Assembly: GCA_947448675.1 (NCBI GenBank)
Contig: CANFOR010000002.1
Span: forward strand, 1-40,091
Direction: 5' to 3'
DNA from: Betaproteobacteria bacterium
GTDB lineage: Bacteria; Pseudomonadota; Gammaproteobacteria; Burkholderiales; Burkholderiaceae_C
Length of the DNA stretch: 40,091 bases
The notes below the pieces were generated by a model. That model did no database searches and was not told where the DNA came from. It saw only the letters and a program-made list of their open reading frames with translations. Positions 1-40,091 of this stretch are shown here, piece after piece. The first letter of the stretch is position 1; each line of letters begins with the position of its first letter. A program made the position numbers and the translations under genes.

Positions 1-1811
1 CCCAGCCTTTTAGCCTGTACAACACCAGCGCCACTTACCGTAGCTGGGAGACCAGTGCCTCGGTGGGCAACAAAAACGGCAACCTGGCTTGGTTCATGAA
101 CTTTGAACACACTGACAGCCAGGGCCAGCCGCTGACCTTTGCCACACGCCTGCTCTCCAGCGGCACCAACAGCAGCGCAGGCACGCCGGTTAGCGGTGCG
201 GTGCTGGGCAACAACAGTGCCAACGCACCCTGGACCATCATCGGCACCGGCACGCAGTACCACACCCAGCAAGACCACATCAAGGCCAAGCTGGCCTACG
301 ATGTAAGCCCCACGGTGCGCGCTAGCTATGTGCTGGGCCTGTGGCAAAACAACTCCACAGGCCTGCCCAGCAGCTACCTGAGCAATGCCGCTGGCCAGAG
401 CGTGAGCAGCGGTGCCATCAACATCAATGGCAAGGCCTATACGGGCTCGCAAGCCCTGACGGGCGGCGACTTTGCTGTGACCCAGCAAAGCAGTTCGCAC
501 GCCATACACGGCCTCTCGCTCAAGAGCCACACCCAAGGCGTATTCGACTGGGAAGTGGCCGCCAGCTTGTACGACTACAGCAAAGACCAGCTGCGCCAAA
601 ACGCCAGTAGCAACAGCTTTCCCAATGCCACCAGTGGCGGCGCAGGCACCCTGGCCGACGGCGGCGGCTCAGGCTGGAACAACCTGGCCCTGCGCGGCAC
701 TTGGCGGCCCGGCGCAGACAGCGCTGCCGCCAAAGATGCCAAGAGCCCACACGTAGTGGACTTTGGCTACCAGCAAGACCACTACACCCTGCAGTACCGC
801 ACGTCTAGCATCACGGGCAACTTCCTCACTGACCCTGCAGGCAGCACGCTGAGCAATGTGGGCGGCAACACCGCTTTGCAAAGCCTGTATGCGCAAGACA
901 CCTGGGCTTTTGCGCCGCGCTACAAAGCGGTGCTGGGCCTGCGCGCCGAGCAGTGGACGGCCAGCAATGGCAACACACAAATTTTGAACGCCACGCCCGC
1001 AGTGAACACCCAGTGGCCGCAGCGTACCGAGCGCTTTGCCTCGCCCAAGGCCGCGCTCTCATACCAGTGGGCTGCAGACACGGTGCTCAAGGCCTCGCTG
1101 GGCCGCGCGGTGCGCATGCCCACCGTGAGCGAACTGTATGGCGGCACCTCGACCACCAATGCGCGTTTCATCAACGACCCGAATCTGCAGCCCGAGAAGT
1201 CATGGACGGGCGAGCTCAGCGCCGAAAAAGACCTGGGCACCGCCTTGTTGCGCCTGACCTATTTCCACGAGAACACGCGCGACGCGCTGTACTCGCAAAC
1301 CACGTTGGACCCGGTGGCTTTGGTCAACGTGAGCCGGGTACAAAACATTGGCCGCATCGAAACCCAGGGCTTGGAGCTGGCCTACAACGCCAACGACGTA
1401 TTCACCAAGGGCTTGGACCTGAGCAGCAGCCTGACCTACGCCCATTCCATCATTAAAGAGAACAGCGGTTTTGTGGCCACGCCCGGTGACACCATTGGCA
1501 AGCAGCAGCCCAACATCCCCCAATGGCGCGGCACCGTGCTGGCGGGCTACCGCTGGAATGCGCAATGGACCAGCAGCCTGGGTGTACGCTACAGTGGCAA
1601 CCAATACCGCACGCTGAACAACGCCGACGTCAACGGCATGGCCTACCAAGGCGTGAGCAAGTTTTTGGTGGCCGACCTGCGGGTGCGCTATCAAGTGAAC
1701 AAACAATGGAGTGCGGCTTTTGGCATCGACAATCTGAACAACGCCCAGTACTGGAACTTTCACCCCTATCCCCAGCGCAGCTACAACGCCGAGCTGAAGT
1801 TTGACCTTTAA
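1..1811 (+). CDS. TonB-dependent outer membrane receptor, 3' part (5' end outside window)
   Basis: The reading frame is open from the window edge (first full codon at base 3), giving about 602 residues of C-terminal protein without the plug domain. It is rich in alternating polar/hydrophobic strands with Asn, Ser, Tyr and Gly, as expected for an outer-membrane beta-barrel. The conserved receptor block PTVSELYGG followed by NDPNLQPEKS is present around base 1120-1200, and the protein ends in strand-like residues (SYNAELKFDL). TonB receptors import metal complexes or siderophores using ExbBD-TonB energy. The next two genes are copper-protein families, so copper (OprC/NosA-like) is the most likely substrate. 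That is inferred from neighbours, not from residues. The GTG at base 63 is internal, not the start. Confidence 0.88.
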   Translation, partial: QPFSLYNTSATYRSWETSASVGNKNGNLAWFMNFEHTDSQGQPLTFATRLLSSGTNSSAGTPVSGAVLGNNSANAPWTIIGTGTQYHTQQDHIKAKLAYDVSPTVRASYVLGLWQNNSTGLPSSYLSNAAGQSVSSGAININGKAYTGSQALTGGDFAVTQQSSSHAIHGLSLKSHTQGVFDWEVAASLYDYSKDQLRQNASSNSFPNATSGGAGTLADGGGSGWNNLALRGTWRPGADSAAAKDAKSPHVVDFGYQQDHYTLQYRTSSITGNFLTDPAGSTLSNVGGNTALQSLYAQDTWAFAPRYKAVLGLRAEQWTASNGNTQILNATPAVNTQWPQRTERFASPKAALSYQWAADTVLKASLGRAVRMPTVSELYGGTSTTNARFINDPNLQPEKSWTGELSAEKDLGTALLRLTYFHENTRDALYSQTTLDPVALVNVSRVQNIGRIETQGLELAYNANDVFTKGLDLSSSLTYAHSIIKENSGFVATPGDTIGKQQPNIPQWRGTVLAGYRWNAQWTSSLGVRYSGNQYRTLNNADVNGMAYQGVSKFLVADLRVRYQVNKQWSAAFGIDNLNNAQYWNFHPYPQRSYNAELKFDL

Positions 1812-1819
1812 GGCTTGCC

Positions 1820-2434
1820 ATGAAAACCTTCACATGCCCTTCCACACCGCCCTCCACACCTCCTTCGCTCGCTCTTAAAAAGATAGCTGTCTACGCATTA
1901 TTGGCGGGCGTTACCGCCGTTTTGAGTGGTTTTTTAGCACCCGCCAGCGCGCATATTGTGTTTGACAACCCTGTCGCCGTTGCGGGCAGCAATTACAAAG
2001 CGGTTTTTAGAATCGGCCACGGCTGCGGCAACTCGCCTTTGAAGCAACTTGTGGTCACTATTCCTGCCGGTGTTCAGGGTGCCAAGCCAATGCCCAAAGC
2101 CGGTTGGAACTTGGAGATCGTGCGCGAAAAGTTGGCCACGCCCTATGTCGAATATGGCCGCACGATCAGCGAAGACGTGCGCCGCATCAGCTGGACAGCC
2201 AAGAGCAAAGACGACTACTTGCTCAACGACTGGTTCGACGAGTTTGTGCTACGGGCCAAACTACCCAGCACACCCGGCATGCTGTACTGGAGCGTAGCCC
2301 AGGTTTGCGAAGAGGGCCGCATGGACTGGGCCCAGGTGCCCACGCCCGGGCAAGACCCCAAAAAGCTGAAAAGCCCCGCTGCCACCTTAGACGTGCAAGC
2401 GGCCCCCAGCGGCAGTGCCGAGCATCACCATTGA
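1820..2434 (+). CDS. YcnI-like DUF1775 copper-binding periplasmic protein
   Basis: 204 residues, starting 8 bases after the receptor stop. A signal peptide runs to about Ala44 (motif APASA), so the mature protein would begin with His45 (HIVFDNP). Known YcnI/DUF1775 proteins bind copper through such an N-terminal His together with a conserved Trp. The domain follows with the typical blocks GHGCGNSP, VTIPAGV, ISWTAKS and DWFDEFVLRA, and the C-terminus ends in EHHH. With the PCu(A)C gene directly downstream it probably takes part in periplasmic copper handling. The hydrophobic core of its signal peptide (residues 18-33) is encoded by a copy of the 48-base interspersed element at 1871-1918. The family call is confident; the exact role is not. 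Confidence 0.85.
   Translation: MKTFTCPSTPPSTPPSLALKKIAVYALLAGVTAVLSGFLAPASAHIVFDNPVAVAGSNYKAVFRIGHGCGNSPLKQLVVTIPAGVQGAKPMPKAGWNLEIVREKLATPYVEYGRTISEDVRRISWTAKSKDDYLLNDWFDEFVLRAKLPSTPGMLYWSVAQVCEEGRMDWAQVPTPGQDPKKLKSPAATLDVQAAPSGSAEHHH
1871..1918 (+). repeat. 48-base interspersed element, copy 1 (in YcnI-like gene, sense)
   Basis: Begins GCTCT, 7 A/T-rich bases, ATAGCT, then ACGCA at positions 23-27; the second hairpin GGCGG-GCGTTA-CCGCC has perfect arms and is followed by GTTTT. It is translated as ALKKIAVYALLAGVTA in the signal peptide. Confidence 0.82.
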
Positions 2435-2441
2435 GCCTTTT

Positions 2442-2993
2442 ATGAAACGATTGCTGCGCTATTTCACACCCCGCCAAGCCCAGGCGCGCACCAGCATGCG
2501 CGCGCGCAACTACGCCGTTGTTGCTTGCGCATTTTGCACAGCCCTGCTCAGTCTGCTTCTGACCACTGCGCCGCCTGCCAGCGCGGCCTTGGCACCCACG
2601 CCTGCCGCCGTGCGTGTGCAGGCCGCCTGGGCTCGCGCCAGCGTGCCGGGGCAAAGGGCCAGCGGGGCCTTTATGACGCTCACCGCCAAGGAGCCCCTCA
2701 CTTTGGTGGCAGTATCGTCCCCGATGGCGGGCGTGAGCGAAATCCACAACATGAAGATCGAAGGCGAGGTCATGAAAATGCGCCGCCTGCCACAGGGCCT
2801 GGACCTGCCCGCGGGCCAAGCCGTGCAACTCAAACCCGGCAGCGTGCACCTGATGCTGATGGACTTGAAAGCGCCTTTGCAAAAAGACGCTCACGTGCCG
2901 TTGACCCTGGTCTTTAAAGACGCGCGCAACGTGCAAAGCACGCTAGAGCTGCAAGTGCCCATTGGCCTGGCCGCGCCCACGGTCTTGGAGTAA
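2442..2993 (+). CDS. PCu(A)C-family periplasmic copper chaperone
   Basis: 183 residues from ATG 2442; the frame is open further upstream (GTG 2415), but that would overlap the previous gene. A long N-terminus with a hydrophobic signal segment (about residues 25-48, ending APPASAA) precedes a domain with the copper ligands of the family. The pattern H-x-M then a second Met about ten residues on is seen in IHNMKIEGEVMKM, and the H-x-M ligand in SVHLMLMDL. PCu(A)C proteins deliver Cu(I), for instance to the CuA site of cytochrome oxidase. The operon-like order receptor, DUF1775, PCu(A)C supports a copper acquisition or delivery path from the outer membrane to the periplasm. Confidence 0.9.
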   Translation: MKRLLRYFTPRQAQARTSMRARNYAVVACAFCTALLSLLLTTAPPASAALAPTPAAVRVQAAWARASVPGQRASGAFMTLTAKEPLTLVAVSSPMAGVSEIHNMKIEGEVMKMRRLPQGLDLPAGQAVQLKPGSVHLMLMDLKAPLQKDAHVPLTLVFKDARNVQSTLELQVPIGLAAPTVLE

Positions 2994-3025
2994 GCTGTAG
3001 GCACAAATACAGCAGGAGAAAGCGC

Positions 3026-3775
3026 ATGACCGACGCAGCAAATGGTTTTGGCAGTTTTGGCAAATTGGTTCCGGGTTTTGACTTTTTGCAAAACCTGAGC
3101 GGCGCGGCCAAGGCCAGCCCCGCCAACATGCCGCCCCCAATGGGCAACTGGCTAGCGCCCAGCATCAATATCGAAGAGCTCGACAAACGCATTGAAGAAC
3201 TCAAGGCGGTGCAGTTTTGGCTCGACCAAAACGCCAACGCGCTCAAGGCCAGCATCCAAGCGCTAGAGGTGCAAAAAATGACCCTCACCGCGCTCAAGGG
3301 CATGAACTTCAGCATGGCCGATATGGCCAAGGCTTTTACGCCGCAGGCGGCGAGTGCCCCCGCCAGTTCCGCGACAAGTCCAACGGCCAGCAGTGCTGCT
3401 GCGAACGCAAATGCCAGCTCGCCCCCCAACACCGAAGCGTCCACTGCAGGCAGCGCAGCAGCAGCCGTGCCCGATGCCGCAGCCAAAGCAAGCGCTGCGC
3501 CCGGCGTGGTTGACCCCGTGCAATGGTGGGGCGCGCTCACGCAGCAGTTTCAAAGCATTGCCGCCAGCGCCATGCAAGACGCTGCCAAACACAGCGCAGC
3601 TGCAAGTGGAACGGCCCATGCAAACGCTACAAAAAAAGGAGCTGCAAACGCACGCCCGGTGCGCGCTAGCGCCAAAAACACAAAAAAACCCGCACGCAAA
3701 GCTAGCGCACCCATAGCTGCCAAAACCAGCGCGCCCAAAGCCAGCACGGCCGCTCAACGCCGCAAGGCAACTTGA
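3026..3775 (+). CDS. phaM: PhaM-like polyhydroxyalkanoate granule regulatory protein
   Basis: 249 residues with a good ribosome site (AGGAG) before ATG 3026. Residues about 45-90 hold the PhaM signature: SINIEELDKRIEELKAVQFW followed by ALKASIQALEVQKMTLTALKG, a coiled-coil helix. The C-terminal third is rich in Ala, Lys and Pro, resembling histone H1 (AKNTKKPARKAS). In Ralstonia, PhaM activates PHB synthase and tethers granules to the nucleoid through such a basic tail. A copy of the 48-base interspersed element (3626-3673) encodes 16 residues of this tail, beginning ATKKGAANA. The stop overlaps the next start (TGATG). The call is by motif recognition; no pha synthase gene is in view. Confidence 0.8.
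   Translation: MTDAANGFGSFGKLVPGFDFLQNLSGAAKASPANMPPPMGNWLAPSINIEELDKRIEELKAVQFWLDQNANALKASIQALEVQKMTLTALKGMNFSMADMAKAFTPQAASAPASSATSPTASSAAANANASSPPNTEASTAGSAAAAVPDAAAKASAAPGVVDPVQWWGALTQQFQSIAASAMQDAAKHSAAASGTAHANATKKGAANARPVRASAKNTKKPARKASAPIAAKTSAPKASTAAQRRKAT
3626..3673 (+). repeat. 48-base interspersed element, copy 2 (in phaM, sense)
   Basis: GCTAC, seven A, GGAGCT, ACGCA at positions 23-27, second hairpin GGTGC-GCGCTA-GCGCC. Translated ATKKGAANARPVRASA in the basic tail. Confidence 0.82.
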
Positions 3776-5070
3776 TGAAACTCTTCCCCAGCGCGCACGC
3801 CACCCACCCGCAGTGGCGCATGGCGGCCGCCCTGGTGCTGGCCCAGTTGCGCGCACAGATGGCCTTGCCCAGCTATGCTGCGGCGCCGTCATTAGGCTTG
3901 CTCTACATCACCGACCACTACGCTGCGCAGGCCCAAGAGATTTTGGATTTTTTGAGCGCCGAGCTGCCCGAGGTGACCGACTGGTCTGGCACCGTGGGCG
4001 TGGGTGTTGCCGCCAACAATGTGGAATATTTTGACGAGCCCGCACTCAGCCTGATGCTGTGCGCACTGCCCGCCGAGCAGTACCGCGTGTTTTCGGGCGT
4101 CGCGCCCCTGGGTGGCCTGAACACCGGCGCGTTTGAAGCGCATACCGCACTGATCCATGCCGACGGTCACACGCCCGACTTGACCGACTTGATTGCCGAA
4201 CTGGCCGGCCGCACGCACAGCGGTTACTTGTTTGGGGGGCTGGCCAGCAGCCGCAGCCACACAGTGCAATTTGCCGTGGGCGGCAATGGCAATATCAAGG
4301 GCCAGGGCGCGGCGCGCGGCGTTTTTGAGGGTGGCATGAGCGGTGTAGCCTTTGGCGCGGGCGTAGGCTTGCTCTCGCGCGTTACGCAGGGCTGTCAACC
4401 GGTCTCAGGCACGCGCAGCATCACCGCCTGCGAGCGCAACCTGGTGCTGGAGTTAGACGGCAGGCCCGCGCTGGACGTGCTGCTGGCCGACCTGGGCGTG
4501 TCGCTTGACCAACCGCGCGCGGCCCTGGCCAAGGTGCGCGCCACCTTGGTAGGCTTGTCCGACGCTGCACGCGGCATCGCGGGCGACAGCATCAACAAGG
4601 CCGGGCAATTTGGCCCCGATGTGCGGGTGCGCCACATCGTGGGCCTGGATCCCGCGCGCCAAGGCGTGGCCATTGCCGAAACGGTGGAGCCGGGCATGCG
4701 CCTGGCCTTTTGCCAGCGCAACGCGGCCACTGCGCGCAGCGACTTGGTGCGCGTGTGCGCCGAGATCCGTGAAGAACTAGAACCCGAAGAAATGGCGCTG
4801 GAAACCGCCAATGCCCTGGCCTTGCCCGAGGCCCAGGCTAGCGCCCACCCGGCGCGGCGTATTGCTGGTGCGGTGTACGTGAGCTGCTCTGGGCGCGGTG
4901 GCCCGCACTTTGGTGCGCCCAGTGCCGAGCTGCAAATAGTGCGCCGGGCTTTGGGCGACGTGCCCTTGGTGGGTTTTTTTGCAGGCGGCGAGATTGCGCG
5001 CCACCACCTGTATGGCTACACCGGTGTGCTCACCGTGTTTACCGACGCCGCGGCGGGCCCAGCGCACTAG
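3775..5070 (+). CDS. FIST-domain (FIST_N/FIST_C) sensory protein
   Basis: 431 residues from ATG 3775, which shares one base with the phaM stop, so the two genes are probably translationally coupled. There is no signal peptide and no output domain. The sequence matches stand-alone FIST proteins: an N-terminal part with LLYITDHYAAQAQEIL, TGTVGVGVAANNVEYFDEPA and GYLFGGLASSRS, and a C-terminal part with AGAVYVSCSGRGGPHFG, IVRRALGDVPLVGFFAGGEIA and YGYTGVLTVF. FIST domains are proposed small-ligand sensors in signalling proteins, but the ligand is unknown. It ends 4 bases before the convergent NADH dehydrogenase stop. The family is clear, the function is not. Confidence 0.82.
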   Translation: MKLFPSAHATHPQWRMAAALVLAQLRAQMALPSYAAAPSLGLLYITDHYAAQAQEILDFLSAELPEVTDWSGTVGVGVAANNVEYFDEPALSLMLCALPAEQYRVFSGVAPLGGLNTGAFEAHTALIHADGHTPDLTDLIAELAGRTHSGYLFGGLASSRSHTVQFAVGGNGNIKGQGAARGVFEGGMSGVAFGAGVGLLSRVTQGCQPVSGTRSITACERNLVLELDGRPALDVLLADLGVSLDQPRAALAKVRATLVGLSDAARGIAGDSINKAGQFGPDVRVRHIVGLDPARQGVAIAETVEPGMRLAFCQRNAATARSDLVRVCAEIREELEPEEMALETANALALPEAQASAHPARRIAGAVYVSCSGRGGPHFGAPSAELQIVRRALGDVPLVGFFAGGEIARHHLYGYTGVLTVFTDAAAGPAH

Positions 5071-5074
5071 CGCA

Positions 5075-6421
5075 CTAATGCAGCTTGACGTGCGGCTCGG
5101 TGCGCCGCGTTAGAAAACGGGCGAGCGTGTCGAGCGCTACTTTGGCAAAACCGTGCAATGCGTATTCGTGCATTTTGTAGAGCGACACATACATTAAACG
5201 CGCGAACAGGCCCTCAACAAACAAACTGCCGCCGACCAGGCCACCCATCATATTGCCTACGGTGCTGTATTCACCCAAGGAGACCAAAGAGCCGAAGTCG
5301 CGGTAGCGGTATTCGCTGGGCGCTCGGCCGGCCAGGCGCTGCTGAATTTGCCGCGCCAAGTGCGACGCTTGTTGGTGTGCCGCCTGGGCCCGAGGTGGTA
5401 CCAAGCGTGTGCTGTTGGCGCTGCCGTCGGGCCAGGGGCAGGCCGCGCAGTCGCCGATGGCGAAGATGTTGTCATCCAGCGTGGTTTGCAGCGTGGGTCG
5501 CACCTGCAATTGGTGGATGCGGTTGCTCTCTAAGCCACCCAGACCTTGCAAAAAATCAGGCGCTTTCACGCCTGCGGCCCACACCACCAACTCGGCGGCA
5601 ATATGCCGCCCGTCGGCAAGGCGCACGCCGTCCGGCAAGACCTCGGCCACCTTAGCGTTGGTGTGCACCGCCACGCCCAATTCGCGCAGCAATTTTTCGG
5701 TAGCAACTGAGAGCCGCTCAGGCAGGGCGGGCAAGATACGGGGCGCAGCTTCGATCACATTGACCTGAATATCTTTGTCGGCATTCAAGTGGTCGAGCCC
5801 ATAGGCCACCACTTCTCGGGTGCTGCGGTGCAGCTCGGCGGCCAGCTCCACGCCGGTTGCGCCTGCACCAATGATGGCCACATGCAATTGCTCGGGGCGC
5901 AGCGGCTCGGTTTGCGTGTTGGCCCGAATAAAGGCGCTGAGCATGCGGCGGTGAAAGCGCCGTGCGTCGGCTGCGCTTTCAAGCTTCATCGCGTAGGGGC
6001 CGACGCCGGGGGTGCCAAAGTCGTTGCTCTGGCTACCCACGGCAATGACCAAAGTGTCGTAGCCTAGGCGGCGCTCGGGGGTAATGCTTTGGCCGTCGTC
6101 GTCGATGTAAGGTGCAATGCTGATCTCACGCAATGTGCGGTCCAGGCCGGTCATGGCACCCAGGCAGCTGCTAAAGCCATGCCAATGCGCTTGCGCCAGC
6201 ATGTCGACCTCGTGTACGCCCATGTCCATGCTGCCAGCGGCAATTTCGTGCAGCTTGGGCTTCCAGATATGGGTGCGGTTGGCATCAACCAAGACCACAT
6301 GGGCGCAGGCTTTGCGCCCGCGCCGCGCTCCCAGCTTGTTACCCAAGGCGGTGGCAAGCTCTAGGCCTGCAGCGCCGCCTCCGACGATGACGATGCGGTG
6401 GAGTGGTGTATTTGCGCTCAT
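5075..6421 (-). CDS. ndh: Type II NADH:quinone oxidoreductase (NDH-2), FAD-dependent
   Basis: 448 residues. It has two Rossmann dinucleotide folds: the FAD motif IVIVGGGAAGLELATALG near residue 10, and the NAD(P)H motif HVAIIGAGATGVELAAEL near residue 180. The FAD-binding C-terminal block IFAIGDCAACP is near residue 320. The tail (SLYKMHEYALHGFAKVALDTLARFL) is the amphipathic membrane-anchoring helix typical of NDH-2. The enzyme passes electrons from NADH to quinone at the inner membrane face without pumping protons. It is transcribed toward the FIST gene and divergent from the LplT-PlsC gene. Length and motifs are normal. Confidence 0.92.
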   Translation of the reverse strand: MSANTPLHRIVIVGGGAAGLELATALGNKLGARRGRKACAHVVLVDANRTHIWKPKLHEIAAGSMDMGVHEVDMLAQAHWHGFSSCLGAMTGLDRTLREISIAPYIDDDGQSITPERRLGYDTLVIAVGSQSNDFGTPGVGPYAMKLESAADARRFHRRMLSAFIRANTQTEPLRPEQLHVAIIGAGATGVELAAELHRSTREVVAYGLDHLNADKDIQVNVIEAAPRILPALPERLSVATEKLLRELGVAVHTNAKVAEVLPDGVRLADGRHIAAELVVWAAGVKAPDFLQGLGGLESNRIHQLQVRPTLQTTLDDNIFAIGDCAACPWPDGSANSTRLVPPRAQAAHQQASHLARQIQQRLAGRAPSEYRYRDFGSLVSLGEYSTVGNMMGGLVGGSLFVEGLFARLMYVSLYKMHEYALHGFAKVALDTLARFLTRRTEPHVKLH

Positions 6422-6513
6422 GGGCTATAGCCTACCACTGGGCAAGCCCTGGCTTACGATGTCACAGTCTGCCGTCACAATCTAAGCTAACGACTATTTG
6501 CCGAGACTTTTAT

Positions 6514-8421
6514 ATGCGCAACACTTCCAGCACTCCCGCACATGAACATCCCAACCAATTTGCGCTCTTGAAGCAAAAGCGGTTTGCGCCTTTTTTCTGG
6601 ACGCAATTCTCTGGTGCAGCGAATGACAATTTGTTCAAATTCGCGTTTACGGTGATGGTGACCTACCAACTCAGTGTGGACTGGATGCAACCGGCGATGG
6701 CGGGCTTGATAATTGGCGCGCTGTTCATTCTGCCTTTTCTATTGTTTTCTGCCACTTCCGGCCAGCTCACCGATAAGCTCAACAAAACGGTGATGATTCG
6801 CTTTGTTAAAAATTTAGAAGTGCTCATCATGCTGATTGCGGCTTTTGGGTTTATCACCGCAAATGCCGCTGTGCTGTTGCTCTGCACTTTTTTAATGGGG
6901 CTCCACTCCACGCTGTTTGGCCCTGTTAAGTTTGCATACCTGCCCCAAGTGCTGAGCGAACGCGAACTAACCGGCGGCAATGGCATGGTGGAGATGGGCA
7001 CTTTTGTAGCCATTTTGCTGGGCAATGTGGTGGGCGGCATTATTGTGGCGATTCCTGAAACTGGCCACCGTGATATAGCCATCGCTTGCGTGGTTTTGGC
7101 CTTGTTCGGCCGTGCGGTTGCGCAGTACATACCCAGTGCACCGGCTACCGACCCTGGGTTGAAAATCAATTGGAATCCCGTCACCGAAACCTGGGCCAAT
7201 CTGAAACTGGCGCATGGCAACTTGGTTGTGTTTCGTTCTTTGCTGGGCATAAGATGGATGTGGTTTTTTGGCGCCGTGTTTTTGAGCCAGTTTCCCAGCT
7301 TTGCGAAAGAGGTTTTGCATGGTGATGCCCATGTTGCCTCGTTACTCTTGGTGGTATTTTCGATTGGCATTGGCACTGGCTCTTTGCTCTGCGAAGTACT
7401 TTCTAAACGCCATGTAGAAATTGGCTTGGTGCCGCTTGGCGCTATTGGTATGAGCGTGTTTGCCATCGACCTTTACTTTGCTTCGCGCAGCATGCCTGCT
7501 TCTGAAATCATGGGCCTGGATGCATTCATGGCACAGCACGCGCATTGGCGTGTGATGGCAGACTTATTTTTACTCAGTCTGTTTGCCGGGCTGTACAGCG
7601 TACCCATGTATGCGCTGATTCAGCTACGCAGCGTAGCGTCGCACCGTGCACGCATCATTGCGGCCAACAATATTCTAAATGCGCTGTTCATGATTGCCAG
7701 CTCCATCATCGCTGGTGCTCTGCTAGCTTCACAATTTACGGTGCCGCAAATTTTCTTATTCGTTGGAATTGCCAACGCAGTCGTTGCTGCCTACATCTTC
7801 TTGATCGTGCCGGAGTATTTGCTGCGTTTTATAGCCTGGTTGCTCTCGCACTTGGTTTACCGCTTCAAGATTCGCGGCGATGAAAACATTCCCACCACAG
7901 GTGCGGCGATTTTGGTGTGCAACCAGGTGAGTTTTGTAGACGCCATTTTGCTGATGGCGGCCAGCCCAAGGCCCATTGTGTTTGTAATGGACCACCGTAT
8001 TTTTAAATTGCCGATCTTGGGTTGGCTATTCAAGCTGGCCAAAGCCATCCCTATTGCATCACATAAGGAAGACCCAGAGGCTTATGTAACGGCTTTTGAA
8101 CGCGCCGCGCAGGTGCTTCAAGCTGGTGACTTGTTGTGCATCTTCCCCGAGGGTGGCATTACGCGCGACGGCACCTTGCAAGAGTTCAAAGGCGGTCTGA
8201 TAAAAATTTTAGAGCGCCAGACTGCTCCTGTGATACCTATGGCATTGCAGAACCTGTGGGGATCTTTCTTCAGCCGCGTCGAGAAGGGTAGCGCCATGGT
8301 GCGGCCGTTCAGACGCGGCCTCTGGAGCCGCGTTGGCTTAAATGTTGGTACGGCCCTAACGCCTGGGACAGTGTGCCCTGCGGGATTACAGGAGCGAGTT
8401 GCTGCTCTGCTTACTAGTTAA
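6514..8421 (+). CDS. LplT-like MFS transporter fused to PlsC acyltransferase domain, catalytic His replaced
   Basis: 635 residues from ATG 6514; the longer open frame back to 6403 would run into the ndh start. Residues about 15-440 are a 12-helix transporter with LplT traits (FSGAANDNLFKFAF, STLFGPVKFAYLPQ), matching lysophospholipid flippases. Residues about 450-635 are a PlsC-type glycerolipid acyltransferase with FPEGGITRDG at 544-553. The H-x4-D motif reads N-Q-V-S-F-V-D, with Gln471 (codon CAG at 7924) where the catalytic His should be and Asp476 kept. Unlike E. coli Aas there is no AMP-binding domain. Expected role: importing lysophospholipid and re-acylating it. The second step is doubtful here because of the missing His. 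Confidence 0.87.
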   Translation: MRNTSSTPAHEHPNQFALLKQKRFAPFFWTQFSGAANDNLFKFAFTVMVTYQLSVDWMQPAMAGLIIGALFILPFLLFSATSGQLTDKLNKTVMIRFVKNLEVLIMLIAAFGFITANAAVLLLCTFLMGLHSTLFGPVKFAYLPQVLSERELTGGNGMVEMGTFVAILLGNVVGGIIVAIPETGHRDIAIACVVLALFGRAVAQYIPSAPATDPGLKINWNPVTETWANLKLAHGNLVVFRSLLGIRWMWFFGAVFLSQFPSFAKEVLHGDAHVASLLLVVFSIGIGTGSLLCEVLSKRHVEIGLVPLGAIGMSVFAIDLYFASRSMPASEIMGLDAFMAQHAHWRVMADLFLLSLFAGLYSVPMYALIQLRSVASHRARIIAANNILNALFMIASSIIAGALLASQFTVPQIFLFVGIANAVVAAYIFLIVPEYLLRFIAWLLSHLVYRFKIRGDENIPTTGAAILVCNQVSFVDAILLMAASPRPIVFVMDHRIFKLPILGWLFKLAKAIPIASHKEDPEAYVTAFERAAQVLQAGDLLCIFPEGGITRDGTLQEFKGGLIKILERQTAPVIPMALQNLWGSFFSRVEKGSAMVRPFRRGLWSRVGLNVGTALTPGTVCPAGLQERVAALLTS

Positions 8422-8428
8422 AAGAGGC

Positions 8429-8797
8429 TCAAGCTTCTGGATCTTCATCAGCCAAACTGCCCAGATGAAAACACAGACCACCCATGAGCAAGGAAACAGC
8501 GGCCAGGCTAATGGCCAAACGCTTGCCATGCCAAAGTGATTTGAGCCAGGTGTGCAACTCTACCGTGAGCACGGCTTGGGTACCCCCAATGCGTTTCAAC
8601 TCATAGAGTGCTCGCGCTTGCTCTTGAGCAGACAACCCAAATGATTGACCACCAACCATGCTGTATGCGGTGTTTTGGTCTTCTGAATTAGTGCTGGCCA
8701 AGCGATAAACCACTGCTGCACTCAGCAGCCCCACCGAGAGGATGAGCATACCGGCTTTGCGCCAGTTACCTTGTAGCCATTGAGGCCAGTGGATCAT
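8429..8797 (-). CDS. Small two-helix membrane protein of unknown function
   Basis: 122 residues with no recognised family. It has a hydrophobic helix at about residues 15-33 (AGMLILSVGLLSAAVVY) and another at about 93-112 (LAISLAAVSLLMGGLCFHL), with a polar central part between them that would lie on one side of the membrane. The C-terminus is acidic (SLADEDPEA). It lies 23 bases downstream of the cyclic-nucleotide-binding gene on the same strand and is probably cotranscribed with it. It converges with the LplT-PlsC gene, leaving only 7 bases between stops. Confidence 0.7.
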   Translation of the reverse strand: MIHWPQWLQGNWRKAGMLILSVGLLSAAVVYRLASTNSEDQNTAYSMVGGQSFGLSAQEQARALYELKRIGGTQAVLTVELHTWLKSLWHGKRLAISLAAVSLLMGGLCFHLGSLADEDPEA

Positions 8798-8820
8798 GTT
8801 TTTGCGAATAAGTGGGTTAA

Positions 8821-9378
8821 CTACGCGCCTTTGCCGCGACTGTCCATGATGGCGTTAATCTCTTGCTGTAATGCGTTATTGATCTTCGAGAACAGCTTGA
8901 GTTTTTGATTGGTTTCGCGTAAGCGATCTGCCAAACGCTTCGAAATGGCCAGGGTTAAATGCGCGGCAGTCTGCGGTTTTTCTTGGATCAGTTTGAATAG
9001 CGCAGCCCGTGACAACACCGCTACCGCCAAGTCGCTTGCTGCAGTGCAGGTGGCTGAGCGCGGTGCGCCATCTAAGATGCCCATTTCTCCGATCAGATTG
9101 CCCGGCCCGATGATGGACACCACCATGCCCACTTGATCGCCCGGGGTGTGCGTCTCGACCGACACATCGCCATGCAAAACCAAGAGCATGTAGTTGGTAT
9201 TGGTTTTCTCACCTTCACGCATGAACACCACCCCTTCTGGGATGCGTTTGGGCTGCATGTACTGAACCACACTGCGTGCGTCATCCAAGCTAAGTTCGAT
9301 TAGCGCAGACGAGGTAATCAGCAGTTGGGCTGCTTCATCTTGTGTGACGGTATTTTCAAAAATGCTGGCGGATTCCAT
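8821..9378 (-). CDS. Stand-alone cyclic-nucleotide-binding domain protein without HTH
   Basis: 185 residues. Residues about 20-140 are a Crp/Fnr-type cNMP-binding beta-roll with a phosphate-binding cassette (GNLIGEMGILDGAPRSATC) that keeps the Gly-Glu and Arg used to hold the cyclic phosphate. A helical segment follows (RLADRLRETNQKLKLFSKIN), probably a coiled coil, but no DNA-binding helix-turn-helix. It is therefore unlikely to be a Crp-type transcription factor; regulation by protein contact is more likely. It sits after the ATP synthase operon but behind a strong terminator, so it is probably expressed separately. Confidence 0.82.
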   Translation of the reverse strand: MESASIFENTVTQDEAAQLLITSSALIELSLDDARSVVQYMQPKRIPEGVVFMREGEKTNTNYMLLVLHGDVSVETHTPGDQVGMVVSIIGPGNLIGEMGILDGAPRSATCTAASDLAVAVLSRAALFKLIQEKPQTAAHLTLAISKRLADRLRETNQKLKLFSKINNALQQEINAIMDSRGKGA

Positions 9379-9405
9379 AGTTCACATTGTAAGCATGCGT
9401 GCATG

Positions 9406-9430
9406 AAAAAGCCGCTCAAGAGCGGCTTTA
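9406..9430 (-). terminator. Rho-independent terminator of the atp operon
   Basis: A near-perfect hairpin with arms AAAGCCGCT and AGCGGCTTT around CTTG (minus strand), followed by a run of five T. It lies 18 bases after the atpC stop and is oriented to end the minus-strand ATP synthase transcript. Confidence 0.88.
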
Positions 9431-9447
9431 CTGGGGAATAACGAGTC

Positions 9448-9864
9448 TTATTTTTTCTGCCTAAAACGGCGCAAGGCGGCCAACTGTGCGGCCATCACCG
9501 ACAACTCAGACTGTGCCTTGGCGATGTCGAGCTCACCTTTGGCATTGCGCAAGGCATCTTCAGCTGCTGCTTTGGCGGCATTGGCTTTTTCTTCGTCGAG
9601 GTCTTTGCCACGAATCGCAGTATCGGAGAGCACCGTCACGCAATCGGGTTGAACTTCGAGAACACCGCCGGCGACGAAGATGAATTCTTCGCTACCGTCG
9701 GCCTTTTCTATGCGCACCGAACCGGGTTTGATGCGGGTGATCAGTGGCGTGTGGCGTGGGTAAATGCCCAGTTCGCCAGCCTCACCGGGCAGGGCCACAA
9801 ACTTGGCCTCACCTGAAAAGATCGACGCTTCGGCACTGACAACATCAACGTGGATGGTCGCCAT
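9448..9864 (-). CDS. atpC: ATP synthase F1 subunit epsilon
   Basis: 138 residues, last gene of the atp operon and 2 bases after atpD. The N-terminal beta-sandwich ([44 protein letters not shown]) and the C-terminal two-helix hairpin ([21 protein letters not shown]) match the family at full length. Epsilon links the gamma shaft to the c-ring and can inhibit ATP hydrolysis. Confidence 0.96.
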
Positions 9865-9866
9865 GA

Positions 9867-12190
<2,324 letters not shown>

Positions 12191-12225
12191 TCGTGGCTCC
12201 TAGTAGTAGGTGTATCAGGTGGGGA

Positions 12226-13779
12226 TTAGGCGAAGGTCTTTTTGAAAGCGCCAACGGCAGCCGTCAATTCAGCCTCAGACTCTTTGTCCAGGGCCTTGCT
12301 GTCTTCCAGCTTGGCCAGCAGGGCAGCGTGCTTGTCTTTGAGGTAAGCGTGCAGACCGTGCTCGAAGGGCAAAATCTTTTTGATTTCCACATCATCCATA
12401 AAGCCTTTGTTCACAGCGAACAAAGTTGCACCCATCAAGCTGATGGGCAGCGGGCTGTACTGAGCTTGCTTCAAGAGCTCGGTCACGCGGGCACCACGGT
12501 CGAGCTGCTTGCGGGTGGACTCGTCCAAGTCAGACGCAAACTGCGCAAAAGCAGCCAGCTCACGGTACTGCGCCAAATCGGTACGGATACCGCCCGACTG
12601 GCCCTTGATGATCTTAGTCTGGGCCGAACTGCCCACGCGGGACACCGAGATACCAGCGTTAATCGCGGGACGAATGCCAGCGTTGAACAGCGAGGTTTCC
12701 AAGAAAATTTGACCGTCGGTAATCGAAATTACATTGGTAGGCACGAAGGCCGACACGTCGCCCGCTTGCGTTTCAATGATGGGCAATGCTGTCAACGAGC
12801 CGGTTTTGCCTTTGACTTCACCTTTGGTGAAGGCTTCGACGTAGTCGGCATTCACGCGGGCGGCGCGCTCGAGCAAACGGCTGTGGAGATAGAACACGTC
12901 GCCGGGGTAGGCTTCGCGGCCTGGTGGACGGCGCAAGAGCAGAGACACTTGGCGGTAAGCCACGGCCTGCTTCGACAAATCGTCATAAACGATCAACGCG
13001 TCTTGACCGCGGTCGCGGAAGTACTCGCCCATGGTGCAGCCTGAGTAGGCGCTAACGTACTGCATAGCAGCCGACTCAGAAGCCGAAGCCGCCACCACGA
13101 TGGTGTAGGCCATGGCGCCAGCTTGCTCAAGGGCACGCACCACGTTTTTAATCGACGAGGCTTTTTGGCCAATGGCGACATAAACGCAGGTCATGTTCTG
13201 ACCTTTTTGGTTGATGATCGCGTCAATCGCTACAGCGGTTTTGCCGGTCTGGCGGTCACCAATGATCAGTTCACGTTGACCACGCCCTACGGGCACCATG
13301 GAGTCGATCGACTTCAAACCAGTTTGCATAGGCTGGTCGACCGATTTACGGGCGATCACACCCGGCGCAACCTTTTCGATCACGTCGGTCATCTTGGCGT
13401 TGATCGGACCTTTGCCGTCAATGGGCTGACCTAGGGCGTTAACCACGCGGCCAATCAGCTCGGGGCCGACCGGTACTTCCAAAATGCGGCCCGTGCATTT
13501 AACGGTGTCGCCTTCAGAGATGTGCTCGTACTCACCCAAGATCACCGAACCCACCGAGTCGCGCTCGAGGTTCAGGGCCAGGCCGTAAGTAGGCTGGCCG
13601 TCTTTGGTGGCGGGGAATTCGAGCATTTCGCCTTGCATCACGTCAGACAAGCCGTGGATGCGAACGATACCGTCGGTCACCGAAACAACGGTGCCTTGGT
13701 TGCGGATGTCGGCACTGACGGCAAGGCCTTCAATGCGGCTTTTAATCAGCTCGGAAATTTCTGCGGGATTGAGTTGCAT
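12226..13779 (-). CDS. atpA: ATP synthase F1 subunit alpha
   Basis: 517 residues starting [18 protein letters not shown]. The nucleotide-binding P-loop [15 protein letters not shown] is near residue 170. The alpha signature [17 protein letters not shown] with the conserved Arg-containing segment is near residue 370. Alpha carries non-catalytic nucleotide sites and supplies the arginine finger to the beta active site. Length and motifs are normal. Confidence 0.97.
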
Positions 13780-13790
13780 TTGACTTGTCC

Positions 13791-14321
13791 TCAGGCCGTT
13801 AGGGCCACTTTCATTTGTTCCAGACGGGCCTTGACGGAGGTGTCTAGCACTTCGTCACCGACCACCACGCGCACGCCACCGATCAGGGCGGGTTCGAGCA
13901 CCACCGACACATTGAGCTTGCGCGCAAAACGCTTCTCCAGCGTGCTGGCCAGTTCAGCCAAGGCTGCGAGTTCGATTGGGAAGGCACTGTGCACCACCGC
14001 ATCGGACGAACCGCTTCGCGCATTTTTCAAAGCACGAAACTGGGCTGCAATTTCAGGCATGGCCGACAGGCGACCATTTTCGATCACGGTGCGCAAAAAG
14101 TTTTGCGCATTCGCAGGCAAGCTGGTTTTGGCTACGCCAGAGACCACTGCAAAAACCTGTGCGACATCAACCTTGGGGTTGTCAGCAAACTGCTGCAACT
14201 GCAGATTGGCCGCAATGGCAGCGAGCTCGTCCACCCACACAGCCGCACCAGCCATGTCAGCAGACGAGGCCTTGAACAGCGCTTCGGCGTAAGGGCGGGC
14301 GATGGTGGCGAGTTCAGCCAT
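13791..14321 (-). CDS. atpH: ATP synthase F1 subunit delta
   Basis: 176 residues. The N-terminal helical domain ([15 protein letters not shown]) and C-terminal part ([30 protein letters not shown]) match the delta/OSCP family. Delta joins the peripheral stalk to the top of F1. It lies 11 bases upstream of atpA and 8 bases after atpF. Confidence 0.96.
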
Positions 14322-14329
14322 AGCAGTCC

Positions 14330-14800
14330 TTACAGCTCAGTCTTCAAACGGCTCAGCAAGTCTGCATGCACACCGGCATTGACTTCTTTGCGCAGAATTT
14401 GCTCAGCGCCCTTGACAGCCAAAGCGGCCACCTGCTCACGCAGGGTCTCGCGGGCTTTCACGGTTTGCTGATCGGCCTCGACCTTGGCCGCAGCCACGAT
14501 CTTGCTGGCTTCTTCCGTGGCGCGGGCCTTGGCCTCTTCCACGATAGCCTGACCACGGCGCTCGGCATCGGCCAAACGCTGGGTGGTTTCTGTGCGTGAC
14601 TTGGCCAGCTCGGCTTCTACGCGCTGGTTGGCGGCAGACAGTTCGCTCTTGGCTTTGTCGGCGGCGGCCAAGCCGTCGGCGATCTTGTTTGCACGTTCGT
14701 CCAGCGCGGTTGCGATAGGAGGCCACACGAATTTCATCGTGAACCACACCAGAATCGCAAAAACGATGGCCTGGACGAACAGGGTTGCGTTGATGCTCAC
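14330..14800 (-). CDS. atpF: ATP synthase Fo subunit b
   Basis: 156 residues. One N-terminal membrane helix ([25 protein letters not shown]) is followed by a long charged helix rich in Ala, Glu and Lys ([20 protein letters not shown] onwards). That helix dimerises as the peripheral stalk. Standard length and position. Confidence 0.96.
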
Positions 14801-14843
14801 AGCAACACCCTTTCAGTCAGTTGGTGGACGGGGCTATGCTGAA

Positions 14844-15116
<273 letters not shown>

Positions 15117-15148
15117 TTAAGGTTAAGGGAAAAGAAAACTCGAAAAAA

Positions 15149-16024
15149 TCAGTGCGCGTCGTGGGCTTGGCCAATGTAGACCAGGGTCAACATCATGAAC
15201 ACAAAAGCCTGTAGACCGACGATCAAAATGTGGAAAATCGACCACACCGTGCCCGCCAAAATATGCGCAATTGGCAGCAAAATACCCGAGGCCGACAAGG
15301 CCAAGTGACTGCCCATGAGAGCGATCAGCATAAACAGCAGCTCGCCCGCATACATATTGCCAAACAGTCGCATGCCATGCGAGACGGTTTTGGCCACGAA
15401 TTCGATCATTTGAAACAAGAAATTGATGGGGCCCAGCTTGGCACCAAAGGGCGCGCTGAACAGCTCATGGATCCAGTGACCCAGACCTTTGATCTTGATG
15501 TTGTAGAAAATGCAAACCAAGAGCACCGAGACCGACAGGCCCAGCGTGGTTGACAAGTCAGCGGTGGGCACCACACGGAAGAAAGCGTGGTGCGCGTCAT
15601 GGCCCGCAGCGCCGTAGATCATTTCCCACACGCGGGGCAATAAATCAACGGGCAAGAAGTCCATGGAATTCATTAAGAAAATCCACACAAACACGGTCAG
15701 CGCCAAGGGGGCTACCAGCTTACGGCTGTTAGCGTTGTGCACAATGCCTTTGGCCTGCGCATCCACAAACTCAACCAAAAACTCTACCGCCGCCTGAAAG
15801 CGACCAGGCACACCTGAGGTAGCCGCTTTGGCAGCGCGCCAGAGGAAGAAACAGCCCACCACGCCCAACAGAATCGACCAAAAAATGGAGTCGTAGTTCA
15901 CAACGCCAAAGTCGATCACACCCTTCATGGGGCGGTTTTGCAGATGTGTCAGGTGGTGAACAATGTATTCACCAGCCGTTGGGCCTTGCCCAGCAACGTG
16001 TTCAACAGCAGATTCAGCAGCCAT
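15149..16024 (-). CDS. atpB: ATP synthase Fo subunit a
   Basis: 291 residues with several membrane helices. The conserved motif with the essential Arg is seen in [23 protein letters not shown] (about residues 210-235), and the C-terminal helix [22 protein letters not shown] is present. Subunit a forms the proton half-channels against the c-ring. It lies 14 bases downstream of atpI and 56 bases upstream of atpE. Confidence 0.96.
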
Positions 16025-16038
16025 ACATCAACAGTCTC

Positions 16039-16527
16039 TCAACTTTTGTTCGTTTGGAGGCGGGCGCTGAATGTTTTTTTAAACACCAGCGCCAACCAGT
16101 ACACCTTCATGGCGAGCACCAGGCCAACCAGCATTGCTGGCCAACTCAAGCCCACCACCAACCTTGGCGCGGCAAACAACATTGCCACCGTCAAAGCCAA
16201 CTTAATCGCTTCCCACAAAAAAAATGCAAACGCCGCTGCGCCCGCATGTATTTGTGCCACTGGGCTGGCCAGCCCCCGGGCAAACAATGCCGCCGGAACT
16301 ACCACCGCCAATGCCCCCCACGCCACCGACCACGCCACCGAAGGCCTGCCCGTTAGAACCCACGCCAGCAAGGCCACGAGGGCACCCGCCAGAATTTGAC
16401 CCACGATCACCCGCCAGGGAGACAGCGGGGGATTTTTTTCACGCAGCTCACGCGCTTGTTGAGCGGTGAGCGGCTTGAATTCGGGCTCTTCAGACGCAAG
16501 ATCAGAATCGGGCTGCAGGGTTGACAT
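16039..16527 (-). CDS. atpI: ATP synthase subunit I (AtpI)
   Basis: 162 residues from ATG 16527; a TTG at 16545 in the same frame is a possible earlier start, and neither has a strong ribosome site. A polar N-terminus (about 45 residues) is followed by four predicted membrane helices: VIVGQILAGALVALLAWVL, VAWSVAWGALAVVVPAALFA, GAAAFAFFLWEAIKLALTVA and MLVGLVLAMKVYWLALVF. AtpI helps c-ring assembly and is the usual first gene of proteobacterial atp operons. The position supports the name more than sequence conservation does. Confidence 0.88.
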   Translation of the reverse strand: MSTLQPDSDLASEEPEFKPLTAQQARELREKNPPLSPWRVIVGQILAGALVALLAWVLTGRPSVAWSVAWGALAVVVPAALFARGLASPVAQIHAGAAAFAFFLWEAIKLALTVAMLFAAPRLVVGLSWPAMLVGLVLAMKVYWLALVFKKTFSARLQTNKS

Positions 16528-16563
16528 GTCAGAACGAGGGCCCAAAATTGCGCCAAGCCTCTC

Positions 16564-16569
16564 ATTATA
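16564..16569 (-). promoter_or_regulatory. Probable -10 box of the atp operon promoter
   Basis: A perfect TATAAT on the minus strand lies 37 bases upstream of the atpI ATG, in the 133-base gap between atpI and the divergent copD-like gene. No good -35 hexamer was found at 17 bases (GTAAGG region), so the promoter may depend on other contacts. Confidence 0.55.
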
Positions 16570-16660
16570 AGTACAAACCCGAGCGCTTCCTTACAGCGCT
16601 GAACATTTCTTTATTTTTCTGCCGCTGCGCGACAATCTAACCACTCTTTGAAAGAACCCC

Positions 16661-17107
16661 ATGCCCGCTCTTGCCAAATTTTTGCATCTCGCTGCAGCCC
16701 TGTTCTGGGTGGGCGGCATGGGCTTTGTACTGCTGGCCCTGCGCCCTGTGGTGCACGCACAACTCGCGCCGCCCGTTCGCCTGGCTTTGATGGCGGCTGT
16801 GTTGCGCCGCTTCTTTGTCGTAGTGTGGCTGGGCATTGCGCTCTTGCTGCTCACCGGCATGCACATGCTGGTCAGCGTGGGCATGCGCAGCGCGCCTTTG
16901 GGCTGGCACTATATGTTGGGCCTGGGCCTGCTGATGATGGCCGTGTTTGCCCACCTGTACTTTGTTCCCTACCGCCGTCTGCAGCGCGCGGTGGCGGCGG
17001 CCGACTGGCCGCTGGCCGGGCGGCATATGGCCAGCATTGCCTTGCTGGTGAAAATAAATTTTGCGCTGGCCTGGTTCGCCATTGCTGCGGTAATTTTGAT
17101 CAAATAG
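16661..17107 (+). CDS. CopD-family membrane protein
   Basis: 148 residues with four predicted membrane helices: LAKFLHLAAALFWVGGMGFVLLAL, FVVVWLGIALLLLTGMHMLV, LGWHYMLGLGLLMMAVFAHLYFV and LLVKINFALAWFAIAAVILI. The first helix carries His8 in a KFLHLAAALFWVGG context. This context, and a second His-containing helix, are shared with CopD/HemJ-like proteins that bind haem or copper. It is divergent from the atp operon. The stop lies at the edge of a 48-base interspersed element. The family assignment is moderate and the substrate unknown. Confidence 0.65.
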   Translation: MPALAKFLHLAAALFWVGGMGFVLLALRPVVHAQLAPPVRLALMAAVLRRFFVVVWLGIALLLLTGMHMLVSVGMRSAPLGWHYMLGLGLLMMAVFAHLYFVPYRRLQRAVAAADWPLAGRHMASIALLVKINFALAWFAIAAVILIK

Positions 17108-17155
17108 GCCGCTAACGCACTGTTTATGCGCGTATATAGCTCTTTTTTTTATAGC
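17107..17155 (-). repeat. Interspersed element, copy 3 (at the start of the MBL lipoprotein gene, antisense)
   Basis: Minus-strand GCTAT, A-run, AGAGCT, ACGC, ending GCGGCC; 49 bases, one more than the other copies. It bridges the end of the copD-like gene and the first ten codons of the lipoprotein. Confidence 0.75.
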
Positions 17156-18283
17156 GCATGTGGCCTCATACTGGGTCTGGGCGCTTGCTCGAACATGAAC
17201 CCTTACTACAACCACGCCCTGCCCCATCACACCCCCAGCGGCTTTAAAAACAACTATGTTGAGCAGGTCGACAAGTCCTTCACCGACCTGCTGCGCTGGC
17301 AGTGGCAGGCGCGCACCCAAGGCCTGCCCAAGCCACCGCAAACGCCCACCGCCACGGTAGCGGCCGACCTGCCGCGCATCCAGGCCTACGCCAGCGCCTA
17401 CACCGCCAGCCCCCTGCAGAGCGCGCCGCAAATGACCTGGATCGGCCACGCCAGCATGTTGGTGCAAGCCGGTGGCCTGAACGTGCTGACCGACCCCGTC
17501 TTCAGCGACCGCGCCTCGCCCGTGCAGTTTGCCGGTCCCCAGCGCGCCCAGGCACCGGGCTTGGCCTTGGCCGAACTGCCGCCCATCGACGTGGTACTGA
17601 TTTCCCACAACCACTACGACCATTTAGACAAAAATACCGTGCAAACGCTTTCCAGTCGTGCGTTGAATGCTACTGTTTTTATAGTACCTTTGGGCATTAA
17701 GCCGTGGATGGAAGCGCTGGGCATTCGCAACGTGGTTGAACTCGACTGGTGGCAAAGCCACACCGTGAAGGGCGTGGAATTTCACTTCACGCCGGTGCAA
17801 CATTGGTCGGCGCGTGGCGTAGCCGACCGCCTGCAAACCCTGTGGGGCGGCTGGGCCGTGCTCGGGCCCGACTTGCACTGGTACTTCAGCGGCGACACCG
17901 GCTACTCTAAAGACTTTGCCGACACCCGCCAACGCTTTGCGTCGCGCCAAACTGCGGCCCTGGGCGGCGGCTTTGACATGGCCCTGATCGCCGTGGGCGC
18001 CTACGAGCCGCGCTGGTTCATGAAGGAGCAGCACATCAACCCCGCCGAGGCTGTGCAAATCCACCAAGACCTGGGTGCCAAACGCAGCGTGGGCGTGCAT
18101 TGGGGCACCTTTAACCTCACCGACGAGCCACTTGACCAACCGCCGCAAGACCTGGCCGCCGCCCGCCAAGCGCAGGGCGTGGCAGACGAAGATTTTTTCG
18201 TCATGGCCATTGGCGAAACCCGCGCCTTGCAGCCACGCAGCCCTGCCCCCGCAAATTCCACGACCCACCCCTACGCCCAGTGA
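17126..18283 (+). CDS. Metallo-beta-lactamase-fold lipoprotein, NAPE-PLD-like
   Basis: 385 residues. The signal peptide has a lipobox LGAC with Cys21, so a lipid-anchored envelope protein is expected. The metal site H-x-H-x-D-H is seen in ISHNHYDHLD. Further family blocks are MTWIGHASMLV, LTDPVFSDRASP, HWYFSGDTGYSKDF and VGVHWGTFNLTDEPLDQPP. They match the N-acyl-phosphatidylethanolamine phospholipase D-like/UlaG-like branch, which suggests hydrolysis of a lipid phosphodiester; the substrate is not known. The start codon and first ten residues (to SSFFYS) lie inside an antisense 48-base element (17107-17155). A second antisense copy (17638-17685) lies in the gene body and encodes part of SSRALNATVFI. 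Confidence 0.82.
   Translation: MRVYSSFFYSACGLILGLGACSNMNPYYNHALPHHTPSGFKNNYVEQVDKSFTDLLRWQWQARTQGLPKPPQTPTATVAADLPRIQAYASAYTASPLQSAPQMTWIGHASMLVQAGGLNVLTDPVFSDRASPVQFAGPQRAQAPGLALAELPPIDVVLISHNHYDHLDKNTVQTLSSRALNATVFIVPLGIKPWMEALGIRNVVELDWWQSHTVKGVEFHFTPVQHWSARGVADRLQTLWGGWAVLGPDLHWYFSGDTGYSKDFADTRQRFASRQTAALGGGFDMALIAVGAYEPRWFMKEQHINPAEAVQIHQDLGAKRSVGVHWGTFNLTDEPLDQPPQDLAAARQAQGVADEDFFVMAIGETRALQPRSPAPANSTTHPYAQ
17638..17685 (-). repeat. 48-base interspersed element, copy 4 (in MBL lipoprotein gene, antisense)
   Basis: Minus-strand ACTAT, AAAAACA, GTAGCA, ACGCA at positions 23-27, then GGAAAGCGTTT, followed by a GTATTTTT tail. More diverged at the ends than most copies. Confidence 0.7.
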
Positions 18284-18327
18284 GGCCCCGCTAAGCCCCA
18301 CGAACCCCAATTGTGATCCGATTGCCT

Positions 18328-18639
18328 ATGCACACCCCACCGCCCACCGCCACGCCACAAGGCAGCACACCCAGCCCGGCGCAAGAATCCCTCATTGAAT
18401 ACCCCTGCCAGTTCCCCATCAAGGTCATGGGTGCCAAGGTCGATGGCTTTGTGCACGCTCTGACCCACATCGCCCACCAGTTCGACCCGGCCTTTGACGC
18501 CACCAGCATCGAGCTGCGCGAGAGCAAGGCCGGCAACTACCTGGGCGTCACCCTCACCGTGCACGCCACCAGCCGCGAGCAGCTCGATGAGTTGTACCGC
18601 GCGCTCTCGACCCACCCGATGGTCAAGATGGTGCTTTGA
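18328..18639 (+). CDS. YbeD-like DUF493 protein
   Basis: 103 residues from ATG 18328; a GTG at 18313 is an alternative. After a Pro/Thr-rich N-terminus of about 20 residues comes the DUF493/YbeD fold: ESLIEYPCQFPIKVMGAKVD, SIELRESKAGNYLGVTLTVHA and REQLDELYRALSTHPMVKMVL. The family resembles ACT-type regulatory domains, and in E. coli ybeD lies next to lipB, as here with a kinase gene between. It is probably a small cytoplasmic regulator; no ligand is known. Confidence 0.85.
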   Translation: MHTPPPTATPQGSTPSPAQESLIEYPCQFPIKVMGAKVDGFVHALTHIAHQFDPAFDATSIELRESKAGNYLGVTLTVHATSREQLDELYRALSTHPMVKMVL

Positions 18640-18658
18640 GCCCCCGACAAGGTCTTTT

Positions 18659-19345
18659 ATGCCAGTTCCTCGCCCTCATGCCAGCCCCGCCCAGCCCAAG
18701 CTGCCCGCCGAAGCTTTGGCGCGCCTGCAAGCCCTTTTAACCCAGAGTTCGCATTCAGCCCACGGCGGACGGCGCATGCTGGGCATCGTCGGCCCGCCCG
18801 GCGCGGGCAAGTCCACCCTGGCCGAGGCCCTGCACGCCGCTGCGCCCACGCAAACCCAGGTGCTGCCCATGGACGGCTTTCACCTGGCCAACAGCGAGCT
18901 GCTGCGCCTGGGCCGCCGCGAGCGCAAAGGCGCGCCCGACACCTTTGACGCCGCGGGTTTTGCCGCCCTGCTGCAGCGCCTGCGTGCGCAAGACCCCCTG
19001 GGCAAGGAGACCATCTACGCACCGCGCTTTGAGCGCGCACTGGAAGAGCCGATCGCCAACGCCATTGCCATCGCGCCCAGCTTGCCCCTGCTGATCGTCG
19101 AAGGCAACTACCTGTTACTCGACCAAGGCCCCTGGCGGCAAGCAGCTCCCCTGCTCGACCAAACCTGGTACCTCGACGTAGACGACGCCTTGCGCCGCCA
19201 GCGCCTGCAAGCGCGCCACATGCAATTTGGCCGCAGCGCAGAGGCAGCTTTGGAGTGGATGGAGCACACCGACGAGCCCAATGCCCGCTTGATTGCGCAC
19301 AGCCGGGCGCGGGCCAGTTGGTGCCTAGCTTGGGGCGCGGCATGA
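18659..19345 (+). CDS. P-loop kinase of the YggC/uridine-kinase-like family
   Basis: 228 residues from ATG 18659; the frame is open further upstream, but that part overlaps the ybeD-like gene. The Walker A motif [17 protein letters not shown] is near residue 45, followed by [15 protein letters not shown], a segment shared with uridine kinase, pantothenate kinase and Ygg[13 protein letters not shown] near residue 145 is a Walker B-like strand, and [20 protein letters not shown] resembles the lid region. The substrate cannot be told from sequence; a nucleoside, sugar or vitamin is possible. Its stop overlaps the lipB start (ATGA). Confidence 0.8.
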
Positions 19346-20097
19346 GTGCTGCGCAAGACGCCCGAGCCGTACCCGCCGGGCATGCCACAAAGCCGTTGCA
19401 AGCGCAATTTCTAGGCCGCGCCAACACCGCCCCCAGCTACGCCAGCATCGTCGCGGCCATGCAAGACTTCACCGCGCAACGCAGTGTGGATGCGCCTGAT
19501 CAGCTATGGATTTGTGAGCACGCTGCGCTCTACACCCAAGGCTTGGCGGGCAAAAGCGAACATGTTTTGCAGGCGGGCAATATTCCCGTGGTGGCCACCA
19601 ACCGGGGTGGTCAAGTGACCTACCACGGGCCAGGCCAAGTGGTGGCCTACCCCTTGCTGGACCTGCGCCGCGCGGGCTATTACGTGAAGGAATACGTGTT
19701 CCGCATCGAAGAGGCGCTCATCAAAACCCTGGCCCACTTTGGTGTGACCGGCCACCGCGTGCGCGGCGCGCCAGGCATCTATGTCCGCGTGGCCGATCCC
19801 GCCAGCCACGCCCGCTTGCCTGCTGCGTTCACGGCACAGCAGCTAGGCCTGCCACCGCAGGCTGGGGGCGTTGGGCTAGGCAAAATTGCGGCGCTGGGCA
19901 TCAAAGTAAGCCGCCACTGCACGTACCACGGCCTGGCGCTGAACGTGGCCATGGACCTCGAACCCTTTGCCCGCATCAACCCCTGCGGCTATGCAGGCCT
20001 GCAGACGGTAGACCTCGCTAGACTTGGCGTAGCCACTGCGTGGGACGAAGCCGCCGCCGTGCTGGCAAGCAAACTGCAAACCTATCTTGTGGCTTAA
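19342..20097 (+). CDS. lipB: Octanoyl-[ACP]:protein octanoyltransferase
   Basis: 251 residues from ATG 19342, overlapping the kinase stop by 4 bases. The conserved block [22 protein letters not shown] and the catalytic pair are present: Lys181 in [12 protein letters not shown] and Cys215 in INPCG. LipB moves octanoate from acyl carrier protein to the lipoyl domains of dehydrogenase complexes, and LipA (21390-22394) then inserts sulfur. A Gln/Pro-containing insertion between GIYVRV and GLGKIAA is longer than in E. coli LipB. Confidence 0.95.
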
Positions 20098-20152
20098 AAA
20101 AAATTTAAGCCACGGCTGTAAGCTTTGCCCAAGCCCTGCGACTAAGAGGTTG

Positions 20153-20176
20153 AAGGCAGTGTTGTGCTGCCTTTTT
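20153..20176 (+). terminator. Probable rho-independent terminator after lipB
   Basis: Seven-base arms AAGGCAG and CTGCCTT surround a 7-base loop, ending in five T. It lies 55 bases after the lipB stop and just before the thioredoxin gene, suggesting that the thioredoxin-CcdA-lipA genes have their own promoter or rely on read-through. Confidence 0.7.
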
Positions 20177-20193
20177 ACCGACTAGGAGTCTCT

Positions 20194-20586
20194 ATGTTGA
20201 ACCGCAAAGCTTTTCTCTCCACCCTGGCTGCTGGCCTGCTGATGCTGGCCGGTGCCGCCCAGGCGCTCACTATCAAACCCTATAGCGCCGCCGCATTGGC
20301 CGCTGCGCAAACTGAGGGCACGCCCGTGGCCGTGGCTTTTCATGCCGACTGGTGCCCTACGTGCAAAGCCCAAGGCAAAGTGTTTGACGGCTTCAAGAGC
20401 GACACCGCTCTGAGCAAGCTGACCATCTTGGTAGCCGACTACGACAACGAAAAGGCGCTGAAGAAAGAAATGAACATCCGCACCCAGTCCACCATCGTGG
20501 TCTTTAAGGGCAAGAGCGAGGTAGCCCGTAGCGCGGGCGTGACCGAAGCCGCTGCACTCAAAACCACTTTGACCACCGGCCTGTAA
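20194..20586 (+). CDS. Exported thioredoxin-family protein
   Basis: 130 residues with a strong ribosome site (AGGAG) before ATG 20194. The signal peptide (KAFLSTLAAGLLMLAGAAQA) implies export to the periplasm. The redox motif is C54-P-T-C57 in FHADWCPTCKAQ, followed by a short thioredoxin fold (ILVADYDNEKALKKEMNIRTQSTIVVFKG). The next gene encodes a CcdA-like membrane electron carrier, its natural reductant. Together they probably reduce disulfides of exported proteins or haem-ligation partners. Confidence 0.88.
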   Translation: MLNRKAFLSTLAAGLLMLAGAAQALTIKPYSAAALAAAQTEGTPVAVAFHADWCPTCKAQGKVFDGFKSDTALSKLTILVADYDNEKALKKEMNIRTQSTIVVFKGKSEVARSAGVTEAAALKTTLTTGL

Positions 20587-20599
20587 AGCGGTAACACCC

Positions 20600-21325
20600 A
20601 TGGCCAGCCCCACCCAACTGGCCCTGAGCCTGGCCGCAGGCAGCCTGACCACGCTCAGCCCCTGCGTCTTTCCCATTTTGCCCTTGGTGCTGGGCGGCGC
20701 GGTGCAAAACAACAAGCTCGCACCACTGGCCATGGGCGTGGGCATGGCCACTTCGTTTGCATTGATTGGCATGCTGCTGGGCCTGCTCGGCCCCGCGCTG
20801 GGCATCGACGGCGACAGTGTGCGCGTGGGTGGCGCTGCCCTGCTGGTGGCTTTTGGCATCGTCATGCTGGTGCCTTGGTTGAATGAAAAATTTACCAACC
20901 TGGTCACACCCCTGGCCAACTCAGCCAACAGCGCCAGCAGCCGCTTGAACACCGAGTCGCTCTGGGGCGCGTTGGCGCTGGGCGGCTTGCTGGGCTTGGT
21001 GTGGAGCCCCTGCTCGGGCCCACTGCTGGCCTCGGCCCTGACCTTGGTGGCCAGCGAGGGCGGCGCGGCCAGCGGTGGCCTTATTTTGGGCTTGTTTGGC
21101 GTGGGCGCAGCCATCCCCTTGGTGGCGGCGGCCTACGCCTCGCGCAGCGGCTTCAACCGCGTGCGCGGCTGGGTGCTGGGTCGCATGGACGGCGTGAAAA
21201 AAGCCTTTGGCCTGCTGCTGCTCTTGGTAGGCGTAGCCATTTTGACGGGTGGCGACAAATGGCTCGAAGCCCAAGTGGTAACCGTATTGCCCGACTGGTG
21301 GGTGAATTTGGCGGTGAAGTTTTAG
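20600..21325 (+). CDS. CcdA/DsbD-family thiol-disulfide membrane transporter
   Basis: 241 residues with six predicted membrane helices. The two redox cysteines sit in the expected Pro-Cys settings: Cys22 in [13 protein letters not shown] and Cys138 in [14 protein letters not shown]. CcdA-type proteins carry reducing power from cytoplasmic thioredoxin across the membrane to a periplasmic thioredoxin, here very likely the protein encoded 13 bases upstream. No cytochrome c maturation genes are nearby. Confidence 0.88.
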
Positions 21326-21389
21326 GCCTCGGCTCTGGCGTAAACCTGCACGCAGTACGCACCCCACGCGCATCGGCGAAAATGCGTGC

Positions 21390-22394
21390 ATGAGCACATC
21401 CCACGTTAGCAACTCCCCCGTCGTGCGCGACGCGCAAAGCCAAAGCGACTACAACCCCTTGGCCAAACAAAAAGCCGGGGCCAAGCTCAGCCGCATCCCC
21501 GTCAAGGTTGAAAGCGGGCCGGTGCTGAAAAAGCCCGACTGGATCCGCGTCAAAGCGGGTTCGCCCAGCACCCGCTTTTATGAGATCAAAGACATTCTGC
21601 GCAAGAACAACTTGGTCACTGTGTGCGAAGAGGCTTCTTGCCCGAACATCGGTGAATGCTTTGGCAAGGGTACGGCCACCTTCATGATCATGGGCGACAA
21701 GTGCACACGGCGCTGCCCGTTTTGCGACGTCGGCCATGGCCGCCCTGACCCGCTAGATGCGAATGAACCGCTCAATTTAGCCAACACCATTGCCGCGCTC
21801 AAGCTGAAATACGTGGTGATTACCAGCGTCGACCGCGACGACCTGCGCGACGGCGGGGCGGCGCATTTTGTCGAGTGCATCCGCAAAACCCGCGAGCTCT
21901 CGCCCGGCACCACCATCGAGGTGCTGGTGCCCGACTTTCGTGGCCGCGACGACCGCGCCTTAGAGATTTTGAAAGCCGCGCCACCCGACGTGATGAACCA
22001 CAACCTGGAAACCATCCCGCGCCTGTACAAAGAGGCCCGCCCCGGCAGCGACTACGCTTTCAGCCTGAACCTGCTGAAAAAGTTCAAAGCCCTGCACCCG
22101 AACGTGCCAACCAAGAGCGGCATCATGGTCGGCCTGGGCGAGACCGACGACGAGATTTTGCAAACCATGCGCGACATGCGCGCCCACGGCATCGACATGC
22201 TGACCATTGGCCAGTACCTCGCGCCGTCGAACGCGCATCTGAGCGTCAAGCGCTATGTGCACCCCGACACCTTCAAAATGTTTGAAGCGCAGGCCTACGC
22301 CATGGGCTTTAGCCACGCAGCCGTGGGGGCCATGGTGCGCAGCAGCTACCACGCCGACCAACAGGCGCATGGGGTTTTGGCAGCCACGCTTTAA
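21390..22394 (+). CDS. lipA: Lipoyl synthase (radical SAM)
   Basis: 334 residues. The auxiliary 4Fe-4S cluster cysteines are C79, C84 and C90 ([12 protein letters not shown]). The radical SAM motif C-x3-C-x2-C is C105, C109 and C112 (CTRRCPFC). [26 protein letters not shown] and [14 protein letters not shown] complete the family signature. It inserts two sulfur atoms into protein-bound octanoyl groups made by LipB. Full length. Confidence 0.97.
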
Positions 22395-22397
22395 GAA

Positions 22398-22473
22398 AAG
22401 TATCTATTCAGAAATCTATTAGATTTTTGACAAAATTCGTTTATTGACAGATACTTATAAAAAAGTATCTATT
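22398..22473. promoter_or_regulatory. Palindromic promoter/operator region of the HipA-like gene
   Basis: This A/T-rich 76 bases differs sharply from its surroundings. The 11-mer AAGTATCTATT occurs twice (22398-22408 and 22463-22473). The second copy forms an inverted repeat with AGATACTT at 22449-22456 (6-base spacer). A further perfect 7-1-7 palindrome, AAATCTATTAGATTT, lies at 22412-22426. A -35 TTGACA at 22427-22432 stands 17 bases before GATACT (22450-22455), which lies inside the inverted repeat. A protein bound there would block the promoter. The gene product itself has a DNA-binding-like N-terminus, so autorepression is inferred. Confidence 0.65.
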
Positions 22474-22474
22474 A

Positions 22475-23845
22475 ATGAATGCCCCTGAACCTCCACCGCT
22501 TAGCCCACCGCCAAAGCCGCTGACCGAGGCCTCACTTGAAGGCTTGGACGCTCAGTTGCGCAACCTGCTGGCGCAGGGCGGGCCGCTGAGCGCCAAGCAA
22601 TTGGTGGCCGCCACAGGCAAAAGCCAACCCAGCATCTCGTTGGCCTTGGGCCGTTTGGGCAGCGTCGTGCACAGGCTGGGCGCGGCGCGTAGCAGCCGCT
22701 ACACGCTCACTCGCAGCATCTTGGGCTTGCCCAGCGCGCAGAACCTGCTGCGCACCAATGCCAAGGGGCGCACAGAGATTTTTGGCACGCTACAGTTTTT
22801 GCAACAAGGCGAGGTGCATGTGCGCGGCACGCAGGGCCACGAATGGCTGGGTCGGGGCGGTCTGCCTTGGTTTTTGAGCAGCCTACGGCCCCAGGGCTTT
22901 TTGGGTCGGCAGTACACCCATTTGCGTCCCGACTTCCCTAGCGACCCCGACGCATGGACAACCGAGCAGGCGCTCTACATGGCAGCCAATCACATCAGCG
23001 ACCCACCCGGTGCGTTTGCGTTGGGTGCGGGCCATAGCCAGCATGAGGGCCTGCAAGTTGACGCAGACAACATCGCCCGCTTTTACGACCACATGGCCAC
23101 GCAAGCGGGCCACAGCCTGCCAGCAGCCTCGTCTGCCGGGGGCGAGCAACCCAAGTTCACGGCGCGCGTGCAGGGCCAACATGTGATCGTTAAATTCAGC
23201 CCACTTTGCGGCACGCCCTTTGGCGAGCGTTGGCACAACCTGCTGCAGCTCGAACACTTGGCCAACCAGGTCTTGCAAGCAAACGGCATTGCCAGCGCGC
23301 CCACCGTTTTGCTGCGTAGCAAGCAGCGCACGTACCTGCAGTCCACCCGCTTTGACCGCATTGGCACGCAGGGCAAGCGCCATGTGGTCGAGCTCAGTGC
23401 GCTGCACGATGCTTTTGTGCAAACGCCAAGGCAACACTGGGTCGCCAGCTGCGAGGCTTTGGTGCAGCAAAAATTGCTCTCGCCCCAAGGCCTTGAGCGC
23501 ATCGCGCTGCAATACCTGTTTGGCCAGTACATCGGCAACACCGACATGCATTTTGGCAACCTCGCGTTCTTTGTTGACGACGTGACCAAGCCGCAGCTCG
23601 AGCCCACACCGGTGTACGACATGCTGCCCATGCAGTGGCGGCCCGGCGTGCACAGTGGCGAACTGGGCTGTGCACCCGTGCAAGCGCAACGCCAGCCAGC
23701 GGGCTACGGCGCGCTGGCCGAGCGCGCGCGCCACATCGCCACCCTGTATTGGCAGCAAGCCGCCCAGCTGCGCAGCCTGAGCAGCGCGCTGCGGGCGGCC
23801 GCGCGCAGCAATGCGCAATTGCTGGCGCGCAATTTTCAAGACTAA
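22475..23845 (+). CDS. HipA-family kinase toxin of the YjjJ type with its own N-terminal HTH
   Basis: 456 residues from ATG 22475, which has no clear ribosome site. Residues about 20-80 look like a winged helix (LRNLLAQGGPLSAKQLVAATGKSQPSISLALGRLG). The HipA-like kinase core follows: SSAGGEQPKFTA near residue 215, VIVKFSP, the catalytic loop IGNTDMHFGNLAFF with Asp357, and VYDMLPMQW with Asp382 as metal ligand. Canonical HipA pairs with a separate HipB antitoxin, but none is encoded next to it. E. coli YjjJ has the same single-gene layout with a built-in DNA-binding segment. The substrate is unknown; HipA phosphorylates glutamyl-tRNA synthetase. Confidence 0.83.
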   Translation: MNAPEPPPLSPPPKPLTEASLEGLDAQLRNLLAQGGPLSAKQLVAATGKSQPSISLALGRLGSVVHRLGAARSSRYTLTRSILGLPSAQNLLRTNAKGRTEIFGTLQFLQQGEVHVRGTQGHEWLGRGGLPWFLSSLRPQGFLGRQYTHLRPDFPSDPDAWTTEQALYMAANHISDPPGAFALGAGHSQHEGLQVDADNIARFYDHMATQAGHSLPAASSAGGEQPKFTARVQGQHVIVKFSPLCGTPFGERWHNLLQLEHLANQVLQANGIASAPTVLLRSKQRTYLQSTRFDRIGTQGKRHVVELSALHDAFVQTPRQHWVASCEALVQQKLLSPQGLERIALQYLFGQYIGNTDMHFGNLAFFVDDVTKPQLEPTPVYDMLPMQWRPGVHSGELGCAPVQAQRQPAGYGALAERARHIATLYWQQAAQLRSLSSALRAAARSNAQLLARNFQD

Positions 23846-23857
23846 ACCCTCACTCCC

Positions 23858-24733
23858 ATGCAGAGCTTCACGCACGCCAGCCGTTCCACCGCTTACGCCC
23901 TGGCTGCCATTGCGCTGTGGGCCCTGCTCGCCTCATTGGGTTTGGCGCTGCGCCATGTGCCGCCGTTTTTGCTCACGGGCATTGCGTTGCTGGTCGGCAG
24001 CAGCTTGGCCTGGCCCTTTGTGCTGCGCCAGCCCGGGCTGTGGCGCGTGTCGTCCAAAGCCCTGGGCTTGGGGGTGTATGGCTTGTTTGGTTTTCATTTT
24101 TTGCTCTTTATCGCGCTGCGCCACGCGCCGCCGGTGCAGGCCAATTTGGTCAACTACCTGTGGCCCTTGTTGATGGTAGTTTTGGCCCCGCTGTTTTTGC
24201 CGAACACACATCTGACTGCTATACATTTAATAGCTGTTTGTGTAGGATTCACGGGCGCTGCAGCCGCCATCATGGGTTCCAGCGGAACGGAGCGTGCGCT
24301 TTTTAATGGCCTGCCCTGGGGCTACCTTCCAGCCGCCGGTTCGGCCTTTATTTGGGCCAGCTACTCGCTCACCTGCAAGCGCTGGGCACTGGCGGGCCAG
24401 GCCTTTCCCAGCGCGGCGGTTGGCTTGTTTGCCTTGGTCTCGGGCTTGCTGGCCTTGCTCTGCCACTGGACCTTAGAAGCGCCCACCCCGCTGAGCGCGC
24501 AAGACTGGGGCCTGCTGCTACTGATGGGCCTGGGCCCGCTGGGCGCAGCGTTTTTCTTATGGGACGCCGCGCTCAAGCACGGTGACGCGCAGCGCATCGG
24601 TATTTGGAGCTACCTCACGCCTTTGCTCTCTACCGCTTTGCTGATGCTGGTGTCGGGTCAGCCACTGACCTGGGCGATTGCTGGGGCGGCGGCTTTGATT
24701 GTGGGTGCGGCGGTGCTGGCAACACGTGCATAA
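23858..24733 (+). CDS. EamA/DMT-superfamily exporter
   Basis: 291 residues with about ten membrane helices in two EamA repeats. Typical segments are LRHAPPVQANLVNYLWPLLMVVLAPLF and SAFIWASYSLTCKRWA in the first half, and LGPLGAAFFLWDAALKHGDAQRIGIWSYLTPLLSTALL in the second. The last resembles YddG-like aromatic amino acid exporters, but the substrate is not certain. It lies 12 bases after the HipA-like gene. A 48-base element in sense orientation (24218-24265) encodes the hydrophobic run AIHLIAVCVGFTGAAA, helping to form a membrane helix. Confidence 0.85.
   Translation: MQSFTHASRSTAYALAAIALWALLASLGLALRHVPPFLLTGIALLVGSSLAWPFVLRQPGLWRVSSKALGLGVYGLFGFHFLLFIALRHAPPVQANLVNYLWPLLMVVLAPLFLPNTHLTAIHLIAVCVGFTGAAAAIMGSSGTERALFNGLPWGYLPAAGSAFIWASYSLTCKRWALAGQAFPSAAVGLFALVSGLLALLCHWTLEAPTPLSAQDWGLLLLMGLGPLGAAFFLWDAALKHGDAQRIGIWSYLTPLLSTALLMLVSGQPLTWAIAGAAALIVGAAVLATRA
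24218..24265 (+). repeat. 48-base interspersed element, copy 5 (in eamA, sense)
   Basis: GCTAT, ACATTTA, ATAGCT, ending ACGGGCGCTGCAGCC, identical over those last 15 bases to copy 6. Translated AIHLIAVCVGFTGAAA. No T-tail follows. Confidence 0.82.
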
Positions 24734-24769
24734 AAAAAGCCACCACGCAGAGCTCGGTGGCAGCTTTTT
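24734..24769. terminator. Terminator between convergent eamA and lipoprotein genes
   Basis: The stem GCCACC / GGTGGC (24739-24744 and 24756-24761) is flanked by an A-run on the left and a T-run on the right (24765-24769), so it could work on both strands. The loop of 11 bases is long, which lowers confidence a little. Confidence 0.65.
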
Positions 24770-24806
24770 GTTCTGCAGCTACTGCGGTCAGCGAAGCAGC
24801 ATCGCG

Positions 24807-26999
24807 TTAGTTATTCCAGCCAAAAATGCTGAACACAAAAGCGCGCCCCTGCGAAGACCGAATGCCGATTTCACGGTAATCGCCAGCCGAGCCAGCAACC
24901 AATGAGGGGATAGCAGTAGGCACAGGGCCCGCAGGTATGCTGATCACAGCATTTGTCGGGCTGTTATTGGTCGAATACGCCGCAGCCACATTGCTGGTGT
25001 AGTTCCACTTGTTCGTAGTGAAGGTGCCCGCAGCGCCCTTGGGGCTACGCTCTTCGGCATAGATATAAGCCACATCAACCGGAGGCGAATTCAAATTATT
25101 GGTCCATTGAATGGTGGCACTGGTAATACTGCCTTGCGGCGCCGTGACCAAAGCCGCAGAGCGCGATAAATCATTCACCGGCAAACCGAGCGCATTGCTT
25201 GGCGACACAATGGGGGCCAAAATCCGCGCGTATTCAATGGCCTCGGGCGTCGTATTGCCTTGGTTGCTATTTAAGAAAAATTCAAAAGTATATTTGCTAT
25301 ATGCAATGAACGGAGAAAAATCTGTTACCGCTGGAATGGCAAACGCATTGCCACCGCTTACGCCCACAGCGCCTGTGCTGGTAGGCCAGTAGCCGCTAAA
25401 CAATGCCGTTCCATCCAACGCAACTGCGTTTAAGCGGAATGAATTGCTAGCAAGAGCGGTCACCATCGGCGTCGTATCCACCTGGCCAATGCTGTTGTGC
25501 ACGCTAAAGGTGGTTTGGCCCGCTACGCTCGATGGGGTCATCACCACGCCCGGCGCTGGCAAACCAGGGCCAGTAACACGCACCGCACGTATATTGGCAT
25601 TCACATAGGTTTTAGTAGGTATGTCGTACCGCATAGAGTCCACATAGAAGCGAATCTGTGTGCGCATATACGATGGATTGCTGCCCGAGGTATTGCTTTG
25701 TTTTGCCGGGTTTTGTTGTGAATAGCGTTCATACCTTGGATTAAGGCTGAATTGAAAATTGCGCTGGTTACCATGCAAGATCCAATTGCCCGCATTGGCA
25801 CGCGTCAAGGTATCGTCACGTTTAAAAACCAAGACCTGGGTGTATTCCACAGGCGTTGCCACCGCACCATTAGGCCCATTGGAGCCAATGAACGGTTGCC
25901 GAATAGTGAACTCCACCACAGCCAAGTCGTCATAGGCGGCCGCACTGCCAGCGTATTTGCCAACAAACAGTAGCACTGGGTTGCGAAAGCTGCTACCCGC
26001 CACCGCCGTGGTGTTGGTATCGCTCAAGAGCGTACGAAATTCTTCGCCGAAGTCTTTGCTGTTGTGCATAAAGTTGAGCGATGCGCGGCGTGTGCCATCG
26101 GCATCTTGGCAGGCCACATCAGCCTGCCTTGCAGTAGAGCTTGTAATTGCCAAGCAACGGTTAATTTCATTCGTCCAGGCCTGCAGTTTGCTAAATGTTA
26201 GAACCGGGTTATTGGGCGTTGCTACCAAATTAGTAGCTAGCGGCGTAGCCGCAGTAATCAAACTCGTGGTGTCTACGTTGACCAGCTTGGCACGCAATTG
26301 CGTTGCGCCAGTGTTCGGGTCGCGGGTGTGGCTAACCGACTCGATCAAGGCGTCTACGCCGGTGCCGTCGTAGGCATAGGGTGACTTGATCGGGTCAAAC
26401 ACGGTGCTGGTTACGCCTGCTGCGCCCAATGCCGCGCGTACCGAAGTGAGTAAATCTTTCTTGGCTTGGGCCAATTTGGCCATGTCGATTTTGGAGCCGT
26501 CAAAGTTTTTGTCGGTGCCGGGCACGCCGCTGGAGACCACCGCGTCGGACACGATTTTGTCTGTCAGCGGATTGATCATGATGCGCACGGCTTTGCCTGC
26601 CACCGCGCTCTCGTCGGTCACCGATGTGAGCACGTTGCCGCCTGCGTCTACTACCTTGGCGACAATGGGCGAGGTGAAGTTGGAGAACTTCACAAAGTAG
26701 ACGCCATTGTCGTCAGTGAGGCCGCTGACCGACTTGCCGGTTGCGTCGGTCACTACCACCACCGCTTTGCGCAATGGCGAGCCATCGCCCGCACCACCAC
26801 CTGCGCCCGAGCTGCCGCCTCCGTCTCCACCGCCACTGCCATCGACGTAGCCAAAAGATGTCGCAGACAAATCGACCACGCCTTGGGGGGCCAGCGGGTC
26901 TACGGCAGCGGGAGCCGAGCCACCGCCACCACCGCAGCCGGCCAAAAACCCTGCGGCAGCCAGAGTGGCCGACAAGGTGATGAGTTGAATCCGATTCAT
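24807..26999 (-). CDS. Large lipoprotein with Gly-rich linker and carboxypeptidase-regulatory-like domain
   Basis: 730 residues with a ribosome site AGGAG 9 bases before the ATG. The lipobox LAGC places the lipidated Cys at residue 22, followed by GGGGGS. A Gly/Ser/Asp-rich flexible stretch runs to about residue 75. Residues about 78-130 look like a Cna_B/carboxypeptidase-regulatory-like beta-sandwich (AVVVVTDATGKSVSGLTDDNGVYFVKF). The remainder has no family I recognise; it is Asn/Thr-rich and mostly beta-predicted, so a surface or periplasmic binding role is plausible. Codon use is more A/T-rich in the middle (25100-26300) than in neighbouring genes. It shares an intergenic region with the divergent caspase-family gene, so the two may be co-regulated. 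Confidence 0.7.
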   Translation of the reverse strand: MNRIQLITLSATLAAAGFLAGCGGGGGSAPAAVDPLAPQGVVDLSATSFGYVDGSGGGDGGGSSGAGGGAGDGSPLRKAVVVVTDATGKSVSGLTDDNGVYFVKFSNFTSPIVAKVVDAGGNVLTSVTDESAVAGKAVRIMINPLTDKIVSDAVVSSGVPGTDKNFDGSKIDMAKLAQAKKDLLTSVRAALGAAGVTSTVFDPIKSPYAYDGTGVDALIESVSHTRDPNTGATQLRAKLVNVDTTSLITAATPLATNLVATPNNPVLTFSKLQAWTNEINRCLAITSSTARQADVACQDADGTRRASLNFMHNSKDFGEEFRTLLSDTNTTAVAGSSFRNPVLLFVGKYAGSAAAYDDLAVVEFTIRQPFIGSNGPNGAVATPVEYTQVLVFKRDDTLTRANAGNWILHGNQRNFQFSLNPRYERYSQQNPAKQSNTSGSNPSYMRTQIRFYVDSMRYDIPTKTYVNANIRAVRVTGPGLPAPGVVMTPSSVAGQTTFSVHNSIGQVDTTPMVTALASNSFRLNAVALDGTALFSGYWPTSTGAVGVSGGNAFAIPAVTDFSPFIAYSKYTFEFFLNSNQGNTTPEAIEYARILAPIVSPSNALGLPVNDLSRSAALVTAPQGSITSATIQWTNNLNSPPVDVAYIYAEERSPKGAAGTFTTNKWNYTSNVAAAYSTNNSPTNAVISIPAGPVPTAIPSLVAGSAGDYREIGIRSSQGRAFVFSIFGWNN

Positions 27000-27014
27000 T
27001 CACGCGCTCCTAGA

Positions 27015-27023
27015 GGGGGGGGG
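27015..27023. repeat. Poly-G tract (nine G) in the 5' leader of the lipoprotein gene
   Basis: A run of nine G on plus (nine C on the coding strand of the lipoprotein) lies just upstream of its ribosome binding site, 16-24 bases before the ATG. Such tracts are prone to slippage, which could change leader spacing or promoter strength. No variation can be seen in a single sequence. Confidence 0.6.
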
Positions 27024-27070
27024 AAGGTTTGTTTTTTGCACCTCCCACCATAGCGCTTTGTCAAGCACTT

Positions 27071-27085
27071 GAACATCCTATGTTC
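27071..27085. promoter_or_regulatory. Perfect inverted repeat in the divergent caspase/lipoprotein promoter region
   Basis: GAACAT-CCT-ATGTTC is a perfect 6-3-6 palindrome in the 151-base space between the lipoprotein start (26999) and the caspase-family start (27151). Its symmetry and position suggest a dimeric regulator site serving one or both genes. The regulator is unknown. Confidence 0.45.
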
Positions 27086-27150
27086 TAGGGATGCGCATTT
27101 ACGAAAAACCTGCTAGGGTTAAAGCCATCTATCGTTCCCATTGGATTCCT

Positions 27151-29304
27151 GTGCGTTCATTTATTCAAAACTTTCTAGCTGCCTGCTCCCTTGCTCTGCT
27201 CTGTGCAGCCCCTGTGCAAGCCCAAAATGCCGAGCGCGTCGCCCTGGTGGTGGGCAATTCGGCTTATCGCACTGCGCCTTTGTTCAATCCGCAAAACGAC
27301 GCCAAGGCAATGTCCAATCTTTTGCGCAACGCAGGTTTTGCAGTGGACCAGCAGGTAGACACCAGCTTAGATGCCTTGCAAAATGCAGTGGCGCAATTTG
27401 GCAAAGCCATTGCCGACCCTAAAGTGAAATTTGCGGTTTTTTACTACGCAGGCCACGGCGTGCAGCTGGACTGGCGCAACTACTTGGTGCCGGTAACGGC
27501 CAACATCCGCACGGCCGAAGACGTGCGCAACCAGACTGTCGACGTGAGCAGTTTGTTGGCCTATATGGGTGCGGCTAAAAACAAAAACTACATCATTATT
27601 CTGGACGCTTGCCGAGACGACCCTTTTGCAGGCGCCTACCGCGCGCCTGCAAAAGGCCTGAGCCAGTTTGACGCGCCAGTTGGCAGTGTATTGGCCTATT
27701 CCACCTCCCCCGGCAAGGTGGCTTTAGACGGCGAAGGCAGCAACGGTTTGTACACCGCTTATTTGCTAAAAGAGTTTGCCGTAAAAGGCGTAAAAATTGA
27801 AGACGCATTTAAGCGCACCCGTTTGAACGTACGCTTAGCCTCAAACGGTGCGCAAGTCCCGTGGGAAACCACCTCGCTCGAAGAAGACTTGTACCTGTTC
27901 CCCGAGGCCCGCAAACATTTAAGCGACGCCGAGCAAGACACCCTGCTTGAGCAAGAGCTACAAGCTTGGGCCAAGGTGAAAAACAGCAACGACTTTTTAG
28001 CGCTAGCCGAGTTCATCCGCGTCTACCCCAGTGGCAGCGTGAGCGAACTGGCGGCCTCGCGCATGAACCGTTTGCTGAGCGTTGCGCATGAGCGCGAGTC
28101 GCGCGGTTTGGTGGCCAAGTCGGCGTCTTTGCAGGCTGCCGAGCTAGAACGTACGTCACGTGAAGAAGCCTTGCGCCTGGCTGCAGAAAAGGCCGAGGCC
28201 AGCCGCGTGGCTGCCGCACAAGCAGAAGCTGCGCGCCAAGAAGCACTGCAGGCCGAGACCACCCGGCAAGAGACACTGCGCGCCGAGACCCAGCGTGCGC
28301 AGGCCGTGGCCGCGCAGCGTGAAGCGCAGGCCCAAGCCGAGGCTCAGGCCCGATGGGCACAAGCGCAAAGTGAGCAGGCGCGGGCCGAGCACATGCGCGT
28401 TGAAAGCGCACGCGCTGAGGCGGCGCGGCAAGAGGCCTTGCAAACGGCGCAGCGCGCGCAAGAAGCTGCAGCGCGGCAACAGGCCCAACGGGCACAGGCC
28501 GAGCGTGAGCAAGCAGCGCGGCAACAAGCGCAGCAAGAAGCCGCCCGAGCCGCGCTTGCTGCCGAGCAAAGCGCACGGCAGCAAGCCGAGGCCGCCCGCG
28601 CGGCACTGCTGGCGGTCCAGCAAAATGAGCTAGCAAAACAGGCTGCAGCGCCCGTCAGTACTGCGCAGACAGCTCCTATTTTGATAGCATCTGCAACCAG
28701 CGAAGTGCTGGCCAGCACGCCCTACTTCAGCGGCGCGACCGAACACTTGCGCCGCTACAGCGTGGGCGACAGCTTTAGCTTTCGCGTGATCGACCAGTTC
28801 AACAAAAGCAGCAAACCGCTAGAGATGCGCGTCACCGCACTCGACTTTGCCACCGACCAAGTGCAGTTCAACAACGGCGAATATGTGGCCGACCTGATGG
28901 GCAACATCTTGACCAATTTGCGCGGCAGCTCCAGTACACCGCGCCAGTTCTACCCGGCCGACATGTTGGTGGGCAAGCGCTGGCGCACCCAGTTCAAACA
29001 GGTGCGCGCAGCAGCGGGCGTCACCTACACCTTTCGCTACGACCTCAAAGTGGTGGGCAAAGAACGCGTCACCGTACCAGCGGGAACCTTTGACTGCTTC
29101 AAGATCGAAGCGCGCGGCTACAACATGGAACTTGGCGCTCGCCTAGAGCGCAATATTTGGGTCGCCCCCGGCGTGAACGCCGATATTGCCCACGAAACCT
29201 TGGTGCGCCTGCGCAACGGGCAGATCGAGCAAAACGAGCGCCAAGAGCTGGTGAGCTACAAACAAACTGCGCCAGTGCCTGGCTCTTCGCTGGCGAGCCG
29301 TTGA
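27151..29304 (+). CDS. Exported caspase-family (C14) protease with long Ala/Gln/Arg coiled coil and C-terminal beta domain
   Basis: 717 residues from GTG 27151, chosen because a clean signal peptide follows (RSFIQNFLAACSLALLCAAPVQAQ); an ATG at 27091 would add 20 residues in front. The caspase core (about 28-260) has the dyad His102 (YYAGHGVQLDWRNY) and Cys154 (ILDACRDDPF), both intact. Residues about 290-500 form a long Ala/Glu/Gln/Arg-rich helix, probably a periplasm-spanning coiled coil. Residues about 520-710 form a beta-rich domain (RYSVGDSFSFRVID ... VPAGTFDCFKIEARG) shared with the convergent gene at 29315-30814. An antisense 48-base element (28641-28688) encodes the linker between coiled coil and beta domain. 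It is convergent with that paralogue, stops 10 bases apart. Confidence 0.85.
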   Translation: MRSFIQNFLAACSLALLCAAPVQAQNAERVALVVGNSAYRTAPLFNPQNDAKAMSNLLRNAGFAVDQQVDTSLDALQNAVAQFGKAIADPKVKFAVFYYAGHGVQLDWRNYLVPVTANIRTAEDVRNQTVDVSSLLAYMGAAKNKNYIIILDACRDDPFAGAYRAPAKGLSQFDAPVGSVLAYSTSPGKVALDGEGSNGLYTAYLLKEFAVKGVKIEDAFKRTRLNVRLASNGAQVPWETTSLEEDLYLFPEARKHLSDAEQDTLLEQELQAWAKVKNSNDFLALAEFIRVYPSGSVSELAASRMNRLLSVAHERESRGLVAKSASLQAAELERTSREEALRLAAEKAEASRVAAAQAEAARQEALQAETTRQETLRAETQRAQAVAAQREAQAQAEAQARWAQAQSEQARAEHMRVESARAEAARQEALQTAQRAQEAAARQQAQRAQAEREQAARQQAQQEAARAALAAEQSARQQAEAARAALLAVQQNELAKQAAAPVSTAQTAPILIASATSEVLASTPYFSGATEHLRRYSVGDSFSFRVIDQFNKSSKPLEMRVTALDFATDQVQFNNGEYVADLMGNILTNLRGSSSTPRQFYPADMLVGKRWRTQFKQVRAAAGVTYTFRYDLKVVGKERVTVPAGTFDCFKIEARGYNMELGARLERNIWVAPGVNADIAHETLVRLRNGQIEQNERQELVSYKQTAPVPGSSLASR
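27622..27656. repeat. Perfect 14-base inverted repeat inside the caspase coding sequence
   Basis: The arms CCTTTTGCAGGCGC (27622-27635) and GCGCCTGCAAAAGG (27643-27656) are exact reverse complements around a 7-base loop. The repeat lies directly after the catalytic Cys codon block and encodes the residues PFAGAYRAPAKG. It would form a very stable mRNA hairpin. It lacks a T-run, so it is not a simple terminator. Confidence 0.75.
28641..28688 (-). repeat. 48-base interspersed element, copy 6 (in caspase gene, antisense)
   Basis: Minus-strand GCTAT, CAAAATA, GGAGCT, GCGCA, ending ACGGGCGCTGCAGCC, then TGTTTT. In the gene it encodes the linker AAPVSTAQTAPILI. Confidence 0.82.
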
Positions 29305-29314
29305 GCCAGCCAGA

Positions 29315-30814
29315 TCAAGGCGACTTCTGTAGCGCAACCATGACCGACGAAGAATATTCTGTGATTTTTCCGTTATTACGAAACAATAGATCACTGCGCA
29401 CGATCATCATGGTTTTAGGATCAATCCAACTTGTTCCCGTTTGCACGGTAACGCCATTTCTGCCGACTGCTCGGCCATTGCGCTCTACCTTGAAAGCCAT
29501 GATTTTTCCGATCGGTAAATCAAGCTCTTCAAGCGCCACAATTTTGGCATCCCAGTAATTGTTGGTGCTGTTTTGTCCGTCACGGGTATTGACAAAAGTA
29601 GAGCGCCACTTTTTACCAATGGCCAGATCGGCGGGTACTTGCAAGATGGCCGGATCTTTTGTGCCCAGCCGATTTTTCACCACGCCACCCATTTGATCGA
29701 GCTCTGCCTCGCCGCCATTCAGAATCACGCGCACGTCGTCCGCTGCAGTAACTTTGTAGACATTGCGGCTGGTAACAGCGTTGCTGAAACCGTCACGTAA
29801 CTCCATGGTGAAACTATCACCAACCTTGTAGCGGTTGGCACCTGCAGCCAAGGCTGTGATGCCTTGCTTATTGGGCCCCAAAACAATAGCGGCTTTTTGG
29901 AGTCGGTCTACAGCAAACTGCGCTTGCTCGCTGATGCTGCCGTTGGGGTATTTTTGTAAATACGCATAAAAGTCATCGGCGCTCTTGCTGTCTTTGATCT
30001 TGTCCCAATCGGCCTTCTCTAGCGCAAAGGATTTTTCTTTGACCGAGTCGTCTAGTGGCTGGCTGGGTTTGAGACCTGAGTTGAAATAAAAGTCGTCTTC
30101 CAGGCTGGTGCTCTCCCACGGGATCTGCCGCCCCTGGCTCTGCTTGCGCACGTTCAGGCGCACGCGCTTGAAGACATCTTCAATTTTGGCGCTGGGCTTT
30201 TTCAACTCTTCCAGCAAATACTGCGTGTAAAGGCCATTGCCGCTTTTGCTGTCGCCGTCTTCGGCCACATTGCCGGGCGCGGTGGCGTAGGCCAAAAAGG
30301 TGCCCGGTGGTGCGTCGAGCTGGGCTAGACCTTTGCCGCTGGCGCTGCCTCCAAAAGGGTTGTCGCGGCAGGCGTCGAGCACCACGATGTTCATGCGGTT
30401 GCCTGCGGTTTTAAAGGCTTCAATGACTTGCGCCAATTCCACGGTTTGCGCGGGCACGTCGGCAGCTTGCCTGAGTTTGGCGTCTACCGGCACCATGTAG
30501 TTGCGCCAGTCGAGCTGCAGTCCATGGCCCGCGTAGTAGAGCATACCAATGGCTTGTTTGCCCTTCAAGTTGGCTTGCACTTGCGCAATGGCTTCGCTCA
30601 TTTGGGTTTTGGAGCCGTCGCGTACCTCCACCACCGTAAAGCCCAAACCGCGCAAGACTTCGCCCATGGCTTTGGCGTCTTTGGTGGGGTTGTCCAGCGC
30701 AGCTGCACCGGCATAGGCCGCATTACCAATCACCAGCGCAATGCGCACGTCGGTCGGGGCTTGGGCCGCGGCGCTGAGCGCCGTGAGCGCAAGGGCGGCA
30801 ACCAGGCTGCGCAT
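29315..30814 (-). CDS. Exported caspase-family (C14) protein with C-terminal beta domain
   Basis: 499 residues from ATG 30814, sharing one base with the stop of the upstream caspase gene (TGATG). The signal peptide is MRSLVAALALTALSAAAQA. The caspase core (about 20-255) carries His97 (YYAGHGLQLDWRNYMVP) and Cys149 (VLDACRDNPFGG). The segment ADDFYAYLQKYPNGSISEQAQFAVDRL resembles a short helical repeat. The C-terminal 170 residues (YKVGDSFTMELRD ... LPIGKIMAFKVERNG) match the C-terminal domain of the protein encoded at 27151-29304, but the long coiled coil of that paralogue is absent. It is probably a periplasmic protease or pseudo-receptor. Third gene of the CHASE2 operon. Confidence 0.85.
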   Translation of the reverse strand: MRSLVAALALTALSAAAQAPTDVRIALVIGNAAYAGAAALDNPTKDAKAMGEVLRGLGFTVVEVRDGSKTQMSEAIAQVQANLKGKQAIGMLYYAGHGLQLDWRNYMVPVDAKLRQAADVPAQTVELAQVIEAFKTAGNRMNIVVLDACRDNPFGGSASGKGLAQLDAPPGTFLAYATAPGNVAEDGDSKSGNGLYTQYLLEELKKPSAKIEDVFKRVRLNVRKQSQGRQIPWESTSLEDDFYFNSGLKPSQPLDDSVKEKSFALEKADWDKIKDSKSADDFYAYLQKYPNGSISEQAQFAVDRLQKAAIVLGPNKQGITALAAGANRYKVGDSFTMELRDGFSNAVTSRNVYKVTAADDVRVILNGGEAELDQMGGVVKNRLGTKDPAILQVPADLAIGKKWRSTFVNTRDGQNSTNNYWDAKIVALEELDLPIGKIMAFKVERNGRAVGRNGVTVQTGTSWIDPKTMMIVRSDLLFRNNGKITEYSSSVMVALQKSP

Positions 30815-32712
30815 CAACGCAACTCTTCAATGGCGAAGCTCGCTGCGCCGTAAGCGTCAGAGCACAGCGCATTGTTTTTACGCGCCGCCGGGCTGGCGCA
30901 TTCGCTGCTCGCTGCGGCGCTGGCGCTGCTCATCAGCGCGCCGAGTTGGGCGCGGCCTTGCGCGTCGTTGAGCGAGGTCATGAACGGGCCTTCTTTGCCT
31001 GCAGCGAGCGCGCCTAAGTCGCGCGGGCTGTCGGCCACGATCACCAGCAAGTTGTTGCTGCCCGCTGGGCCTTGCGCTTTGACGCGCCAGCTGCTGCGCG
31101 GCAGGGCCAGGGTTTGGCCAGCTTGAATTTTGTTGTTGGCGTCGAGCGCGTTGGGGAACAGCAGGTACAGGGCTTTGTTGTCCGAGCCCGCCAGCGCCAC
31201 ATAGACATAGCCCGCGCGCTCGGACTGCACCGAAAAGTCCAAATAGTCTTGGCCGATTTTCAGCTTCTCTTTGCCCACAGTTACGCGCACATTGCGCTTG
31301 GCGTCGCGCTGCGCAAACATTTGCTGCAGCGCTTGCGCGCCAGAGAGTGGCGCGGGCTCTGCGACCGCTACAGGTTTAATAGCTGCAGACGCAGCATTAG
31401 CGGGCATTGCAGGCATTGCCACCGGCTTCACGCTCGCCAAGTCCATAGCCGGAGCCGCAGGCACGCCCTGGCTGAACCACGCGGGCACAAAGCCGGTGTT
31501 GCCCGACAGGGTGATGTTGTGCGCCTTGTAGCTGGGATCGTTTTGCATGCGGTTGTTGAGCTTGTCTTGCGCGCACATGCGGATTTCTTCCACGCTGATG
31601 GCGCCCGAGCCGTCAAGGTCTTTGGCGTCGCGCAGCATGCAGTCGCGCATGAACTCGGTCGCTAGGCCGCCTTTTTGCTCGTCGTCAAAACTGATCTCGT
31701 TGTCGCGCGCGGCCGAGATGTGGATGATGTCTTGCGGCAGCGCGCCCTTGCTCTGCGCCTCGACCACCAGGTTGCGAGTTTTGACGTTGCTGGGCTTGCC
31801 GCATTCTTCTGAAATGCTGGCAAATTTGGGCCGCAGCTTGCCCTCGTCACCAGGGATGGAGATGCCGCGTGTGCGCACGGTCGAGGCATTGGCCACAATG
31901 CCGCCCGAGTGGCAGGCGTCGTACATCACCATCAGCTTGTCGGTTTTGTTGGTAATGGGCTTGAGCAGCTCGGCCATTTCGCGGTTGGTAATGGTGCCGG
32001 GCCAGCCGCCGTCGTAGGCCAACAGCGCTTCAACACAGCCGCCCGCTTGCGTGTCTTGGAAGCGCGTGCCGTGGCCGGAGTAGTGAATGAAGACCTTGTC
32101 GCCGTCGAGCACATCTTCGTTCAAAGCCTTGATGGCGGCGCGAATGTTGTCGCCGGTGGCCTGCTCGTCTTGCAGGTAGGTGATGTTGCTCTTGGGCACT
32201 TGCATGGCCAAGGCCATTTGGGTGGCGCTCTCGCGGTCGATCTTGGCACCGGGCAGGGCGGGCGTGTTGGGGTCGGCGTAGTGGCTGATGCCGATGATGA
32301 GCGCATGCCGGTTGCTGCGCGCAGGCAGGCTGCGCACGCCCAGGGTCATGGCGGTGTTGCTGGCCAAGGTGGCTTGGCGGCCATTGTCTTGCAGCGCGGC
32401 CAGCGAGCTGCCTGCCGACAGGTTGAGCGCCGAGGCCCGCACCCAGCCCAAGCGGCCCGCCGCCTCCACATAGACCCAGCCGCCCTCTAGGCTGAGCACG
32501 CGCAGCGCAGCGCCAGGGGCCAGCGGGGCCAGCACCGCCGCGCCGGGCAGTTTGTCGGCGCGCAACTCCGTGGCGCGCAGCACACTGCTGGCCGCTCCAG
32601 GGGCGTTTACAACCCCGTTGCCAGCCCCAGCAGGGGCTTGCGCGTGGGTGGGCAAGGCCAGGGCAGCCAAAGCGCAAAAAGTGGCCGCTACGGCGGTTTG
32701 AAAGGGCTTCAT
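30814..32712 (-). CDS. Exported SH3 - metacaspase-like - EF-hand - DUF4384 protein
   Basis: 632 residues with signal peptide (AVAATFCALAALALPTHA). Residues about 45-100 look like a bacterial SH3 domain (LRVLSLEGGWVYVEAAGRLGWV). The C14 core (about 135-360) has His214 (HYSGHGTRFQD) and Cys267 (MYDACHSGG), the metacaspase-type dyad. Residues 365-376 are a canonical calcium EF-hand loop, DLDGSGAISVEE, with ligands at positions 1, 3, 5, 9 and 12. Residues about 465-570 match DUF4384 (GYVYVALAGSDNKALYLLFPNA). An interspersed element at 31367-31414 (plus orientation, antisense here) encodes the linker before DUF4384. The start overlaps the CHASE2 stop by 4 bases (ATGA). Calcium activation is inferred from the EF-hand and from eukaryotic metacaspases. 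Confidence 0.87.
   Translation of the reverse strand: MKPFQTAVAATFCALAALALPTHAQAPAGAGNGVVNAPGAASSVLRATELRADKLPGAAVLAPLAPGAALRVLSLEGGWVYVEAAGRLGWVRASALNLSAGSSLAALQDNGRQATLASNTAMTLGVRSLPARSNRHALIIGISHYADPNTPALPGAKIDRESATQMALAMQVPKSNITYLQDEQATGDNIRAAIKALNEDVLDGDKVFIHYSGHGTRFQDTQAGGCVEALLAYDGGWPGTITNREMAELLKPITNKTDKLMVMYDACHSGGIVANASTVRTRGISIPGDEGKLRPKFASISEECGKPSNVKTRNLVVEAQSKGALPQDIIHISAARDNEISFDDEQKGGLATEFMRDCMLRDAKDLDGSGAISVEEIRMCAQDKLNNRMQNDPSYKAHNITLSGNTGFVPAWFSQGVPAAPAMDLASVKPVAMPAMPANAASAAIKPVAVAEPAPLSGAQALQQMFAQRDAKRNVRVTVGKEKLKIGQDYLDFSVQSERAGYVYVALAGSDNKALYLLFPNALDANNKIQAGQTLALPRSSWRVKAQGPAGSNNLLVIVADSPRDLGALAAGKEGPFMTSLNDAQGRAQLGALMSSASAAASSECASPAARKNNALCSDAYGAASFAIEELR
31367..31414 (+). 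repeat. 48-base interspersed element, copy 7 (in metacaspase-like gene, antisense)
   Basis: GCTAC, AGGTTTA, ATAGCT, ACGCA at positions 23-27, GCGGGCATTG. The gene on the opposite strand reads PAMPANAASAAIKPVA across it, in the linker before DUF4384. Confidence 0.8.
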
Positions 32713-34418
32713 TGGGGGTCTCCTGTGGAATCGAATCGGGGAAACTGCTGGCTGGCCGCCAGTGCCAGGCGCACCAATTCGGCGCGGCTACAGGGCGTGG
32801 GCAGGCTTTGCAGAGGCGCACTGCGCAGGCGGGGCGCGGGCGCTTGCGCTGTTTCCTGCGCAAGCGCCTGCTGCAGGCGCAGCAGTTGCACGGCGGGCCC
32901 GAGCACGGCGGCGTATTGGGCGATCTCGGGCCAGTGCAAACGGCCCGGCCAGCTGACCTGGGCGTCGGCGCAAACCAAGCGACAGTCGGGTGCCTGGGCC
33001 TCGAGCGCGTCCATCAGGTGGTCGAGCGCAGCATTGGCCAAGGCCTCGGGGGCGTGCAGTGGCAGCAGCGCGTAAGCCGCTTGCGTTGCGGCTTCTGGCG
33101 CAGCCTCGCCCCAGCCTGGCGGCAGGCTGCACCAATGGCTGCGCCGCCAGCCGTTCCAAATGCGCAGCGCGCTCAAAAACAGCAGGGCAATGCTGGCCGA
33201 CAGGTTCAGGTCGACAAACACTGGCGCGCCGTGCAGGCTGAGGTAACTCAGGCCCAGCAAGGCGCCGGGCAAGAGCAGCAGCGCCGCATCGAGCGAGGCA
33301 ATGCCGCGGCGCTGCACCCAGGCCGCCACACCCAGGCACAGGGCTACGGCCAGCAGGGCTTGCAGGCTGCGCGGCAGCTCGGCCAGGTGGCGCTGGTGCA
33401 GGGCGTTGTCGGTGGCGGTGGCCAAGCTGTCGACGCCCTGCTGCAGCGGGGCCAGGGGCGTGGGGTGCATGTCGTGCAGGCTGGGCGCGGTCGAGCCTAC
33501 CAAGACCACCTTGCCGGCAAAGCTGGGCAGGGCTTGGCGCGGCGTGCCGCCTTCGGCCTTGGCAAACACGTCGGCAAAAGGCACGCGCGGGTACATGTCG
33601 GCCTTGGCGCGCCAGGCCAACAACCCATGCTCGTAGCCAAAAACGCCTACAAGGCCCGTATTTTGTGCGTTAGCAGCTATTTTTTTTGTAGCACCCGCAG
33701 CTAGGCTCACTTCGCCGTTGACAAGCCGCGCCACGGCCAAGGCCAGCGACTGGATGGCGCTGCCGTCGGCCAATGGCTCAGCGTAGCGGTAGCGGCGCAG
33801 CACGCCGTCGGCGTCGGGCGTACCGTTGTTCAGCCCCAGCGGGCCTGCCGCCAGCGCGGGCAGCACCGGCGGTATGGCGGCCAGCGTGAGCGTGAGCGTG
33901 GCGTGGCGCGTCGGGGCCGGTGGCAACCACAGCCCCGGCAGGCTGCTGCGCGCCAACTGGCTTTGCGCGTCGTTGGCAGCGGGCAGGCGCACCACCGAGA
34001 ACACGCTGTGCACGCTGCGCTTGGCGGCTTCGTCAAAGGCTTTGTCGCCGCCGGGCGAGAGCTTGTCAGCGTCGCTAAACCCAATGTCCCAAGCGATGGC
34101 GGCGGGGCTCTGTTGTTCGATGAAGTCGAGCACCGTGGCCAAGGTGTCGCGCGGCCAGGGCCAGCGGCCAAACTCAGCGCCCATGCGCGCCAGCGAGGCC
34201 TCGTCGATGTCCACGATGACGATGCGCGTGTCGGGCGGGGCGGCGTAAAGGCGGGCCCGCACCATGGCGTCATAGGTCGAGCGCGACAGGCCGCTAGAGA
34301 CCTGCAGCACAAAACCGTCGGCCACCGCCCATAGCGAAAACACCAAGGCCAAAAGCCAGGTAACGCGCCGCGCAGGCCAACGGCCCAGGGCCTGCGTGAG
34401 GCTTTGCCAAGGTTTCAT
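32709..34418 (-). CDS. CHASE2 sensor membrane protein lacking a known output domain
   Basis: 569 residues. One N-terminal membrane helix (VTWLLALVFSLWAVADGFVL) is followed by a periplasmic CHASE2 domain (about 35-340) with RIVIVDIDEASLARMGAEFG RWPWPRD, PAAIAWDIGFSD and FAGKVVLVGSTAPSLHDMHPTP. Three further membrane helices follow (about 345-430). CHASE2 proteins normally continue into a kinase, cyclase or GGDEF domain. Here the C-terminal 135 residues (from about 435) show none of these, only an Ala/Leu/Gln-rich cytoplasmic tail. A 48-base element in sense orientation (33645-33692) encodes ATKKIAANAQNTGLVG inside the CHASE2 domain. It is coupled to the downstream caspase gene and may sense a periplasmic signal for it. 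Confidence 0.85.
   Translation of the reverse strand: MKPWQSLTQALGRWPARRVTWLLALVFSLWAVADGFVLQVSSGLSRSTYDAMVRARLYAAPPDTRIVIVDIDEASLARMGAEFGRWPWPRDTLATVLDFIEQQSPAAIAWDIGFSDADKLSPGGDKAFDEAAKRSVHSVFSVVRLPAANDAQSQLARSSLPGLWLPPAPTRHATLTLTLAAIPPVLPALAAGPLGLNNGTPDADGVLRRYRYAEPLADGSAIQSLALAVARLVNGEVSLAAGATKKIAANAQNTGLVGVFGYEHGLLAWRAKADMYPRVPFADVFAKAEGGTPRQALPSFAGKVVLVGSTAPSLHDMHPTPLAPLQQGVDSLATATDNALHQRHLAELPRSLQALLAVALCLGVAAWVQRRGIASLDAALLLLPGALLGLSYLSLHGAPVFVDLNLSASIALLFLSALRIWNGWRRSHWCSLPPGWGEAAPEAATQAAYALLPLHAPEALANAALDHLMDALEAQAPDCRLVCADAQVSWPGRLHWPEIAQYAAVLGPAVQLLRLQQALAQETAQAPAPRLRSAPLQSLPTPCSRAELVRLALAASQQFPRFDSTGDPQ
33645..33692 (-). repeat. 48-base interspersed element, copy 8 (in CHASE2 gene, sense)
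   Basis: Minus-strand GCTAC, seven A, ATAGCT, ACGCA at positions 23-27, ACGGGCCTTGTAGGC, then GTTTTT. Translated ATKKIAANAQNTGLVG; its first nine residues differ from copy 2 at one place. Confidence 0.85.
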
Positions 34419-34432
34419 GCGAAGCGCATTTC

Positions 34433-34480
34433 GCTACAAAAAAAGTAGCTTACAACGCATACTTCATGCGCCTTGTGGGC
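34433..34480 (+). repeat. 48-base interspersed element, copy 9 (intergenic, CHASE2/OmpA gap)
   Basis: GCTAC, seven A, GTAGCT: the left hairpin arms pair perfectly. ACGCA lies at positions 23-27; then CGCC-TTGTG-GGCG and GTTTTT, resembling a terminator hairpin. It fills most of the 87-base gap. Confidence 0.85.
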
Positions 34481-34505
34481 GTTTTTAGCTTTGGAAAGCA
34501 AGGCT

Positions 34506-35165
34506 TTAGTCCAGGTTGACGATGCGTACGCGGCGGTTTTCTGCAGCGTTGGGCTCGGCGCTGTTGGCCAGCTCGGTGGCGCCCTTACCAGCAGCGTGCA
34601 AGCGCTCGGGCTGGACGCCCAAGCTGGCCAGCACGGCCACCACGGCGTCGGCGCGCTGCTGCGACAAATGCAGGTTGTAGTCGGGCTTGCCCTTGGCGTC
34701 GGTGTGGCCCTCGACCGCAAAGGCCGAGGCGCTGAGCGCGGGCGACCGCAGGGCCTGGGCCAAGTTGGCCAGGGCTTGCTGGCTCTCGGCCTTGACGCGG
34801 GCGGAGTTGAAGTCAAACTGGATCAACAGCGAGAGCGTGGGGCGGGCTGCAGGTGCGGCTGGTGTTGGCGTAGCAGCGTTTTGCACGGCCAGCTTTTGGC
34901 CCGCTGCTGGCTCGGCACTGGCTGCGGGCGCTGCCTCCACCGCCAGATTGCGCAGGCTGCGGGTGCGGGGCGCGTTGGCGCTGGGTGCGGCAGGCGGCGC
35001 GGCACGCAATTGCTCGATCATTTGCTCGGCGCTGGGCGTGGCCAGGGTTTGCGCCCATGCGCCGCTGCTCGCGCTGGCCCCAGCAAAAACGGCACAGGCA
35101 ACCAAGGCAGCACCTTGGGCAAAGCGTAAAAAGGCGGCGCGCGCGCGAAGTACAGTTGGTTTCAT
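34506..35165 (-). CDS. OmpA-family peptidoglycan-binding envelope protein
   Basis: 219 residues from ATG 35165; the frame is open upstream, but a signal peptide starts here (RARAAFLRFAQGAALVACAVFAGAS). A Pro/Ala-rich middle is followed by the OmpA C-terminal domain (about 110-219): IQFDFNSARVKAESQQALANL, AVEGHTDAKGKPDYNLHLSQQRADAVVAVL and the ENRRVRIVNLD end. The conserved Asp and Arg that hold diaminopimelate are visible. It probably anchors to the cell wall. It lies 87 bases upstream of the CHASE2 gene on the same strand, with a 48-base element filling most of the gap. Confidence 0.87.
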   Translation of the reverse strand: MKPTVLRARAAFLRFAQGAALVACAVFAGASASSGAWAQTLATPSAEQMIEQLRAAPPAAPSANAPRTRSLRNLAVEAAPAASAEPAAGQKLAVQNAATPTPAAPAARPTLSLLIQFDFNSARVKAESQQALANLAQALRSPALSASAFAVEGHTDAKGKPDYNLHLSQQRADAVVAVLASLGVQPERLHAAGKGATELANSAEPNAAENRRVRIVNLD

Positions 35166-35329
35166 ATGCGCACGATTGTGCTTGATAGCGCTGGCTTTTT
35201 GCATCCCCTCAACTGGGGATGTGCCGCCGATACAACGCCTGCAGCCCTGCTTAAAGCCCTGATCAACCAAGGCCCATGCCAAAGCCCTGGCCAACGCACA
35301 TCACCGCCCGCACCCCAAGCACAGGGGGC

Positions 35330-36337
35330 CTATGGCTGAACCTGCTCGGCAAAGGCCTTGCCGGCTGAGGCTGCCACTGCCCTGCGCAGCCAGGCTTGGG
35401 CGCTGCTGGCCTGGCTGTGCTGGTGCCACAGCGCGTCCACGTGCACGGCGGGCACCTTGAAGGGCAGCTCGCGCAGCACCAGCTCGCTTTGTAAGCCGGT
35501 CACCCGCACAAAATGGCGCGGCAACACGGTGAGCAGGTTGGACTTGGTGACCACCTGGCCCGCGGTAAAAAACTGGTTCACGGTGAGCACAATGCGCCGC
35601 GTTTGGCCCAGCGAAGCCAAGGCTTCGTCAACAAAACCAAAGGGCCGCCCCGAGAAGCTGACCAGCAAATGGTGGGCCGCGCAAAAGCGCTTGAGCGTGA
35701 GCGGCCCGCGCGCCAGCGGGTGGCCGCTGCGCATGACGCAGACGTAGTCGCCGTCATACAGGCGCTGGTGCGCAAAGGCCACGGGTTGGCCCGCTTGCAC
35801 GCGGCCCGTGAGGTCGGCCAACACAGCGGGGAAGTGGCCCACCGCCAGGTGCACCGACTCGCCCTCTAAGAGTTGGCGTGGGTCGCGCGTGGTCAGGGGC
35901 AGCACGCGCATGGAAACACCGGGCGCGTCGCGCTCGATGATCTCGATCAAGCCGGGCATCAGCTCGGCGGCGGTAGCGTCGGCCATGGCCAGCACAAAGG
36001 TGTCGCGCGCGCTGGCGGCTACAAAACTGCGCGGGGCCAGGCTGTCTTGCAGCTGCTGCAGGGCCTCGCGTACCTGGGGCCACAGGGCTTGCGCGCGCGG
36101 CGTGGGCTCGACGCCATAACCGCTGCGGCGCAGCAAGTCGTCGCCCAAGACCTCGCGCAGGCGGCGCAGCGCGTTGCTCACGGCAGGCTGTGTCATGGCC
36201 AGGTTGTGCCCGGCGCGCGTCAGGCTGCGCTCGGCCATGACTTGGTCAAACACACGCAGCAGGTTGAGGTCGAGCGTGCGAAAGTTCACGCTGGGTGCGC
36301 TTGTCGCAGGGGCGGCGGGTGATGGGGCTTTGGGCAT
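35330..36337 (-). CDS. LysR-type transcriptional regulator
   Basis: 335 residues. The N-terminal winged HTH (about 20-80) reads DLNLLRVFDQVMAERSLTRA followed by GHNLAMTQPAVSNALRRLRE, typical of the NodD/NahR branch of LysR proteins. Residues about 105-320 form the periplasmic-binding-like effector domain. It is divergent from the small membrane protein gene at 36465, so that gene and itself are its likely targets. The inducer is unknown. Confidence 0.9.
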   Translation of the reverse strand: MPKAPSPAAPATSAPSVNFRTLDLNLLRVFDQVMAERSLTRAGHNLAMTQPAVSNALRRLREVLGDDLLRRSGYGVEPTPRAQALWPQVREALQQLQDSLAPRSFVAASARDTFVLAMADATAAELMPGLIEIIERDAPGVSMRVLPLTTRDPRQLLEGESVHLAVGHFPAVLADLTGRVQAGQPVAFAHQRLYDGDYVCVMRSGHPLARGPLTLKRFCAAHHLLVSFSGRPFGFVDEALASLGQTRRIVLTVNQFFTAGQVVTKSNLLTVLPRHFVRVTGLQSELVLRELPFKVPAVHVDALWHQHSQASSAQAWLRRAVAASAGKAFAEQVQP

Positions 36338-36464
36338 GGCGCCAACTATACGATTTGTGAATGAATAGCATCATCAATATAAAGTTGAACAACACTGGTA
36401 ATTACCCTAGTATTTGTTCATCCCATTCGCGATTGTTGCTGGTGGGGGTTACCAGGAGCGCACG

Positions 36465-36926
36465 ATGACCAGTTTTGTACACACCCACTTCCCTACCGAA
36501 CACCCCGGCGTGGTTCGCGCAGAGCGCGCAGCCCAAGCGGTGAGCCAAGTTGCCCGCAGTTTTGACGGTGCCAAAGGTTTGGCCACCTTGCTATTGGCTG
36601 CGGTCGTTGCCGCCTTGCTGGTGGTTGCCAACCAAGTGATGGACAGCTGGACCGACGGCCATTTGCTGATGGGCTGGGTTGCCCTGTGGGCTGTGGCTTT
36701 TGCCGCCTTGGCTTTGCTGGCCGCCCCCGCGCGCCAAGCCGCACGCAGCCTGCGCACCGGCTTTGCCGCATGGAACGCCCAGCGCAAGCTCGACGCATCC
36801 GACGAAAAAATGTGGGACATGGCCCTGCAAGACGCCCGCGTGATGGCCGAAATCAGCCGCGCCATGACCGCCGACCCGTCAGCCATCCACAAGCGCCGCT
36901 ACGCTGGGATGCTGCATAATTTGTAG
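36465..36926 (+). CDS. Small membrane protein of unknown function
   Basis: 153 residues from ATG 36465, preceded by AGGAG. Two membrane helices (LATLLLAAVVAALLVVANQVM and GWVALWAVAFAALALLAAPA) follow a 45-residue polar N-terminus. A charged C-terminal cytoplasmic part (RKLDASDEKMWDMALQDARVMAEISRAM) completes the protein. No named family is recognised. The stop codon TAG at 36924-36926 lies inside the shortened copy of the interspersed element. Confidence 0.72.
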   Translation: MTSFVHTHFPTEHPGVVRAERAAQAVSQVARSFDGAKGLATLLLAAVVAALLVVANQVMDSWTDGHLLMGWVALWAVAFAALALLAAPARQAARSLRTGFAAWNAQRKLDASDEKMWDMALQDARVMAEISRAMTADPSAIHKRRYAGMLHNL

Positions 36927-36958
36927 CATTCTATGCATAGCTGGCGGGCGTTGCAGCC
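36923..36958 (+). repeat. Interspersed element, copy 10 (shortened)
   Basis: ATAGCT is joined directly to GGCGGGCGTTGCAGCC, lacking the 14 bases between them in full copies. The left arm is altered. It contains the stop codon of the upstream membrane protein gene. Confidence 0.6.
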
Positions 36959-36971
36959 TGCTATAGCAATT

Positions 36972-37000
36972 AAAAAGCGACCTTGCGAGGTCGCTTTTTT
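36972..37000. terminator. Strong bidirectional rho-independent terminator
   Basis: Perfect 12-base arms AAAAAGCGACCT and AGGTCGCTTTTT flank the loop TGCG and end in a T-run. It separates the plus-strand membrane protein gene from minus-strand pckG, and the A/T-rich ends let it act in both directions. Confidence 0.92.
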
Positions 37001-37039
37001 GTGGGGAAAATGCTTTGGCCACCCATACAGGCCAAGACT

Positions 37040-38920
37040 TTAGCCTGCCAAGCGCGCCTCCAACTTAGCCTTGTTCACCACCAGTGCTTGCGGCAGGTGG
37101 TGGGCCAGTTGGGTGAACAGGGCTTCGTGCAGCTTGAGCTCGGCGCGCCATTGGCCAGCGTCCATGCGGGTCGCGGCTTCGAACTGCGCGGGCGTGAAGT
37201 TCAAACCGGCCCAGTTGATTTCTTCATACGCCGGGCTCACGCCAAAGGCGTGGTCTACGCCCTGGGCATTGCCCTCGACGCGGTCGATCATCCACTTGAG
37301 CACGCGCATGTTTTCACCGTAGCCGGGCCAGACAAATTTGCCGTCTGCGCCTTTGCGGAACCAGTTGGTGGTGAAAATGGCGGGCAGCTTGGTGCCCGAG
37401 GTTTTGGCCGCAGCGGCGAGCGACTCGCCCATGTTGAGCCAATGCTGAAAATAGTCGCTCATGTGGTAGCCGCAAAACGCGATCATGGCGAAGGGGTCGC
37501 GGCGCACCACGCCTTCTTGGCCAACGATGGCGGCGGTGGTTTCGCTGCCCATGGTGGCGGCCATGTACACGCCCTCGACCCAGTTGCGCCCCTGCATGAC
37601 CAGGGGCACGGTGTTGCTGCGGCGGCCGCCGAAGACAAAGGCGTCGATCTTCACGCCGCGCGGGTCGTCCCATGCGGGGTCGAGCGCGGGGTTGTTGGTG
37701 GCGGCCACGGTAAAGCGGGCATTGCCGTGGGCGGCTTTGACGCCGGTGGCCTTGGCAATCTCTGGCGTCCAGTCTTTGCCCTGCCAGTCGATGCAATGCG
37801 CGGGGGCCTCGCCCATGCCTTCCCACCACACGTCGCCGTCGTCGGTCAGGGCCACATTGGTGAAGATCACGTCTTGGTGCAGGCTGGCCATGCAGTTGGG
37901 GTTGGTGAGCTGGTTGGTGCCGGGGGCCACGCCAAAGTAGCCCGCTTCGGGGTTGATCGCGCGCAGGGTGCCGTCGGCCTGCGGCTTGATCCAGGCAATG
38001 TCGTCGCCCACGGTGGTGACCTTCCAGCCCTCAAAGCCTTGGGGCGGTACCATCATGGCGAAATTGGTTTTGCCGCAGGCGCTGGGGAAGGCCGCAGCGA
38101 CATGGTATTTTTTACCCTGCGGGTTGGTCACGCCCAAGATGAGCATGTGCTCGGCCAACCAACCCGTGCCGTCGCCCTGCACGGCTTGCAAGCCCATGTT
38201 GCTGGCGATGCGCAGCGCAAAGCATTTTTTGCCTAACAAGGCGTTGCCACCGTAGCCCGAACCGAAGCTCCAAATTTCGCGCGTCTCGGGGTAGTGCACG
38301 ATGTATTTGGTTGGGTTGCAAGGCCACTTCATGTCGGCCTGGCCGGGCTGCAGCGGCACACCCACGGTGTGCACGCAGGGCACAAACTCGCCGTCTAGGC
38401 CCAATACGTCGTACACGGCTTGGCCCATGCGCGTCATGATCTTCATGTTCACTGCCACGTAGGGGCTGTCGCTCAGCTCCACGCCAATGTGGGCGATGGG
38501 GCTGCCCATGGGGCCCATGCTGAAGGGCACCACGTACATGGTGCGGCCTTGCATACAGCCGTCAAACAGGGGCTGCAAGGTGGCGCGCATCTCGGCGGGG
38601 GCGACCCAGTTGTTGGTCGGGCCCGCTTGGTCTTGGGTGGCGCTGCAAATGTAGGTGCGGTCTTCGACGCGGGCTACGTCGGTCGGATCGGAACAGGCCA
38701 AAAAGCTATTGGGCCGTTTGGCCGGGTTGAGCCGGGTGAACACACCAGCGTCCACCAATTTTTGGCACAGGCGCTGGTATTCGGCGTCAGAGCCGTCGCA
38801 CCATTCGATGGCGCTGGGCTTGCACAGGGCCACCATGTCGGCGACCCAGGCGATGAGTTTGGCGTTTTTAACGTAGGTGGGGGTGCCCAGGCCCAAGCCC
38901 TTCATAGCAGGTGAATTCAC
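37040..38920 (-). CDS. pckG: Phosphoenolpyruvate carboxykinase (GTP)
   Basis: 626 residues from GTG 38920, supported by GAGG 9 bases upstream; an ATG five codons later (38905) lacks this site. The GTP-PEPCK P-loop with its hyper-reactive Cys is [13 protein letters not shown] (Cys282). Substrate and Mn-binding blocks follow ([25 protein letters not shown]). The enzyme converts oxaloacetate and GTP to PEP and CO2, the first step of gluconeogenesis. Length and motifs are normal for the GTP class, not the ATP class. Confidence 0.96.
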
Positions 38921-39006
38921 GTTAGATCCTCAAGTTATCAATTGAAGCCACAATAGCGGCGAACAGAGTTGCGGTAAAAAGTTACCAAGTGGTTACCAAC
39001 TATTCT

Positions 39007-39870
39007 ATGCACAATTTATACGAACACGATTTGAACCCCATAAGCAGACATCGGCAATGCGTAAACCATCCAGGTACACCCCACATTACCGCAGCATGCC
39101 TTGAGCGTCGATACTATTTATTGACACTCTTGGCTGCAGGCTGGGGCCAATCCCATGCCCAAAACAAGCCCCCCAGTGGGTCGGTGCGGGTGGTTGCTGC
39201 GAGTGATCTCAAATTTGCGTTGGACGACTTGGTGGCCCGATTCACCTCGGAAACATCCACGAATGTGAGCCTTTATTTCGGTTCATCGGGTAGTTTGGCA
39301 GCCCAGATACGCCAAGGCTTGCCTGCAGACCTATTTATGTCTGCCGACGAATCGTTGGTCTACGAGTTGCATGCGCAAGGCCTATTGCGCAACACTGGCG
39401 CACTCTATGGCGAGGGCCGCATCGCCCTGATTGCATCGGCACAGTCTCAGTTGCCATTGGATGAAAATTTTTCTGGGGTTCGCACCAACTGGGCCCAAGT
39501 CAACAAATTTGCCATTGCCAACCCTCAACATGCGCCTTATGGTCGCGCAGCCAAAGAGGCCTTGCAAAAATGGGGCGTGTGGGATTTTGTCCAATCGAAG
39601 TTGATCCTCGGTGAAAACATTTCGCAGGCGACCCAGTTCATAACCACTGGTGCCGCCCAAGTCGGCATTACCGCCTTGTCTTTGGCCCTTACCGGAGCTT
39701 TGGCTCCCAGCACGCGATACCTTGTGCTGCCAAATCGTCTGCATTCGCCTTTGAAGCAACGGATGGCGCTTACCAAAAACGCCAGCGAAGAAGCGGCCCA
39801 ATTTTTTGTTTGGCTGCAAAGCCCCGGCAGCAAGTTGGTGTTGCAAAAATATGGGTTTGCAACCCTCTAG
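39007..39870 (+). CDS. ModA-like periplasmic anion-binding protein, start uncertain
   Basis: The mature domain is clear: VRVVAASDLKFALDDLVARF, LYFGSSGSLAAQIRQGLPADLFMSADESLVYEL, and QATQFITTGAAQVGITALSLAL match the molybdate/tungstate-binding ModA family. The signal-like segment RRYYLLTLLAAGWGQSHA (about 39110-39170) lies in frame with the domain, but no good start codon precedes it. The in-frame ATG at 39007 would give an odd 30-residue leader. An ATG at 39096 is out of frame by one base; removing one C after it would give a normal signal peptide. A start frameshift or a non-standard start is possible. No modB/modC genes follow. Confidence 0.72.
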   Translation: MHNLYEHDLNPISRHRQCVNHPGTPHITAACLERRYYLLTLLAAGWGQSHAQNKPPSGSVRVVAASDLKFALDDLVARFTSETSTNVSLYFGSSGSLAAQIRQGLPADLFMSADESLVYELHAQGLLRNTGALYGEGRIALIASAQSQLPLDENFSGVRTNWAQVNKFAIANPQHAPYGRAAKEALQKWGVWDFVQSKLILGENISQATQFITTGAAQVGITALSLALTGALAPSTRYLVLPNRLHSPLKQRMALTKNASEEAAQFFVWLQSPGSKLVLQKYGFATL

Positions 39871-39883
39871 CAGAGTAAAAAGT

Positions 39884-39931
39884 GGCCAAGTAGCGCACCA
39901 AATCTGCGTGTGACGCTCTATTTTTTATAGC
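39884..39931 (-). repeat. 48-base interspersed element, copy 11 (intergenic, between modA-like and carboxypeptidase genes)
   Basis: Minus-strand GCTAT, AAAAAAT, AGAGCG, ACGCA at positions 23-27, TTGGTGCGCTAC, GGCC, then ACTTTTTAC. It occupies most of the 71-base space between two convergent stops, where its hairpins could end transcription. Confidence 0.78.
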
Positions 39932-39941
39932 GTCTTGACGT

Positions 39942-40091
39942 TTACTTGATCCACAAACGCAAAGCGTCCCAGGTGCGGCCCAAAAAGCCTGCGGGCTCCA
40001 CCGCTTCGAGCGCCACCAGCGGGGTTTCTACCACCACCTGCTCGCCCACCGTTACTTTCAAGCTGGCCACTGGCTGGCCCAGCGCAAAGGG
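39942..40091 (-). CDS. PBP5/6-type D-alanyl-D-alanine carboxypeptidase, C-terminal end only
   Basis: Fifty codons ending in TAA, continuing beyond the window. The sequence LKVTVGEQVVVETPLVALEA then GFLGRTWDALRLWIK matches the C-terminal beta domain and membrane-bound amphipathic helix of the DacA/DacC family. These are penicillin-binding proteins that trim the peptidoglycan stem peptide. The gene has no start within the window, so its catalytic domain is not seen. The call rests on the tail only. Confidence 0.75.
   Translation of the reverse strand, partial: PFALGQPVASLKVTVGEQVVVETPLVALEAVEPAGFLGRTWDALRLWIK

Follow-up and report, generated by a model that had tools for sequence, protein, structure and literature searches.

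The kinase HipH (YjjJ) of E. coli K-12 is the closest described relative of the gene analysed here, and its kinase activity has been shown (PMC9948734). The family phylogeny paper of Gerdes et al. 2021 named HipH and proposed that its helix-turn-helix (HTH) binds DNA or acts as an antitoxin in cis; in its accessible sections the control of HipH without an antitoxin gene is called unknown, and no operator for HipH was found there (PMC8262856). The binding of the E. coli protein to DNA has been addressed by ChIP-exo with myc-tagged YjjJ, which gave no binding sites, a result that its authors blame on the lack of a predicted HTH (PMC8464067). This experiment is the sole direct test and counts against autorepression; low expression or effects of the tag are possible causes of the empty result. 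According to the accessible part of the Reg-Seq study, the E. coli yjjJ promoter has no activators and two repressors, both new, one site being assigned to MarA and the other standing without a factor, and YjjJ is not named in that part (PMC7567609). Genomic SELEX described a sigma-70 promoter of yjjJ, TTTTCA-18-TCTATT (PMC3946193). The literature searched, with subscription papers such as the 2017 YjjJ paper outside its scope, yielded no description of the operator box analysed here.

Gene family, predicted fold and neighbourhood

The window (the whole stretch of DNA analysed, 40,091 nucleotides) carries on its forward strand, at 22475-23845, a hipH/yjjJ-like gene that starts with the ATG at 22475 and whose product of 456 amino acids is predicted to join a winged helix to a HipA-type kinase. 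Pfam HipA_C matches the protein with 76.7 bits, and weak matches to HTH_5 and MarR_2 lie under the cut-off. In a tree in which the window protein and 18 HipH-like entries, including E. coli HipH, were set against six HipA-type kinases, the branch separating the two groups received a support of 100/100, and the gene is best read as encoding a HipH (YjjJ) kinase of clade X of the Hip tree. With 354 bits, the protein falls short of the 401-bit cut-off of the NCBIfam equivalog model for toxin YjjJ, NF007297, and is a member of the HipH clade that lies outside this equivalog model.

The AlphaFold2 model of the protein, built from 76 aligned homologues, reached a mean pLDDT of 93.5 and places a winged helix at approximately residues 18-79 (helices 18-35, 40-47 and 51-64 plus a two-strand wing, with pLDDT about 97), in which residues 51-64 form the recognition helix and which is followed by the HipA-type kinase. 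The top Foldseek matches of the model are HipA structures along their full length, including HipA-HipB-operator complexes. The kinase appears intact, since its motifs K240, NTDMHFGN (355-362) and YDMLP (381-385) are invariant or nearly so across the 76 sequences, and two serines, S219 and S220, precede its Gly-rich loop. By analogy, the window protein is a putative toxin that may inhibit growth when overproduced, an effect reported for E. coli YjjJ only (PMC9948734).

The gene is flanked upstream by a lipoyl synthase-like gene and downstream by an EamA-like transporter gene (names from sequence reading). Inspection of these flanking genes showed no hipB, hipS or HTH gene adjoining hipH, so that the locus is not a hipBA module. 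The original prediction of a HipA-like toxin resembling YjjJ, with a winged-helix-like N-terminus of its own and without a hipB partner, agrees with the tree, the model and the neighbourhood. The gap to the EamA-like gene is 12 bp and the two genes may be co-transcribed; the EamA gene was rejected as a functional partner, being absent from the neighbourhoods of the other homologues fetched. An ordinary hipBA pair exists in the window's own genome (locus L136, G000:C26, minus strand, open reading frames 1390-2670 and 2667-3017), its 116-residue Xre-like HipB overlapping its 426-residue HipA. This HipA is the sole other HipA_C protein of the genome, and the pair lies away from the window hipH.

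Elements in front of hipH and their conservation

The intergenic region preceding the window hipH measures 80 bp. It contains AAGTATCT twice on the forward strand (22398-22405 and 22463-22470) and once inverted, as AGATACTT (22449-22456, minus strand), the 7-1-7 palindrome AAATCTA-T-TAGATTT (22412-22426) and, just ahead of the ATG, the candidate promoter TTGACA-17-GATACT (22427-22455, forward strand, with TTGACA at 22427-22432 and GATACT at 22450-22455). All these elements had been listed in the original prediction and each was found in its place. Three non-overlapping copies of any 8-mer appeared in 0.14% of the dinucleotide shuffles of the region, the 8-mer and its inverse have no further occurrence in the 40-kb window, and a search of the 2.7-Mb genome for the inverted pair AGATACTT-N6-AAGTATCT with up to 3 mismatches gives a single site. 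A 7-bp palindrome was present in 16% of the shuffles and is therefore unremarkable on its own; it is probably incidental and showed no conservation in relatives. The inverted copy overlaps the -10 of the candidate promoter and is complete only in the two nearest relatives (L002 and L006). What the homologues conserve is TATCTATTNA, and because their comparison frames the unit as TATCTATTNA(T), AAGTATCT is to be seen as the left edge of this box plus flanking letters. We consequently dropped AAGTATCT as the operator core; nor do the inverted arm and the palindrome qualify as halves of an operator, neither being conserved. The kinase type, the winged helix, the missing hipB and the presence of an operator at the promoter thus stood up to the computational tests, whereas the anatomy originally given to that operator, namely its repeat unit, palindrome and inverted arm, did not.

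Upstream regions of 80 homologues, together with others taken from whole genomes, provided a motif set of 105 HipH genes, the start codons of the homologue set being chosen by rule. An unsupervised motif search run with local background recovered TATCTATTCAT with a likelihood score of 627, compared with 41-54 in three shuffled sets. Strong sites were directional (209 forward vs 20 reverse), and at least one of them was found in 81 of the 105 genes; the remaining 24 lack a strong canonical box, some of them carrying tandem repeats of their own and a few, such as L056, L035 and L039, having no visible tandem repeats. Direct repeats with a period of 12 were observed in 35 genes against 2.6 expected and those with a period of 11 in 13 against 2.2, with a slight excess at period 10 and none at the other periods between 8 and 16. 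The distance from the distal to the first proximal box ranged between 64 and 67 bp in 27 of the 37 genes having both; the window gene and E. coli K-12 hipH share a distance of exactly 65 bp. In 16 homologues, window included, a TTGACA-like hexamer stands 16 or 17 bp ahead of the last proximal box, which may therefore contain the -10.

In the window, the distal box TATCTATTCAG (22401-22411, forward strand) scores 12.6 bits against the family motif and precedes the -35; counterparts of it occur in E. coli hipH and in relatives whose neighbouring genes differ. This distal box is followed 12 bp later, in tandem register, by a weaker second distal box, AATCTATTAGA (22413-22423, forward strand, 7.9 bits), which covers the left arm of the palindrome. 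The proximal box TATCTATTAAT (22466-22476, forward strand, 12.4 bits) runs into the start codon, and the 65 bp from 22401 to 22466 on one strand amount to about six turns, with both boxes on the same face. A second candidate promoter, TTGACA-16-TATCTA (22444-22471, forward strand), has its -10 within the proximal box; the first one is kept in the nearest Rhodoferax relatives and has lost its -10 in Limnohabitans, and these two readings of the window promoter appear equally open. No Shine-Dalgarno sequence was found before the window ATG.

Relatives in Rhodoferax, Limnohabitans and Polaromonas have TATCTATYNA twice, ahead of the -35 and at the ATG, and their upstream neighbours differ, save in L002, which has a lipA-like gene too. 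Xanthomonadales have TATCTATTCA-like boxes, with a 12-bp tandem at the ATG and a distal box, and in front of E. coli K-12 hipH a distal box is joined by three boxes in tandem, AATCTATTCAAGTATCTATTCACGAATCTATTCATTAATG, the four starting at NC_000913.3 positions 4621667, 4621732, 4621744 and 4621756; once the SELEX promoter is set on the sequence, the E. coli -10 falls in the first proximal box. The same box is found in bacteria as distant as E. coli, Rhodoferax and Methylacidiphilum, and the boxes travel with the HipH gene family and not with neighbour genes. The operator would accordingly consist, judging by these comparisons, of direct repeats of the directional box TATCTATTNA, with a 12-bp tandem and, at a distance of about 65 bp, a distal copy. 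Several Xanthomonadales (L024, L025, L032, L037, L042, L044 and others) show TTGAC-17-TATCTA with about 7 nt from TATCTA to the ATG, suggesting that their hipH mRNA may be leaderless and that the proximal box may contain the -10. A plasmid-borne HipH of E. coli (L083, 2480-3784) has its own tandem boxes, and its neighbours, lysozyme and single-stranded DNA-binding protein genes, suggest that the carrier is a phage-plasmid.

Specificity of the boxes and co-variation with the recognition helix

Each of the 10 Xanthomonadales genomes contained the strong tandem (0-1 mismatch) once, and a comparison of its positions with the HipH loci placed it before HipH in every case. The blind two-box search through 401 genomes of the window's family returned four matches, all four at HipH, and the reversed pattern none; this search is specific rather than sensitive, as further genomes of the family carry HipH with other box variants. 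Across 369 genomes of the class, the strict tandem pattern gave five matches, two of them at HipH (G339 and G159) and three without HipH nearby, against eight for its reversed control. HipH is rare in the class (20 of the 369 genomes) and its boxes vary, so that with such counts the strict tandem alone makes a poor class-wide detector. Two Limnohabitans genomes hold second, divergent and unlisted HipH genes (L104, 1540-2877; L106, 1045-2379, minus strand), which were found only because matches of the operator pattern fell directly before their ATG. A tandem box, ATCTATTCAAGTATTCATTCA, also lies in Limnohabitans parvus (L105, about 2020-2040, minus strand); it is flanked by convergent genes, neither of them HipH, and may be due to chance or be the relic of a lost gene.

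The presence of the box is tied to the first residue of the recognition helix, which is Gln51 in most box-bearing HipH proteins. The box was present in 73 of the 76 genes whose protein has Gln51 and in 8 of the 29 without it (Fisher P = 1e-12), and among 57 representatives with less than 60% kinase identity the figures were 40 of 41 and 4 of 16, respectively (P = 3e-8). In these representatives, the similarity between operators correlated with that between recognition helices after removing the similarity of the kinase, of helices 1-2 and of the wing (partial r = 0.25; P = 0.003), a modest correlation in which shared ancestry is only partly controlled. None of kinase, helices 1-2 or wing correlated with operator similarity in the same set, and the stretch 220-330 bp upstream, taken as a control, yielded r = 0.004 with the recognition helix. 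Families with other helices have other repeats; in Opitutaceae, for example, the helix DRSRVSR goes with CTGTGCGT. Such co-variation of box and helix matches what a direct reading of the box by HipH would predict.

HipH genes whose recognition helices are non-Gln or unusual have different repeats: CTGTGCGTAA in Opitutaceae and other Verrucomicrobiota (L051, L054, L067, L072, L074, L075 and L078), CTAGWCATAAT in L115 and L121, CTCGACATA in L091 and AGGACA in L093. These pairs of helix and repeat form a natural series in which to look for a recognition code.

Candidate mechanism, alternatives and known systems

HipH most likely represses its own gene through the operator boxes, because these recur before its relatives in several bacterial groups and vary with the DNA-reading head of HipH; both the binding and its sign, repression, we infer from the sequence comparisons. 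The N-terminal winged helix would read the directional box TATCTATTNA, of which one copy (plus the weak tandem copy) lies upstream of the -35 and the other at the transcription start and start codon. HipH on the proximal box, possibly aided by the distal one through cooperation or looping, would block RNA polymerase, so that rising HipH would shut down its own gene and the toxic kinase would stay scarce without HipB. A conserved operator tracking the recognition helix of the toxin offers an answer, testable in E. coli K-12 at these four sites, to how HipH is kept in check without an antitoxin gene, and if true would give YjjJ, empty in ChIP-exo, a target and make HipH a candidate for the unassigned Reg-Seq repressor. 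That the operator also serves as the antitoxin of HipH, with box binding via the winged helix holding the fused kinase inactive, is rather doubtful; one chain would then be toxin, repressor and box-bound self-antidote, and the loss of operator binding would free active kinase.

The location of the distal box upstream of the -35, where activators act, and the box-like sites away from HipH such as that of Limnohabitans parvus would fit a HipH that binds the boxes as an activator or dual regulator, or that regulates further genes, instead of a simple autorepressor. We consider this unlikely, given that the proximal boxes overlap the -10, the start site and the start codon, where a bound protein would block the polymerase, that the accessible part of the Reg-Seq study reports solely repressor sites at E. 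coli yjjJ, and that, in the Xanthomonadales genomes searched, the strong tandem stands nowhere but at HipH. Quite improbable is the attribution of the boxes to another, unlinked regulator (MarA in E. coli, or a nucleoid protein) rather than to the winged helix of HipH, to which the negative ChIP-exo of YjjJ and the Reg-Seq assignment of one yjjJ site to MarA, in the part accessible, would lend weight: the box varies with the recognition helix and not with the kinase or other parts, the two-box architecture is absent from other genes in the 401 genomes, and E. coli, Rhodoferax and Methylacidiphilum share the same box.

The strong directionality of the boxes, the contact of the proximal one with the ATG and the lack of a Shine-Dalgarno sequence might also indicate that the boxes work in the mRNA, controlling translation start or the leader, and not as a DNA operator. 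Transcripts from either candidate promoter would leave out the conserved distal box, which precedes both, and a tandem spacing of 12 bp, close to one helical turn, suits binding to DNA; this makes control at the mRNA level very improbable. As to chance AT-rich repeats flanking an ordinary promoter, the intergenic region is indeed AT-rich and palindromes are as frequent in its shuffles as given above, but conservation across the 105 homologues and the shuffled and reversed controls contradict this explanation, and we regard it as extremely improbable.

The nearest counterpart of the locus is HipH/YjjJ of E. coli K-12, with an identity at the level of 35-40% to the window protein. Both are single genes without an adjoining antitoxin that encode an N-terminal HTH and a HipA-type kinase, and both have the same box upstream with the same spacing from the distal to the first proximal copy. 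They differ in that the E. coli gene has three proximal boxes in tandem after its single distal box, whereas the window gene has a single proximal box and, next to its one distal box, a weak tandem copy. The hipBST system shares a related kinase domain, HipT (Foldseek matches 8ezr and 7ab4), but consists of three genes with separate HipB and HipS. The hipBA operons of E. coli and Shewanella likewise combine a HipA-type kinase with promoter autoregulation by the DNA-binding part, as would be the case in the window; in them, however, HipB is a separate protein with an Xre-type HTH acting on palindromic operators, whereas the winged helix of the window protein is fused to the kinase and its boxes are direct repeats. 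A toxin that regulates its own gene through a fused winged helix and direct repeats would hence differ from the arrangement in which a separate HipB acts on palindromes.
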